A stretch of 64,000 bases of DNA from contig JAMPEQ010000011.1 of assembly GCA_023665085.1 (NCBI GenBank), forward strand, positions 1 to 64,000. The letters are read 5' to 3'. The stretch comes from Bacteroides sp. (GTDB lineage: Bacteria; Bacillota; Clostridia; Oscillospirales; Acutalibacteraceae). The notes beneath the pieces were generated by a model, which saw only the letters and a program-made list of their open reading frames with translations, had not been told where the DNA came from and did not search any database. Position 1 is the stretch's first letter; each line of letters begins with the position of its first letter. Both the position numbers and the translations under genes were made by a program. This document shows, in pieces, positions 1-64,000 of the stretch.

Positions 1-120
1 ATAATTTGAAAATATATCTGTAAAACTGTCAAAGTATTAAGTAATAAGTTGAAAATACAAGAGGCTTTTAAGCAGTTTTTATGATTATAAAAAAGTATGT
101 CCTACACAGTAGCGAGCATC

Positions 121-219
121 GGATTTTGACATACAAAATCCAAAAAGTCAGGGAAAAGGTCTCGCCTGTCGGCTAGGTCGGTGCTTCTAAGCTTTGCTTA
201 GAGGTGTCCACTGGACACC
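121..219. other. Candidate origin of transfer (oriT) with three inverted repeats
   Basis: Three inverted repeats lie just upstream of mobC: GGATTTTG (121-128) with CAAAATCC (134-141); TCTAAGC (186-192) with GCTTAGA (196-202); and GGTGTCCA (203-210) with TGGACACC (212-219), the last a near-continuous palindrome around one base. Relaxases commonly nick beside such repeats upstream of their accessory gene. The nick site cannot be read from sequence alone. The rest of 1-257 shows no open frame. Confidence 0.5.
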
Positions 220-257
220 CGCACCCCTGAAACCCTTTAATGAATGGAGATGATTAA

Positions 258-608
258 ATGAAGAATGAAAGAGTGAGAATAAACGTTCGGCTTAGTGAGG
301 AAGAATACGAACAGTTTTCAAGTTATGCAAAGCAGTGTGGACTGTCAGAATCGCAGTTAGTATCAATGCTGATTATGGGTAAGTATCCACAGCCATTACC
401 TGATAAAAATTTCTGGCTAATGCTTGAGCAGTTATACAGTATTCGCGATAGTTTGAAACAGCTTTCAAGGTTTGATAATTCCTTGCTCAAAAAATGTGAT
501 GAAATTGAACGGCTGATTCTTGACTTGCAAAGAGCAGTTACTGTTCCGAAGGAGGTTGAACTATTTGGCAACAACAAGCCTGTGGCACATAAAAGGAAAG
601 CTTCGTGA
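258..608 (+). CDS. mobC: MobC-like plasmid mobilization / relaxosome protein
   Basis: This 116-aa protein has the MobC layout: an N-terminal ribbon-helix-helix-like segment (residues about 5-45, with RINVRLSEEEYEQF and a predicted helix after it) followed by a helical region with the leucine-rich stretch around residues 55-95. Such proteins bind oriT and help the relaxase open the DNA strands. It starts with ATG 258 after a GGAG-type site and overlaps the next gene by 44 bases, with the relaxase ribosome binding site inside its 3' end. The overlap and the candidate oriT upstream support a mobilization operon. Family assignment is by pattern only; small DNA-binding proteins of this type diverge fast. 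Confidence 0.8.
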   Translation: MKNERVRINVRLSEEEYEQFSSYAKQCGLSESQLVSMLIMGKYPQPLPDKNFWLMLEQLYSIRDSLKQLSRFDNSLLKKCDEIERLILDLQRAVTVPKEVELFGNNKPVAHKRKAS

Positions 609-1953
609 TTTGATTGACTATGTAGGAAATCCAAATAAGACTGAATTAAATTCGGGTATGCAGGATTTTGTTAATGTGTTCTGTTATGACACCAACCCAC
701 GTAAAACAAACAATAAAGAATTTGTAACAGCGATAAATTGCTTGAAAGAAATTGCCTTGCAGCAAATGATTATGACAAAGCAACAGTTTGGTAAGGAGGA
801 CAAATATATTGCTTGGCACGGTTATCAAAGCTTTAAGCCTGATGAGGTTACACCTGAGCTTTGTCACGAGATAGGAGTCGAACTTGCACAACGGATGTGG
901 GGAGATAGGTTTCAAGTTATCGTATCAACTCATCTTGACAAAGACCATCTGCATAATCATTTTTGTTTTAACTCAGTTTCATTCCTTGACGGAAAGAAAT
1001 ATAACTATTCAAAATCTGAAATGCAAAGACTGCGTGACACTTCAGATTCAATTTGTAAAGAGTATGGTCTGTCTGTTATTGAAACACAAAACAAAGTACC
1101 AAACAGAGCTTTGTACTTTGCAGAAAAGAATAACGAGCCTACAAAATATAATCTAATGCGAACAGCTATTGATGAGGCAATAAAAATTAGTCCAACACCA
1201 AAAGAGTTTGTAAGGATTATGAAAAAGAAAGGCTACATTGTATCTATTAATCCTGAACGCAAATATGTAACGATTTGTTCGGTTAATGACAGCAGAAATA
1301 CAAGATTAAAAACGCTTGGTGCAAATTATGATTGGAACAATATCGTTGAACAAATATATGCACAAGACAACTTTGAACTTTTTCCAGCATACAAGGAATT
1401 TAATCGAGAAAGTAAAACAAAATATATTAAACCTGATAAGTATATTTTTAAAGGTTCTTTTGCAAGTGTAAAGAAAGTCATAGGCTTAAAGGCATTGTAT
1501 TTGTATTATTGTTATCGGTTAGGTTATCTGCCGAAAAAGAATAAGCACAAGCCTTTATCACCCGAAATGAAACAGGCTTGGAGAAAAATAGATAAACTAT
1601 CAAATCAAGTCCGTTTGATTTCAAAATATAATCTCAATGATACAAACGATGTTCTACAATTTATCAACGATAATAATGAACAAATTGTATTGATTACAAA
1701 TCAGCGAAATCAAATATACAACAAATTCCGAAGATGTAAAGATGCTGATAAAATATCAAGCCTTAAATCCGAGAGAGATTATTGTTCAGCAAAACTAAAA
1801 AAATTAAGAACTGAAATCAAAACTGCTAATGCAATTCTAACTGATACTGACGAAATGAAATTAAACATAAAAGCAGAAATGAACATACAGCATCAAAGAT
1901 TTGCATTCAGCAAAATGAAATTACAGAGGAGGAATTTACAATGGGAAAGATAA
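565..1953 (+). CDS. Relaxase (MobP / VirD2-type mobilization nuclease)
   Basis: This 462-aa protein is expected to nick oriT and pilot the strand during conjugal mobilization. The relaxase core is in the N-terminal third: the opening residues ATTSLWHIKG are typical, and the metal-binding histidine motif appears as HLDKDHLHNHF at residues 123-133 (H123, H128, H130, H132). The C-terminal half, residues about 330-460, is Lys/Glu/Gln-rich and probably coiled coil. The start is set at TTG 565 because AAGGAGG lies at 549-555, nine bases upstream, and the protein then begins in the family-typical way; the open frame itself runs back to 520 inside mobC. The end overlaps the next gene by 13 bases. Confidence 0.9.
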   Translation: MATTSLWHIKGKLRDLIDYVGNPNKTELNSGMQDFVNVFCYDTNPRKTNNKEFVTAINCLKEIALQQMIMTKQQFGKEDKYIAWHGYQSFKPDEVTPELCHEIGVELAQRMWGDRFQVIVSTHLDKDHLHNHFCFNSVSFLDGKKYNYSKSEMQRLRDTSDSICKEYGLSVIETQNKVPNRALYFAEKNNEPTKYNLMRTAIDEAIKISPTPKEFVRIMKKKGYIVSINPERKYVTICSVNDSRNTRLKTLGANYDWNNIVEQIYAQDNFELFPAYKEFNRESKTKYIKPDKYIFKGSFASVKKVIGLKALYLYYCYRLGYLPKKNKHKPLSPEMKQAWRKIDKLSNQVRLISKYNLNDTNDVLQFINDNNEQIVLITNQRNQIYNKFRRCKDADKISSLKSERDYCSAKLKKLRTEIKTANAILTDTDEMKLNIKAEMNIQHQRFAFSKMKLQRRNLQWER

Positions 1954-2204
1954 TTAAACTTGAATTAGATAAAAAAGAGTATAAATTTCTGACAGATTTA
2001 TTAAATAGGCAAATAGAAAAATTATGTCAAATGACATCTGCCGAAAGGATTAATTGGTATAACAATGCTCTGTATCGTGAGCCTATTAACTTTACAAAGC
2101 AGATTGATAATACTGTATATTCTGTATCTACGCATTTCAATGTCAATAACAATGAGAGCATTAGTGAAAAGATAGTCCGTATTTTAGAACAGAACAGTAA
2201 ATAA
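1941..2204 (+). CDS. Small hypothetical protein of the mobilizable element
   Basis: This 87-aa protein is not recognised. It starts with ATG 1941 after GAGGAGG (inside the relaxase 3' end), so it is probably co-translated with the relaxase. The sequence is mixed charged and polar with no membrane segment; the N-terminal part (residues 1-35) reads as a beta strand followed by a Lys-rich amphipathic helix, and the C-terminus has a short helix. Its place between relaxase and recombinase is where such elements often carry small accessory or directionality proteins, but no motif supports either role. Confidence 0.65.
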   Translation: MGKIIKLELDKKEYKFLTDLLNRQIEKLCQMTSAERINWYNNALYREPINFTKQIDNTVYSVSTHFNVNNNESISEKIVRILEQNSK

Positions 2205-2214
2205 TTTTAAAATT

Positions 2215-2283
2215 ACACTTTAAAGTGTTGAAGTATAATAAAGAATATGTTATTATGTAGTTAACCTACAATCAAACATATTC
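2215..2283 (+). promoter_or_regulatory. Recombinase promoter region with two palindromic elements
   Basis: A -10 TATAAT is at 2234-2239. A perfect 14-base palindrome ACACTTTAAAGTGT (2215-2228) covers the expected -35 zone. Downstream, GAATATGTT (2243-2251) pairs with AACATATTC (2275-2283), and TGTAG (2256-2260) with CTACA (2266-2270) shares the same centre (2263). The second element would form a hairpin just before the recombinase ribosome binding site (2291-2298), so it could limit translation or serve as a protein-binding site. Confidence 0.5.
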
Positions 2284-2291
2284 GGCTGTAG

Positions 2292-3981
<1,690 letters not shown>

Positions 3982-3997
3982 AATAGGACAAACTGCA

Positions 3998-4035
3998 CCT
4001 TGAGGTATACCCTCTTTATTGAGTATACCCCAAGG
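3998..4035. repeat. Imperfect inverted repeat near the element's right end
   Basis: CCTTGAGGTATAC (3998-4010) is complementary to GTATACCCCAAGG (4023-4035) at 12 of 13 positions, with a 12-base centre. It lies between the recombinase gene and the chromosomal cotJ genes. It could be the recombinase-binding end of the element or a transcription end signal; no T run follows. The stretch 4036-4160 shows no gene, including no recognisable start of cotJC on the minus strand. Confidence 0.45.
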
Positions 4036-4160
4036 TTGATGCCTTACGGACTGTATTTTTTTCAAGAAATAATGCTGTATTATGATATCTCAGTTAAAAA
4101 TCTATGGCGATATTTAAATATTAATTATCAATTTAGTAATGGTAATTTTATTATGCCAAA

Positions 4161-4403
4161 TCAATTGGCTGCATTTTCCCATGGCCATGGATCTTTAAGC
4201 CAGTCGTCACTGTTTATTCCGTTAAGTGTTAAAGGACCGAAATTTTTTTCATATTCATCTGTGGCTGCTGATAATTTTTTTTCATAATTATCAAACATCT
4301 GCTGTGCCTCACTGTCTCCAGGATGTGTGTCAAGAAATAATCTCAGCTCCTGCATTGCAAATCCAAGAGCGCTTACTCTTAATAAAAGCTTATCTTTATT
4401 CAT
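4161..4403 (-). CDS. cotJB: Spore coat protein CotJB
   Basis: This 80-aa protein matches CotJB: the motifs LDTHPGDSEAQ (residues about 24-34) and the C-terminal DPWPWE are hallmarks of the family. CotJB works with CotJA and the manganese-catalase-like CotJC in the inner spore coat. The start ATG (4401-4403) overlaps the cotJA stop in an ATGA arrangement, showing translational coupling. CotJC should follow directly on the minus strand, but the next 160 bases hold no such start and then comes the mobile element. The gene itself looks intact. Its presence marks the host as a spore former. Confidence 0.93.
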   Translation of the reverse strand: MNKDKLLLRVSALGFAMQELRLFLDTHPGDSEAQQMFDNYEKKLSAATDEYEKNFGPLTLNGINSDDWLKDPWPWENAAN

Positions 4404-4606
4404 GATTTTTTTACCATCCTTCCTAAAAATGGCTTGTTAAGCTCAGGGAAAATAGTGCCTTCTTTTAGTCCTTGTGCGTCATCATATGTTATAAGCTCCG
4501 TCTGCAGTGGTATATATGCCATTGTTACCTGAGGATCGCTTGGCAGAGCAGATCGTCTTTCTTTCTTCAAAAAGCTTGGTTTAAATAAATCTGTATAGCT
4601 TTCCAT
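4400..4606 (-). CDS. cotJA: Spore coat-associated protein CotJA
   Basis: This 68-aa protein fits the CotJA family, with the typical MAYIPLQ segment and a C-terminal FPELNKPFLG. It is a small coat/cortex-side protein needed for assembly of the CotJ complex. The frame is open to an ATG at 4612, but that codon almost touches the AAAGGAG site, so the ATG at 4606 with about seven bases of spacing is the better start. It heads the cotJA-cotJB operon on the minus strand. No clear sporulation sigma-E promoter could be assigned upstream. Confidence 0.9.
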   Translation of the reverse strand: MESYTDLFKPSFLKKERRSALPSDPQVTMAYIPLQTELITYDDAQGLKEGTIFPELNKPFLGRMVKKS

Positions 4607-4766
4607 AAACATTCTCCTTTCGTTTTACTACTTTATCTTATGCCGACTTTTTATATTTGACAAAAAACCTCAGAAATAAAATTACATATAATGGAATAAG
4701 ACGTAAAAAATAAGGCAATGATAATAACGAAAGAAAAGACGGAATAAATTTACGAAGGTGATTTAA

Positions 4767-5108
4767 TTGTTAATAAAACGCGGCGAAATATATTACGCTG
4801 ATTTAAGTCCGGTAATAGGTTCGGAGCAGGGTGGAGTTCGGCCTGTTTTAATTGTTCAAAATGATGTTGGAAATAAGTTTTCACCAACTGTTATTGCTGC
4901 AGCTATAACATCTCAGCGAGATAAAAACAGTTTACCGACACATATTGAGGTTGATGCACAAAACTGCGGTCTTGCAAAAGACAGTGTTGTGTTGCTGGAG
5001 CAGGTAAGGACAATTGATAAAAGGCGATTAAAGGAAAAAATGGGAAGTCTTGATACCAGCGATATGGGTAAGGTAAATCAGGCTCTCAGCGTAAGCTTCG
5101 GATTATGA
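4767..5108 (+). CDS. mazF: MazF/EndoA family endoribonuclease toxin
   Basis: This 113-aa protein is an mRNA interferase of the MazF/PemK fold. It shows the family signature [20 protein letters not shown] at residues 3-22 with the catalytic arginine region [10 protein letters not shown] directly after, and a conserved [10 protein letters not shown] near residue 73. It should cleave single-stranded RNA at short motifs. The start is TTG 4767 after GAAGGTG (4754-4760). No antitoxin gene lies upstream on the same strand (4607-4766 is non-coding), so this is a solitary copy; many Clostridia keep such a chromosomal EndoA, with the antitoxin elsewhere or absent. A strong terminator follows. Confidence 0.93.
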
Positions 5109-5123
5109 TAATTTATATTATAC

Positions 5124-5160
5124 AAAAGATAAACAACTTTTGTTGTTTATCTTTTTTCTT
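5124..5160 (+). terminator. Rho-independent terminator after mazF
   Basis: AAAAGATAAACAAC (5124-5137) pairs perfectly with GTTGTTTATCTTTT (5142-5155) around a TTTT loop, followed by a T-rich tail. It ends the mazF transcript. Confidence 0.9.
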
Positions 5161-5172
5161 TTATTTGCTATG

Positions 5173-5200
5173 TTGCATTATTATATTAGTATGGTATAAT
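5173..5200 (+). promoter_or_regulatory. Promoter of the dut operon
   Basis: TTGCAT (5173-5178) and TATAAT (5195-5200) are separated by 16 bases, a good vegetative promoter. Transcription should start near 5207 and give a leader of about 85 bases before dut. Confidence 0.75.
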
Positions 5201-5215
5201 GTTTTTGCAAAACTT

Positions 5216-5265
5216 AGCCAAACGAGAGTTGTACAAAATATAGTTGTACAAAATAAGGTTTGGCT
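5216..5265 (+). repeat. Leader with tandem TTGTACAA repeats inside an inverted repeat
   Basis: AGTTGTACAAAATAT (5227-5241) is repeated directly as AGTTGTACAAAATAA (5242-5256); each copy contains the palindrome TTGTACAA. The pair is framed by AGCCAAAC (5216-5223) and GTTTGGCT (5258-5265). The layout suggests an operator bound by a dimer pair, or an RNA hairpin in the dut leader. Confidence 0.5.
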
Positions 5266-5292
5266 GACTATATAATAAATAGGAGAATATTT

Positions 5293-5804
5293 ATGAAAAG
5301 AATAGCAGAATTTCAAAAAGTATCCTTTGAGCAGTTTAAAAAGGACTGGATGAAAAATTTTCCTGATACACAGGATGTAAAGGCTGTTTATGACAGCATT
5401 AAACTGCCTAAAAGAGCTACTGCAGGATCAGCAGGATATGATTTTTTTATTCCTGCAGATGTTACATTCGAGCAGGGCAAATCAACTCTTGTTCCTACAG
5501 GTATACGATCAAAAATTGATGAGGGTTGGGTGCTTTCTATTTATCCTCGTTCAAGTCTGGGCTTTAAGCATCGCTGTCAGCTTGATAATACTGTAGGCAT
5601 AATTGATTCGGATTATTATAATTCTGATAACGAAGGTCATATAATGATAAAAATCAGCTGTGATGCTCATGATGACGGACATAAGGCTGAAGTTGAGGCG
5701 GGTAATGGCTTTGCTCAAGGTATTTTTACACAATTCGGCATCACTGTTGATGACGATGCAGACGGTGTAAGAAATGGTGGATTTGGTTCTACTACTGAAA
5801 AATA

Positions 5805-5805
<1 letters not shown>
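5293..5805 (+). CDS. dut: dUTP diphosphatase (trimeric dUTPase)
   Basis: This enzyme hydrolyses dUTP to dUMP and pyrophosphate, keeping uracil out of DNA and feeding dTMP synthesis. All five trimeric dUTPase motifs are present: AGSAGYDFF (about 44-52), PRSSLG (85-90), the VGIIDSDYYN segment with the catalytic Asp (101-110), NGFAQGIF (138-145) and the C-terminal GGFGSTTEK arm (162-170). At 170 aa it is longer than usual because of an N-terminal extension of about 35 residues. The start is ATG 5293 after AGGAG (5281-5285); the frame continues upstream to 5260 but has no binding site there. Its stop overlaps the next start. Confidence 0.93.
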
Positions 5806-8244
<2,439 letters not shown>

Positions 8245-8260
8245 CATACAAAATATATAA

Positions 8261-8297
8261 AAAAGAGATTAACTGTGTGATACAGTTAATCTCTTTT
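8261..8297. terminator. Bidirectional terminator between abfA and the glucosaminidase gene
   Basis: AAAAGAGATTAACTGT (8261-8276) pairs perfectly with ACAGTTAATCTCTTTT (8282-8297) around a 5-base loop. The A- and T-rich arms allow it to end both converging transcripts. Confidence 0.9.
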
Positions 8298-8307
8298 GGC
8301 TATTGTG

Positions 8308-10443
8308 TTATTTTACCTTAACCTTTATTGTTTTACTCCAGGAATAATATGTTTTCTTGGAGTTAACAGTTTTATATGCTCTTACCTTAACGTAGTAGTA
8401 TTTATTTGATTGTGCGGTATTAAGAGTTTTTGAAGTAGTACCTCTTCCTTTTACATTAACTGTAAGCCAGTTCTTAGAAAAGTCTGAGGTGGTAGACCAC
8501 ATAATCTGATAACCGCTGCAGCTTACAGGGAGCTTAGTCCATTTTACAGTGATTTTTTTCTTTGATTTTGACACTGCACTTTTTAAAGCTGTGGTGTTAT
8601 TCTTCGTTTTTATGGTTATAGGATCAGTGTAATAGGTTGTATATCTTTTACCATTGTAGTCTCTGAAACCGCGTATCTTAAATTTATAATTTGTATTCTT
8701 CTTTAGATTTTTTATTTTCAGAGAGGTGGAAGATGCCTTTACCTCTTTATAAAGCTCATAAGCTTTTTTACTTGAATTATATTTATAAATACCGTATCCT
8801 GTGGCTTTGGTTATTTTGGACCAGCTCAGAGTTACGGTATTATCTGTGCTTGCAGCCTTAAATCCTTTGACCTTTCCTCTGGTATTTTTTGTAATCACAT
8901 TAGAAAAATTTCCGTATTTTTGGCTATCAGCATTTGTTTTATATGCCCTTACTCTGAATTTATATAAGCATAAACCGCCGAGACCTGTTACTCTTATGCT
9001 GTTTGATTTTGTAGTAGTATATGTTTGCCACTGACTGCTTTTGTATACCTGAATCTGATATCCGTCAGCATCTGATATTTTATCCCATGCTATTGTCACA
9101 GACACTGAATCATTAGCAGTTGCTTTCAGATTTTTTACCGCATCCACATTTATTTCAGGAACAGTGTCATTTGGCATATTTGTAAATACAGGAATAATGA
9201 ATTTTTTAGTGATTCCAAGTATATTTGCTTTTTTGTATGCATTATAAGTGGTCTGTGCCTCAGAAACTGCAGCAGAAACATTTGCCATATATTCGTGAGA
9301 ATAAAGCTCACTGCTTTTTGGGTTAACATTAAATTTTTGAAGATAACCGCTGTATTGCTCACCATAATTGTGAGCAATATATTTTGCTCCGTTATATATA
9401 GATTTATAAGGATTTGTCCAAGGTCTGCCCCATCCTGTAGAGGTATCACCTATATATGTTGTTCTGACTGCACTTATAGGAACATATCCGCTTTTGCCTT
9501 CTGTATATCCTTTTCCTTCGGTGTAAAGTCTTACATTATAATAACTGCCATAAGTACCGCGCCAAGTCATGTACTGACCTGTTTTTATAGATGTTTTTTC
9601 TCCTCCGGCTTTGCCTGTTGATGAGTTATAGGTTGAATATAGTGTGGAGTTTTTATTTAGTTTTAAATAACCTGCAGCCCACGCAAGACCATCCATTGCA
9701 CCTGTATTTGCACCGATATTATAGTAATTGTAAATTCCCTGAAAGGGACTTACAGTGCCTTTTACAGCTGTATTTGTTGCAGATATACTGCCGTTTTCCT
9801 GTCTGATTTTAGATGCAAGGTAATAGGCACTCATACCGCTGTCGTTTGCAGCCTTCATAATAGCGTCTGAATATTTCAGTGTATTATTGTATGTATGATC
9901 CTTTCCGTTTGAGAGCTTGTAGCTTATTAAAGAATTATGCATCCATGTTCCGTCAAGTATTGCTTCAACACCTGCGAGAGTTTGTGTGCCGTCATATGAC
10001 GTTGACTCAAACTGGAAAATACTTTTTTCATCAAGCCAGTTTCTTGGATCCATATAATATGCTACTGCTTTTTCTGATGCTGATATCCAGTTGCTCGCTT
10101 CACGAATAACATATTGTCCGTTTCTAAAGCAGCTGGAACAGTTGCAGTACATTGACTCATCATAATATGAAGACTTTTCAATCAATTGCTTTGCATGGCT
10201 TGAACGTTCGCCCTTGACAGCGTTTGACCATTTGATGTTGGTTTTTAAAGGCTCGAAAATCCAGTTGGGATATTTTTTGTGAAGATTTACAAGATCATCA
10301 ATGTAGCTTTCCGGAAATCCTTTATTTCTGAGGGTTGCTGCATAATCTGCAGCTTCAGCTTTGATAGGATTTATGGCGGAAAAAACAGGTACAGTCGTTA
10401 TAAACATGACTGCTGCCATAAAAATTGATAATAGCTTTCTCAT
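8308..10443 (-). CDS. Secreted beta-N-acetylglucosaminidase with three fibronectin III domains
   Basis: This 711-aa protein begins with a signal peptide (residues 1 to about 32, ending AEAA). The region about 35-425 resembles the glucosaminidase domain of clostridial autolysins; SKIRQENGS holds the probable catalytic Glu216, and two CxxC-type cysteines lie near residues 100-105. Three fibronectin type III domains follow (about 430-525, 530-620, 625-711). It probably cuts the glycan strands of peptidoglycan during wall turnover, or acts on other GlcNAc polymers; the FN3 domains act as spacers or binders. The start ATG 10443 has a good AAGGAG site. It is a single-gene unit with its own promoter and terminator. 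Confidence 0.88.
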   Translation of the reverse strand: MRKLLSIFMAAVMFITTVPVFSAINPIKAEAADYAATLRNKGFPESYIDDLVNLHKKYPNWIFEPLKTNIKWSNAVKGERSSHAKQLIEKSSYYDESMYCNCSSCFRNGQYVIREASNWISASEKAVAYYMDPRNWLDEKSIFQFESTSYDGTQTLAGVEAILDGTWMHNSLISYKLSNGKDHTYNNTLKYSDAIMKAANDSGMSAYYLASKIRQENGSISATNTAVKGTVSPFQGIYNYYNIGANTGAMDGLAWAAGYLKLNKNSTLYSTYNSSTGKAGGEKTSIKTGQYMTWRGTYGSYYNVRLYTEGKGYTEGKSGYVPISAVRTTYIGDTSTGWGRPWTNPYKSIYNGAKYIAHNYGEQYSGYLQKFNVNPKSSELYSHEYMANVSAAVSEAQTTYNAYKKANILGITKKFIIPVFTNMPNDTVPEINVDAVKNLKATANDSVSVTIAWDKISDADGYQIQVYKSSQWQTYTTTKSNSIRVTGLGGLCLYKFRVRAYKTNADSQKYGNFSNVITKNTRGKVKGFKAASTDNTVTLSWSKITKATGYGIYKYNSSKKAYELYKEVKASSTSLKIKNLKKNTNYKFKIRGFRDYNGKRYTTYYTDPITIKTKNNTTALKSAVSKSKKKITVKWTKLPVSCSGYQIMWSTTSDFSKNWLTVNVKGRGTTSKTLNTAQSNKYYYVKVRAYKTVNSKKTYYSWSKTIKVKVK

Positions 10444-10479
10444 TGCTGACTCCTTAAAAACAAATTATTTTTTTTTGAA

Positions 10480-10508
10480 ATTATATCATTTTGTAACTTT
10501 TTTGTCAA
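10480..10508 (-). promoter_or_regulatory. Promoter of the glucosaminidase gene
   Basis: On the minus strand TTGACA (10503-10508) and TATAAT (10480-10485) are separated by exactly 17 bases, a full consensus match. Confidence 0.85.
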
Positions 10509-10547
10509 TTTTACGCGAAATGTAGATTATGTAATATGTGAAAAATC

Positions 10548-10576
10548 TTGACAATTTATTGCAAGTTTATTATACT
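10548..10576 (+). promoter_or_regulatory. Promoter of the XRE regulator gene
   Basis: TTGACA (10548-10553) and TATACT (10571-10576) are separated by 17 bases. It diverges from the glucosaminidase promoter, with 39 bases between the two -35 boxes, so one regulator could act on both. Confidence 0.85.
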
Positions 10577-10612
10577 TTTTATGTCAAATAGTGTATAAAG
10601 AGGTAAGAAGAA

Positions 10613-11014
10613 GTGGAAAGAAAAGTATCCAAGGCAAAAAGAGAAATGGTGGCATATGCCTTAAAAAGCCTCAGAGAAAAAGCAAATTTAAAACAAGAAG
10701 AAGTTGCAATGGCTATCGGAAGAACAAGAAGTTCTTACGGTTTTTATGAATCGGCTAAAGTTATGCCAAACATTGAAATACTTGAAAAAATCTGTAGATT
10801 ATACAGAGTTCCGATGAGCACATTTAATTTTGATACTGATACTATCAAAGCCACTGTACCTGAATATGAGCTCGAAGATGATAAAAAAAGTGATATGAAA
10901 TTTGAAGATTTGTCTGAGCTTGAAAAAAAGATTTTTCTTAAACTCAGAACAATGAGGAGAGAAGATAAGGTAAGCTTGTTTAACGATCTTAATAAAAATG
11001 TTTCTGATGATTAA
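10613..11014 (+). CDS. XRE-family helix-turn-helix regulator
   Basis: This 133-aa protein carries a Cro/CI-type HTH at residues about 14-70 (LREKANLKQEEVAMAIG, then TRSSYGFYESAKVMPNIEIL). The C-terminal half is acidic and helical without a known ligand domain. The start is GTG 10613 after an AGAGGTAAG site. It is transcribed alone from a consensus promoter, divergent from the secreted glucosaminidase, which makes that gene a possible target, but this is inference from position only. Confidence 0.88.
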   Translation: MERKVSKAKREMVAYALKSLREKANLKQEEVAMAIGRTRSSYGFYESAKVMPNIEILEKICRLYRVPMSTFNFDTDTIKATVPEYELEDDKKSDMKFEDLSELEKKIFLKLRTMRREDKVSLFNDLNKNVSDD

Positions 11015-11024
11015 ATAAAATATT

Positions 11025-11058
11025 AAAGACGCTTCCGTTAAAACATGGAAGCGTCTTT
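11025..11058. terminator. Terminator between the XRE gene and the AGCS symporter
   Basis: AAAGACGCTTCC (11025-11036) pairs with GGAAGCGTCTTT (11047-11058) over 12 bp, with a T run on the plus strand and an A-rich left flank, so it can serve both convergent genes. Confidence 0.9.
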
Positions 11059-11075
11059 TTTTGCATAATATGTAT

Positions 11076-12515
11076 TTATTTCAATTTCTTTTTATTTGCA
11101 AAGTATTCTTTAGTCTCTTTGCCTACAACACCGCTGAGGGCAAAAAGAGCAATAAGGTTTGGAAATGCCATTAGGCCGTTGAATATATCTGCAATTCCCC
11201 AAACTGCCGAAACAGTCATATAAGGACCGATAAGTACAGCAAAAATATAAATAACTCTGTAAGCCTTTACTACCTTTTGATTGCCTGTGAGATATTCGAT
11301 ACATCTTTCAGAATAATAATTCCAGCCGAGAATTGTTGTGAATGCGAAAAATGCAAGGCATACCATAAGGATAAATGCTGAGATGTTTTCGTTCCACGGC
11401 AAGCCTTTCTGCCACGCTATGCTTGTAATATTTACACCCTCAACAGCACCCTCAACATATGCGTGATCAGCATTTGTAAGCACGATTGAAAGACCTGTTA
11501 ATGTGCAGATAACAATTGTGTCAATGAAAGTACCTGTCATTGTTACAAGTCCCTGACGAACAGTATCCTTTGTTTTGGCTGCTGCCGCTGCAATAGGTGC
11601 TGATCCGAGGCCTGCTTCGTTTGAGAAAATACCTCTGCCGATACCTTTTTGCATTGCGAGCTTAAGAGTAATACCGACACCTGCACCTGTTACTGCTTTC
11701 AGCGAAAATGCCATTTTACAGATATCGGCAATTGCAGCCGGAACTTCCTTAATGTGTGATATTACGATTATAAGAACAAAAAGAATATATGTAACTGCCA
11801 TAAACGGAACAATAATTCCAGATACTTTGGCAATTCGTTTTATTCCGCCGATAATAACAAGCGCTGCAAATACTGTTACGATTAAACCGCCGATTACAGT
11901 TGAATAGGTATAATTGTTTTCGCCTATTGAAAATGCAATATGTTTTAATTCAGGATCAAAAAATCCATTGACAGCACTTGTAATACCATTAATCTGTGTG
12001 ATAGTGCCTATGCCCATTAAACCTGCACAAATTCCGAATATTGCAAAAAGCTTTGCAAGCCATTTCCATTTTGAACCCATTCCTTTTTCAATATAACAGA
12101 ATGGACCGCCAAGATAATGTCCGTCAGCTTTTTTATCACGGTATTTTATTGCAAGAAATCCCTCAGCGTATTTTGTTGCCATTCCAAAAAAAGCAGCGAT
12201 AAGCATCCATAAAAGAGCACCTCTTCCGCCGAGACATATTGCAGTTGCAACACCAACGATATTTCCTGTGCCGATTGTTGCCGACAGTGCTGTGCAGAGT
12301 GCACCGAAGGAAGTAACATCACCCTCACCATCGTCTTCGTTTTTTACTGTGTATTTAAGAGCTTTGCCCAAATGAAAGATCTGAACAAAGCCTGTGCGGA
12401 CAGTAAGCCAGATTCCTGTAGCCAGAATAAGTATGATCAGAAACCATCCCCATACCCATCCGTCAGCTTTATCAATAATGTCATTAAAAGACATCGAAAG
12501 TAATAAACTCTTCAT
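11076..12515 (-). CDS. AGCS family sodium:alanine/glycine symporter
   Basis: This 479-aa membrane protein belongs to the alanine or glycine:cation symporters (AlsT/AgcS), importing small neutral amino acids with sodium. The family signature lies in TIGTGNIVGVATAICLGG (residues about 81-98), with a second conserved stretch GIFSNEAGLGSAPIAAAAA near residue 290. About ten to eleven membrane helices are visible. The start is taken as the ATG at 12515 after GGAGAGG; a TTG at 12527 in the same frame lies within the binding site itself. It lies 52 bases after tatD on the same strand and could be read through from nagB-metG-tatD, but has its own terminator. Confidence 0.93.
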   Translation of the reverse strand: MKSLLLSMSFNDIIDKADGWVWGWFLIILILATGIWLTVRTGFVQIFHLGKALKYTVKNEDDGEGDVTSFGALCTALSATIGTGNIVGVATAICLGGRGALLWMLIAAFFGMATKYAEGFLAIKYRDKKADGHYLGGPFCYIEKGMGSKWKWLAKLFAIFGICAGLMGIGTITQINGITSAVNGFFDPELKHIAFSIGENNYTYSTVIGGLIVTVFAALVIIGGIKRIAKVSGIIVPFMAVTYILFVLIIVISHIKEVPAAIADICKMAFSLKAVTGAGVGITLKLAMQKGIGRGIFSNEAGLGSAPIAAAAAKTKDTVRQGLVTMTGTFIDTIVICTLTGLSIVLTNADHAYVEGAVEGVNITSIAWQKGLPWNENISAFILMVCLAFFAFTTILGWNYYSERCIEYLTGNQKVVKAYRVIYIFAVLIGPYMTVSAVWGIADIFNGLMAFPNLIALFALSGVVGKETKEYFANKKKLK

Positions 12516-12567
12516 ATTCCTCTCCAACGCTATATAGAAAATTTATTAATATACTCTAATTATAAAA

Positions 12568-13335
12568 CTATTTTATATTGTAAAGTCTTTTTGCATTTTC
12601 ATTTGTGATATCAAGCAGCTTTTGGGTATCCATATCAAGCAGCTGAGCAATTTTCTCAGCTGTGTATTGAATATATGCTGAATTATTGCGTTTTCCTCTC
12701 ATTGGAACAGGTGCAAGATAAGGACAATCTGTTTCCAGCACAAGCCTGTCAATAGGTATTTCCTTAGCTACCTCAAGGCTTTTTCTGGCATTGTTAAATG
12801 TAACAACACCGTTAAGTCCGATATACATGCCGAGCTTTATAATTTCCTTTGCCATTTCTTTTGAGCCTGAGAAACAGTGAACAACACCCTTAGGCTTTGT
12901 GGCTTTGAGAATATCGAGTGTATCCTGATGTGCCTCACGGTCATGAACGATTACAGGCAAATCAATTTCTTTTGCAAGCTGTATCTGTGCTTCAAAAAAA
13001 TCCTTTTGCACTTTTTTTGTACTGCTCATCCAATGATAGTCGAGACCGATTTCACCAATAGCAACGCACTTTTCATTTTCTGCAAACTTTTTTATAATAT
13101 CTAAATCCTCAAAAGAAGCATCTTCAAGATTTTCCGGATGAAAGCCCGATGCAAAATATAAGAAATCATATTTTTGGGCCAAGTCGAAATTAAATTGTGT
13201 TGAGGCTATGTCACATCCGCAGCTTACTACATAAGAAATACCCTGACTTTGCAGTGAATTAAACAGTTCCTCTCGGTCAGGGTTGAATTTCTCATCATCA
13301 TAGTGCGAATGTGTATCAAATATATTATGATACAT
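12568..13335 (-). CDS. tatD: TatD family metal-dependent DNase
   Basis: This 255-aa protein is a TatD/YabD-type amidohydrolase-fold nuclease. Metal ligands are visible: His9 and His11 in THSHYDD, Glu95 in IGEIGLDYHW, a histidine in IVHDREAH, one in HCFSGS, and the Asp in ETDCPYLAP. Members act as 3'-5' exonucleases in DNA repair. It lies 16 bases after metG on the same strand, the same pairing seen as metS-yabD in Bacillus. The start ATG 13335 has only a weak AAAGG site, compatible with coupling to metG. Confidence 0.93.
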   Translation of the reverse strand: MYHNIFDTHSHYDDEKFNPDREELFNSLQSQGISYVVSCGCDIASTQFNFDLAQKYDFLYFASGFHPENLEDASFEDLDIIKKFAENEKCVAIGEIGLDYHWMSSTKKVQKDFFEAQIQLAKEIDLPVIVHDREAHQDTLDILKATKPKGVVHCFSGSKEMAKEIIKLGMYIGLNGVVTFNNARKSLEVAKEIPIDRLVLETDCPYLAPVPMRGKRNNSAYIQYTAEKIAQLLDMDTQKLLDITNENAKRLYNIK

Positions 13336-13351
13336 ATTTTTACCTTTTATC

Positions 13352-15295
13352 TTATCTTATTTTTGTACCTGCAGGCATTCCGTCAACGAACAATACCTTA
13401 ACATCATTCTCACTTACATCACCTGCCAGCAGCATGCCATTGCTCATTTCACCGCAAAGCTTAGCAGGCTTAAGATTTGCGACTATAACAACACTCTTGC
13501 CGATTAAGTCTTCCGGTTTATACCATGGGGCAATACCTGAAACAATCTGTCTTTTTTCATTACTGCCGTCGTCAACCTGTATTTTTAACAGCTTCTTTGC
13601 CCTTTTTACAGGCTCACATTCAACTATCTTTGCAACTCTGAGCTCTACCTTTGCAAAGTCATCAAACTGAATTTCAGCAAGTCCCTCAATATGAGGCTTT
13701 GCTTTTTCTTCAGCCTTGGCAGCAGCCTCTTGCTTTGCGGCAATATCTGCAAGCATTTTTTCAGCATCAATTCTTGCAAACAGTGCTTCTGCCTTGCCAA
13801 CCTTTGTTCCTGCTTTTGTACCGTTAAAGTCTTTAAGAGACTCATAATTTTTTTCATCACAGTTCATCTGTTCAAAAATCTTTTCAGCAGTTTCGGGCAT
13901 GAAAGGGGAGAGAAGTACAGCAATATATCTGATTGCTTCAAGCAGGTTATACAAAACAGTGCCGAGTCTTGCTTTTTTGCTTTCTTCCTTAGCGAGTGCC
14001 CATGGCATAGTCTCATCAATATATTTATTTGAACGTTTTGCGAGATTTAATACTGCTTCAATAGCGTCGGCAACTCTGTAAGTTTCAAAGCATTTTTCAA
14101 CCTTCTTTACAGTATCAAGAGCAAATTGTTTTAATTCATCGTCAACAGTCTCTGTTTCACAAGCTTCGCATATAACACCGTCAAAATATTTATTCTGCAT
14201 TGCAATAGTTCTGTTTACAAGGTTTCCAAAGGTATTGGCAAGGTCAGAATTATATCTTTCTATTATTGTTTCATATGTGATTGAACCGTCAGATGTATAA
14301 GGCATTTCTGAAAGAAGATAATATCTTACAGCATCAACACCAAGTAATTCAACAAGGTCGTCAGCATAGATAACATTTCCTCTTGATTTGCTCATTTTAT
14401 CTTCACCAAATAAAAGCCATGGGTGACCGAATACCTGTTTTGGCAGCGGCTCACCAAGAGCCATAAGCATAATAGGCCAGTAAATTGTATGAAATCTTAC
14501 AATGTCCTTACCAATAATATGCACATCGGCAGGCCAATATTTTTTGTATTGCTCAGATGAGCCGTCAGGATCATATCCGATAGCTGTAATATAGTTTGAA
14601 AGAGCATCAATCCATACGTACACAACATGCTTGTCATCAAAATCTACAGGAACACCCCATTTGAAAGATGTACGGCTGACACATAAATCCTGAAGTCCCG
14701 GTTTAATGAAATTGTTTAACATTTCTTTCTTTCTTGATTCAGGATATATGAAATTCTCGTTGTTTTCAATGAATTCTTCAAGTTGTTTCTGATATTTTGA
14801 AAGTCTTAAGAAATATGCTTCTTCCTTAGCGGGCTTAACCTCTCTGCCGCAGTCAGGGCATTTTCCGTCAACGAGCTGGCTTTCAGTCCAAAAAGATTCA
14901 CAAGGAGTGCAGTACATGCCTTCATACTGTCCTTTGTAAATATCATCCTGCTCATACAGCTTTTTGAAAATCTTTTGCACTACCTTTTCATGATAGTCAT
15001 CAGTAGTTCTGATAAATTTGTCATAGCTTGTTCCGAGTAAATCGCAAATTGATTTGATTTCGCCTGCAACATTGTCAACATACTGTTTTGGTGTTATACC
15101 TGCTGCATTTGCATATTCCTCAATTTTCTGACCATGTTCGTCAGTGCCTGTAAGCATGAATACATCATATCCCTGCAGCCTTTTATATCTTGCTATTGCA
15201 TCTGTCAATACGATTTCATAGCTGTTGCCTATATGGGGTTTGCGTGATGTATATGCTATTGCTGTTGTAATATAAAATTTTTTCTTGTCAGCCAT
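13352..15295 (-). CDS. metG: Methionyl-tRNA synthetase
   Basis: This 647-aa class I synthetase charges tRNA-Met. The HIGH motif is HIGN at residues 21-24 and KMSKS is at 300-304. A zinc knuckle with Cys129, Cys132, Cys146 and Cys149 is complete. The C-terminal segment (about 545-647) is the EMAP/Arc1-like tRNA-binding domain with KVELRVAKI and the closing NGMLLAG block. A good ribosome binding site precedes ATG 15295. There is only an 18-base gap from nagB and no T-box leader, so methionine starvation control through a T-box is not expected here. Confidence 0.98.
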   Translation of the reverse strand: MADKKKFYITTAIAYTSRKPHIGNSYEIVLTDAIARYKRLQGYDVFMLTGTDEHGQKIEEYANAAGITPKQYVDNVAGEIKSICDLLGTSYDKFIRTTDDYHEKVVQKIFKKLYEQDDIYKGQYEGMYCTPCESFWTESQLVDGKCPDCGREVKPAKEEAYFLRLSKYQKQLEEFIENNENFIYPESRKKEMLNNFIKPGLQDLCVSRTSFKWGVPVDFDDKHVVYVWIDALSNYITAIGYDPDGSSEQYKKYWPADVHIIGKDIVRFHTIYWPIMLMALGEPLPKQVFGHPWLLFGEDKMSKSRGNVIYADDLVELLGVDAVRYYLLSEMPYTSDGSITYETIIERYNSDLANTFGNLVNRTIAMQNKYFDGVICEACETETVDDELKQFALDTVKKVEKCFETYRVADAIEAVLNLAKRSNKYIDETMPWALAKEESKKARLGTVLYNLLEAIRYIAVLLSPFMPETAEKIFEQMNCDEKNYESLKDFNGTKAGTKVGKAEALFARIDAEKMLADIAAKQEAAAKAEEKAKPHIEGLAEIQFDDFAKVELRVAKIVECEPVKRAKKLLKIQVDDGSNEKRQIVSGIAPWYKPEDLIGKSVVIVANLKPAKLCGEMSNGMLLAGDVSENDVKVLFVDGMPAGTKIR

Positions 15296-15313
15296 TTTTA
15301 TGACCTCCTATGA

Positions 15314-16039
15314 TTAAAGTAATGATGCTGCACCCTTGTCAAGCATAAGTGTAACATCAGTGTGAAACTGAAGTACGGATGCAGGGCAATGAGGTGTTAC
15401 GTTTCCGGCGATAAGCTGTTTTATTGCCTTAGCCTTATTTTCACCAAGTGCAATGATAAGTATTCTTTTTGCCTGCATTATAGAGCCGATTCCCATTGTA
15501 ACAGCCTGAGTAGGAACATCTTCAATAGATTCAAAAAATCTGCTGTTGTCCTTTATAGTGCTTTCCTTAAGCTGAACTACATGACTCCAACGCTGAAAGC
15601 TGTCTGATGGCTCATTGAAAGCTATGTGTCCGTTTGAGCCTATACCTAAAAGCTGAATATCTATTCCTCCGCTTTTCTTGATTCGCTCTTCATATTCACG
15701 GCATTCGCTCTCTAAATCTTCTGCATTACCATTAAGAAAATTAATGTTTTCTTTAGGTATGTTTATATGATCAAATAAATTGTCATGCATGAAACGGTGG
15801 TAGGAATTAACATCATTTACATCAAGCTTGCAGTATTCGTCAAGATTAAATGTAGTAACCTTGCTGAAATCAACAGCACCGTTTTCATAAAGCTTAATCA
15901 TATGTCCATAAGGCTTAAGAGGTGTAGAGCCTGTTGCAAGACCTAATACTGAGTCAGGCTTTGCAAGCACCTGTCCGCACATATAGTTTCCGGCTGCAAT
16001 TCCGATTTGTTCTTCGTTATCATATACAAGTATATTCAT
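15314..16039 (-). CDS. nagB: Glucosamine-6-phosphate deaminase
   Basis: This 241-aa enzyme converts glucosamine-6-phosphate to fructose-6-phosphate and ammonia. Active-site residues are present: Asp67 in FNLDEY, and the GIGSNGHIAFNEP block (about 132-144) with His138 and Glu143. It is a short form without the allosteric C-terminal extension of the E. coli enzyme. GGAGGTG lies just before ATG 16039. It heads nagB-metG-tatD; no nagA is adjacent. With the GlcNAc-releasing glucosaminidase 5 kb away there may be a metabolic link, but this is not shown by linkage. Confidence 0.96.
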   Translation of the reverse strand: MNILVYDNEEQIGIAAGNYMCGQVLAKPDSVLGLATGSTPLKPYGHMIKLYENGAVDFSKVTTFNLDEYCKLDVNDVNSYHRFMHDNLFDHINIPKENINFLNGNAEDLESECREYEERIKKSGGIDIQLLGIGSNGHIAFNEPSDSFQRWSHVVQLKESTIKDNSRFFESIEDVPTQAVTMGIGSIMQAKRILIIALGENKAKAIKQLIAGNVTPHCPASVLQFHTDVTLMLDKGAASLL

Positions 16040-16077
16040 ATTGCACCTCCATAAATTTTAAATAAATTATCTATAAT

Positions 16078-16105
16078 ATTATAAACTAATTATTTTTGCT
16101 GTCAA
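16078..16105 (-). promoter_or_regulatory. Promoter of nagB-metG-tatD
   Basis: On the minus strand TTGACA (16100-16105) and TATAAT (16078-16083) are 16 bases apart. The -35 box lies inside the 3' end of the VanZ-like gene. The leader would be about 30 bases, too short for a riboswitch. Confidence 0.8.
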
Positions 16106-16556
16106 TCCTTTTCTTTGTATAAGCATTTATAATCAGCCATATCAGCAAAAAAGTAGCAGTGCCCACAGCAGCACCGAGTGTATCAATTGCCCAGTCTGCA
16201 GGCTGGCATGAGCGTCCTTCAACAAAAAGCTGGTGTATCTCGTCAGTCACTGCATAAGCTGATGTAAGTGCAATAGCAGGAAGGGGAGATAATTTGTTTT
16301 TTGAGAAATATAAGGATATATTCATCAGTAGTGCAAGTCCTGTGTATTCAAGGCAGTGAGCCGATTTTCTGACAATAAAATCTGTAAATACTCCGTCACC
16401 AAAATGAGTAATAAGCCATTCAAGAATAACACCGCTTTGTTCTGATGATTCTGCAGATGTTCTCGATGAAAGCCAGAATATTACTGCCATACATATTACA
16501 GTAAGACTCCAGCTTACAGCTGTATATAATTTTGTTTTATTCTTCTCTTGTTGCAT
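16086..16556 (-). CDS. VanZ-like membrane protein
   Basis: This 156-aa protein has four hydrophobic helices and the VanZ family motifs RKSAHCLEYTGLALL (about 64-78) and AVTDEIHQLFVEGR followed by DWAIDTLGA (about 101-127). VanZ of enterococci gives low-level teicoplanin resistance, but most family members in Clostridia have unknown functions in the envelope, and a resistance role should not be assumed. The start ATG 16556 overlaps the preceding lipoprotein gene by 20 bases, indicating translational coupling with it. Confidence 0.9.
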   Translation of the reverse strand: MQQEKNKTKLYTAVSWSLTVICMAVIFWLSSRTSAESSEQSGVILEWLITHFGDGVFTDFIVRKSAHCLEYTGLALLMNISLYFSKNKLSPLPAIALTSAYAVTDEIHQLFVEGRSCQPADWAIDTLGAAVGTATFLLIWLIINAYTKKRIDSKNN

Positions 16557-18204
16557 TTACAAAGCAAACCCTTCCGCTTCCTGGATGAAAATCAACACCG
16601 CTCACACCTTCTGCCTGAGCGTAGTATGACGATTCAAACATAACAGGATAAATTGAATAATCCTCAAGCAAAGCTTTTTCACATGCTTTTATTCTTTTTA
16701 CAGCATTGCCTGAATTTGCAGACTGTGCTTTTTTCAAAGCAGCTTCTGCTGATGGTATTTCGCCTGCTATATTCCCATTTATAGTATTACTTAAGAAATT
16801 TACAGCACTGTGACTTGATGATTCAAACTGGTATAAAGCCAAATCATATTCTCCATTGCTGATGGCTGAGGAAAACTCCTTCTGATTAAGCAGTTTTATT
16901 TCAAGTGAAAAAGTTATGCTGTTTTTTCTTTGGTTATAGTCGTATCCTGTTACCTGCCCGATACTGCTTTGTATACCTTGGGCATACAGTTTGACTATGT
17001 CCTCCATATCTTCAGTTGCAATTACAGTAAAACTTGCAGAGGTGTATCCCGTTTCACTTAGACCTTTTTTCCACATTTCAGAAGCCTTTTCGGAATTGGG
17101 TACTTGTACGGTTGTTCCTAGCGCTTTATCGGCAGAAGTACCATAGATGCTGCAGCTCGGTGGTATTAGGTTTGTTGCTTTTGTTAAGTATTCATGACTG
17201 CTCAGATCGATATCCGATATACTGAGGCAAACTGCCTGACGCAGAGCTTTGTTTGATAAAATCTGCCTGTTTTTGTTAAGAAGAAATGCCCATGTTTTGT
17301 TAGAATAGGGGACTGCAGTTATACCGCTGCTGCCAAGTTTTTCATAGTCACTTCCGCTAATATATGCACTGTCATAATAGCCGCTCTTAAGATTTTTTGG
17401 AATGTCACTTTCTTCAGTGATAAATTTGAGCGTAATATCACTGACTTTTGATGGATATTCCCCAATATATTGTTCATTGTTCTTTAAAATGTATGATGCT
17501 TCAAGAATTGAACTTACATAAAACTGACCATTAAATATTGTGTAATCAAGACCAAGTCCGTATCGTCCTTTTGTTGCTTCAAAGTAATCCCTGTTACATG
17601 GCATTGCCACAGCAGTTGATAACGTGGTCATGAAGCTATCATCAGGATTTGAGAGCCTGATTTCAAGTGTATAATTATCAATAGCTTTTATACCAAGTTT
17701 GTTTGCATTAAGTTTTCCGCTATGTATTTTTACTGCATTCACTATTGAAGAAACAGATGAAAACAGGGGGCAGTCGGTAATCGGCATTACAGCTCTTTGC
17801 AGTGCAAAAACAAAGTCATCAGCAGTTATATCAGGGTTAAAATCCTTACCCATAAGCTCCTGTGCCTTTGTAAGAGTTTCTTCGTCTTTTCCAAGCACAC
17901 GCCATTTTGCACCTTTTCTTAACTGGAAGGTGTATACAAGTCCATCGTCGCTGATGCTCCAACTTTCTGCAACGCCGGCCTGAACCTTTCCATCATCATT
18001 TACCCTGACAAGTCCTTCAAAGCAATTTTCAATAACAAGAAATTCGTCAGCTGTAGAAGCAATCTGAGGATCAAAGCTGACAATATCGCAATTAAAAGGA
18101 TATATAAAGTCAATGGCCTTTTCTTCCTTTGAGCAGCTGGAAAATAAGGTGCTTAAAAGAGATACACATAATATAATAGATATAATTTTTATAATTCTTT
18201 TCAT
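16537..18204 (-). CDS. Peptide-type ABC transporter substrate-binding lipoprotein (OppA family)
   Basis: This 555-aa protein is a family 5 solute-binding protein. It starts with a lipoprotein signal peptide whose lipobox LFSSC places the lipidated cysteine at residue 24; the mature part shows the family pattern AESWSISDDGLVYTFQLRKG near residue 85. It would bind oligopeptides or similar ligands at the outer membrane face. No permease or ATPase genes are nearby, so it is an orphan. The frame extends to an ATG at 18225, but that codon overlaps the -10 box, so the start is placed at ATG 18204 with GGTGA upstream. Confidence 0.9.
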   Translation of the reverse strand: MKRIIKIISIILCVSLLSTLFSSCSKEEKAIDFIYPFNCDIVSFDPQIASTADEFLVIENCFEGLVRVNDDGKVQAGVAESWSISDDGLVYTFQLRKGAKWRVLGKDEETLTKAQELMGKDFNPDITADDFVFALQRAVMPITDCPLFSSVSSIVNAVKIHSGKLNANKLGIKAIDNYTLEIRLSNPDDSFMTTLSTAVAMPCNRDYFEATKGRYGLGLDYTIFNGQFYVSSILEASYILKNNEQYIGEYPSKVSDITLKFITEESDIPKNLKSGYYDSAYISGSDYEKLGSSGITAVPYSNKTWAFLLNKNRQILSNKALRQAVCLSISDIDLSSHEYLTKATNLIPPSCSIYGTSADKALGTTVQVPNSEKASEMWKKGLSETGYTSASFTVIATEDMEDIVKLYAQGIQSSIGQVTGYDYNQRKNSITFSLEIKLLNQKEFSSAISNGEYDLALYQFESSSHSAVNFLSNTINGNIAGEIPSAEAALKKAQSANSGNAVKRIKACEKALLEDYSIYPVMFESSYYAQAEGVSGVDFHPGSGRVCFVNATREE

Positions 18205-18223
18205 TATTATTTCACCGCTTAGC

Positions 18224-18252
18224 ATTATAGCAAATATTTTATGCTAAATCAA
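18224..18252 (-). promoter_or_regulatory. Promoter of the lipoprotein-vanZ unit
   Basis: On the minus strand TTGATT (18247-18252) and TATAAT (18224-18229) are 17 bases apart. Transcription would begin near 18217, which decides the start of the lipoprotein at 18204. Confidence 0.75.
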
Positions 18253-18405
18253 TTAAATACAGAATTTTATTAGAATTTTATTAAATTAGTAACAAAACGT
18301 AGAACACAAGGAAGCGTGGTATAAAAATTTTAGTGTTCTAGCTGTCGAAATTTGATTCAAAAATGGAAAAACATTTAAATTTTTAAAAATATTTATAAAA
18401 AATAC

Positions 18406-18434
18406 TTGACTTTATTATTATAAAGTAATATTAT
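18406..18434 (+). promoter_or_regulatory. Promoter of rpoB-rpoC
   Basis: TTGACT (18406-18411) and TATTAT (18429-18434) are separated by 17 bases. A second TATAAT lies at 18443-18448. The interval 18253-18405 is A+T-rich and contains no recognisable gene; in particular there is no rplJ/rplL upstream of rpoB. Confidence 0.75.
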
Positions 18435-18483
18435 ATCTGCATTATAATGGATTATTAGTGTTTAAGGCTAACTATGCCATATT

Positions 18484-18519
18484 TTACCGATACTGCAATT
18501 TGCTGTATGATATCGGTAA
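18484..18519 (+). promoter_or_regulatory. Stem-loop in the rpoB leader
   Basis: TTACCGATA (18484-18492) pairs perfectly with TATCGGTAA (18511-18519), and inner bases can extend it with TAC/GTA and GC/GC pairs. No T run follows. It sits between the promoter and the rpoB start (18569) and may control stability or translation of the long mRNA. Confidence 0.5.
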
Positions 18520-18568
18520 TTTATGCTGAAATCTGTTGAAAAAACTATGGATTGGAGTGACTCTCAAT

Positions 18569-21500
18569 ATGGTAAATGTGAAGGATACCCAGTTAGGTAC
18601 TACTACACGAAAGAACTTTGCCAAAATCGAAGAGGTTATGCAGATGCCTAATCTTATTGAGGTGCAGAAAAGTTCTTACCAATGGTTCCTCGATGAAGGT
18701 CTTAAGGAAGTATTCAGAGATATTGGTTCTATTTCTGATTACACAGGAAATCTTGTGCTTGATTTCATTGACTATTCTATGGATGATGAACCAAAATACA
18801 CAATTGCACAATGTAAGGCACGTGACGTAACATACGCAAAGCCTTTGAAGGTCAGAGCAAGACTTCAAAATAAAGAAACAGGTGAGGTTAAGGAAAACAC
18901 TATCTTTATGGGTGACTTTCCTTGGATGACTGACGCCGGTACATTCGTAATTAACGGTGCAGAAAGATGTATTGTTTCTCAGCTCGTTCGTTCTCCGGGT
19001 GTTTATTACAATATGGAGCATGACAAGACCGGTAAGGAATTATTTAAGAATACTGTAATTCCTAACCGAGGTGCTTGGCTGGAGTATGAGACTGATATTA
19101 ACGATCTTTTCTATGTAAGAATTGATAAAAACAGAAAAATCTTTATCACAACCTTCCTCAGAGCTTTAGGTCTCGGAAAGGATTCTGAAATTGTTGATTT
19201 CTTTGGTGAGGATGAAAGAATTCTTGCAACAATTGATAAAGATACTACAAAGAATACAGAAGAGGCTCTTCTTGAGGTTTACAAGAGACTTCGTCCGGGC
19301 GAACCTCCTACAGTTGAAACTGCTCAGGAGCATATAAAAAATCTTTTCTTTGATGCTCATCGCTATGATCTTTCAAGAGTCGGCAGATACAAGTATAATA
19401 AAAAGCTTGGCATCAGTGACAGACTTGCAGGTCAGGTGCTTACTCAGCCTATTATTTCACCACAGGGTGAATTCCTTGCAGATGCAGGTGAAAAGATTTC
19501 TGCAGAAAGAGCTGCTGAAATTGAAAATACAGGTGTCATGGAAGCGTTTGTTGATGTTGACGGCAAGGAAATAAAAATCGTTTCTAACGGTATGGTTGAT
19601 ATTAACTGCTATGTTGATTTTGACTGCAAGCCATATGGTATTAACGAAAAGGTTTCTTACAGAGCACTTGCTGAAATTCTTGAAAAATGCGGCGATGATC
19701 AGGATGCTCTTGTTGAAGAAATAAAGCTCCATGTTGATGATCTTATTCCAAAGCACATAGTTGTTGATGATATATTTGCTACTGTATCATATCTTCTTAA
19801 CCTTGCTAACGGTGTTGGTTCTCTCGATGATATCGACCACCTCGGCAACAGAAGAATCCGTGCAGTAGGCGAGCTCCTCCAAAATCAGTTCAGAATTGGT
19901 TTTACAAGAATGGAGAGGGTTATCCGTGAGCGTATGACTTTACAGGCTCAGGACGCAGAGGAGGCAATTACTCCGCAGGCTCTTATTAACATTAGACCTG
20001 TAGTAGCTGCTATAAAAGAATTCTTTGGTTCTTCACCTCTTTCTCAGTTTATGGACCAGAATAATCCGCTTGCAGAGCTTACACATAAAAGAAGATTGTC
20101 TGCTCTTGGTCCCGGTGGTCTTTCAAGAGACCGTGCAGGATTCGAGGTACGAGATGTTCACTATACACACTATGGACGTATGTGTCCTATCGAAACTCCT
20201 GAAGGTCCTAACATCGGCTTGATTTCATATCTTGCTTGCTACAGCCGACTGAATGAATACGGCTTTATTGAAGCACCATATCGTAAGGTTGATAAAAATA
20301 CAGGACGTGTAACAGACGAAGTTGTATATATGACTGCTGATGTTGAGGATAACTATGTTGTTGCACAGGCTAATGAGCCTCTTGATGAAAACGGCAGATT
20401 TGAAAACAATAGAGTAACCTGCAGATACCGTGATGAATTTATGACTCTTCCTCCCGAAAAGGTTGACTACATGGATGTATCACCTAAGATGGTTGTATCT
20501 GTTGCTACTGCAATGATTCCTTTCCTTGAAAACGATGACGCTAACCGTGCTCTTATGGGTGCTAATATGCAGCGTCAGGCAGTTCCTCTTCTTAAGACTG
20601 TTGCTCCGGTTGTCGGTACAGGTATGGAATACAAGGCTGCATACGACTCAGGAGTTGTTGTTATTGCTAAACGCGGCGGTATTGTAACAGCAGTTGATGC
20701 TAAAAATATTGAAATTACTACAAAGGACAATGAGGTTGACAAGTACGAGCTCGTTAAGTTCTCAGGCTCTAACCAGGGAACATGTATAAATCAGCGTCCT
20801 ATAGTTTCACTTCATCAGGAAATTAAGGATGGTCAGGTAATTGCCGATGGTCCTGCAACCTGCAATGGTGAAATTTCTCTTGGTAAGAATGCACTTATAG
20901 GCTTCATGACATGGGAAGGCTATAACTACGAGGATGCTGTTCTTATCAATGAAAAGATTGTAAGAGATGATGTTTATACATCAATTCATATTGAAGAATA
21001 CGAAAGTGAAGCTCGTGATACCAAGCTTGGTCCTGAGGAAATCACAAGAGATATTCCTAATATCGGTGATGATGTGCTTAAGGATCTTGATGAAGACGGT
21101 ATTATTCGTGTCGGTGCAGAGGTACATTCAGGTGATATTCTTGTAGGTAAGGTTACACCAAAGGGTGAAACAGAGCTTACAGCAGAGGAAAGACTTCTTC
21201 GTGCTATTTTCGGTGAAAAGGCAAGGGAAGTAAGAGATACTTCAATGCGTGTTCCTCATGGTGCTTATGGTATTGTTGTAGATGTTAAAGTATTTACAAG
21301 AGCTAACAGTGATGAGCTTTCTCCTGGTGTAAATAAGGTAGTAAGAGTTTACATTGCTCAGAAGCGTAAGATTCAGGTTGGCGATAAGATGGCCGGCCGC
21401 CATGGTAACAAGGGTGTTGTTTCAAGAATTCTTCCTCAGGAGGATATGCCATTCCTTCCTGACGGCAGACCGCTTGATATTGTTCTTAATCCTCTTGGTG

Positions 21501-22297
21501 TACCTTCACGTATGAACATCGGTCAGGTGCTTGAAGTTCATCTTGGCTATGCAGCTATGGCACTTGGATGGAAAATGATGACACCTGTATTCGATGGTGC
21601 TCATGAGCAGGATATCAGAGATTGTCTCGAGCTTGCTAATATCGGATATTATGTTGATGAAAACGGTAACAAGGTATTTGACGGTAAGACAGAGCTTATT
21701 GACGGACGTACAGGTGAGAAATTCGATAATAGAATTACAGTTGGTTATATGTACTTCCTTAAGCTCCACCACCTTGTTGATGATAAGATTCATGCTCGTT
21801 CAACAGGACCTTACAGTCTTGTAACTCAGCAGCCGCTCGGTGGTAAAGCTCAGTTCGGCGGTCAGCGTTTTGGTGAGATGGAAGTTTGGGCTCTTGAAGC
21901 ATACGGTGCTGCTTACACACTTCAGGAAATCATTACAATCAAGTCAGATGACGTTGTTGGACGTGTTCGTACCTATGAATCAATCGTAAAAGGCGAAAAT
22001 ATTCCGACTGCAGGTACTCCTGAGTCATTCAAGGTACTCTTTAAAGAGCTTCAGGCTCTTGGTCTTGACACCAAGGTACTTGATAAAGACGGCAATGAGG
22101 TTGAGCTTAAGCAGGATCTTGACGATGGAACAGGCATTCAGCCTATAGATGAACAAGCATTCACTACAGTAAATGATTTTGAAGGTCAGGAAGGCTACGG
22201 AGTTGAGAATATTGACGATGCAGCAGAGGAAGCAGGTCCAACAGATATGTTTGAAGATTTGTTTGCTGATGAAAGCGATTATGCAGACGAAGATTAA
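18569..22297 (+). CDS. rpoB: DNA-directed RNA polymerase beta subunit
   Basis: This 1242-aa protein is the beta subunit of RNA polymerase. It has the family start VNVKDTQLG then [19 protein letters not shown], the rifampicin-pocket region [19 protein letters not shown], the hybrid-binding [13 protein letters not shown] and the C-terminal [19 protein letters not shown] block. In the rifampicin pocket the positions equal to E. coli Gln513, Asp516, His526 and Ser531 are all the susceptible type. The start is ATG 18569 after GGAGTG; a TTG at 18536 in frame has no such site. It is followed 49 bases later by rpoC. Confidence 0.99.
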
Positions 22298-22346
22298 TCT
22301 GAATATGACTTCCAATATAAATTAGTATGAAAAGGAGCGCTTCCAT

Positions 22347-25300
22347 ATGGATAATTATGAAAATGAATTCAGTTCAATAAAAATCGGGCTTGCCTCACCT
22401 GAGCAGATTCGCGAATGGTCTTACGGCGAGGTAACGAAGCCTGAAACAATCAACTACAGAACACTTAAACCGGAGCGTGACGGTCTCTTCTGCGAAAGAA
22501 TTTTTGGTCCTATGAAGGACTGGGAGTGTCACTGCGGTAAATATAAAAGAGTTCGCTATAAGGGCAAGGTTTGCGAAAAGTGCGGCGTTGAAATTACAAA
22601 GGCGAAAGTTCGCCGTGAGAGAATGGGACATATTGAGCTTGCTGCTCCCGTTTCACATATCTGGTATTTCAAGGGTATTCCAAGCAGACTTGGTTTAGTT
22701 CTTGATATAAGTCCGAGATATCTTGAAAAGGTGCTTTATTTTGCACTTTATATCGTAACAGATCCAGGTGATACACCTCTTGAGAAAATGCAGATTCTCA
22801 ACGAGAAAGAATATCAGGAAATGCGTGAAAGATACGAAGATGATTTTAAGGCAGGTATGGGTGCGGAAGCTATTAAAGAGCTTTTGCAGGGTATCGATGT
22901 CGGTCAGCTTCGTGCTGAGCTTGCCGAAGAGCTTGAAAGTGCAACAGGTCAGAAAAGAGTAAGAATTCTTAAGAGACTTGATGTTGTAGATGCGTTCTAT
23001 AACAGCGGAAACAAGCTCGAATGGATGATTATGGATGTTATTCCTGTAATTCCTCCTGATATCAGACCAATGGTACAGCTTGACGGCGGCAGATTTGCTA
23101 CATCAGATCTTAATGATCTTTACAGACGTGTAATTAACCGTAATAACAGACTTAAGAGATTGCTTGAGCTTGGTGCACCTGAAATCATTGTAAGAAATGA
23201 GAAGAGAATGCTTCAGGAATCAGTAGATGCTCTTATTGATAATGGCAGACGCGGCAGACCTGTTACCGGTCCTAACAACAGACCTCTCAAGTCTCTTTCA
23301 GATATGCTTAAGGGTAAGCAGGGACGTTTCCGTCAAAACCTTCTTGGTAAGCGTGTTGACTATTCAGGACGTTCAGTTATCGTTGTAGGTCCTGAGCTTA
23401 AAATGCATCAGTGCGGTCTCCCTAAAGAAATGGCAATTGAGCTGTTCAAGCCTTTTGTTATGAAGAGACTTGTTGAAACAGGTGTAGCTTCAAATATTAA
23501 GCAGGCAAGAAAGATGGTTGAAAAGGCACAAGATCCTAAGGTTTGGGATTGCCTTGAAGTTGTAATCAAAGATCATCCTGTTATGCTTAACCGTGCCCCC
23601 ACTCTTCACAGACTTGGTATTCAGGCATTTGAGCCTGTGCTGGTAGAGGGTAGAGCAATCAAGCTTCATCCGCTGTCATGTTCTGCGTTCAACGCTGACT
23701 TCGATGGTGACCAGATGGCTGTTCATGTACCTCTTTCTGCTGAAGCACAGGCAGAAGCAAGAATGCTCATGCTTGCTGCAAATAACCTTCTCAAACCATC
23801 TGATGGTAAGCCTGTTGCTGTTCCTACACAGGATATGGTTATCGGTTCATACTATCTTACTATGATTAAAGAAGGTGAGCCGGGATGTCCTAAATTCTTT
23901 GCAGATGAGGCAAGAACAAAGGAATTAAGTCTTGACGAGGCTATTGCTGTTGCTAAAGACAACGGCATTGGCAATGAAAGAAAGGATATTATTCCGAAGC
24001 TTCTCTGCAATGCTTCAGATGAAGAGCTTGCTGAAAAAAGCGGAATTTATCGTTCATTTAAAATTTACAGAGATAAGGATGAGGCTATGATGGCTTATCA
24101 GGAGGGTTCTCTTGGTATCCATTCACCAGCTAAAATCCGTGTAACTAAGGAGTTTGACGGCGAAACAAAGAGTGCTGTTATTGTTACAACAATCGGCAGA
24201 ATTATTTTTAATAATCCTGTTCCTCAGGATCTTGGTTTCGTTGACAGAACAAATCCTGATACTGCATTTGATCTTGAAGTATCATTTGTTGTTGATAAGA
24301 AAAAGCTTGGTCAGATAGCAGAAAAATGTATCAATGTTCACGGCATTTCAATTGCATCTGTATTGCTTGATAATCTTAAGGCTCAGGGATATAAGTATTC
24401 AACAGTATCAGGTACAACTGTTGCTGTATGTGACGCTTTAATTCCTGAAAAGAAGAAAGAATTTCTTGCTGAAACAGAAAAGAAAGTTGACGAAATCACA
24501 TATCACTATAACTACGGTGAAATCTCCAACGAAGAGCGTAGTGAGGCCGTAATCAAGGCATGGAGTGAATGTACTGATAAGGTATCAAATGAACTTACAG
24601 GTAACTTTGATGGTGCACATAACCCAATTCACATGATGGTAGACTCCGGTGCTCGTGGTAGTACTTCACAGCTTCGTCAGCTTGCCGGCATGAGAGGTCT
24701 TATCGCAAATACAGCAGGTAAGACAATCGAAGTACCTATTCGTGCTAATTACCGTGAAGGCCTTAATATTCTTGAATACTTCATTTCTTCTCGTGGTGCT
24801 CGTAAAGGTCTTGCTGATACAGCGCTTCGTACTGCTGACTCAGGTTACCTTACACGTCGTCTTGTTGACGTATCACAGGATGTTATTATTCGTGATGATG
24901 ACTGTGGCTGTCATGACGGTATAGTTGTAACCAAGATAATGGATGAAGAGCGTACCTTAGAATCTCTTGCTGAAAGACTTATCGGCAGATATGCACTTGA
25001 GCCTGTTATTGATCCTAATACAGGTGAGGTTCTTGTTGAAACTGATAAGCTTATGACAGTAGAAGATGCTAACCGTATTGAAGCTGCAGGTATTACTTCA
25101 GTTAAAATTCGTTCTCTCATTACTTGTAAGTCAAAACATGGTGTTTGCCGTAAGTGTTATGGTTCAAATCTTGCATTCAATGAGCCTGTTCAGGTTGGTG
25201 AGGCCGTTGGTATCATTGCTGCACAGTCTATCGGTGAGCCGGGTACTCAGCTTACAATGAGAACATTCCATACCGGTGGTGTTGCCGGAGGTAACGATAT

Positions 25301-26120
25301 TACACAAGGTCTTCCAAGAGTTGAAGAGCTCTTTGAAGCAAGAAAGCCGAAACAGCTTGCTATCCTCTCTGAAATTGAGGGTGACATCATGATTGAAGAA
25401 ATCAAAAAGAGTGAGCATGTTGTTGTATTTAATAAGGAAACAGGCGAAGAAAGAAAGTATCTTATTCCTTATGGCTTGAGAAAGTGCGATAATATTGTTG
25501 ACGGTGCACATATCATGAAGGGTGATCCTATTACTCTTGGTGCCAAGAATCCTCATGATGTTCTTGCAATTCTTGGTGAAGAGGCAGTTTATAATTACCT
25601 TATCAAAGAAGTTCAGTTTGCATATCGTACTCAGGGTGTTGATATCAACGATAAGCACATTGAGGTTATTGTTCGTCAGATGCTTAAGAAATGTACTGTC
25701 GATGATGCCGGTGATACTGATCTTGTTGCAGGCACGATGGTTGATGTATTTGCTGTTGATGAAGCAAACAGACTTATTGATGCAAGAATCAAGGCTGGTG
25801 AAACCGAGCTTAAGAAGGCAACTTACATTCCTATTCTTATGGGTATTACAAAGGCTTCTCTTGCAACGGATTCATTCCTTTCAGCTGCTTCCTTCCAGGA
25901 AACAACAAGAGTTCTTACTGATGCAGCAATCAAAGGTAAGAGTGATCCGCTTATCGGTCTTAAGGAAAATGTTATTATCGGTAAGCTTGTTCCTGCCGGT
26001 ACAGGTATGGATGTATTCAGAGATGTTGATGTTGTTCCAAGCTATTTTTCAGCTGAGGGAAGCGAAGAAATAATTAATCTTGAACAATTGCAGGAACTAT
26101 TGACAAATAATATGAATTAG
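22347..26120 (+). CDS. rpoC: DNA-directed RNA polymerase beta' subunit
   Basis: This 1257-aa protein is the beta' subunit. The N-terminal zinc knuckle is [20 protein letters not shown] with Cys61, Cys63, Cys76 and Cys79. The catalytic magnesium loop [12 protein letters not shown] is at about 450-461, and the second cysteine cluster includes [13 protein letters not shown] near residue 930. The length fits the short Firmicutes form without large lineage insertions. It starts at ATG 22347 after AAGGAG and is co-transcribed with rpoB. Confidence 0.99.
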
Positions 26121-26202
26121 TTTATAATGTTGATTTGGTAAATGCCGAGTTTGGTGATTTTATCCAAATAAAGCACTTAATATTTGTTAAAATACACAGT
26201 TT

Positions 26203-26269
26203 TGCGGGCAGACTTTGCTCTGTCCGCAGATATGTGTTTAATTGATACAATAATTATTTTTTATTGTAT
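26203..26269 (+). promoter_or_regulatory. Two stem-loops in the rpoC-rpsL interval
   Basis: TGCGGGCAGA (26203-26212) pairs with TCTGTCCGCA (26219-26228) with one G-U pair; ATACAATAA (26245-26253) pairs with TTATTGTAT (26261-26269). The first is GC-rich but is not followed by a T run. They could attenuate rpoBC readthrough or form a control leader of the str operon. A convincing promoter for rpsL was not located. Confidence 0.5.
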
Positions 26270-26322
26270 GAATTATGCACATAATTATATATGTGTAAAT
26301 AAATTTGAAAGGAGATAAACTA

Positions 26323-26745
26323 TTGCCTACCTTTAACCAACTCGTAAGAACAGGTCGTAAGACCGTAGAGAAAAAGGCTAAAGCACCTGCTCTTCTTAAG
26401 GGACTTAACACAAAGAAGAATGTTATGACAGATAACAGCTCACCACAGAAGCGCGGCGTTTGTACAGCAGTAAAGACAGCAACACCTAAAAAGCCTAACT
26501 CAGCTCTTCGTAAGATTGCCAGAGTTCGTCTTACAAACGGTATTGAAGTTTCTGCATACATTCCGGGCGTTGGTCATAACCTTCAGGAGCACTCTGTAGT
26601 TATGATTCGTGGCGGCAGAGTTAAGGACTTACCTGGTGTACGTTACCACATCATCCGTGGTACTCTTGATACTCAGGGTGTAAACGGAAGAATGCAAAGC
26701 CGTTCAAAGTATGGTGCAAAGAGACCAAAGGCTGCTAAGAAGTAA
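26323..26745 (+). CDS. rpsL: Ribosomal protein uS12
   Basis: This 140-aa protein is S12 of the 30S decoding centre. It has [11 protein letters not shown] at the start, the Gram-positive insert near residues 27-40, [11 protein letters not shown] (54-64) and [13 protein letters not shown]. The two lysines linked to streptomycin resistance (in KPNS and RVKDLPG) are the susceptible type. The start is TTG 26323, eight bases after AAAGGAG (26308-26314); a TTG at 26305 in frame precedes the binding site and is unlikely. First gene of the str operon. Confidence 0.97.
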
Positions 26746-26872
26746 GCCATTTTCTTTTGGACAAACAATAGTTTATATACCTATATATAAATGCGTATAT
26801 GATCTTTTGTTGACTCCACGGAAAAACCGAGTACCTATGAACTCATAAATATTAATGAAGGAGGGAAGCGAG

Positions 26873-27343
26873 ATGCCAAGAAGAGGTCAAATCGCTAAGC
26901 GTGATGTTTTACCTGATCCTATGTACAACTCAAAGCTTGTAACTAGACTCATTAATAACATTATGCTTGATGGAAAAAAGGGTGTCGCTCAGAAAATCGT
27001 TTACGGAGCATTTGACATCGTTAAAGAAAAGACAGGCACTGAACCACTTGAAGCTTTTGAAGCTGCAATGGAAAATGTAATGCCTGTACTTGAGGTAAAG
27101 GCTCGTCGTATCGGTGGTGCTACTTATCAGGTACCGCTCGAGGTTCGTCCTGAAAGAAGACAGACACTTGGTCTTCGTTGGATTACTCTCTACGCTCGTC
27201 AGCGTTCAGAGAGAACCATGAAGGAGCGCCTTGCTGCAGAGATTATGGACGCTGTTAATAAGACCGGCGGTGCAGTTAAAAAGTGCGACGATACACATAA
27301 GATGGCAGAAGCAAACAAAGCATTTGCTCATTTCAGATATTAA
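26873..27343 (+). CDS. rpsG: Ribosomal protein uS7
   Basis: This 156-aa protein is S7, which nucleates assembly of the 30S head. It has the standard [15 protein letters not shown] start, [16 protein letters not shown] near residues 85-100, and a C-terminal AFAHFRY. The start is ATG 26873 after GGAGGG; the frame runs a little further upstream to 26855. The 127-base gap to rpsL is long for this operon and contains an A+T palindrome TTTATATA (26772-26779) / TATATAAA (26784-26791), a place where S7 feedback control could act, as it does between rpsL and rpsG in E. coli. Confidence 0.97.
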
Positions 27344-27355
27344 TAGGAGGATATT

Positions 27356-29464
27356 ATGCCAAGAAAAGTATCTCTTGAAATGACAAGAAATATTGGTATT
27401 ATGGCTCATATTGATGCAGGTAAAACAACTACCACAGAGCGTATTCTGTATTATACAGGTATCAATCATAAGATTGGTGAGACTCATGATGGTGCTGCAA
27501 CAATGGACTGGATGGAGCAGGAGCAGGAGCGTGGTATCACAATCACATCTGCTGCAACAACTTGCTTTTGGAAAGACCATAGAATCAATATTATTGATAC
27601 ACCCGGTCACGTTGACTTCACAGTAGAGGTTCAGCGTTCACTTCGTGTACTTGACGGTTCAGTTACAGTTCTTTGTGCAAAGGGCGGTGTTGAGCCACAG
27701 TCAGAAACTGTTTGGAGACAGGCTGACGAATATAAAGTACCTAGAATGATCTATGTAAACAAGATGGATATTATGGGTGCTGATTTCTACAGAGCACTTG
27801 ATATGGTAAAAGACCGTTTCAAATGTAATGCTCTTCCAATCCAGCTTCCAATCGGAAGTGAGGATACTTTTGAGGGTATCATTGACCTTGTTGAAAATCA
27901 TGCTATTATTTATATTGATCCTGCAAAGGAAAAGGGTATGAAGTTTGAGGTTAGAGAAATCCCTGATGATATGAAAGAATTAGCAGCAAAATACAGAACA
28001 GAGCTTATCGAGCATGTTGCAGAACAGGACGAAGAGCTTATGGAGAAGTATTTTGAAGAAGGCGAAGACGCTATTTCTGTTGATGAGATTAAAAACGTTA
28101 TCCGTAAGTCTACTATTGCCAATGATATGGTTCCTGTATGCTGCGGTACTTCTTATCGTAACATGGGTGTTCAGCCGCTTCTTGATGCTATTGTTGACTA
28201 TATGCCTGCACCAACAGACGTAGAGTCAATTAAGGGTGTAAATCCTGACACTGAAGAGGAGGAATATCGTCATTCTTCTGATGATGAGCCATTTGCAGCT
28301 CTTGCATTTAAGATTGCAACTGACCCATTCGTTGGTAAGATTTGTTTCTTCCGTGTATATTCAGGATCAATTGAAGCAGGTACACCTTGCTACAATTCAG
28401 TTAAAGATAACAAAGAAAGAATGGGTAGAATTCTTCAGATGCATGCTAACCACAGAGAAGATATTCCGGTATGTTATGCTGGTGATATCGCTGCGGCAGT
28501 TGGTCTTAAGAATACAACTACAGGTGATACTCTTTGCGACGAGGCTCACCCAATCATTCTTGAATCAATGAATTTCCCGGAGCCTGTTATTCGTGTTGCT
28601 ATTGAGCCTAAAACAAAAGCAGGTCAGGAAAAGATGGGTATTGGTCTTTCAAAGCTTGCAGAAGAAGATCCAACTTTCAAAGCATATACCGATGAAGAGA
28701 CAGGTCAGACAATTATTGCCGGTATGGGTGAGCTTCACCTTGAAATTATTGTTGACAGACTTCTTCGTGAATACAAGGTAGAGGCTAATGTTGGTGCTCC
28801 TCAGGTTGCTTATAAAGAAACAATCCAGGGCAACGGCCAGTCAGATCTTAAGTATAAGAGACAGTCAGGTGGTTCAGGTCAGTACGGTCACGTTAAGATT
28901 CGTATTATGCCTAACCTTGATGAAAACGGAATCGGTAAAGGTTACGAATTCGTTAATCAGATTGTCGGCGGTGCTATTCCTAAGGAATACATTCCAGCGG
29001 TTGATAACGGTATTCAGGGTGCTATGAAGAGCGGTATCCTTGCTGGTTACAACGTTGTTGACGTTAGAGTTGAGCTTTACGATGGTTCTTATCATGAAGT
29101 TGACTCATCTGAAATGGCATTTAAGATTGCAGGTTCTATGGCATTTAAAGATGCTGCAAAGGGTGCAAACCCAATCATCCTTGAGCCTATGATGAAGGTA
29201 ACAGTTATTGTTCCTGAAGAGTATATGGGTGATGTTATCGGTGACCTTAACTCTCGCCGCGGACAGATTCAGGGTATGGAAGACAGAGCAGGTGCTAAGC
29301 AGGTTAATGCAAGAGTTCCTCTCTCAGAGATGTTCGGTTACGTAAATGATCTTCGTTCTAAGACTCAGGGACGTGGCCAGTACACAATGGAACCAGATGG
29401 CTATGAGCCTGTTCCAAAGTCAATTAGCGAAAGCATTATCAGCGAAAGAGCTAAGAAAGACTAA
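27356..29464 (+). CDS. fusA: Elongation factor G
   Basis: This 702-aa GTPase drives ribosomal translocation and, with RRF, recycling. G1 is [10 protein letters not shown] (17-26), G3 DTPGHVDF, and G4 NKMD; the Switch I arginine region [13 protein letters not shown] is present. All five EF-G domains fit the full length. It starts at ATG 27356 after GGAGG, 12 bases beyond rpsG. No features of the tetracycline-protection relatives (TetM type) were seen. Confidence 0.98.
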
Positions 29465-29492
29465 TAACAAAGCATTAATTTTATAAAAACTC

Positions 29493-29521
29493 TTGATATT
29501 TTATTAGCTATTTGGTAAAAT
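29493..29521 (+). promoter_or_regulatory. Internal promoter upstream of tuf
   Basis: TTGATA (29493-29498) and TAAAAT (29516-29521) are separated by 17 bases in the 102-base fusA-tuf gap. It would give EF-Tu extra transcription beyond the str operon. Confidence 0.6.
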
Positions 29522-29566
29522 ATCAGTGACAATTTTACTATTGTAAATTTTAAGGAGGAAATTCCA

Positions 29567-30760
29567 ATGGCAAAAGAACATTTTAATCGTACCAAGCCAC
29601 ATGTAAATATTGGTACAATCGGTCACGTTGACCATGGTAAGACAACTCTTACTGCTGCTATCACAAAGTATCTCGCTAACAAGGGCTATGCAAAGTTTGA
29701 AGACTATGCTGATATCGATAAGGCTCCTGAAGAGAGAGAGCGTGGTATCACAATCAACACAGCTCACGTAGAGTATGAGACTGACAACCGTCACTATGCT
29801 CACGTTGACTGCCCAGGCCATGCTGACTATATTAAGAACATGATTACCGGTGCTGCTCAGATGGACGGTGCTATCCTTGTAATCGCTTCAACAGATGGTC
29901 CTATGGCTCAGACTAAGGAGCACCTTCTCCTTGCTCGTCAGGTTGGCGTTCCAGCAATCATCGTATTCATGAACAAGACTGACCAGGTAGACGACGAAGA
30001 GCTTCTTGAGCTCGTAGAAATGGAAATCCGTGAGACACTCGCTGATTACGAATTTGATGACGAATGCCCAATCATTAAGGGTTCAGCTCTTAAGGCTCTT
30101 GAGGCTGCATCAAATGATGATCCTGCTTGTGCTTGCATTGGTGAGCTTATGGATGCAGTTGATGAGTATATCCCAACTCCAGACCGTAAGGCAGACCTTC
30201 CTTTCCTTATGCCTGTTGAGGACGTATTCACAATCACTGGTCGTGGTACAGTTGCTACAGGTAGAGTAGAGCGTGGTCAGTTAAAGACAAATGATACAGT
30301 AGAGATGGTTGGTCTCCACGAGGAAACAAGCTCAACAGTATGTACTGGTATTGAGATGTTCCGTAAGATTCTTGACTATGCTGAGGCTGGTGACAACATT
30401 GGTTGTCTTCTCCGTGGTGTTCAGAGATCTGATATCGAAAGAGGTCAGGTTCTTGCAGCTCCTGGTTCAATCAATCCACACACAAAGTTCTCAGGTCAGG
30501 TTTATGTTCTTTCTAAGGACGAAGGTGGCCGTCATACTCCTTTCTTCAACAACTATCGTCCACAGTTCTATTTCAGAACAACTGACGTAACAGGTGTTAT
30601 TACTCTTCCAGAAGGCACAGAGATGTGTATGCCTGGCGATAACGTAGTAATGAACGTTGAGCTTATTACTCCAATCGCTATTGAAGAAGGTCTTCGTTTC
30701 GCTATCCGTGAGGGTGGTAGAACAGTAGGTTCAGGCGTTGTTACAGCTATCAACGAGTAA
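29567..30760 (+). CDS. tuf: Elongation factor Tu
   Basis: This 397-aa GTPase delivers aminoacyl-tRNA to the ribosome. G1 GHVDHGKT (19-26), G3 DCPGHADY and G4 NKTD are present; the last has Thr where most bacteria have Cys (NKCD). Domains 2 and 3 are full length and end in the usual SGVVTAINE. It starts at ATG 29567 with AAGGAGG upstream. The codon choice is that of a highly expressed gene. It ends the str operon. Confidence 0.98.
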
Positions 30761-30779
30761 TCTATAATACTTCAAAATT

Positions 30780-30811
30780 GAGCAGGTCTTTGGGCCTGCT
30801 CTTTCTTTTTT
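30780..30811 (+). terminator. Terminator after tuf
   Basis: GAGCAGG (30780-30786) pairs with CCTGCTC (30795-30801), followed by a T-rich tail to 30811. Confidence 0.9.
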
Positions 30812-30905
30812 CTAGTTTCTGATATAAAATAGTGTTTAATTGAGTGATTTTAAATGTTAAGTTAAAGCAAAAATTAAAGATTTTATTATTAGTTGGTGAT
30901 TGATT

Positions 30906-31526
30906 GTGAATAATATTAAATGGTTATTTTTTGATTTAGGTGCTACGCTTATTAATGAGGATGATGCACATAAGCAACGAATTATTAATACGGTTAATCT
31001 AAATTCCGGTATAACCTATGATGATTTGTATAATGAAATGATAAAAGCTTCAAGGTCATTTATGCAGCCATATCCTACAGCGGTAAAAGCACTTGCCTTA
31101 AGCAACATTTCCAAATATCCTAAAGAGTTAGAAAGGCTTTATGAAGATACTTATGATATTTTAAAATACTTGCATAAAAAGTATAAAATAGGTATTATTG
31201 CTAATCAGCTTAAAGGCAGTGAAGAAAGAATTAAAAACTGGGAAATAGATTGCTTTATCGATGCAGTATTTGCCTCAGCTGAATTGAGAATTGCAAAGCC
31301 TGATGTAAGAATATTTAAGTATGCATTGAGTGAGACAGATGCTTCACCTCAGGAAAGCGTAATGATAGGTGATAGAATTGATAATGATATTTTGCCTGCA
31401 AAAAGTTTAGGTATGAAAACTGTATGGATTAAGCAAGGCTTCGGTAAATATCAGGAAATTATAAGTGATAGCTGCAATCCTGATTTTGTAATCAGTAATC
31501 TTAATGAACTGAAAACTATTTTATAG
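30906..31526 (+). CDS. HAD family hydrolase with atypical motif I
   Basis: This 206-aa protein has the HAD fold: motif I FFDLGATL with the nucleophile Asp10, motif III IAKPDVRIF and motif IV MIGDRIDNDILPA. The general-acid Asp normally two residues after the nucleophile is Gly12, and motif II (IIANQLKGS) lacks the usual Thr/Ser at the expected place. Such DLG variants exist in HAD-IA subfamilies, so activity is possible but the reaction is unknown. The start is GTG 30906 after GGTGAT (30895-30900); a TTG at 30900 overlaps the binding site. Single gene between two terminators. Confidence 0.88.
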   Translation: MNNIKWLFFDLGATLINEDDAHKQRIINTVNLNSGITYDDLYNEMIKASRSFMQPYPTAVKALALSNISKYPKELERLYEDTYDILKYLHKKYKIGIIANQLKGSEERIKNWEIDCFIDAVFASAELRIAKPDVRIFKYALSETDASPQESVMIGDRIDNDILPAKSLGMKTVWIKQGFGKYQEIISDSCNPDFVISNLNELKTIL

Positions 31527-31529
31527 AAG

Positions 31530-31566
31530 AAAAGCACTCTTAACTTTTATGGCTAAGAGTGCTTTT
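31530..31566. terminator. Bidirectional terminator after the HAD gene
   Basis: AAAAGCACTCTTA (31530-31542) pairs with TAAGAGTGCTTTT (31554-31566), followed by T residues. It faces the convergent DUF2804 gene. Confidence 0.88.
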
Positions 31567-31578
31567 TGATATCTAATC

Positions 31579-31605
31579 AAGAGTCAGGCTAAACGCCAGA
31601 CTCTT
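31579..31605. repeat. Second stem-loop between convergent genes
   Basis: AAGAGTC (31579-31585) with GACTCTT (31599-31605), extended by GGC/GCC inside, forms a strong hairpin 16 bases before the DUF2804 stop. It lacks a T run on either strand. Confidence 0.6.
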
Positions 31606-31621
31606 ATTCGGTTATATGTAT

Positions 31622-32656
31622 TTACCATTTATTATAAACCTTTTCGCAGAATGCATACATATCTTTAATTTCGAGCTTAGTTCCGTCATCAAGAGTAACA
31701 TTGCCGTTAAACAAACCATGAACCTGATGTGTTTTCATACCAAAGATATTAAGCGGCATAAGATTTGAATAATTATCATAAAACGGTGTCATTATAAGAT
31801 CAAGACGGCCATCCTTGTCTTTAAAATGCCATGGTTTCATCCAATTTGAGTTTTTTTCAGGATCATCAACCAGATACACTTCACCGATTTTATGGCATTT
31901 TCCGTCATAAAACAATGCTGTTTCAGTAGCATCTTCTGTGTTTCCAAATCCCCATGTTAATTCAAATCCGAAAATTTTATTGTCTATAAATGTACTGCCG
32001 TTTGCCCAGTACCACATATTTGAGTAGGGCCACACACCTCTGCCCCAGTCAAGTACGGTAAAAGTGTTGTCCTTTGAAAAACTTATGTTTTTTTCACCAA
32101 TTGAAACCGAGCCTTCAGTGTTTAGACAATTTATTTTGTTGGTATAAAAGAAATGTCCTTGTTCTTTAAAAGGTGTTGCAATAGTAATACTTTCGTGATT
32201 TTCCATTTTCATAAATGAAAATTCTGCTTTGATTTTTTTACCTTTGCTTTTTCTTTCAAAGATTAGCTTACCGCCGTTTTCTTTTATATCATATATAAGT
32301 TTTGTACTTCCTTTTTGATATTTAAAATAATTTGCTTTATCACCATTGATATTCATTCTGTTTTTGTTTGGTGTAAAAAGTTCAACTGCCATGCAGTCAA
32401 ATTTTTCGCCAGTTTTTAAGTCTACATATCCAAAGGTTGCACAGGATGCCAGAGAAATGTTAAAGAAATTGATTTGTACCATTTTGTTTCCGTCGCAAAT
32501 CTGATAAAAATCCCATTCTTTAAGGCGCATGATTGATGCAGAAATATAATCTCTGTTATATTCATAAAGATTGCGTCTGCACCATCCCGGATTATTTAAT
32601 GAGCCATCGGGATTCAATAATGGTTGTCTTTCGGTTATTTCGTTTTGACGGTTCAT
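31622..32656 (-). CDS. DUF2804 domain protein
   Basis: This 344-aa protein matches the DUF2804 family: it opens with ITERQPLLNPDGSLNNPGW and has the conserved LDWGRGVWPYSNMWYWANG around residues 205-223. The rest is beta-rich with many aromatic residues and no signal peptide or membrane segment. The family is widespread in Firmicutes and fungi-like lipocalin-type folds have been suggested, but no reaction is established. The start is ATG 32656, eight bases after AAGGAGG; a TTG at 32662 is too close to that site. Single-gene unit. Confidence 0.88.
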   Translation of the reverse strand: MNRQNEITERQPLLNPDGSLNNPGWCRRNLYEYNRDYISASIMRLKEWDFYQICDGNKMVQINFFNISLASCATFGYVDLKTGEKFDCMAVELFTPNKNRMNINGDKANYFKYQKGSTKLIYDIKENGGKLIFERKSKGKKIKAEFSFMKMENHESITIATPFKEQGHFFYTNKINCLNTEGSVSIGEKNISFSKDNTFTVLDWGRGVWPYSNMWYWANGSTFIDNKIFGFELTWGFGNTEDATETALFYDGKCHKIGEVYLVDDPEKNSNWMKPWHFKDKDGRLDLIMTPFYDNYSNLMPLNIFGMKTHQVHGLFNGNVTLDDGTKLEIKDMYAFCEKVYNKW

Positions 32657-32679
32657 AGTCAAAGCCTCCTTTTAATTTG

Positions 32680-32708
32680 ATTGTACTTTATTATTGGGGC
32701 TTTGTAAA
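32680..32708 (-). promoter_or_regulatory. Promoter of the DUF2804 gene
   Basis: On the minus strand TTTACA (32703-32708) and TACAAT (32680-32685) are separated by 17 bases. Confidence 0.7.
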
Positions 32709-32779
32709 GAATTTATTTAGTCTGTTATTTTTTTATCTTTTGTGATATAATTTATATAAATTATTTTATGGTGAAAAAT

Positions 32780-35002
32780 ATGGCAGAGGAATTAGAAAAC
32801 TTAACAGGTAGAATTGAAGATATAACCTTTCAAAACGAGTCAACGGGATTTGCAGTGGCTGAGGTTGATGCAGGTGATGAATATGTAACTGTTGTCGGAA
32901 CACTAGGCACTATAATGATTGGTGAAGAGGTGGTTTTTCAAGGAGAATGGACTATCCACCAAACTTTCGGCAGGCAGTTTAAGGCAGTTCGCCTGCAGCG
33001 CACTCTTCCTGCAGATACATCCGGTATGCTTCGCTTTTTGTCGGCAGGAATAATAAAGGGTGTCAGAGAGGCAACAGCCACAAAAATTGTTGAAACCTTT
33101 GGTGCTGATACGTTTAATGTTATTGAGAATGAGCCTGAAAGATTAGCTGAAATTAAGGGCATAAATAAGGCAAAGGCAAAAAAGATAAGTCAGGATTTCA
33201 AATTGCAGTTTGCGGCAAGAGATGTTATGAACGGACTGGCTGAAATAGGACTGAGTCAGCAGGAAGCCTTTGATGCCTACAATCTGTACAAAGCCAATGC
33301 ACTCGATATAATTAAAGAAAATCCTTATGCCTTTGTATCTCAAAGCAATGGCTTTACTTTTGAACGTGCCGATGAAATTGCTTTTAATCTTAGTGAGGAG
33401 CCGTTATTTGACTATCGCAGTCAGGCAGGTATTGTTTATGTGGTAAGGCATAATCTTAATAATGGTCATACCTGTTTGCCGAGAAAAAGTATGATTAAGC
33501 CTGCCTTGTCATTGCTGGATTGCAGTGAGGATGATGTTGAAATTGCAATTGACAATGCTATTGAGGCACATCAGCTTGTGCAGGAGGATATTGACGGAAA
33601 AGAATTTTTATTTTTACCTGAAATTTACAGGGCTGAGTCAACTATAGCAGAAAGACTGCAGATAATGCTTCATTTTCCGCCTAATGAAAGTCCGATATCT
33701 CAAAGCGAAATATATACATTTGAGCAAAGTAATGATATAAAATTTGATGATAAACAGCGTGAAGCAATAGAGATTGCAGTTAATAAAGGTATTCTTATAT
33801 TAACAGGCGGACCAGGAACAGGTAAAACTACTACAGTTAAGGGTATTATAACTCTCATGAAAAACAGAGGTCTTGATGTTGCACTTGCAGCACCAACAGG
33901 AAGAGCTGCTAAGCGTATGACAGAATTGACCGGATATGAGGCAAAAACTATTCACCGGCTTCTTGAGGTTGAATATAAAGAGAATTCTAATGAGCCCAGT
34001 TTTTGCCATAATCTAAGAAATCCATTGGAATGCGATGCAGTAATTGTTGATGAGCTTTCTATGGTGGATGTCACTATTTTTTCTGCTCTGCTTGATGCAC
34101 TGCCTCTTAAGTGCAGGCTGATAATGGTCGGTGATAAGGATCAGCTTCCGCCTGTAGGAGCAGGAAATGTACTTGCAGACTTAATTAAAAGCAATTTGAT
34201 TAGCGTTGTAAGTCTTGACAGGATTTTCCGTCAGGCAATGGAAAGTAAAATCGTATCAAATGCTCACAGAGTTGTAAATGGTATAATGCCTGAATTTGAT
34301 AACAGTAATCCGGATTCTGATTTCTTTTTGCTGAACGAGGATTCAAGATATAATGCACCAAGAAAGATCGTAAATCTTGTTACTAAGCGTCTGCCTGCAG
34401 GCTATGGATATGATCCTGTGAATGATATTCAGGTGCTTTGTCCCAGCAGAAAGGGTGATGTTGGTACCGAAACACTTAATGCAATGCTTCAGGAAAAGCT
34501 CAATCCGCCGTCACGTGATAAAACGGAGTTGAAAAATCGTGGATATATTCTTCGTGAGGGTGACAAGGTTATGCAGATAAAGAATAATTATGATGTGCCT
34601 TGGTTTAAGAATGATGAAAACGGAACAGGAGTCTTTAACGGTGATATCGGCATGCTTACTCATATTGACAGAGCAAATGATATTATAAATGTAAAATATG
34701 ATGACAGGGAAGCTATGTACAGTATTGAAAATGCCAAAGAGCTTGAGCTTGCTTATGCTATGACAGTACATAAAAGTCAGGGCAGTGAGTTTAATGTAGT
34801 TGTTCTTCCGACCATAAGCACACCGCCAAAGCTGGCATACAGAAATTTGTTTTATACTGCGTTGACAAGAGCAAAAAATCTTCTTGTAATTGTTGGAAAC
34901 ACAGGCTCAGTAAAGGCTATGGTTGATAATGATAAAAAAAGCAGACGCTACAGTGCGTTACTTCACTTTCTTAATAAAGACACAGATAATCCATTTGCAT
35001 GA
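32780..35002 (+). CDS. recD2: RecD2 DNA helicase (RecD-like, RecBC-independent)
   Basis: This 740-aa protein is a 5'-3' SF1B helicase. The RecD2-specific N-terminal region (about 1-330) has an OB-like start LTGRIEDITFQNESTGFAV and helix-hairpin-helix repeats near 90-150. The helicase core follows: Walker A GGPGTGKTTT at about 341-350, Walker B VIVDELSMVD, and the C-terminal motif AMTVHKSQGSEF. RecD2 acts in replication fork repair in Firmicutes without RecBC. The ATG at 32780 is chosen because GGTGA lies just upstream; ATG 32768 is an alternative. An extended -10 (TGATATAAT, ending at 32751) precedes it. Confidence 0.96.
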   Translation: MAEELENLTGRIEDITFQNESTGFAVAEVDAGDEYVTVVGTLGTIMIGEEVVFQGEWTIHQTFGRQFKAVRLQRTLPADTSGMLRFLSAGIIKGVREATATKIVETFGADTFNVIENEPERLAEIKGINKAKAKKISQDFKLQFAARDVMNGLAEIGLSQQEAFDAYNLYKANALDIIKENPYAFVSQSNGFTFERADEIAFNLSEEPLFDYRSQAGIVYVVRHNLNNGHTCLPRKSMIKPALSLLDCSEDDVEIAIDNAIEAHQLVQEDIDGKEFLFLPEIYRAESTIAERLQIMLHFPPNESPISQSEIYTFEQSNDIKFDDKQREAIEIAVNKGILILTGGPGTGKTTTVKGIITLMKNRGLDVALAAPTGRAAKRMTELTGYEAKTIHRLLEVEYKENSNEPSFCHNLRNPLECDAVIVDELSMVDVTIFSALLDALPLKCRLIMVGDKDQLPPVGAGNVLADLIKSNLISVVSLDRIFRQAMESKIVSNAHRVVNGIMPEFDNSNPDSDFFLLNEDSRYNAPRKIVNLVTKRLPAGYGYDPVNDIQVLCPSRKGDVGTETLNAMLQEKLNPPSRDKTELKNRGYILREGDKVMQIKNNYDVPWFKNDENGTGVFNGDIGMLTHIDRANDIINVKYDDREAMYSIENAKELELAYAMTVHKSQGSEFNVVVLPTISTPPKLAYRNLFYTALTRAKNLLVIVGNTGSVKAMVDNDKKSRRYSALLHFLNKDTDNPFA

Positions 35003-35039
35003 TTTGCTGTGAATAAAATTTTAATTATTTTGTATTTTC

Positions 35040-35068
35040 TTGACAATAAGATACTTTTAAAGTAACAT
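35040..35068 (+). promoter_or_regulatory. Promoter of the mreB-cobO-ecf operon
   Basis: TTGACA (35040-35045) and TAACAT (35063-35068) are separated by 17 bases. The leader is only about 25 bases, so there is no room for a cobalamin riboswitch. Confidence 0.75.
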
Positions 35069-35096
35069 ACTTTTATAGAATTTAAAGGATGTTTTT

Positions 35097-36125
35097 ATGT
35101 TTGGTTATGATTTAGGTATTGATTTCGGTACAAGCTCCGTTATCATATCGGTTGTCGGTAAGGGCGTTGTGCTGGAAGAGCCTGCCTTTGTGGCATATGA
35201 TGAAGAAAAAGAAAAAATAATATACGCGGGTAAAAGAGCTTACTATCTTCAGGGAAGAGAGCCTCAGGGAATTAAGGTTATTCAGCCTATTGTAAACGGT
35301 GCAGTAGGTAACTATTCCCTAGCATGCCAAATGATAAGAAGCTTTATGAACAAGGTGCTTAAGAAAAGTATTTTTAAGCCAAGAGTTGTGGCTGCGATGC
35401 CGTCAGTAAGTACTGATGTTGAAAAACGTACTTTGATTTCTGCAATTATTTCAGCAGGGGCAAGGTCAGTTTGCCTTATAGAAGAACCTATTTGCGCTGC
35501 CTTTGGATCGGGAGTTGATCCGCTTAATCCTGCCGGTGTATTTGTTATTAATATAGGTGCAGGAACAACTGATATGGCAATAGTCAGTCAGGGCTCTATG
35601 AATAGATTTGAAACAATTAAAACAGCGGGTGACAGCTTTGACGAGGCTATTATAAGATATGTGAGAGATAATTATGACCTTTATATCGGATTGAGAACTG
35701 CTGAAGAAATAAAAAAGAATATCGGATGTGCAGTTGAGCGTGAAAATGATATTACCATGGAAATAAAGGGCAGAAATTCTGTTTCAGGATTACCAAAAAC
35801 AATTGAGGTTACAGGTAATGAAATTTGTGCATGCCTGCAGGATGAGCTTAATAAAATCATAAGCACAGCTAAATCTATTATTGAGCATACATCACCTCAG
35901 CTTGTAAGCGATGTTACTAACGGTAATTTGCTTCTTTCAGGCGGTTCTGCTCAGCTATACGGTATGGATACTATGCTTAGTGAAGCTCTGCGTATAGATG
36001 TAAATGTTGTTCCGCATCCTGTTACATGTGTTTCAAAAGGATGCGAGGTCGCACTCAAAAAAATGAGCATGCTTGATCAGTACGGCTATTCATTTAAGAC
36101 TAAGGAAGAGGTTCGTACACGATGA
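35097..36125 (+). CDS. mreB: MreB/Mbl-like bacterial actin
   Basis: This 342-aa protein belongs to the MreB family of cell-shape actins. The phosphate-1 motif is GIDFGTSS (7-14), phosphate-2 VINIGAGTTD near residue 150, and the adenosine motif LLSGGSAQLYGMD near residue 280. MreB filaments guide lateral wall synthesis under the membrane. Its context is unusual: there is no mreC/mreD, and its stop overlaps the corrinoid adenosyltransferase start (ATGA). It may be an extra paralogue (Mbl/MreBH-like) rather than the main mreB. Confidence 0.9.
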   Translation: MFGYDLGIDFGTSSVIISVVGKGVVLEEPAFVAYDEEKEKIIYAGKRAYYLQGREPQGIKVIQPIVNGAVGNYSLACQMIRSFMNKVLKKSIFKPRVVAAMPSVSTDVEKRTLISAIISAGARSVCLIEEPICAAFGSGVDPLNPAGVFVINIGAGTTDMAIVSQGSMNRFETIKTAGDSFDEAIIRYVRDNYDLYIGLRTAEEIKKNIGCAVERENDITMEIKGRNSVSGLPKTIEVTGNEICACLQDELNKIISTAKSIIEHTSPQLVSDVTNGNLLLSGGSAQLYGMDTMLSEALRIDVNVVPHPVTCVSKGCEVALKKMSMLDQYGYSFKTKEEVRTR

Positions 36126-36592
36126 TACAGCTTTATTACGGTGACGGAAAGGGCAAGACCACTTCTGCAATAGGTGCAGGAATGAGAGCTTTTGGTGCAG
36201 GATTAAAGGTTTCCATTGTGCAGTTTTTGAAGGATAATAAATCTTCTGAGCTTTTTGTACTTCCTTTTAATGTTTTTTCATCACCAAGTAAACTGCCATT
36301 TAATCCTGATAAGGAAGAATATCAAAAGTGGGTAGACAGTGCAGTACGTTTTTTGTCTGAATGCGACAGTGATGTAATAATTCTTGATGAGCTTTTGGAT
36401 GTGCTTGACCGCTTTATTGATGAAGATGATATTATCCGAATAATCAACAATAAGCCAGATACTGAATTTATAATTACAGGTCATAGAAAAAGTAAGAGGC
36501 TTTTTGAAATTGCTGATTATATCAGCCATATTACTAAAGAAAAGCATCCCTTTGATGTCGGAGTGAAGGCACGAAGGGGAATTGAATATTAG
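36122..36592 (+). CDS. cobO: Cob(I)yrinic acid a,c-diamide adenosyltransferase (CobO/BtuR type)
   Basis: This 156-aa enzyme transfers adenosyl from ATP to cob(I)alamin or cobinamide, making coenzyme B12. The P-loop is GDGKGKTT (7-14), the Walker-B-like segment DVIILDELLDVLD is at about 82-94, and the C-terminus has HPFDVGVKARRGIEY, a family hallmark. It starts at ATG 36122 inside the mreB stop and is followed 41 bases later by the ECF transporter genes, which supports a joint role in corrinoid salvage. No corrin ring synthesis genes are near. Confidence 0.94.
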   Translation: MIQLYYGDGKGKTTSAIGAGMRAFGAGLKVSIVQFLKDNKSSELFVLPFNVFSSPSKLPFNPDKEEYQKWVDSAVRFLSECDSDVIILDELLDVLDRFIDEDDIIRIINNKPDTEFIITGHRKSKRLFEIADYISHITKEKHPFDVGVKARRGIEY

Positions 36593-36633
36593 GCTGATTA
36601 AAATAGTTTAATTGGCTGTGCAGGAGGATAGCT

Positions 36634-37488
36634 ATGGATAGATTTTCAAAATATAACCCCAAAGCTGTCCTCCTATTTTTTATAAGTGAAATTACAGCAA
36701 CTCTTCTTATTTTTAATCCGATATACCTTTGTATCAGCTTTTTATCTGCATTTGTATACAAGCTGATTATTGACGGAAAAAAAGCAGTGCTATATTTAAT
36801 TAAATTTATTATTCCATTAGTTGTTTTGATTTCAGTATTCAATATGCTGTTCGTTCATACAGGTGTAACAGAAATTTTTACATTGTTTGATATGAGTTTC
36901 ACCCTTGAAAGTTTGTTTTACGGATTTTGTCAGGGAATAATGTTTGCTGCAGTGATTATCTGGATGTCAAATTATAGCAAGGCTGTTACCTCAGAGGGAT
37001 TGCTGGCAGTATTTGGAAGGAAAGCTCCAAATATTTCTCTTGTTTTTTCAATGATACTTACATTTATTCCTAGGCTGAAACGAAATTTGGATGAAATAAA
37101 TGATGCATCAGCTTTGCTTGATAATGGTGAAGGCAAAATTAAAAAAGGTATTTCAAATTTGTCAGCACTTATAAGCATGACCTTGGAGGAAAGTATTGAA
37201 ACTGCAGATTCCATGAAAGCCAGAGGTTTTAATAATAATAGAACACCATACTCAAAGTATCCTTTTTCATTTAAAGATTTTGTTTTGATTGCCATTGAAT
37301 TGATTTTTCTCGGTGCTTTGATATTTTTTAAGGCATCAGGAAAGACTATCTTTATTTTTGAACCGCGGATTTATGTGGAAGGTGTCAATATCGTTTCGGT
37401 AATTATATTTTCATCTCTTTCATTTATTCCTGTTATGATTGATTTAGGGGAGGAGTTAAGATGGCTGTACTTAAAACAGAAAATTTAA
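36634..37488 (+). CDS. ecfT: ECF transporter transmembrane subunit (EcfT)
   Basis: This 284-aa protein has about six membrane helices and the coupling motif SMKARGF near residue 192, which contacts the ATPases in EcfT proteins. It forms the energizing module with the fused ATPase encoded next. ATG 36634 follows AGGAGG (36622-36627). Its 3' end overlaps the ATPase gene by 28 bases. The operon position after cobO points to cobalamin as the substrate of the complex. Confidence 0.92.
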   Translation: MDRFSKYNPKAVLLFFISEITATLLIFNPIYLCISFLSAFVYKLIIDGKKAVLYLIKFIIPLVVLISVFNMLFVHTGVTEIFTLFDMSFTLESLFYGFCQGIMFAAVIIWMSNYSKAVTSEGLLAVFGRKAPNISLVFSMILTFIPRLKRNLDEINDASALLDNGEGKIKKGISNLSALISMTLEESIETADSMKARGFNNNRTPYSKYPFSFKDFVLIAIELIFLGALIFFKASGKTIFIFEPRIYVEGVNIVSVIIFSSLSFIPVMIDLGEELRWLYLKQKI

Positions 37489-38921
37489 GCTTTACATATC
37501 CTGATTCAGACAGAATGGCTCTTGACAGTATCAGTGTTGAAATTAACAGCGGTGAAATGATACTGATTATGGGTAAAACAGGCAGCGGAAAATCAACTCT
37601 TCTTCGCATGTTGAAAAAGGAGCTTACTCCTGCAGGTAAAACTGAGGGGAACATAACAATAAATGCAAAATCAGTTGCCTTTGTTCAGCAAAATCCCGAT
37701 ACTTCATTTGTTGCAGAAAAGGTTAGGGGAGAGCTTGCTTTTGCACTTGAAAATAAGTGTATGCCGAACAACGAAATTGCTTTAAGAATAGGTGAAATTG
37801 CCTCTTATTTCAATATTATTGATTTGCTTGATAAAGAGGTTTCAAAGCTGTCAGGCGGTGAAAAAGCAGTTGTGCAGATAGCTGCATCAATGATTACGGA
37901 TGCGGATGTGATTATTCTTGATGAGCCTTTTTCACAGCTTGATCCAAAGGCTTGCCGTCAGATTATTGATGTTGTAAAACGTATAAATGAAGAGCTTGGT
38001 ATAACTGTGCTTCTTTCAAGTCATGAATGTGATGGTATTGTTGATATTTGTGACAGAATTATTGTGCTTGAAAGTGGAAAGATTATTGCTGATGATTCAC
38101 CCGATATTATTTCTAAGAATGATAATCTAATCAATTTTTTCCCTTGCTATACAGCTCTTTTTGAAGAAAGACCACTTTCAATTAAATCAGCCGTTTCATT
38201 TGCAGGTGTTTTGAAAGAGAAGAGTATTCAATATCCTGCAGAGTCAAAAATCGTACTTGAGGCAAAAAAAATAACCTTTTCATATGCAAGACGTGAAAAG
38301 GACGTATTATGCAGCCTTTCATATAAAGCGTATAAAGGAAAAATTCATGCGATTGCAGGTGCAAACGGCAGCGGAAAAACCACACTGCTTAAAGCCCTTG
38401 CAGGAATAAAAAAATGCTATGCCGGCAAAATCAAAAGAGAAGGAAAGCCTGCATATCTTCCGCAGAATGTTAAGTATCTTTTCACAAAAGATACCGTTGG
38501 GGAAGAAATTAATATTGATACTGCAAAAAAATTTGATCTTGAAAGCTGTATTAATCAACATCCTTATGATTTAAGCGGAGGGCAGATGCAGAAGCTTGCT
38601 TTGGCAATTTTAAGTCAGCAGAATTTTGATATCCTGCTTCTTGATGAGCCGTCAAAATGCCTCGACAGCAGTAACAAGGAGATGCTGAAGTTATATATGA
38701 AGTCGCTTGCAGATAATGGTAAAACTATAATTTTTGTTTCACATGATATGGATTTTATCAGTGAAACTGCAGATTATGTATCATTTCTGGCAGATGGAAT
38801 AATTACTTTAACAGGTGACAGAAGAACAGTTTTGTCATCACTTAATTTTTATACAAGCTCGATAAGACGGATTACACGTAAATATCTTAAAAGCTGTACA
38901 TCTGCGGAGGACTTGCTATGA
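37461..38921 (+). CDS. ECF transporter fused double ATPase (EcfA-A')
   Basis: This 486-aa protein contains two ABC ATPase domains in tandem. The first has Walker A GKTGSGKST (about 35-43), signature KLSGGEKA and Walker B VIILDEPFSQ; the second has GANGSGKTT (about 298-306), signature DLSGGQMQ and Walker B ILLLDEPSK. Such fusions replace separate EcfA1 and EcfA2. It overlaps ecfT upstream and ecfS downstream (4 bases), giving a tightly coupled operon. Both nucleotide sites look intact. Confidence 0.94.
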   Translation: MAVLKTENLSFTYPDSDRMALDSISVEINSGEMILIMGKTGSGKSTLLRMLKKELTPAGKTEGNITINAKSVAFVQQNPDTSFVAEKVRGELAFALENKCMPNNEIALRIGEIASYFNIIDLLDKEVSKLSGGEKAVVQIAASMITDADVIILDEPFSQLDPKACRQIIDVVKRINEELGITVLLSSHECDGIVDICDRIIVLESGKIIADDSPDIISKNDNLINFFPCYTALFEERPLSIKSAVSFAGVLKEKSIQYPAESKIVLEAKKITFSYARREKDVLCSLSYKAYKGKIHAIAGANGSGKTTLLKALAGIKKCYAGKIKREGKPAYLPQNVKYLFTKDTVGEEINIDTAKKFDLESCINQHPYDLSGGQMQKLALAILSQQNFDILLLDEPSKCLDSSNKEMLKLYMKSLADNGKTIIFVSHDMDFISETADYVSFLADGIITLTGDRRTVLSSLNFYTSSIRRITRKYLKSCTSAEDLL

Positions 38922-39601
38922 AAAAGCTTTTGTCAATAATTCCGGCCGTTATATGCTTTGCCGGTATTTCAGTCTGGCAGTTTTTCAGTGATAATCCAAA
39001 TCACTATTTGATGGCTGCTTCGGTTATAATTGTATCATTGATTCCGTTTTTTATTTCCTTTGAAAAGAGTAAACCATCTGCAAAAGAGATTTCGCTTATT
39101 GCCTCTTTGATAGCAATTGCCGTTGTCAGCCGTGCTGCATTTTATCTTATTCCACAGGTTAAGCCGATTGGTGCAGTTGTTGCCGTCAGCGGTGTGTGCC
39201 TTGGCGGTAAAAGAGGTTATTTTGTAGGTGCAATGTCTGCATTTGTGTCAGATTTTATATTCGGACAGGGAATATGGACACCTTTTCAAATGGTAGCTCT
39301 GGGAACGGTAGGTTTAATTTCTGGTTTGGTGTTCAGTAAAATAAGGGCAAAAAGGCTTAGTCTTTCTATAATCGGATTTGTTCTTACGTTTATTATTTAT
39401 GGATTGATTGTTGACAGCTGTTCGGTGATTATGCTAAGTTCTGATTTTTCTCTCAAATCAGCTTTGGCTGTTTACGCAGCGGGTATACCATTTGGTCTTG
39501 TTTTTGGGATTACAACATTTGTTTTTCTGTTTTTATTCGGTGAAGCATTTGTAAAAAAAATAAATAGAATTATTGTTAAATACGGTATTATAAAGGAGTA
39601 G
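38918..39601 (+). CDS. ECF transporter substrate-binding S component (probable cobalamin)
   Basis: This 227-aa protein has six to seven membrane helices and the S-component layout, with the conserved RAAFYLIPQVKPIGA stretch and GKRGYFVGAMSAFVSDF in the middle. The family spans many vitamins and sequence alone does not fix the substrate. Because it follows an adenosyltransferase that makes coenzyme B12, cobalamin or cobinamide is the best guess, in line with CbrT-type ECF systems. It starts at ATG 38918, overlapping the ATPase stop. Confidence 0.85.
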   Translation: MKKLLSIIPAVICFAGISVWQFFSDNPNHYLMAASVIIVSLIPFFISFEKSKPSAKEISLIASLIAIAVVSRAAFYLIPQVKPIGAVVAVSGVCLGGKRGYFVGAMSAFVSDFIFGQGIWTPFQMVALGTVGLISGLVFSKIRAKRLSLSIIGFVLTFIIYGLIVDSCSVIMLSSDFSLKSALAVYAAGIPFGLVFGITTFVFLFLFGEAFVKKINRIIVKYGIIKE

Positions 39602-39603
39602 CT

Positions 39604-39852
39604 ATGGATAATCCAATTATAAATAAACTTGTTAAATTTGCATTTATAAGCACTGTTATCGGTGCCTGCACAATCGGAATTTGCCCGGCCTTTGCAATTA
39701 TGGGAATTACTGTCGGACTGGTGTTAAAAATAAAAGGTGTAGAGCTTAGCAAAGAAAATGCACTTAAAATTAAATATACATATATTCTTGGTGGATTAAG
39801 CTTAGTCTTTTTTGTAATAGATATTATATTGCTGAGCTTGTTTGTAAGATAA
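39604..39852 (+). CDS. Small membrane protein at the end of the ECF operon
   Basis: This 82-aa protein has two long hydrophobic segments (about 10-45 and 58-80) separated by a charged loop KIKGVELSKENALKIKY. ATG 39604 follows AAAGGAG, two bases after the S-component stop, so it belongs to the operon. No family is recognised with confidence. It may be an accessory of the transporter or an unrelated small membrane protein. Confidence 0.75.
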   Translation: MDNPIINKLVKFAFISTVIGACTIGICPAFAIMGITVGLVLKIKGVELSKENALKIKYTYILGGLSLVFFVIDIILLSLFVR

Positions 39853-39872
39853 TTAAATATTATTTAGTATCT

Positions 39873-39932
<60 letters not shown>

Positions 39933-39971
39933 TATAAAAATAAAAAATATATGAAAAATAATAAAAAATTA

Positions 39972-39999
39972 TTGACAAACGATAATTATTGAATATAAT
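39972..39999 (+). promoter_or_regulatory. Promoter of the DUF2975-XRE-DUF4173 module
   Basis: TTGACA (39972-39977) and TATAAT (39994-39999) are separated by 16 bases, both full consensus. Confidence 0.85.
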
Positions 40000-40025
40000 T
40001 AAGGTAAATATTAGGAGGAATGATT

Positions 40026-40505
40026 ATGAAAAATATTATGAATAATACTTCTGCTTCTGTAAAAATTACTCATTTTGCTGTAAGACTTTGCTATGTTTTA
40101 CTTACAGCTGCAGCAATAGGATTGCCTATTATTTTATTCAAGGGATTTTATAATTTTGAAATTTTGGGTGAAATCAAAGATTTTATTCTGATACCATTTT
40201 ATTTTGTTGTTCCGGCAGGATATGTCGCATTATTCTGTCTTGACAGGCTTCTAATTAATATACGAAAAGGTATCGTATTTGATAAAAAGAATGTTAAAAT
40301 ACTCAGAACTATAAGTATTGCATGCCTCTATGCAGGATTGGTGGGTATTGTATCATTTATTGCTGTTATGATTTTGGATTTTATGTTTGAAACTCTGTTA
40401 ATTCTTGCAATGGGCGAAATATTTATGGCACTTGTTGTCAGAGTTGTTCAAAATGTTTTTGAAAAAGCAATAGACATAAAAGAAGAAAACGATTTAACTA
40501 TATAG
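40026..40505 (+). CDS. DUF2975 family membrane protein
   Basis: This 159-aa protein has four membrane helices and matches the DUF2975 pattern, including the RKGIVFDKKNVKILRTIS loop between helices two and three (about 84-101). DUF2975 proteins are routinely encoded beside a small XRE regulator, as here; their role is unknown. The start is ATG 40026, seven bases after AGGAGG (40013-40018); ATG 40020 is too close to that site. Nine bases separate it from the regulator gene. Confidence 0.88.
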   Translation: MKNIMNNTSASVKITHFAVRLCYVLLTAAAIGLPIILFKGFYNFEILGEIKDFILIPFYFVVPAGYVALFCLDRLLINIRKGIVFDKKNVKILRTISIACLYAGLVGIVSFIAVMILDFMFETLLILAMGEIFMALVVRVVQNVFEKAIDIKEENDLTI

Positions 40506-40514
40506 GAGGGTATT

Positions 40515-40724
40515 ATGGCAATTATTGTAAATCTTGATGTAATGCTTGCGAAGAGAAAAATGTCCTCCGGAGATTTGGCTAAGAAGGTCGGTATTACACC
40601 GGCTAATTTATCTATACTTAAAACAGGCAAGGCAAAGGCAATCCGCTTTTCAACCTTAGAGGCAATATGCAGAGAGCTTGACTGCCAGCCCGGTGATATT
40701 CTTGAATATACGGAGGAGTCTTAA
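40515..40724 (+). CDS. Small XRE-family HTH regulator
   Basis: This 69-aa protein is almost entirely one HTH domain: LDVMLAKRKMSSGDLAKKVG, then TPANLSILKTGKAKAIRFSTL and the closing CRELDCQPGDILEY. This is the YozG-like type that accompanies DUF2975 proteins. It follows AGGAGGG and ends one base before the next start, so the three genes are one operon. It probably controls its own promoter at 39972-39999. Confidence 0.93.
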   Translation: MAIIVNLDVMLAKRKMSSGDLAKKVGITPANLSILKTGKAKAIRFSTLEAICRELDCQPGDILEYTEES

Positions 40725-40725
40725 T

Positions 40726-42801
40726 ATGGATAGTAATGTATATTTTAATCCCGATGAGCTGAATAAAAATAATTCTGTCAGTGTTATAACTAATGCACAA
40801 ATGAAACCTGTTCTTAAGCTCGGTAAAAGGGATTTAGTTTTCAGTTTTATTTTTTTCGCAGTTTCTGCTGTAATTGTTGATTTTATATTACTGCATGGAC
40901 TTAATCTTGGCTTTTCATTAGCCTATGTGCTGCTTTTTATTATTTCAAGCATCTATCTTTATGATAAAAATAATAATACGTCTGCTTTTTCATATATATG
41001 CGGTGTTTTGTCGCTGGCAGGCTCAATTACATTTACGCTTTATCATGACTATTTTGTAAATGCGGTAATGCTGGTTTCTGTTATACTTCTTTTTACAATT
41101 TATGTATGCGGTCTCAGCGGTACATTCTCGCATAACGAAGGAAGTTATAAAATCGTAATAGATATGCTGTCCGGGATTTTTAATAAGCCGTTTTCAAATG
41201 CAGGTGATATTTTCAGCGGCCTTAATCAAAGCGTAAAAAAAGGCAGTAATTTTAAAAATGCTTTGATTGGTGCAGCCGTCGCAATTCCCGTACTTCTTGT
41301 AATTATACCTGTGCTGGTTAGCAGTGATGCCGCTTTTGAAAGTCTTGTGTCACTCGCCATGAAAAATATTGGTATATATATTGTTGAATTTATTTTGGCT
41401 GCTGCCGTAGCCTGTTATCTGGTATTATATTTTGTTTCAAAAAAATCTGTAACAGGTGTATCACAAGGCAGAAAAAAGACCTTTAGCGGTGTAGTTCCGT
41501 CTGTTGCAGGTGTCAGCTTTCTCAGTGTCATTTCAGTAGTTTATCTCGTCTATCTTTTTTCACAGCTGGCCTATTTCTTTTCTGCATTTTCAGGAATTTT
41601 GCCAAATGGTTATGAATTGACTGCCAGCGGTTTTGCAAGAAGAGGATTTTTTGAGATGTTCGCAATATGCATTATAAATATTGTGATTATTACAGGTATT
41701 ACAATTCTTACCAAAAAAAGTGAAAGAAAATCAAAATCACTGATGATTGTATCTGCGTTTATTATGCTCTTTACCGTTTTGCTTCTTGTAACAGCTATTG
41801 CCAAGATGAAAATGAATATTGATATTTTCGGTTTGTCAAAAAACAGAATAATGGTTTCTGTTTTTATGGTAATGATGTTTGTCGCAATTGTGTTTTATGT
41901 AATTCACATTTTTGCTCCGAAGTTCAATTATATGCAGAGTGTTGTAATAATTTGCAGTGCGATTTTTATTGCACTTGGTTTTGTAAATATTGATGCACGA
42001 ATTGCTGACTATAATATTAAAGCTTATAATGACGGCAAAATAAAAAATCTTGATGTTGAATATATTGCAGATTTAAGTGATTCTGCAGTGCCGTATCTAA
42101 TGGAGCTTTCTGAAAGTGAAAATGAAACAATCAAAAATTCTTCAAGATTTTGGATTTACAAAAATATGAAATATACTTTTCTTGACGAATTTATATCAGT
42201 TGAAGATTTTAACAAAGTAAAGCTTAAAGCTACAACTGATTTCAGAGAGTATAATTTATCACGAAATAAGGCAGAAAAGCTGTATATAGAATTTTTTAAA
42301 AGTCTTTCTAAAGAAGAAAAAGAAGATCTCTTTGCCCTCACAGGAGCTGATTCGTATGAAGAATCTGTTGCCGAACCGATTGCATATGAGCTTGACAATG
42401 CCTCAACGTCTCTTATGATGGATTTATATAGCGGAGTGCTTAATGAGGATACCAAATTTGAATCACACAGCGGTTTTAATGGTGACGGTGAGACGTATTA
42501 TGAAATCAAGCTTGACCGAGAGTTTTTTGAAAAATATAAAACAACATTTGAGACCGAATGGCATAAGCTGCCATATACTGATAAAATAATCAGACTTACA
42601 GAAAATCAGATTGAATTGCCAAAGACAAATAACGGGTATTATTATTTCTGCAACCGCACACCTGAATATAATGATGACGGTGAATATGTCAGTATTGATG
42701 ATAAAAATATAAATCCCAATATATTTAATGTATTGAATTATACCTTAGCAGTATATGATACTGATTATAATAGAATGTATTTTTATGAGCTTGATACTTA
42801 A
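40726..42801 (+). CDS. DUF4173/DUF4153-like polytopic membrane protein
   Basis: This 691-aa protein has about ten to twelve membrane helices in residues 35-440, with a poorly hydrophobic loop near 140-185, and then a hydrophilic C-terminal domain of about 240 residues that begins near DYNIKAYNDGKIKNLD and is rich in acidic and aromatic residues. The membrane part resembles DUF4173. The C-terminal domain has no recognised fold and probably lies outside the cell. The start is ATG 40726 after GGAGGAG, one base beyond the XRE stop; the frame runs upstream to 40678 inside that gene. Function unknown. Confidence 0.85.
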   Translation: MDSNVYFNPDELNKNNSVSVITNAQMKPVLKLGKRDLVFSFIFFAVSAVIVDFILLHGLNLGFSLAYVLLFIISSIYLYDKNNNTSAFSYICGVLSLAGSITFTLYHDYFVNAVMLVSVILLFTIYVCGLSGTFSHNEGSYKIVIDMLSGIFNKPFSNAGDIFSGLNQSVKKGSNFKNALIGAAVAIPVLLVIIPVLVSSDAAFESLVSLAMKNIGIYIVEFILAAAVACYLVLYFVSKKSVTGVSQGRKKTFSGVVPSVAGVSFLSVISVVYLVYLFSQLAYFFSAFSGILPNGYELTASGFARRGFFEMFAICIINIVIITGITILTKKSERKSKSLMIVSAFIMLFTVLLLVTAIAKMKMNIDIFGLSKNRIMVSVFMVMMFVAIVFYVIHIFAPKFNYMQSVVIICSAIFIALGFVNIDARIADYNIKAYNDGKIKNLDVEYIADLSDSAVPYLMELSESENETIKNSSRFWIYKNMKYTFLDEFISVEDFNKVKLKATTDFREYNLSRNKAEKLYIEFFKSLSKEEKEDLFALTGADSYEESVAEPIAYELDNASTSLMMDLYSGVLNEDTKFESHSGFNGDGETYYEIKLDREFFEKYKTTFETEWHKLPYTDKIIRLTENQIELPKTNNGYYYFCNRTPEYNDDGEYVSIDDKNINPNIFNVLNYTLAVYDTDYNRMYFYELDT

Positions 42802-42813
42802 TACAGCTTAGAT

Positions 42814-42850
42814 ATAAAACAAGAGCAGTCTATGACTGCTCTTGTTTTAT
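42814..42850. terminator. Bidirectional terminator
   Basis: ATAAAACAAGAGCAGTC (42814-42830) and GACTGCTCTTGTTTTAT (42834-42850) form a perfect 17-bp stem with a 3-base loop. It closes the DUF4173 gene and the convergent zinc-ribbon gene. Confidence 0.92.
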
Positions 42851-42860
42851 ATTAAAATAT

Positions 42861-43307
42861 TTAATTTTTCTTTCCTGTATTTATGATGAATTCATTAGTG
42901 CAGTGCGGGCAGGTTACTTTAATTTTACCCTTGTGTCTGGGCAGTCTTAAGGTCTTTTTACACTGCTTGCATTTCACAAATTTATGCGTTTTTCTTTGAG
43001 CAAATTTATCTTTTGTCAAAGCGAAGCTCTTTTTTATTTTGCCGATGAATTTCAGATAATCACTATTTTCTTTGGCGCGTACAGAAATATTCTTTGAGAG
43101 AACTCTGTAAATTGAAAAGATAAATAATATCAGTGATGCAGTGTACAGAGAGTAATAAGCTATTCTTGAAAATCTGCCGACTATAGCAGCCAGTACCATT
43201 AATACAAGATACATAATCATAAGAGCTTTGAAAAGATGATCAGCTCCGTATCTGCCTGTCATAAATTTTTGTATTTTATAACCCAGCTTCGTAAAAAAGT
43301 TTTTCAT
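42861..43307 (-). CDS. Membrane protein with C-terminal zinc ribbon
   Basis: This 148-aa protein has two membrane helices (about 28-50 and 55-78), a basic linker, and a C-terminal zinc ribbon with CKQC (about 113-116) and CPHC (about 132-135). It resembles small DnaJ-associated zinc-ribbon proteins but no family name is certain. The start is ATG 43307 after AAAGGAC; a TTG at 43328 in frame precedes that site. It follows the DnaJ-domain gene by 23 bases on the minus strand and is likely co-transcribed with it. Confidence 0.8.
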   Translation of the reverse strand: MKNFFTKLGYKIQKFMTGRYGADHLFKALMIMYLVLMVLAAIVGRFSRIAYYSLYTASLILFIFSIYRVLSKNISVRAKENSDYLKFIGKIKKSFALTKDKFAQRKTHKFVKCKQCKKTLRLPRHKGKIKVTCPHCTNEFIINTGKKN

Positions 43308-43330
43308 TATATCATGTCCTTTTTTCAAAA

Positions 43331-44131
43331 TTATGATTCTTCATCAGGTGCATTGCTGTCACCGAAAATACTGTCAAGACTGTTTTCTTGATTATATTGC
43401 TCTGAATAGCTGTCAGTAGGCGGAGTATAGTTATACCTGCGTGTTTGCCGCCATCCGCCTATAGAAAATATAAGTCTGAATATAATTCTTATCACTATAA
43501 TGATAAATATTATTCGCATTATTCTGCCAAGGCATCCGTGCCTTACTGTGTATACTTTTCTGTTTTGATCAGCCTTGTTTCCGTTTCTGTAAGTGCTGTC
43601 ATAATTGTTAAAATCATTGAAATCAAAGAAAGAACTGAATGGATTATATCCAATAGGATTGACTCCGTTGATAATGTTTTGATATGCCTGCTGATATGTT
43701 GAATTGTCAGGCTCTTTCGCATAAGCAGTTCGGATATGGTCTTCAGCAGTTTCTCTGTTACCGAGACTCATATTTGCAAGTGCCGACAGGTAGTACCACA
43801 TAGCGTTTCTGTCTTGAATATTATTTAAAAGATTTATTGCCTGCTGATATTGACCGCTTTGAATAAACTGAGCCACTGAGTTGTAGTAATTTGGTGCAGA
43901 TGAAGATGTATTTTGATGTGCTTCACGATAACCGTACTGGCTGTGTGCATTTGTGCCGTTTTTTATCTGGTCATATGCAGCATTAATTTCAGCCATTTTT
44001 CTTTCAGCTTCCGCATTGTTAGGATTCAAATCGGGATGATATTTTTTTGCAAGCTTTTTGTATGCCCTTGAACATTCTTCTTCGCTTGCACCATCGGGAA
44101 CACCGAGGACTTTATAAGGGTTAGTAATCAT
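43331..44131 (-). CDS. Membrane-anchored J-domain protein with TPR-like region
   Basis: This 266-aa protein starts with a J domain (residues 3 to about 65) holding the essential HPD in [12 protein letters not shown]-like helical pair follows (about 85-155: [18 protein letters not shown], then [19 protein letters not shown]). A hydrophobic Ile-rich anchor is near 200-225 and the tail is acidic. It should stimulate an Hsp70 (DnaK) at the membrane. It is not the housekeeping DnaJ, which has zinc-finger and C-terminal client domains. ATG 44131 follows AAAAAGGAAA. Confidence 0.9.
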
Positions 44132-44159
44132 TTTATTTCCTTTTTATAGATTTTATTGT

Positions 44160-44168
44160 ATTATAGCA
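44160..44168 (-). promoter_or_regulatory. Extended -10 promoter of the J-domain gene
   Basis: On the minus strand TGCTATAAT (44160-44168) is an extended -10 (TGnTATAAT); no good -35 is visible at normal spacing. Confidence 0.55.
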
Positions 44169-44333
44169 TACATTTTTTAAATATATATTAACAAATAAAG
44201 TATAGTTATGAAAGTTTTTTAGTATAATAATTTCAATTTTAGCAAATATTTTCCGTATTTTTCAAATTAAGTTGAATTTTTGTGATTAATCTGTTACTAT
44301 AATTGAGTAAATTAATTTGTTGGAGGAATATAT

Positions 44334-45227
44334 ATGAATCCTATTCTTTTATCTTTGGGCGACACTATTGATAAAGTGTTTTACAATTTTGATTTGTGGG
44401 TTTTCCACTTTTTCGGATCTATGCAAAACGGCTTTTTCAATGTTGTTGCAAAGTTTTTTACAAGCTTTGGTGATGAGGCGTTTGTAATACCATTTGTTGT
44501 TCTGGGCATTGTTCTTTGCTTTTTTAAAAAAACAAGAAAATACGGCTTGTCAATTGTTTTTGCAATTGTAATCGGAACTCTTATTACAAATGTTGTTGCA
44601 AAACCTATCTTTCTTCGTATACGTCCTTATAACACATTACAGGGCAATGCTGATTATATGTCATGGTATCAGTTTGCAGGCTCACTTTCAGAAAGTGATT
44701 ATTCCTTCCCGTCAGGTCACACTACAGGTGCTACAGAGATTGCAATGGCTCTCATGCTCTGTTTTAAGAGTGACAAGAAAAAGTTTGCATGGGTGTTCCC
44801 GTTAGTTGCAATATGCACTGCCGGCAGCCGAGTTTATCTTATGGTGCACTATTCAACAGATGTTATCGGTGGATTTATTGTTGGTACAGTTGCAGGTATA
44901 TGCGGATACTTACTTATGAAGCTTGCTGTGGTTATTTTGAAGAAAATCAAGCTTGACGACAAGATTGACGCAGGAAAGATATTTACAAAACTCACTGAAA
45001 AGACAAAAGGTAAGGCTGCTCCTGTTGCTATCACTGTCGCAGTTGTTGCAATTTTCCTTACAGCATTCATCCCTGGTCTTACAGAGGGCGGAGCACAGGT
45101 CTGTGCATACGATGGCGAATATAACTGCCTTAATGCTGCAAGAGTTGATGATGAAAAATATCCTGCTATTGACGGCAAAGAATTTTGTAAAATCCACTGG
45201 AAACAGCTTATGGGTGAAGCAGAGTAG
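44334..45227 (+). CDS. PAP2 superfamily membrane phosphatase with C-terminal extension
   Basis: This 297-aa protein is a lipid phosphatase of the PAP2 family, acting on phosphatidic acid, undecaprenyl pyrophosphate or similar. The three motifs are KPIFLRIRP (about 90-98), PSGH (126-129) and SRVYLMVHYSTD (about 164-175). After the usual six-helix core an extra helix (about 235-250) is followed by a soluble tail of about 45 residues with three cysteines (CAYDGEYNC and KEFCKIHW), not part of the standard family. ATG 44334 follows GGAGGA; a TATAAT at 44298-44303 may be its -10. Confidence 0.9.
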   Translation: MNPILLSLGDTIDKVFYNFDLWVFHFFGSMQNGFFNVVAKFFTSFGDEAFVIPFVVLGIVLCFFKKTRKYGLSIVFAIVIGTLITNVVAKPIFLRIRPYNTLQGNADYMSWYQFAGSLSESDYSFPSGHTTGATEIAMALMLCFKSDKKKFAWVFPLVAICTAGSRVYLMVHYSTDVIGGFIVGTVAGICGYLLMKLAVVILKKIKLDDKIDAGKIFTKLTEKTKGKAAPVAITVAVVAIFLTAFIPGLTEGGAQVCAYDGEYNCLNAARVDDEKYPAIDGKEFCKIHWKQLMGEAE

Positions 45228-45278
45228 TTTTGACAAAAGATAGTCGGAAAAATATAGTTTGATATATTTGATTTTTAT

Positions 45279-45309
45279 AAAGAGACAGATTATAAATCTG
45301 TCTCTTTTC
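45279..45309 (+). terminator. Terminator after the PAP2 gene
   Basis: AAAGAGACAGATT (45279-45291) pairs perfectly with AATCTGTCTCTTT (45295-45307), then T residues. Confidence 0.9.
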
Positions 45310-45363
45310 ATAATAATAAAAGTGAAGTTGTGCAAAATATATAAAATAACTAAAATATGTTCT

Positions 45364-45392
45364 TGTAATATTATACAAAATTTGGTATAATG
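45364..45392 (+). promoter_or_regulatory. Promoter of the first GPH symporter gene
   Basis: TTGTAA (45364-45369) and TATAAT (45387-45392) are separated by 17 bases. Confidence 0.7.
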
Positions 45393-45432
45393 CTTTTTAG
45401 TAAATATATTTTATTTAGATAGGGGAATTTTT

Positions 45433-46971
45433 ATGGGTGAAAGAGCAGTTCGTACCTATGATAAAAAAGAGCTGAGAGGCTATCTCGTAGGTATGTTTGG
45501 TCAGAATATGATTTATAACATAATTGCTACAGGTCTTGTGTCAACGTATTTGCAGTTTTATTTGAAAATACCGGTTGCGGCTATAGGCGTTATTGTTGCT
45601 ATTTCAAGAGTCTGGGATGCTGTTAACGATCCTATGATGGGTACAATTGTTGACAGAACTAGAACTAAGTGGGGTAAATGCAGACCTTATCTTATTATTT
45701 TCCCTGCAATTATCGGTGCAATAACTATACTTTGCTTTGTTAATGGTATATACACTGAAGCAACAACATCCCTGCAGAGAGGTCTTATTATCGGATGGGC
45801 TGCAGTTGCTTATATTATCTGGGGTATGTGCTTTACTGTATGTGATATTCCTCTTTGGGGCATTACTTCACTTATGACAGAGAAGGAAAGTGACAGAAGC
45901 AAGATACTTGGTCTTGCACGTATTGCTGCAGGTATCGGCGGTATCGGTGTTCTTGTAGTTCAGATCGGTCAGGTTTTAGGCGGCATATTTACTAACGGAC
46001 TTGATCCTGTAAAGGATGTTAAGGCATATAACGCAGGCAATCAAAAAGGTTTTATTCTTGCTGTTGTTGTTCTTACGGTTATCAGCACAGTGCTGTTTGA
46101 GTTTGCCGGAATATCAACAAGAGAAAAGGTTCAGGTTAATGAAAAGAAATATACCTTTAAAGAGAATTTCAAAATTATGTGGAAGTGTAAGCCTTTCAGG
46201 CAAATTCTTATTTCAGGTATTCTTCGTTCGCCTATTCAGCTCCTTATGCTGATTGCAATGCCATTTGTAACTTACTATTTCGCTGACGGTGATATTACTA
46301 ATATTTGGAGCAAGGGAATTAATTTTGGTATGCTCATTAATATAGGTATTATTGCTATAGGCATATTTGCCGGTCAGTTTGTGGCTATGGGAATTACTCC
46401 TGCCCTTTCAAGAAAATTTGAAAATAAAACACTTTATAATTTCTTTTCAATTGCAGGTGCAGTACCATTTGCATTACTGTTCGTAGTTTATAAAATAGCA
46501 GGCGGTGATGTAACACCTATTGGCTGGATTATACTTACAGGTCTTATGCTTATGCTTGCCAGTGCCGGTATGGGCGGTATTAACGTTATGCAGTCTGTTA
46601 TGATTGCTGATTGTGTTGACTACGAAGAATACCACAACGGTATCAGACCTGATGGTGTATTCTTCTCAGGCCAGTCTTTCATTACAAAGCTTTCAGGCGG
46701 TATTGCTGCTATTATTCAGTCAGTTGCATATGGCTATGTTAATTTTTCCGATACTGCTATTGAGAAAATGCAGGCATCCCTTGCAACAGGTCAGCAGAGC
46801 TTTATTGATTATAATGGCGGTAAGTTTGCGGCAGTAATGTTCTTCCTTATTTCTATTCCTCCTGCAATAGGTATGCTTTTGTCAGCATTGCCTACACTTA
46901 AATATTCATTGTCAGATAAGGAACATAAGAGAATTCTTGATGAGCTTGTTGCTAAGCGTGCAGGTGAATAA
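45433..46971 (+). CDS. GPH family sugar:cation symporter (MelB-like)
   Basis: This 512-aa protein has twelve membrane helices and the glycoside-pentoside-hexuronide signature DAVNDPMMGTIVDRTRTKWG (residues about 58-77), followed by RPYL. GPH proteins import oligosaccharides or glycosides with sodium or protons. No glycoside hydrolase is adjacent, so the sugar is unknown. ATG 45433 follows AGGGGAA. It is a single-gene unit with a promoter and terminator, and a second GPH gene lies 3.7 kb away on the minus strand. Confidence 0.93.
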   Translation: MGERAVRTYDKKELRGYLVGMFGQNMIYNIIATGLVSTYLQFYLKIPVAAIGVIVAISRVWDAVNDPMMGTIVDRTRTKWGKCRPYLIIFPAIIGAITILCFVNGIYTEATTSLQRGLIIGWAAVAYIIWGMCFTVCDIPLWGITSLMTEKESDRSKILGLARIAAGIGGIGVLVVQIGQVLGGIFTNGLDPVKDVKAYNAGNQKGFILAVVVLTVISTVLFEFAGISTREKVQVNEKKYTFKENFKIMWKCKPFRQILISGILRSPIQLLMLIAMPFVTYYFADGDITNIWSKGINFGMLINIGIIAIGIFAGQFVAMGITPALSRKFENKTLYNFFSIAGAVPFALLFVVYKIAGGDVTPIGWIILTGLMLMLASAGMGGINVMQSVMIADCVDYEEYHNGIRPDGVFFSGQSFITKLSGGIAAIIQSVAYGYVNFSDTAIEKMQASLATGQQSFIDYNGGKFAAVMFFLISIPPAIGMLLSALPTLKYSLSDKEHKRILDELVAKRAGE

Positions 46972-46990
46972 TAAAAAATTTATATATTTG

Positions 46991-47027
46991 TCAGCCGATT
47001 GATTAATTTCAGTCGGCTGATTTTTTT
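46991..47027 (+). terminator. Terminator after the first GPH gene
   Basis: TCAGCCGA (46991-46998) pairs with TCGGCTGA (47013-47020), followed by seven T. Confidence 0.88.
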
Positions 47028-47038
47028 GTGTAAAACTA

Positions 47039-47091
47039 TTGACAAAATATGTTACCTTGTTATACAATGTATATGCATTGATATGCAAGGT
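47039..47091 (+). promoter_or_regulatory. Promoter and dyad operator of the PadR cassette
   Basis: TTGACA (47039-47044) is followed by TATACA (47061-47066, 16-base spacing) or TACAAT (47063-47068, 18-base spacing). Two nested inverted repeats share one centre at 47072.5: ACCTTG (47054-47059) with CAAGGT (47086-47091), and CAATGTATATGCATTG (47065-47080), a palindrome with one mismatched pair. In addition ATATGCA recurs at 47071 and 47081, a 10-base period. The dyad covers the -10 and start region, as expected for an autoregulatory PadR site. Confidence 0.72.
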
Positions 47092-47113
47092 ATATGTTTT
47101 AGGAGGAAAGTTT

Positions 47114-47440
47114 ATGCGTTACAGTAAAGAATTGCTTAAGGGCAGTACACCAATTTTAGTTATGAGCGTGTTAAAAGGTCAGGATTTATATGGATATAAG
47201 ATTATAAGAGAACTTGAAATACGTTCCGAAAATGTTTTTGAAATGAGTGAGGGAACACTTTATCCTATTCTTCATGCCTTAGAAAAGGAAAAATTCCTTG
47301 TAAGCTATTGGGAAGAGGTTGACGGCAGACGCAGAAAGTATTATCACCTTACTGACAAGGGTGCAAAACAGTTTGAAGAAAAAAAAGAAGAATTTATTTC
47401 ATATTCAAAAAGTGTTACAAAGGTTTTGAGCTTCGCGTAG
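47114..47440 (+). CDS. PadR family transcriptional regulator
   Basis: This 108-aa protein is a short PadR (subfamily 2): winged helix with ILVMSVLKGQDLYGYKIIRE (about 16-35), the recognition stretch MSEGTLYPILHALEKEKFL and wing EVDGRRRKYYHLTDKG. PadR proteins repress their operon until a ligand or stress signal. The start is ATG 47114 after AGGAGG; the open frame extends to 47039 but this overlaps the promoter. It heads a four-gene unit; the gap to the next gene is seven bases. Confidence 0.95.
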   Translation: MRYSKELLKGSTPILVMSVLKGQDLYGYKIIRELEIRSENVFEMSEGTLYPILHALEKEKFLVSYWEEVDGRRRKYYHLTDKGAKQFEEKKEEFISYSKSVTKVLSFA

Positions 47441-47447
47441 GTGTGAT

Positions 47448-48242
47448 ATGAATACTAATGAATACATAAAAGCTGTTCTTGGTCATATAAAGAATAAATC
47501 ATATCTTGCGGTAATTGAGCAGGAATTAAAAAATCATATTGATGACAGAACAGATTATTACAAAGAAATCGGATATGATGAAGAAGTATCGTTGCAAAAG
47601 GCTATGGAGCATATCGGTAGCCCTGATGATGTAGGCGAGCAGATGAACAGACTTCATAACAGCAAAAGGCTTAATACAGCAATTACTGTATTAGGCATAA
47701 TTGCTGCATTTGTCATTGGTTTGTACGGATATGTTTCTTATGATTGGTTTGGAGGATACAGCTCCACAGTATTTACATTAAGACATTATTTTATAATTTC
47801 TCTTGCCTTTCTTGCTCTTTTAATGTGCTATTCAGCAATGTTTTGCATTTCTGTCAAGACAAGAATAAGTAAAAGAGTCGGAGGAATAGCCGACTCAGCT
47901 ATTTTTATTCCATTGTTCTTATTTATATATTCGCAAAATTATTTATCTGATTTAAATTTAGCTGTGTTAAAAGGATTAACTATCAGCGATATGATAATTG
48001 ATGTTAATGCTGCGAAACAGCTTGTAATCTTATTTTTTTATTATGTTGTTGCAGTATTTTTGTTAACTTCTGCAGTATCGTTTTGTATGTTTGCAGAATT
48101 TAGGTCTTTCGAAATGGGCAAAGCCAACATGCAAATCATTTATAATGGTGAAAAATACAAATATTTTTTATATATTGCAAATATAATTGCCGTTATATTT
48201 ATTGCTTTTATTGCTGTTGGTTATTTTAGTTCAATTAGATAG
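47448..48242 (+). CDS. Membrane protein with N-terminal permease-prefix domain (PadR cassette, first)
   Basis: This 264-aa protein has an N-terminal soluble helical domain (about 1-70; ELKNHIDDRTDYYKEIGYDE, then AMEHIGSPDDVGEQMNRLH) of the type named permease prefix domain or DUF1700, found beside PadR regulators. Six hydrophobic segments follow. It lacks an ATPase or other catalytic motif. Residues 1-75 align with the start of the last cassette gene (EYIKAVLGHI versus DYIDNVLSHI, plus the H-I-D/E-D and YY-x-x-x-GY positions), so the two are paralogous there. Confidence 0.82.
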   Translation: MNTNEYIKAVLGHIKNKSYLAVIEQELKNHIDDRTDYYKEIGYDEEVSLQKAMEHIGSPDDVGEQMNRLHNSKRLNTAITVLGIIAAFVIGLYGYVSYDWFGGYSSTVFTLRHYFIISLAFLALLMCYSAMFCISVKTRISKRVGGIADSAIFIPLFLFIYSQNYLSDLNLAVLKGLTISDMIIDVNAAKQLVILFFYYVVAVFLLTSAVSFCMFAEFRSFEMGKANMQIIYNGEKYKYFLYIANIIAVIFIAFIAVGYFSSIR

Positions 48243-48250
48243 GTATTATT

Positions 48251-49405
48251 ATGGATTTGATAATAGATTTTTTTAAATATGCTCCTCATGGAGTGCTGGC
48301 ATTTAATATTATAGCTTTCATTTTGTGCAGAATATTTTTTGCTTATGCAGCTTATAAAATGGCAAAGGCTAAAAATCTTGCTGTTTATCGTTATTATGTT
48401 ATATGTGTAATCATTTTTGGCGCTTTAGGCTTACTGGTGTTTTCACTTATTACAGGATGCGTAAAAGGCAGGTCTGATTGGAAAAATAAAATTATTATTA
48501 TATTTTCTGCTGTCTTGATGGCAGTTAATATTTTTGTGCTGGCTGTCTGTACTTATCCCGAAGCTGCACATAATAAAAAAATTGATTATTATGGTTTTAA
48601 TTCTTCCATAGGCATTTTTGAAAAAGAAAATGGTGAAAAAATCCGTTATAATAATAAGGGTGAGGCTTTTACACTTGGCAATATGGATGGCTTTTCTTTT
48701 TATTCTGAGTCTGATAATAAATACAGCTTTGCAGTGATTTATGATAACAGTAACAGAGCATATGACTATGTTGTAGACGAAAAAGGCTTCATTAAAGAGT
48801 GCAAGCCAGACGAATTAACATCTGTTTATCTTGGTGATGATTTGTATGCATGGTTTGATGATAAAGAATTATATTATGCTCCTGAAAACTGTTACTATGA
48901 TTCTAACGGAAAGCTGTTATTGAACAATAATATGTTAAAAAAGCTAACTTACGAATTGCTTGTTGAATTCTACTGCAATCAGGAGTACAATCTTGAATTT
49001 GCACATAAAAACGATAAAGGCGAATATGTGTATTATGATAAAATGGGTAATGAATACAGTATTATCGACTGGCGAAACGGCAAAGTAACTATTCCGCTTT
49101 ATGACAAACTGGGAAATAAGTATACTGAATTCTTTGACGAAAAAAAGCAGTATACCAGATATGCTGACAGCCAAAACAATCTTTATGATGGCTATATTGA
49201 TGAAGACGGATATTTTGTAATAGATGATGGAAGTCTTGAGCTTTCTGTATATATTCAGGATTTATTTACATCGCAGGAGGTGTATTATGATGATGAAGGC
49301 CATTTATATTATAATACACACGAATGCTATTGGGATGCAGAGGGAAATCTTGAAAATTACACTTATGTAACCTACGATGAAATCAAGGAAAAGGAAAATC
49401 TATGA
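48251..49405 (+). CDS. Membrane protein with aromatic-rich repeat domain (PadR cassette, middle)
   Basis: This 384-aa protein is not recognised. Three membrane helices (about 13-37, 44-66 and 75-98) are followed by about 285 residues predicted to lie outside the cell. This domain is full of Tyr, Asp, Asn and Gly and repeats a YYD-x-x-G-type unit: YYDSNGKLL, YYDKMGNEY, LYDKLGNKY, YYDDEGHLYY and CYWDAEGNLENY. Such repeats recall WG or YD-type beta-hairpin surface domains. It starts nine bases after the previous gene and overlaps the next by four bases. A binding or sensing function is possible but not shown. Confidence 0.75.
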   Translation: MDLIIDFFKYAPHGVLAFNIIAFILCRIFFAYAAYKMAKAKNLAVYRYYVICVIIFGALGLLVFSLITGCVKGRSDWKNKIIIIFSAVLMAVNIFVLAVCTYPEAAHNKKIDYYGFNSSIGIFEKENGEKIRYNNKGEAFTLGNMDGFSFYSESDNKYSFAVIYDNSNRAYDYVVDEKGFIKECKPDELTSVYLGDDLYAWFDDKELYYAPENCYYDSNGKLLLNNNMLKKLTYELLVEFYCNQEYNLEFAHKNDKGEYVYYDKMGNEYSIIDWRNGKVTIPLYDKLGNKYTEFFDEKKQYTRYADSQNNLYDGYIDEDGYFVIDDGSLELSVYIQDLFTSQEVYYDDEGHLYYNTHECYWDAEGNLENYTYVTYDEIKEKENL

Positions 49406-50559
49406 AATCAAGAGATTATATTGACAATGTACTGTCGCATATCAGCAATAATGAGTATTCCAAAAGCGTAGAGTCAGAGCTTCAGGCTCATATTGAAGAT
49501 GAAATTGAATATTATGTAAGTCTAGGCTACAGTGTGAAAGATGCTGAATATATTGTTTCTGAAAAAATGGGTGACAGTGCTATTGCCGGCAAGCAGCTTG
49601 ATATGCTTAGTTCGGATAAAGCATCAAAAATATTCAGTATTATAGTTTTGTTGCTGTATTTTGCAGAGATAGTATACTTCTTTATTAGTATACTTGCTTG
49701 GGAAAGCGATTACAGTGTTTTCGGTATGATAAGTGAGACGAGTATATTGCTTTTAAGCCTGATAACTCTTCTCATTTCCAACAAATATAAAAACTCTGCC
49801 TTGCCTTTTGTTTCTCTCGCATTTACAGCCTGCTTTTACTTTATATTTGTTTTATTAAATTCTTCTGCATTGCTGTATAGCGCTTTTCTTTTGTGTACGG
49901 GAAAGTTTAATGATATAAAAGTATTGCTTGATGTTGATAATCATATAACAGGTAGGGCGTTTTATATTATTTCTAATTTTATTTATTTTGCACTGCTTTG
50001 TGCGCATATTTATATTGTTAAAAATAATAGTGATTTTAAAAAACAAAAATATTCGCTGAAAAAGGTGCATATAGAAATAATAATTAAAAAGATTTTTCTG
50101 GTTTCGCTAGCGTTAATTGTAATTATAAATGCCGGCACATTCGTAGTTCTGTTTTTAGATAAAGATGAACATGGTTATTATGATGGTGTCAGCGTTGTTG
50201 AAAGTGATATAGAATGCGATTTTGAAGATTTTGAAGTTAAAGACAATTATATTGAAATTCATTATGACTGGGGAGATGTTTTTGCATGGAGTGATAGTCC
50301 TGTGTTTAATGAGGACAGTGTAGATATGCTTTTAGATACAGTAGAGTATAATTCTACAATATCTTATGATACCCATACTATTTACGGAGAATTTAAGGCT
50401 GATAAAAAATATGCTGCTGTTATTCCTGTTAAATATGATTATGACACTGATACATATATTCCTATAACCGATAATGCAAAGTGGTATTTGACAACTGATA
50501 CTGATGAAATTACAGGTCAGATTAATGATGATATATATTACAAAATAAAAATAGTATGA
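49402..50559 (+). CDS. Membrane protein with permease-prefix domain and outer C-terminal domain (PadR cassette, last)
   Basis: This 385-aa protein repeats the prefix domain of the first cassette membrane protein (residues 1-72: ELQAHIEDEIEYYVSLGYSV), then has five to six membrane helices up to about residue 255. A C-terminal acidic, beta-rich domain of about 125 residues (HYDWGDVFAWSDSP near 285) is predicted outside the cell. Its start overlaps the preceding stop (ATGA). No family name can be given for the C-terminal domain. Together the three membrane proteins may form one complex under PadR control. Confidence 0.8.
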   Translation: MKSRDYIDNVLSHISNNEYSKSVESELQAHIEDEIEYYVSLGYSVKDAEYIVSEKMGDSAIAGKQLDMLSSDKASKIFSIIVLLLYFAEIVYFFISILAWESDYSVFGMISETSILLLSLITLLISNKYKNSALPFVSLAFTACFYFIFVLLNSSALLYSAFLLCTGKFNDIKVLLDVDNHITGRAFYIISNFIYFALLCAHIYIVKNNSDFKKQKYSLKKVHIEIIIKKIFLVSLALIVIINAGTFVVLFLDKDEHGYYDGVSVVESDIECDFEDFEVKDNYIEIHYDWGDVFAWSDSPVFNEDSVDMLLDTVEYNSTISYDTHTIYGEFKADKKYAAVIPVKYDYDTDTYIPITDNAKWYLTTDTDEITGQINDDIYYKIKIV

Positions 50560-50581
50560 ATATGTTTTAACACATGTAAAA

Positions 50582-50611
50582 AAAGAGCAGTTGATTTTTC
50601 AACTGCTCTTT
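50582..50611. terminator. Bidirectional terminator after the PadR cassette
   Basis: AAAGAGCAGTTGA (50582-50594) pairs with TCAACTGCTCTTT (50599-50611) around TTTT. It separates the cassette from the convergent sulfatase operon. Confidence 0.9.
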
Positions 50612-50624
50612 CTGCTATTTATAA

Positions 50625-52160
50625 TTATTTATTCATTGCCTTTATGCGTGCATCTTCAAGCTCTTTCTGTGCCTTTTCCTTTGTTTTGCCTGTGTAATCA
50701 TTGAAAAACATTGGGATTATTGTAAGTAAAAATCCAACAGCAGGAACTAGAGTAACAAGTGCTAAAAGCATTTTTTGCGTATCAACAGACTGTTCAAAAA
50801 ATATCTGTCTGCCGGCAATATCAACGAGTGATTTGTCTACAGCCTTAAAGTCTGACTGACCAAGTATCTGACCAAATACAAATGTTGCAATTGCTGCATT
50901 AACCTTTGACAAGAAAGTTTGGAAGGAGAAGCATACGCCCTCATGTCTTTCGCCTGTTTTCCATTCAAGATAATCTACTGAATCAGCAATTAATGCATAT
51001 GTTATTACATTATAGATACCTAAAGGCAATCCCATTAAGAATAGGCATATCCATAAAATATAAACATTTATTTTTGTTACATCCTGAGCAAATATAATGT
51101 AGCAAATAGCGTGAACAGCAAGACCGAATATTGCTGATCCAATATAAATTTGCTTTAAGGATAGCTTTTTTCTGAGAACAGGGAATATTGCCATTGCAGG
51201 AACCATGCCTACACCTATAGCAACTGTAAGTGTGGTCACTATAGTTCCTCTTGGTATCCAGAAACTGTAAGCTGCTGCAGCATCAACATTGTATCTCATG
51301 CTGTTTTCAATATTTACAAGTTCACCTGATATGCTTCCGTCAGCACCGAACAACTGGCTGAAATCAGTGAAATTTTGGATAATTAAATATTGACCTATAT
51401 AGTCAGCGCTCTGATTGGCTGTAACCATTGTTGATCCAAGTATTGAAGCAAATATAACAATAATAAGCAATCTGTTTTTGCCCAGAACTGAAAATGTTTC
51501 TTTAAATGAAGGTGTATGATCAGTTTTCGGTACTCTTTCTTTTGATACAAAGAAAATAAGTATAGACAATCCGCAGCCTAAAACAGAGAATATAACCGCA
51601 CTGATAAAAAAGCCTTTTGTATATCCGAGACTGCTTTGATAAAGTATCGGTACTAACAGTGCAGGAAGAATTCCACCGAAGGTAGAGCCGAGTCTTGCGG
51701 TTGATATAAATGATGTTCTTTCACTTTCCAGGGGAGTGATTACTGATGATAATCCCCAGAAAGGAACATCCTGAATTGTAAATGAAACACCCCAAAGAAT
51801 GTATGTAACCAGTGCCCATACAAATGCTGCACTTGAACCATGCTCAAATGGTGCTGAAAATAAAAGAATTGTTGTTATTGCAATCGGAATAGGAGCATAT
51901 AACAGATATGGTCTCATTTTGCCCCATTTTGATTTTGTTCTATCTACAATCATGCCCATTATCGGATCATTAATTGCATCGAATATTCTTCCTATAAGGA
52001 TGATGCTTGTGCTTTGACTTAATGTAAGCCCTGCACCGTTTTGGAAAAACACTAATGTGAACATTGACATTAATGTGTATATGCCGGATCGTCCGAATGC
52101 GCCCACAGTAAAGCAAATTCGTTCTTTCATTGTAAGATGTTTAGTATTATTGTTTTTCAT
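50625..52160 (-). CDS. GPH family sugar:cation symporter in the sulfatase operon
   Basis: This 511-aa protein has twelve membrane helices and the GPH signature DAINDPIMGMIVDRTKSKWG (about 61-80), then RPYL. It shares the layout of the 45433-46971 symporter. It follows the sulfatase gene by two bases on the same strand, so its substrate is likely a sulfated or desulfated sugar or glycoside. A long loop near residues 250-290 (after TANQSADYIGQYLI) is larger than in the other copy. Terminator shared with the PadR cassette. Confidence 0.92.
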   Translation of the reverse strand: MKNNNTKHLTMKERICFTVGAFGRSGIYTLMSMFTLVFFQNGAGLTLSQSTSIILIGRIFDAINDPIMGMIVDRTKSKWGKMRPYLLYAPIPIAITTILLFSAPFEHGSSAAFVWALVTYILWGVSFTIQDVPFWGLSSVITPLESERTSFISTARLGSTFGGILPALLVPILYQSSLGYTKGFFISAVIFSVLGCGLSILIFFVSKERVPKTDHTPSFKETFSVLGKNRLLIIVIFASILGSTMVTANQSADYIGQYLIIQNFTDFSQLFGADGSISGELVNIENSMRYNVDAAAAYSFWIPRGTIVTTLTVAIGVGMVPAMAIFPVLRKKLSLKQIYIGSAIFGLAVHAICYIIFAQDVTKINVYILWICLFLMGLPLGIYNVITYALIADSVDYLEWKTGERHEGVCFSFQTFLSKVNAAIATFVFGQILGQSDFKAVDKSLVDIAGRQIFFEQSVDTQKMLLALVTLVPAVGFLLTIIPMFFNDYTGKTKEKAQKELEDARIKAMNK

Positions 52161-52162
52161 AA

Positions 52163-53488
52163 TTATTTTTTCCTCTTTATAATTGCAGGAAGGATTACAG
52201 GAGCTTCTTCCTGAGCTGATCTCATTTGATTAAGCAGTAAGTATTTTAATTCTTTTCTTACATGCTTATATCGGGCGTCTTTGATAAGGTTATGCTTTTC
52301 GTTGGGATCTCGTTTTAAATCATATAAATAATCTTCCCAGTAAACATTTGAGGAATGATGAGCATATCCTGTTACAGCCATATCTCGTACCGCATATTTA
52401 AATCTGTCTGTTCTTATTGCTCGTGAGTTTGATGCTTCACTGATTTGCATAAATACACAGTCCCGTTTTTCGTCAGGATTATTTATCTGTTTGGTTAAAT
52501 CAACTCCCATATAGCTTGGCGGAATAGGAATCCCTGCTATAGAAAGCATGGTGGGAGGCATGTCAATAAGTGAAGAAAGTCTTTTTTCACTTGCTCCACC
52601 TTCAAATCCGCCGCCTTTTATAATTAAAGGCGTATGAGTTGAAGCCTCGTGACATGAACGCTTGTATTCAGGATTTCGTGTTTTAAAATGACTTCCGTGA
52701 TCAGATGTATATATGATTACAGTATCATCATAAATGCCCAGCTCTTTGAGCTTATCAACAAGTCTGCCTACATTATAGTCAAGTCGATTTATAGCTGATA
52801 TGTAATCAGGATACATTTTTTTATAATCACCCTTTAGAAAGCTTAAATCATCAGGAATAGGGTAATCCTTGAAATCATCAACCGTTTCTCTGTATCCTTC
52901 ATAGCAATGATGATCATTCTGATGATGAGGTTCAAGCTGGCTTACAAACATAAAAAACGGCTTATCGGTGTTTCTGTTATCAAGAAATTCCATTGCAAAA
53001 TCGTTTATACAGTCAGCACGGTAGCCCTTGAAATCAATTTGATTACCGTCACCGTCAAAAACATATCCGTCATAGCCGTGAGATGTGAATTCAAGTACAT
53101 CTGCGGCACGCCAGTATTGATATTCACCCTGTCTGTCTTTGGGTATGGCTTTGCTTTCACAATGAACACCTATGCCTGCAATTCTGTCAGAAGCAAGATG
53201 CCATTTGCCTATGTATGCAGTTTCATAGCCTGCTTCATTAAAATAATGAGCAAGAGGTGTTATATCGTTCGGCAATGGAATGCCGTTCCAGTAGCAGCCG
53301 CATTGTGTGGCATATACACCTGTCTGCAAACATGCCCTTGCAGGACCGCATACCGGCTGGCATGTAAAGTTGTTTTCAAATTTTACACCCTCTTCAGCAA
53401 GCCGGCAAAGATTTGGTGTGACTTTTTCATTAACAGTGTCCCACCTTTGCTGGTCGGAAAAATAGAAGATAATATTTTTTTTCTTCAT
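52163..53488 (-). CDS. Type I sulfatase, Cys-type
   Basis: This 441-aa enzyme should hydrolyse a sulfate ester. The sulfatase signature is CGPAR at residues 47-51 within PVCGPARACLQTG, where Cys47 is converted to formylglycine. Metal ligands are suggested by FSDQQRWD (Asp12, Gln13) and YTSDHGSH near residue 255. There is no signal peptide, so it acts in the cytoplasm and relies on an anaerobic sulfatase-maturating enzyme (anSME) encoded elsewhere. It lies between tauE and the GPH symporter, fitting import of a sulfated sugar and export of the released anion. The substrate class is not decidable. Confidence 0.92.
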   Translation of the reverse strand: MKKKNIIFYFSDQQRWDTVNEKVTPNLCRLAEEGVKFENNFTCQPVCGPARACLQTGVYATQCGCYWNGIPLPNDITPLAHYFNEAGYETAYIGKWHLASDRIAGIGVHCESKAIPKDRQGEYQYWRAADVLEFTSHGYDGYVFDGDGNQIDFKGYRADCINDFAMEFLDNRNTDKPFFMFVSQLEPHHQNDHHCYEGYRETVDDFKDYPIPDDLSFLKGDYKKMYPDYISAINRLDYNVGRLVDKLKELGIYDDTVIIYTSDHGSHFKTRNPEYKRSCHEASTHTPLIIKGGGFEGGASEKRLSSLIDMPPTMLSIAGIPIPPSYMGVDLTKQINNPDEKRDCVFMQISEASNSRAIRTDRFKYAVRDMAVTGYAHHSSNVYWEDYLYDLKRDPNEKHNLIKDARYKHVRKELKYLLLNQMRSAQEEAPVILPAIIKRKK

Positions 53489-53507
53489 TTTACAGAACCC
53501 TCCTTAT

Positions 53508-54293
53508 TTAATAAACTTTAACAAAGCCTGCGATAGCATTGTAAAAGTTTACTAAAGCAAGCAGAATTACAACGATAGTGAAAGTTGTTTTTATCATTTT
53601 TTCATTACAGCGTTTATTTGCAATTGCACCGAGTATTCCGCCTATAACCGCGGCTGCTATTGCACTTATAAGTGTGATTGCAGATACTGACGGAACGGAA
53701 TGGCTTATTCCGATAGTAATAAGCTTTGACAGCTGACTGAAAAATATTGTGCCAACGCTGTATATCGCAGCCTCCTTCATAGTCATTGAGAAGAAGAGTA
53801 CAAGAAAGGCTACGTTAATAGGACCGCCGCCAACTCCTAAAAATGATGCAATAAATCCCAGTGCGAGACCAACACCTGCTATACCAACAGGATTTTTTAC
53901 ATTAAAGCTTTTAGCTTTTTTTAGATTTACATATACAACGGACAATACCAGAAGTACTCCGAGAATGATTCCCTGAATACTTTTCATAATACTGTTATCA
54001 AATATGGTAAGCAGATAATCAAACAGTGCTGCACCGCCTGCACCGCCTAATACCGCGCCGACAGACAGTGTAAGAATAAATTTGAAATCAATTTTGGTTT
54101 TTGCTTTTATATGCCTTAATGTTGAGCTTATACTCATGCTGAAAACTGCACAGCTTGATATAAAGTTTACAACATCAATAGTATCATGACCAATTAAGTC
54201 AAGAAGTGGTTTTATTATTACTCCGCCGCCTAATCCTACTAAAGCACCGAGAAAAGTAGCGGCAAAAATAATTATGCAATAAATAATAATCAT
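53508..54293 (-). CDS. TauE/SafE (TSUP) family anion exporter
   Basis: This 261-aa protein has about eight membrane helices and the TSUP motifs GALVGLGGGVIIKPLLDLIG (residues 16-35) and FLGVGGGPINVAFLV near residue 150. The family exports sulfite, sulfoacetate or similar anions. Placed just ahead of a sulfatase gene, it may remove the sulfate or sulfite released inside the cell. Nineteen bases separate it from the sulfatase gene. Confidence 0.9.
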   Translation of the reverse strand: MIIIYCIIIFAATFLGALVGLGGGVIIKPLLDLIGHDTIDVVNFISSCAVFSMSISSTLRHIKAKTKIDFKFILTLSVGAVLGGAGGAALFDYLLTIFDNSIMKSIQGIILGVLLVLSVVYVNLKKAKSFNVKNPVGIAGVGLALGFIASFLGVGGGPINVAFLVLFFSMTMKEAAIYSVGTIFFSQLSKLITIGISHSVPSVSAITLISAIAAAVIGGILGAIANKRCNEKMIKTTFTIVVILLALVNFYNAIAGFVKVY

Positions 54294-54326
54294 AATATGT
54301 TGTCCGAATATTTCCTTGTAAATATT

Positions 54327-55382
54327 TTATACAGCGTAAAAATTGCTTTCCCAGGCAGGTATGTATTTTGAATGCCTGAAAAACAGCTTGTAATCATCTC
54401 TTATATCAAAAATCTTCAATGGCAGAGAAAATAAATCCTCATTTCTGTGATATGCACAAACATAAAGTTTAGGCTTCTTAGATGAAATAATATTTTTGCA
54501 TCCCTCAAGTGCGTGAAGTTCAGAACCCTCAATATCCATTTTTATCATAGAAATATTATCGTCAATCAAGCTGTCGATATCTGTAACGCTTACAGGAATT
54601 CCTTTTGAAGATAATTTTGAATTTCTGCTGGACTGTACATCAAAAATAAGTGTATCTTTTTTGTCCCATGCGCCCATATTATACAATGTCACGTTTTTCA
54701 TATCCGCAGTATTTCGGCTGAGCTTTTTGAAATTTTTGCAGTCAGGCTCAAGTGCGTATATGTGTTTGTATTTTCCTTTTGTGAATTCGGTGAACTCTCT
54801 TATTGTGTCACCATCATATGCACCTAAATCAATGATAGTTTCATCATCATTCAGACACAGCAGGTTTCTGTAAATATCATCTTTTTTGCAGAAACTTTTG
54901 AATAAGTAATCCACCTTACCGCTGATTTTGAAATTAATTATGTCAATATAAGTTGATTTACTTTCTTCATCTGCCAGATGATTATACACAAAGTCAAATT
55001 TCTCTTCATTTTCTTTTACGAATTCATAGGTGAAAAGTCCTCCGCCGGCTACGGGAACATCAGGTGCAAATACTTTGTGCTCTTTGTTAATTTCCTTTAT
55101 TCTGTCAAGAACAGTGTCAAGATGTGATGCGAAGGCAAGAACAATGTTAAAATCGTTATATTTTTCGCATATTTCGCTGTACTTCATCACTTTGTATCCT
55201 AAAAAAGAGTGACCTCTTACAAATTCATCACTGGCAAAAATGTCACTTACTGAAACTCCATATGTGTCAAGAGTTGAAATTATTTTTTCAGCACCGTTTC
55301 CCATGCCGTAAACTATTACAGGCTTACTGTCCCTTGCCAGATAATCCCATATATTTTCTTTTTCATCAAGATACTCTGTCAC
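54327..55382 (-). CDS. FkbM family methyltransferase
   Basis: This 351-aa protein has an N-terminal Rossmann-like segment (VIVYGMGNGAEKIISTL near residues 24-40) and a C-terminal FkbM methyltransferase domain (about 170-350) with the SAM motif IIDLGAYDGDTI and the conserved MIKMDIEGSELHALEG. Members methylate sugars or other metabolites, often in glycan or polysaccharide loci. The start is GTG 55382 after GGTGAT; the frame extends to a TTG at 55409 without a site. It is first of the four-gene minus-strand unit, 33 bases before tauE. Confidence 0.87.
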   Translation of the reverse strand: MTEYLDEKENIWDYLARDSKPVIVYGMGNGAEKIISTLDTYGVSVSDIFASDEFVRGHSFLGYKVMKYSEICEKYNDFNIVLAFASHLDTVLDRIKEINKEHKVFAPDVPVAGGGLFTYEFVKENEEKFDFVYNHLADEESKSTYIDIINFKISGKVDYLFKSFCKKDDIYRNLLCLNDDETIIDLGAYDGDTIREFTEFTKGKYKHIYALEPDCKNFKKLSRNTADMKNVTLYNMGAWDKKDTLIFDVQSSRNSKLSSKGIPVSVTDIDSLIDDNISMIKMDIEGSELHALEGCKNIISSKKPKLYVCAYHRNEDLFSLPLKIFDIRDDYKLFFRHSKYIPAWESNFYAV

Positions 55383-55420
55383 ACTTATCACCAATAGATT
55401 AATATACAAAATTACAATTA

Positions 55421-55449
55421 ATTATATCATAAAGATATATATATTACAA
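55421..55449 (-). promoter_or_regulatory. Promoter of the fkbM-tauE-sulfatase-GPH operon
   Basis: On the minus strand TTGTAA (55444-55449) and TATAAT (55421-55426) are separated by 17 bases. Confidence 0.75.
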
Positions 55450-55533
55450 GACTTTACAAAACTATTATTTTATTATATAATTTATAATAATTATTATAAT
55501 GGAGATATTATAACTTGGAGGGATAAAGCCTTT

Positions 55534-56340
55534 ATGGGCAGTGGCTTTTTAAAACTATTTAAAAAAGGAAGTTCAACAGAGGAAGAAATAAAACAGCTTG
55601 TTGAGGATGATGAAAAACTGGGTGAGCTTGAGCAGAATCAAAGAGAAATGATTAACAATATCTTTGAGTTTGATGATCTTAACGCGGGTGATATTATGAC
55701 TCACAGAACTGATATTGATGCCGTCGAAATAAACGATTCTATTGAAGATGTTGTCAAGGTATCAATGGAGCACGGCAGATCAAGAATTCCCGTGTATAAG
55801 GAGGAGCTTGACAATATATGCGGTATTATATACGCCAAGGATTTGCTGAAATTCGTGGGAACTAAAATCAGTTCCGATGATAAAGTTGCTGATTATGTAA
55901 GAGAGCCTCTGTTTGTACCTGAGACTATTCCCTGCGGTAAGCTGTTTGCAAAAATGACTGAAAGCAGTATAATGCTTGCAATCGTTGTAGATGAATACGG
56001 CGGAACAGCAGGCCTTGTTACAATGGAAGATATGCTTGAAAGCATTGTTGGTAATATTCGTGATGAATATGACTACGAGGAAGAGGAAATGGTTACCCAG
56101 ATTGACGAAAAAACCTTTACCTTTGACGGTGTTGCTGATATTGATGATGTATCTAAGGTGCTTGAGGTTGAATTCCCTGAAGGTGATTATGATACCTTGG
56201 CAGGCTTTGTTATAAACCTTCTCGGTTTTCTTCCGACAGGTGATAACGAAACCGCTGTGTATAAAAATCTTACATTTACCGTGCTCAAGGTTGATGAAAG
56301 ACGAATTGAAAAAATTAAAGTAGAGAAAAATAATGATTGA
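55534..56340 (+). CDS. corC: CorC/HlyC family CBS-domain protein without membrane domain
   Basis: This 268-aa protein has two CBS domains (about 50-180, including FDDLNAGDIMTHRTDIDAVE and DEYGGTAGLVTMEDMLE) and a C-terminal CorC_HlyC domain (about 190-265). Most Firmicutes relatives carry an N-terminal DUF21 membrane domain; here there is none, as in E. coli CorC/YbeX. It starts at ATG 55534 with GGAGGG about eleven bases upstream and overlaps phoH by eight bases. CorC has been linked to magnesium/cobalt efflux and to ribosome maturation with YbeY/YbeZ, and the linkage here supports the latter. Confidence 0.9.
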   Translation: MGSGFLKLFKKGSSTEEEIKQLVEDDEKLGELEQNQREMINNIFEFDDLNAGDIMTHRTDIDAVEINDSIEDVVKVSMEHGRSRIPVYKEELDNICGIIYAKDLLKFVGTKISSDDKVADYVREPLFVPETIPCGKLFAKMTESSIMLAIVVDEYGGTAGLVTMEDMLESIVGNIRDEYDYEEEEMVTQIDEKTFTFDGVADIDDVSKVLEVEFPEGDYDTLAGFVINLLGFLPTGDNETAVYKNLTFTVLKVDERRIEKIKVEKNND

Positions 56341-57295
56341 ACAGATTATAGAATTTGAAGCTCTGGAACAGGCAGTCAGCCTGTTCGGAAGCTTTGATGA
56401 AAATGTAAAATTAATTGAAAATGAATATGGTGTGTCGATAATTTCCAGAGGAACTGATTTAAAAGTTGTCGGTGATGCTGAAAATGTTTCAAAAGCAGTA
56501 AGAGCACTTAATTCTCTTTTGGTACTTATCGGCAAGGGTGAGGCTATAACTAACCAGAATGTCAGGTATGTTCTTTCGCTTGTCAAGGAGGGTAATGAGG
56601 ACAAAATTAATACTATGACTTCTGACTCAATATGCATTACCTCCAAGGGCAGACCTGTTAAGCCGAAAACACTGGGGCAGAAAAAATATTGTGAAGCAAT
56701 ACGAAACAATACGATTACCTTCGGTATCGGCCCTGCCGGCACAGGAAAAACTTATCTTGCAGTAGCAATGGCGGTTACAGCCTTTAGAGCTAAGGAAGTA
56801 AACAGAATTATATTGACACGCCCTGCAGTTGAGGCCGGAGAAAAGCTGGGCTTTCTTCCGGGTGATCTTCAAAGCAAGGTTGATCCTTATCTGCGCCCTT
56901 TGTATGATGCTCTTTTTGACATGCTTGGGGCAGAGAATTTTCAGCGCTGTCAGGAAAGGGGTGCTATTGAAGTCGCACCGCTTGCTTATATGAGAGGAAG
57001 AACTCTTGACGACAGCTTTATAATTCTTGATGAAGCCCAGAATACTACACCTGAGCAGATGAAAATGTTTTTAACACGTCTTGGATTTAATTCCAAAATG
57101 GTTATTACAGGTGATATTACACAAATTGATTTGCCTGACGGAAAGAAATCAGGCTTAAAAAAGGTTATTCATATTCTGCGTAATATTGATGATATTGCAA
57201 TTTGCAGATTTAATCAAAAGGACGTTGTTCGTCACAAGCTTGTGCAGGATATTGTGAATGCTTATCAAAAATATGAGGAGGATAAGAAAAATTAA
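56333..57295 (+). CDS. phoH: PhoH-like ATPase (YbeZ)
   Basis: This 320-aa protein has an N-terminal region with a KH-like fold (about 1-100) and the PhoH ATPase domain: Walker A GPAGTGKTY at about 137-145 and Walker B SFIILDEAQNTT near residue 225. It is a partner of YbeY in RNA metabolism. It overlaps both neighbours (eight bases with corC, one with ybeY). Confidence 0.96.
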   Translation: MIEQIIEFEALEQAVSLFGSFDENVKLIENEYGVSIISRGTDLKVVGDAENVSKAVRALNSLLVLIGKGEAITNQNVRYVLSLVKEGNEDKINTMTSDSICITSKGRPVKPKTLGQKKYCEAIRNNTITFGIGPAGTGKTYLAVAMAVTAFRAKEVNRIILTRPAVEAGEKLGFLPGDLQSKVDPYLRPLYDALFDMLGAENFQRCQERGAIEVAPLAYMRGRTLDDSFIILDEAQNTTPEQMKMFLTRLGFNSKMVITGDITQIDLPDGKKSGLKKVIHILRNIDDIAICRFNQKDVVRHKLVQDIVNAYQKYEEDKKN

Positions 57296-57798
57296 TGGAA
57301 TCAGTTAAAGTCTATATTAAAAACAGCCAGAAATCAGTAAAAATTCCTACAGGAATAAGAATGTTAATCAGGCGTTGCTGCCATGCAGTGCTGGAACTTG
57401 AAAAGTTTGAAGGACCTGCCGAAGTAAGTGTAACATTTGTTGATAATGAACAGATAAGAGAGCTTAATGCAATGCACAGAAATATAGACAAGCCTACAGA
57501 TGTGCTTTCATTCCCGCTGGGCAGTGATGGTGAATATGATGTAAACTACGACAGCGGTGCAAAGCTTTTGGGCGATATAGTTATTTCTGCTGAAAAGGCA
57601 GTAGAGCAGGCAGAGCTTTACAATCATCCTTTACAGCGTGAAATCGGATTTTTAACTGTTCATTCAATGCTTCATCTCCTTGGTTATGATCACGAAAAAG
57701 GCGGACTTGAGGCAGTGCATATGAGAGAAAAGGAAGAAACTGTTTTAACACAGATTGGCTGGAAGAGAAATAACAGCTATTATATGGGTGACGAATAA
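57295..57798 (+). CDS. ybeY: rRNA maturation endoribonuclease YbeY
   Basis: This 167-aa metalloprotein acts in 16S rRNA 3' end maturation and quality control. The zinc site is HSMLHLLGYDH at about 123-133, with three histidines; the second residue is Ser where most members have Gly. Residues RELNAMHRNIDKPTDVLSFP near 55-74 are typical. It overlaps phoH and era by one base each (AATGG and TAATG). Confidence 0.97.
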   Translation: MESVKVYIKNSQKSVKIPTGIRMLIRRCCHAVLELEKFEGPAEVSVTFVDNEQIRELNAMHRNIDKPTDVLSFPLGSDGEYDVNYDSGAKLLGDIVISAEKAVEQAELYNHPLQREIGFLTVHSMLHLLGYDHEKGGLEAVHMREKEETVLTQIGWKRNNSYYMGDE

Positions 57799-58685
57799 TG
57801 ACAAAGACTGCATTTATTGCAATAGTAGGAAAGGCTAATGTAGGCAAATCCTCATTGATGAATAAAATCCTCGGACAGAAGATTGCTATTGTTTCGTCCA
57901 AACCGCAGACCACAAGAACAAAAATTATGGGTGTGCTTACAAAGGATGAAACGCAGCTTGTGTTTACAGATACACCGGGTTTTCACAAACCGCATAATAA
58001 GCTTGGTGAAAAAATGAATGAGGCAGTGGGTGACACTGTAGGCGGTGTAGATGCATGTTTGTTTTTGGTTGAGCCTAAGGGTGAGCTGAATGAACAGGAA
58101 CTACAACTTATTGATATGTTTAAAAAGCAGAAAATGCATGTAATTCTGGCAATCAATAAGATTGACATGATTGCTGATAAAAAAGAACTACTGGAAAGAA
58201 TTATATACGTTACTTCTTTTTATGATTTTACTGCAGTTGTTCCTGTAAGTGCCACAGAGGGCGAGCATGTAAATGAGCTTGTTGAAGAACTCGAAAAGCT
58301 TTCATTTGAATCACCTCATTTCTTCCCCGATGATACCCTTACCGATCAGCCTGAACGTGTTCTTGCTGCAGAAATTATAAGAGAAAAGATTCTTCGCCTT
58401 ATGGATAAGGAAATTCCTCACGGAATTGCCGTAGCAGTTGAAAAAATGCGGGAGCGTGACGATAAGGATATACTTGATGTGGAAGCTACAATTTATTGCG
58501 AAAGAGAAAGTCATAAAGGTATGGTAATCGGTAAAAACGGCTCTATGCTCAAAAAGGTTTCCACCTATGCAAGACAGGATTTGGAGTCCTTTTTTCAGAT
58601 TAAAGTTAATCTGAAATGCTGGGTTAAGGTTAAGCTTGACTGGCGAAACAGAGAGGGATTAATTCACAATTTCGGATTGGATTAA
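57798..58685 (+). CDS. era: GTPase Era
   Basis: This 295-aa GTPase binds 16S rRNA and assists 30S assembly. G1 is GKANVGKS (11-18), G3 DTPGFHKP (about 57-64) and G4 NKID (about 119-122). The C-terminal KH domain holds VIGKNGSMLKK near residue 243. Many Firmicutes have dgkA and cdd between ybeY and era; here they are absent and era overlaps ybeY directly. Confidence 0.98.
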   Translation: MTKTAFIAIVGKANVGKSSLMNKILGQKIAIVSSKPQTTRTKIMGVLTKDETQLVFTDTPGFHKPHNKLGEKMNEAVGDTVGGVDACLFLVEPKGELNEQELQLIDMFKKQKMHVILAINKIDMIADKKELLERIIYVTSFYDFTAVVPVSATEGEHVNELVEELEKLSFESPHFFPDDTLTDQPERVLAAEIIREKILRLMDKEIPHGIAVAVEKMRERDDKDILDVEATIYCERESHKGMVIGKNGSMLKKVSTYARQDLESFFQIKVNLKCWVKVKLDWRNREGLIHNFGLD

Positions 58686-58739
58686 TTTAACATAAATTTA
58701 AGTACCGCCATAGGATAAAATAATATTGGCGGTGATATT

Positions 58740-58883
58740 ATGACAGATGATAACTGGCAGCAGTTTTGCCAAACAGGCAGTATTTATGATTATTTGGCAT
58801 ACAAGGAAAATGAAAAGGTGACAGAGGATGAAATCCACAACCAAGGGATTAGTAATCAGAGAGCAGACAATAGGGGAGAGTGA
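58740..58883 (+). CDS. yqzL: YqzL-like small protein between era and recO
   Basis: This 47-aa frame starts at ATG 58740 after GGTGAT (58731-58736) and ends at TGA 58881-58883. Its start, MTDDNWQQFCQTGSIYDYL, matches the YqzL pattern of a Trp then an xxFxxTGxIxxYL stretch and a short KE segment. YqzL genes lie between era and recO in many Firmicutes; the role is unknown. It overlaps recO by 56 bases in another frame, and the recO binding site lies within it. Its length is below common gene-calling limits. Confidence 0.75.
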   Translation: MTDDNWQQFCQTGSIYDYLAYKENEKVTEDEIHNQGISNQRADNRGE

Positions 58884-59562
58884 CCGTTTAGTTACTCTCC
58901 TTACTGCTGATTATGGTCTTGTAAGAGCCTTTGTAAGAGGTGCAAAACAGATGAAAAGCCGACTTGCTTCTTCTACCTCACTTTTTGCTTATTCAAATTT
59001 TTCAATTTATCGGGGCAAAGATGCTTTTGTTGTTGACAATGCCGTTCCGATAGAGGTGTTTTTTGATTTGAGAAAAGATATTGTAAGGCTGAGCCTTGCA
59101 CAGTATTTTGCTCAGCTTGCTTTTGAATTGGGTGAAGAAGAGCATCCGTCACCTGAAATGCTTTCGGTTATGCTTAATTCTCTTCATCTGCTTTGTAACA
59201 GCAATAAGGATTGCAGAATTATAAAAACTGCAGTAGAGTTCAGACTGTTGTCACTGGGGGGATATATGCCAAGTATTCTTGCTTGTGCCTCCTGCAGTAC
59301 ATATGAAACCGATTTAATGTTTTTTGATACTCTGGACGGATGTATATATTGTGAAAACTGCGGTAAAGCAGGAGCAGTTGCATGTCCTAAAAATGTTATA
59401 ACCGCAATAAGATTTATTTGCCTTACAGAGCCTAAAAAAATTTTTTCTTTTTCTCTCAGTGATGAAAATCTTAATCTGTTGTCATCAATCAGTGAAAAAT
59501 ATTTAATTTCAAGAATACAAAAAAATTTACAGACATTGGCTTTTTATAAAAGCCTCATTTGA
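58828..59562 (+). CDS. recO: DNA repair protein RecO
   Basis: This 244-aa protein loads RecA onto SSB-coated DNA with RecR and RecF. The N-terminal OB fold opens KGLVIREQTIGESDRLVTLL (about 6-25), and a zinc finger is formed by Cys153, Cys156, Cys172 and Cys175. The start ATG 58828 lies seven bases after AAAGGTGA. It follows era after the small yqzL gene. Confidence 0.96.
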   Translation: MKSTTKGLVIREQTIGESDRLVTLLTADYGLVRAFVRGAKQMKSRLASSTSLFAYSNFSIYRGKDAFVVDNAVPIEVFFDLRKDIVRLSLAQYFAQLAFELGEEEHPSPEMLSVMLNSLHLLCNSNKDCRIIKTAVEFRLLSLGGYMPSILACASCSTYETDLMFFDTLDGCIYCENCGKAGAVACPKNVITAIRFICLTEPKKIFSFSLSDENLNLLSSISEKYLISRIQKNLQTLAFYKSLI

Positions 59563-59589
59563 TATTGACAGAATATTTAGGAAATAGTT

Positions 59590-61965
59590 ATGGACAAAAA
59601 TTTTAAAACATTAGAGCTTGATGTAATTTTAAACAAGCTTGCTGATGAGTGTACCTGTGAGGACGCCAAGGAGATGGCATTGGCACTTAAGCCTGACAGT
59701 GATATGGCAGGAGTTGAACTTCTTCTTAGTCAGACTGAAGATGCCTTTTCTCTGCTGGCAAGATTTGGTGCACCTTCATTTTCCGGACTGAAAAATGTAA
59801 ATAATCCTTTGCACAGAGCTGCAGCAGGCGGTTCTCTTAATCCGTCAGAGCTTTTGGATATAGGGTATTGTCTGCGCTCTATGCGTGCTCTTAATGACTG
59901 GTATGGTCATTGCAGCGGTATTCGAACAAAACTTGATGTTTTCTTTGAGGGTGTAACGGTTAATAAATATCTGGAAAATAAAATTTTCTCATGCATAATA
60001 AGTCCTGAGGAGATTTCGGATAAAGCAAGCGAAGAACTATCAAATATCCGTAAAAAAATAAGGATAAAGGAAAACTCTATCCGTGAAAAGCTTGATGCAA
60101 TGATACATTCCTCCCATTATCAGCAATATTTGCAGGAGGCCATTGTTACCCAGCGTAACGGCCGCTTTGTTGTGCCTGTAAAGGCTGAACACAGAAGCAG
60201 TATTCCTGGTCTTGTTCATGATACCTCTTCAACAGGCGCAACTGTTTTTGTTGAGCCGTCAACAGTTGTGGAGGCAAATAACGATATAAAAGTTCTTCAG
60301 GGCAGAGAACGAGATGAAATTATGCGAATTCTTTTTGAGCTTTCTGCAGAAGCAGGAGAGTTTGCAGAGGCAATCAAGCATTCATTTGACAGTGCTGTAA
60401 TGCTTAATCTTATTTTTGCAAAGGCACATCTTGCTTATAAGATGAAAGCCAGCAAGCCTATACTTAATAATGAGGGCGTAATCTATCTGAAAAAAGCGAG
60501 ACATCCGCTGATAGATCCTAAAAAGGTTGTGCCGACAGATATTGCCCTTGGAATCGAATATGATACTCTTGTAATAACAGGACCTAACACTGGCGGTAAA
60601 ACCGTTTCGTTAAAAACGCTGGGCCTTCTTACTGCTATGACAATGTGCGGACTTCTTATACCTGTTTCGGATATGTCAAGAATTTCCGTGTTTGATAAAA
60701 TTCTTGTTGATATAGGTGACGAGCAAAGCATAGCGCAGTCCCTGTCAACCTTTTCATCACATATGGTAAATATCATTGATATAATGAATAAGGCGGACGG
60801 AAAAACACTTGCTCTTATTGATGAGCTGGGTGCAGGTACAGATCCTATTGAGGGAGCTGCTCTTGCAGTATCAATAATAGAGGATTTAAGACAAAAAGGT
60901 GCGGTTATTGCCGCAACAACCCATTATGCTGAGCTTAAGGCTTATGCACTTGAAACAGAGGGTGTAAGCAACGGCTGCTGTGAGTTTGATGTAGAAACTC
61001 TCAGACCTACCTACAGGCTTCTAATCGGTGTTCCGGGAAGATCAAATGCTTTTGCAATATCTCAGCATCTGGGCATGGATGAAAAAGTTGTCGAAAATGC
61101 CAAGAATATTGTTGGCTCTGATAACAGAAGCTTTGAGGCAGTTCTTGAAAAGCTTGAGCAATCACGTCAGGCACTGGAGGATGAAAGAAAAATTGCCGAG
61201 GAAATGACAGCCAAGGCAAAAAGAATAGAAGCTAAGGCTAAAGAAGAAAAGGATAAGATAGAAACTCTCAAAAAAAGAGAGCTTGATAAAGCAAAAAAAG
61301 AAGCTGAAAAGCTGATTGAATCGGCAAAAAGAAAGTCGGGAGAATTTCTTCTTGAGCTTGAAAAGCTGAAAAAAGAGCAGAATGAATCCAATGCTACGGA
61401 AATTGCAAGAAAAACCAGACGAGCAGTGAAATCGCAGATGGGCGAAATGGAGGATTTAATCAATCCTGCACAGCTTGCAGAAAACTGGGATTACGATTAT
61501 AAACTACCCAGAGAGCTAGTGACTGGTGACAGAGTAGTTATTCGAAATATCGGCGAGGGTGAGGTTGTTGAGGTTGACAAAAATAAACTTCTCGTAAAGT
61601 CGGGAATGCTGAAAACAAGGGTTAAGCTGTCCGATGTGGTATTGCTTGATAAGCCCAAAGAAAAGTCTAAATCCACTCCGCGTCACAATGTTTACCGAAC
61701 TTCATCTAGAGCAGATGCAGATGTTAAAACAGAAATTGATTTAAGGGGCGAAACTGTTGATGAAGCTATCGGTGAGCTTAGCTTGTTTATTGATAAATGT
61801 GTTCTTAATAATATAGAAGAAATACGAATTATTCATGGTAAAGGCACAGGTGCTTTGCGTTCGGCGGTTACCGATTATCTCAGAACTCATCCAAATATCA
61901 GTGAGTACCGCCTTGGAAAATACGGTGAGGGTGAAAACGGTGTAACAATTGCAAAGGTTAAGTAG
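59590..61965 (+). CDS. mutS2: MutS2 endonuclease/ATPase
   Basis: This 791-aa protein has the MutS-type core without the mismatch-recognition domain, Walker A TGPNTGGKT at about 330-338, a conserved LIDELGAGTDP Walker B near 411, a coiled-coil stretch (about 515-620) and a C-terminal Smr nuclease domain (about 717-791) with DLRGETVDEA and RIIHGKGTGAL. It acts in suppression of recombination and, in Firmicutes, in rescue of collided ribosomes. It starts 27 bases after recO. Confidence 0.97.
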   Translation: MDKNFKTLELDVILNKLADECTCEDAKEMALALKPDSDMAGVELLLSQTEDAFSLLARFGAPSFSGLKNVNNPLHRAAAGGSLNPSELLDIGYCLRSMRALNDWYGHCSGIRTKLDVFFEGVTVNKYLENKIFSCIISPEEISDKASEELSNIRKKIRIKENSIREKLDAMIHSSHYQQYLQEAIVTQRNGRFVVPVKAEHRSSIPGLVHDTSSTGATVFVEPSTVVEANNDIKVLQGRERDEIMRILFELSAEAGEFAEAIKHSFDSAVMLNLIFAKAHLAYKMKASKPILNNEGVIYLKKARHPLIDPKKVVPTDIALGIEYDTLVITGPNTGGKTVSLKTLGLLTAMTMCGLLIPVSDMSRISVFDKILVDIGDEQSIAQSLSTFSSHMVNIIDIMNKADGKTLALIDELGAGTDPIEGAALAVSIIEDLRQKGAVIAATTHYAELKAYALETEGVSNGCCEFDVETLRPTYRLLIGVPGRSNAFAISQHLGMDEKVVENAKNIVGSDNRSFEAVLEKLEQSRQALEDERKIAEEMTAKAKRIEAKAKEEKDKIETLKKRELDKAKKEAEKLIESAKRKSGEFLLELEKLKKEQNESNATEIARKTRRAVKSQMGEMEDLINPAQLAENWDYDYKLPRELVTGDRVVIRNIGEGEVVEVDKNKLLVKSGMLKTRVKLSDVVLLDKPKEKSKSTPRHNVYRTSSRADADVKTEIDLRGETVDEAIGELSLFIDKCVLNNIEEIRIIHGKGTGALRSAVTDYLRTHPNISEYRLGKYGEGENGVTIAKVK

Positions 61966-61982
61966 TTTTTTTGAAAATATAC

Positions 61983-62013
61983 TTGACTGTAAACCTTGTT
62001 GATAGTTTAACAT
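61983..62013 (+). promoter_or_regulatory. MerR-type promoter with 19-base spacer
   Basis: TTGACT (61983-61988) and TAACAT (62008-62013) are separated by 19 bases, longer than the sigma-A optimum and typical of MerR-activated promoters. Within the spacer TAAAC (61990-61994) mirrors GTTTA (62005-62009), a dyad where MerR proteins bind. It precedes the merR gene itself. Confidence 0.65.
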
Positions 62014-62083
62014 AGCATTAATCTTAGTGCAGAAAGGCAGCCAAACTTTATATTGTTCGATTGTTGTTTGGCAGGGGAATTTT

Positions 62084-62869
62084 ATGAATATTCAAGAGCT
62101 TGAAAAAATGTTGAACACTACAAGAGCAAATATCAGATTTTATGAAAAGCAGGGACTTATTAACCCAAACAGAAAAGAAAACGGTTACAGGGATTACAGT
62201 GAAAATGATATCAGGCAGTTAAAGAAAATTATTGTTTTCAGAAAATTGGGTGTTCCCATTGCTGAAATCAAAAAAGTTCTTGATGGAGAGCTTTCTGTTG
62301 ATTTCGCAGTTGAGAAAAATATTGCTGTTCTTGAAAAACAGCTTAACGAGCTAAACGGAGCATTAAAAATATCTAACTGCCTAAAGAAAGAGTTGGCTGA
62401 TAACGGCAGTTTTGATGAAGAAAAATATTTTGAGCTTATTAATTATAACGAAGAACAAGGCGATAGATTTATTGATATACTTAAAGATTATAAGGAACAA
62501 GAGCTTGGAACTTTTATTGATGGCTTGAAATATTATTTCGGAACAGATTTATCAAAGGTTTTATTAAAATGGGGCTTATCAGGTGTAATTACAGCAGTTT
62601 TACTGATACTGCTGATTCGAGGTATTATAGCTTCTTGCGTGACACATACCGATACATTTGTACATAGCTTTTTCAGTCCTTTTATTACAATAGGTATCGG
62701 CTTTGCAGTCAGCTTTTTTATTTATTATCTGGCTCGTAAAGATACAAAGCTTTCTAGAATACTGATTAATATAATTTTTATTTTAGTGGTTTTAACGATT
62801 TTTGCTGTTGTACTGCTTGTTTTGATAGTTATTATACTTGCTGTTAAATCAAAAACAGCAGGTGCTTAA
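62084..62869 (+). CDS. MerR family regulator with C-terminal membrane domain
   Basis: This 261-aa protein has a MerR HTH at the N-terminus (about 1-70: IQELEKMLNTTRANIRFYEK, then NGYRDYSENDIRQLKKI), a coiled-coil dimer helix (about 80-115), a linker, and three hydrophobic helices (about 164-187, 195-216, 225-255). A MerR protein tied to the membrane is unusual and suggests sensing of a membrane or outside signal. The start is ATG 62084 after AGGGGAA; the frame runs to 62027. No terminator was seen between mutS2 and its own promoter. Confidence 0.88.
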   Translation: MNIQELEKMLNTTRANIRFYEKQGLINPNRKENGYRDYSENDIRQLKKIIVFRKLGVPIAEIKKVLDGELSVDFAVEKNIAVLEKQLNELNGALKISNCLKKELADNGSFDEEKYFELINYNEEQGDRFIDILKDYKEQELGTFIDGLKYYFGTDLSKVLLKWGLSGVITAVLLILLIRGIIASCVTHTDTFVHSFFSPFITIGIGFAVSFFIYYLARKDTKLSRILINIIFILVVLTIFAVVLLVLIVIILAVKSKTAGA

Positions 62870-62902
62870 TGTTACAATTTAATGGTGTTGAAAGAGAAGT
62901 TT

Positions 62903-63613
62903 ATGAAAAATAAAAAATCTACAGTTGTATTTGCTGTAAAAAAATCACTTCCTGTGCTGTTTGGATATTTATTTTTAGGTTCAGCATTCGGAATTATGCT
63001 ATATGAGGCAGGGTATAACTGGATTTGGTCAATATTTATTTCAGTTGTTGTCTATGCAGGATCAGGGCAGTTTCTGCTTGTTGATTTACTTTCTTCGGGA
63101 GCTTCCGCAGCCACAACTGCAATTATGACGCTGTTTATAAATTCACGTCATATGTTTTATGGGCTCAGTTATATAGAGAAATTTAAAAAAGGCGGATGGC
63201 GCTATCCTTTTATGATATTTTCTCTTACAGATGAAACGTATTCGGTTAATACGTCATTTTCAACTGTTCCTGATGATGTTGATGAAGCAAAGGCGAGGTA
63301 TCTCATAGGTTTATTTGACCATATTTACTGGATATTAGGATCAATTATTGGAGCTCTGGCAGGTCAGAATATCCCGATTGATTTTACAGGAATTGAATTT
63401 TCCATGACAGCTATTTTTGTTGTTGTGTTTATTGATCTTATGATTGAACAAAAGGGCAGACGCAGACTTGTAGGTCTTTTAGGTATAATAAGTGCTGTTT
63501 TATGCCTTGTGATATTTGGTATGGAGAATTTTCTTCTGCCGAGTCTTGTTTTAACTGTTGCTGTTTTGTCAGCAGGTAAGAGCTATTTCAGCAAAAATAA
63601 GGAGGTAATGTGA
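62903..63613 (+). CDS. azlC: AzlC family branched-chain amino acid exporter subunit
   Basis: This 236-aa protein has about six to seven membrane helices and the AzlC motifs PVLFGYLFLGSAFGIM and the middle FINSRHMFYGLSY. With AzlD it exports branched-chain amino acids or analogues such as azaleucine. The start is placed at ATG 62903 after AAAGAGAAG; ATG 62882 is possible. It is 33 bases after the merR gene and may be part of its regulon. Confidence 0.92.
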   Translation: MKNKKSTVVFAVKKSLPVLFGYLFLGSAFGIMLYEAGYNWIWSIFISVVVYAGSGQFLLVDLLSSGASAATTAIMTLFINSRHMFYGLSYIEKFKKGGWRYPFMIFSLTDETYSVNTSFSTVPDDVDEAKARYLIGLFDHIYWILGSIIGALAGQNIPIDFTGIEFSMTAIFVVVFIDLMIEQKGRRRLVGLLGIISAVLCLVIFGMENFLLPSLVLTVAVLSAGKSYFSKNKEVM

Positions 63614-63614
63614 T

Positions 63615-63950
63615 ATGCCTCTTTCCATAAAACAGACTTTGATTTTAATACTTGTTGCTGCAGTATGTACCTTTGCAACAAGAGCTTTTCCTTTCGTATT
63701 ATTCAGCGGTAAAAAGGAAGTGCCTGAATTTGTAAAATACCTTGGTGACATTCTTCCGGTTGCTATTATAGGTGTACTGATTGTTTATTGTCTTAAGGAT
63801 TTTGCAATGGGAGATAAAAATATTATTTTACCCCAGCTTATTGCAGTGGCAGTAACAGCTATTTTGCATATATGGAAGAGAAATACTCTTTTGAGTATTG
63901 CGGCGGGAACAATCGGATATATGCTGTTAATTAATTTTGTGTTTGTCTAA
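63615..63950 (+). CDS. azlD: AzlD family branched-chain amino acid exporter small subunit
   Basis: This 111-aa protein has four membrane helices and the AzlD pattern, including FATRAFPFVLFSGKK near residue 20 and a middle ILPVAIIGVLIVYCL. It is the partner of AzlC. ATG 63615 follows AAGGAGG within the end of azlC, with the genes one base apart. Its stop is at 63948-63950; the last 50 bases of the window are A+T-rich and show no gene. Confidence 0.93.
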   Translation: MPLSIKQTLILILVAAVCTFATRAFPFVLFSGKKEVPEFVKYLGDILPVAIIGVLIVYCLKDFAMGDKNIILPQLIAVAVTAILHIWKRNTLLSIAAGTIGYMLLINFVFV

Positions 63951-64000
63951 TTTATACAAATAATGGATAAATATTTTTATAGTAATGTTTATTGAAATAA

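Follow-up and report, generated by a model that had tools for sequence, protein, structure and literature searches.

Signaling by HAAS-PadR pairs was proposed in 2024 (PMC11237479). As presented in the passages of that paper used here, the idea that a HAAS domain alters DNA binding by PadR through contact is a proposal, and such pairs matter as a proposed kinase-free alternative to two-component systems; the same passages name uncharacterized 6TM, 4TM, and 2TM HAAS fusions. The studied relative is LltR-Lmo0600-Lmo0601 of Listeria monocytogenes, for which the text consulted (PMC6624303) reports that loss of LltR function raised expression of its own PadR-DUF1700-DUF4097 operon approximately 100- to 150-fold and, beyond read-through, had just mild effects on six other genes. 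Both the HAAS-PadR kind of signaling and its Listeria relative have already been described. We compared to them a PadR locus lying in a 64,000-nucleotide stretch of DNA (contig JAMPEQ010000011.1, positions 1 to 64,000; here called the window).

Operon layout and the palindrome over the promoter

A PadR gene and three membrane-protein genes, called mem1, mem2, and mem3, were all found between two terminator-like hairpins. Spacing along the genes was 7 bases, 8 bases, and then a 4-base overlap, which bears out the gaps or overlaps of less than 10 bases claimed in the first-pass annotation of this DNA. Judged from the sequence, the four genes probably form one operon and would be cotranscribed. 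The features are as follows.

46990..47021, + strand: terminator-like hairpin belonging to the MFS gene upstream
47039..47068, + strand: promoter, with TTGACA at 47039-47044, an 18-base spacer, and TACAAT at 47063-47068
47053..47092, no strand: putative PadR operator, TACCTTG-N26-CAAGGTA, 40 bp, over the spacer and the -10 box
47114..47440, + strand: PadR regulator, 108 aa
47448..48242, + strand: mem1, a HAAS protein with five hydropathy TM segments that stops shortly past TM5, 264 aa
47448..47672, + strand: HAAS / perm_prefix_1 domain of mem1 (NF038403)
48251..49405, + strand: mem2, 384 aa, a protein of the MEM2 type with three TM segments by hydropathy and a C-terminal part
48554..48967, + strand: first copy of the mem2 outer domain, residues 102-239 (HMM match, 53.7 bits)
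48977..49399, + strand: second copy of the mem2 outer domain, residues 243-383 (HMM match, 121.5 bits)
49402..50559, + strand: mem3, 385 aa, with a prefix that is HAAS-like, five TM segments by hydropathy, and a C-terminal part
49402..49626, + strand: HAAS-like domain of mem3 (NF038403, 25.6 bits, below the cut-off of 30; aligns with mem1)
50582..50611, + strand: terminator-like hairpin 3' of mem3

The identity of the regulator, recognized in the first pass, is clear (PF03551, 88.8 bits against a cut-off of 27). Its start is likely the ATG at 47114, behind AGGAGG; at position 47039, previously given as the start of the cassette, the -35 box and a spurious TTG start both begin. The promoter has 11 of 12 consensus bases and is the best match within 46900-50750, and the same arrangement precedes many related PadR genes. 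No Rfam family was found at gathering score in the window.

A palindrome had been flagged at 47054-47091. By itself it was not significant, with 128 of 3,000 randomized regions equally good, and only its conservation before related PadR genes made it so: of 35 such genes, 25 were preceded by arms matching at 12 or more of 14 positions, compared to 3 of 1,180 randomized cases. It occurs once in the genome when up to 3 mismatches are allowed. Because the palindrome lies over the promoter, recurs before these genes, and is found once in the genome, PadR probably exerts local autorepression through 47053-47092.

Domains of the three membrane proteins

The mem1 protein scored above the NCBIfam perm_prefix_1 cut-off (NF038403, 33.1 versus 30 bits). 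This model matched all 14 aligned relatives at an E value of 0.001 or less; Pfam HAAS matched 5 of the 14 at an E value of 0.1 or less (best, 2.3e-4) and gave no match to mem1 at that threshold. The N-terminal prefix common to mem1 and mem3, noted in the first pass, was confirmed (34% over 73 residues, E value of 2e-11), and the mem3 prefix keeps the six columns that are invariant among the 14 aligned HAAS relatives. The GxP motif of the third helix is GSP in mem1 and absent from mem3; it is found in just 11 of 75 HAAS proteins of the genus, its G being invariant in the 14 aligned. Searching the PDB by profile with the HAAS alignment yielded no convincing match (best E value, 0.084). The HAAS tree separates mem1 from mem3 by a supported split (99/98), which rules out mem3 as a local duplicate of mem1 and with it the reading of the two prefixes as a local duplication. 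Two of the three membrane proteins that had been called unrecognized carry the prefix of a published PadR-coupled system, HAAS / perm_prefix_1 in mem1 and HAAS-like, below the cut-off, in mem3. It is because the shared prefix is this domain that the locus was assigned to the HAAS-PadR kind. An ABC permease with a prefix domain was rejected, since family searches found neither an FtsX/MacB-type permease nor an ATPase in the operon; the first pass, too, had noted no ATPase.

The YYD-x-x-G repeats attributed to the middle protein were present as four Y[YW]DxxG motifs in the last 284 residues of mem2. Shuffled mem2 sequences contained a mean of 0.03 such motifs, with four or more in 0 of 5,000 shuffles, and the four fall inside the two tandem copies of one domain. 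No Pfam family reached its cut-off in any of the three membrane proteins, and at that level the claimed lack of an enzyme motif holds. Matches of mem2 to Voltage_CLC, EBP, and others were below cut-off, comprised 18 families each seen in 1 of 5 members, and were taken as TM noise. One MEM2-like relative (locus L133) matched PLDc_N (PF13396) above cut-off in its TM part, unlike mem2 itself, which has no match. The best PDB profile match to the mem2 alignment was 7sg7, "Gene 14 protein" (E value, 0.0069); rhodopsins matched over the TM columns. Indirect support for an outer, extracytoplasmic position of the mem2 C-terminal part comes from the loop preceding the last TM of MEM2-type proteins, which mostly carries positive charge (net 0 to +8) and in three relatives contains cysteine pairs like those of a zinc ribbon; this predicted placement is weakened by a mild positive charge (0 to +4) on the next loop upstream as well.

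HAAS, MEM2, and PadR genes across the genus

Of 80 genomes of the genus, 16 had PadR, a HAAS protein, and MEM2 standing together. The three membrane genes, earlier supposed to be a unit, are thus conserved in part: the mem1-type and MEM2 genes recur with PadR, but mem3, which belongs to a different branch of the HAAS tree, lies outside the set. A PadR gene was directly upstream of 59 of the 72 complete HAAS proteins and no more than 3.5 kb upstream of 66; the other 6 had no PadR in reach. The PadR, operator, and HAAS classes covary. These data bear on the leading alternative, in which PadR is itself the sensor and comes off the operator in response to a small membrane-active compound, with mem1 to mem3 being envelope-protecting effectors that have no sensing role. 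An effector role has a parallel in the lltR operon, where overproduction of the DUF1700 protein causes a cold-growth defect; the authors, in the text consulted, assume that envelope-active compounds are the cue for such PadR repressors (PMC6624303), and the title of a paper on LftR speaks of a ligand-induced mechanism. Sensing by PadR would leave unexplained, however, both the regular adjacency of HAAS and PadR genes and their joint classes with the operator, and we regard it as unlikely, though deserving of serious attention.

MEM2 directly follows 15 of 16 short HAAS proteins, which have no outer domain, compared to just 3 among 56 long ones (p, 1e-11 by Fisher's test). The MEM2 outer domain was also detected at the C terminus of 17 of 56 other HAAS proteins at an E value of 0.01 or less (controls, 0 of 1,120 shuffled and 0 of 56 reversed sequences), the remaining 39 C-terminal parts having no match at that threshold. 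There were individual departures: L121_5 and L122_6 are long HAAS proteins, yet MEM2 follows them, and L146_7 has both a fused outer domain and a weak MEM2. These gene counts are not independent, since the short and the fused labels each require only 4 changes on the HAAS tree, so that few evolutionary events lie behind the pattern of pairing and fusion.

That small number of changes is one argument for regarding mem1 and mem2 as independent proteins that merely have a common promoter, their pairing being one old inherited gene order rather than a complex. Another is the number of MEM2-like genes without HAAS; in 24 of 36 fetched MEM2-hit neighborhoods (L114-L149), the gene had neither PadR nor HAAS beside it. 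Against this, HAAS proteins of a different branch carry this outer domain as a fusion, and all short HAAS proteins but one keep MEM2 directly behind them despite the divergence of the mem1 type, whose TM part was conserved at 23 to 51% in nine chosen pairs. We consider independence improbable. A PSP-type envelope stress operon is largely refuted and retains almost no probability: PspA, present in 9 of 14 control genomes, had no match in this genome, its single PspC is on a different contig (C26) than the cassette (C2), and no Toastrack/DUF4097 match was found in the operon, mem2 and mem3 included.

A proposed receptor divided over two genes and its relation to known systems

Because short HAAS proteins pair with MEM2 and other HAAS proteins have the MEM2 outer domain as a fused tail, we read mem1 as the PadR-facing part and mem2 as the outer part of a split receptor. 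By occupying the 40-bp operator that covers its own promoter, PadR would keep the operon nearly off. The mem1 protein, lacking an outer domain of its own, would hold its cytoplasmic HAAS domain at the membrane, and mem2 would contact it and provide the outer domain in trans. A surface or membrane change, sensed by mem2 and mem1 and also by mem3 as another HAAS-type protein that has an outer part of its own, would alter the HAAS domain, and PadR would leave the operator. The membrane proteins, then produced in large amounts, would act on the envelope, and freshly made PadR would close the loop. In line with this reading, conservation in the nine chosen pairs drops from PadR (72 to 93%) through the HAAS domain (40 to 94%) to the TM and outer parts (22 to 59%). 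We favor this full mechanism by a modest degree of belief. A dedicated envelope signaling unit switched by PadR, as suggested earlier, is still the best reading, although the unit belongs to a described kind.

More tentatively, and at somewhat less than even probability, the outer sensing domain may exist both as a fused HAAS tail and as a separate, exchangeable MEM2 subunit serving HAAS anchors that lack a tail. In the same reading, one chromosomal site of the genus may act as a modular surface-sensing slot, where the PadR stays nearly constant and the outer parts of the cassette are exchanged for different ones. If the split form, the fused form in sister species, and the conserved operator are as they appear, signal transfer could be tested part by part, by removal or swap.

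The first-pass annotation knew of no characterized system with this exact composition. The four-gene set was indeed seen at no other fetched locus, but the HAAS-PadR kind is published and its Listeria relative has been studied. The passages of PMC11237479 describe no split form of this kind, and none appeared in the titles and partial texts of the literature on PadR with HAAS, Toastrack, the permease prefix domain, DUF1700, membrane stress, or lftR/lieAB. Compared to the NCBIfam permease prefix proteins, neither mem1 nor mem3 has a known permease domain after the prefix. Like the Listeria operon (PMC6624303), this one has PadR, then a membrane protein (DUF1700 there), and then a separate protein; unlike it, the third gene is not a DUF4097 gene, mem2 having no such match, and there is a fourth. 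Autorepression is strong in Listeria and here probable, from operator conservation. The operon shares with the HAAS-PadR-like wHTH systems described in PMC11237479 a standalone PadR wHTH gene beside HAAS-prefixed multi-TM proteins, with HAAS / perm_prefix_1 at the N terminus of mem1 fused to a multi-TM part; it differs from those described there in having no Toastrack or PspC and in carrying part of its outer domain on a separate TM protein. What is new is the PadR, HAAS, and MEM2 set, the pairing of short HAAS proteins with MEM2, the fusion of the MEM2 outer domain to HAAS proteins, and the recurrent 40-bp palindrome, and it is the outer sensing part, apparently a separate protein, that seems to distinguish this HAAS-PadR operon.

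The PadR-led cassette and its candidate operator

The cassette, in which a PadR regulator gene is followed by three membrane-protein genes (mem1, mem2 and mem3), is a real operon-like unit with the following features.

46990-47021, terminator-like hairpin 5' of the promoter
47114-47440, + strand, PadR
47448-48242, + strand, mem1
48251-49405, + strand, mem2
49402-50559, + strand, mem3
50582-50611, terminator-like hairpin 3' of mem3

The first-pass annotation had described these four genes as separated by gaps or overlaps of under 10 bases, and a 7-base gap, an 8-base gap and a 4-base overlap were found, in that order. Its start of 47039 is the -35 box, because TTGACA-18-TACAAT, the top promoter match within 46900-50750, begins there; PadR starts at 47114. 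The cassette is flanked by two MFS_2 sugar transporters (45433-46971 and 50625-52160).

A candidate operator, TACCTTG-N26-CAAGGTA, overlaps the promoter spacer and the -10 box; by itself the palindrome was weak, with 128 of 3,000 randomised regions equally good. We compared 59 PadR genes, 35 with a protein of under 550 aa carrying the N-terminal prefix domain of mem1 and mem3 (HAAS, or permease prefix domain 1) and 24 with a longer HAAS protein. Arms scoring at least 12/14 were located upstream of 25 of the 35, with 23 of these at 26-base spacing, and upstream of 0 of the 24; an arm score of at least 12 was reached in 3 of 1,180 randomised upstream regions. CATAG-N-CTATG was found upstream of 13 of the 24 and none of the 35 (randomised, 2/1,180). 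The PadR tree, in which many forks are unresolved, divides almost along the line between the operator groups. Within its own genome the window's operator occurs once at up to 3 mismatches. These data fit local autorepression by PadR.

Separate and fused outer domains

The regulator belongs unambiguously to the PadR family, with many solved relatives by sequence. For permease prefix domain 1, mem1 exceeded the NCBIfam cut-off and mem3 fell short of it; the common prefix proposed earlier for these two proteins was recovered as a 73-residue alignment (34%, E 2e-11). Counting mem1 and mem3, 14 of 14 aligned relatives matched the permease prefix model at E<=0.001 and 5 of 14 matched Pfam HAAS at E<=0.1.

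HAAS matches were present in 45 of 80 genus genomes. Fetched neighbourhoods gave 75 distinct proteins, 72 after removal of 3 at contig ends; PadR was directly upstream in 59/72 and within 3.5 kb upstream in 66/72, and none was within reach for 6/72. The mem2 profile matched 57 of the 80 genomes at E<=0.001, many matches being weak or partial. At E<=1e-10 it matched 3 of 394 sampled genomes of the order, all from the window's genus (1/168 genera), up to 5 candidates being scored in each genome.

Conservation of the gene order was partial: PadR, HAAS and a mem2-type protein (MEM2) were kept together at 16 loci, each in a different genome, window included, and the window's full order, PadR, short HAAS, MEM2, long HAAS, was absent from every other fetched locus. 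Thirteen loci had the order PadR-HAAS-MEM2 (window, L062, L064, L065, L115, L117, L118, L119, L121, L122, L123, L127 and L155), and a second HAAS gene intervened in L063, L114 and L120. L116, on a 5.5-kb contig, had HAAS and MEM2 without PadR. The HAAS gene of L123 is spread over two frames and MEM2 is short or in pieces in L119 and L155, which suggests decay of these cassettes. The window's own genome carries a second PadR-HAAS pair (L070, G000:C31:34000-48000), with a HAAS protein of 450 aa and no TACCTTG operator.

Short HAAS proteins (226-288 aa; broken L123 copy, 223 aa) end soon after TM5, whereas long ones have further sequence beyond the last TM. MEM2 directly followed 15 of 16 short versus 3 of 56 long HAAS genes (L121_5, L122_6 and L146_7; Fisher p 1e-11). 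An HMM built from 19 MEM2 outer parts (threshold E<=0.01 for 70 sequences) matched the far C-terminus of 17 of 56 HAAS proteins with at least 60 residues beyond the last TM, all 17 being 676-738 aa, with one further at 0.059; shuffled (0/1,120; best 0.018) and reversed (0/56) controls gave no match. Therefore, one branch carries the outer domain as a HAAS fusion and another as a separate membrane protein beside a tail-less HAAS, an arrangement that we read as a putative split receptor. On the tree of 72 HAAS proteins the short and fused labels each require 4 changes, so the short/long and fused counts rest on few events.

Among 36 fetched MEM2-match neighbourhoods (L114-L149), picked mainly among stronger profile matches, 24 had no HAAS or PadR. 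HAAS-free MEM2-like genes adjoin PAP2 lipid-phosphatase genes at L134, L137, L142 and L143, and these are related to the window's PAP2 gene (44334-45227).

Topology, conservation and chromosomal site

TM segments were assigned from hydropathy with a simple script. The loop that leads into the last TM of MEM2-type proteins carries a net charge of 0 to +8, and in the relatives L133, L135 and L144 zinc-ribbon-like cysteine pairs lie in it, between TM2 and TM3. This suggests that the loop is cytoplasmic and the C-terminal part outside, although the loop ahead of it is mildly positive too (0 to +4). The L133 protein scored above cut-off for PLDc_N and below it for zinc-ribbon models. With HAAS in the cytoplasm and five TM segments to follow, mem3 would also have its C-terminus outside. 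Because identity in nine chosen pairs fell from PadR (72-93%) through HAAS domains (40-94%) to TM and outer parts (22-59%), the cassette appears constant inside and variable outside, as expected of a putative surface receptor feeding a fixed switch.

In the HAAS tree mem1 grouped with L127_2 (100/99) and mem3 with L066_5 and L067_9 (99/93), the split between them being 99/98, and the PadRs of L127, L066 and L067 share 87-93% identity with that of the window. Different HAAS modules therefore seem to have been joined behind a single repressor type.

Relatives of both MFS_2 transporters border the cassette in L114 and L155, and a relative of one does so in L063, L116, L119, L127 and L154. Cassette content varies among these loci and, by coordinates, orientation relative to the MFS_2 genes is flipped in L063, L114, L116, L119, L154 and L155 compared to the window and L127: a changeable insert in a constant position.

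Relation to known systems

No PspA was found in the window's genome, and its one PspC match lies on a different contig from the cassette. Local autorepression, which the candidate operator fits, was measured for LltR in Listeria (PMC6624303). In a 2024 comparative study (PMC11237479), the HAAS domain is defined, a PadR-like regulator is reported to be always in HAAS gene neighbourhoods, and the two are proposed as an alternative to two-component systems. Both the prefix and this type of system are therefore known already. Surface sensing, release of PadR through HAAS and an effect on the envelope are the putative functions. The cassette is a member of the published HAAS-PadR kind, a variant in which the outer subunit is encoded separately.
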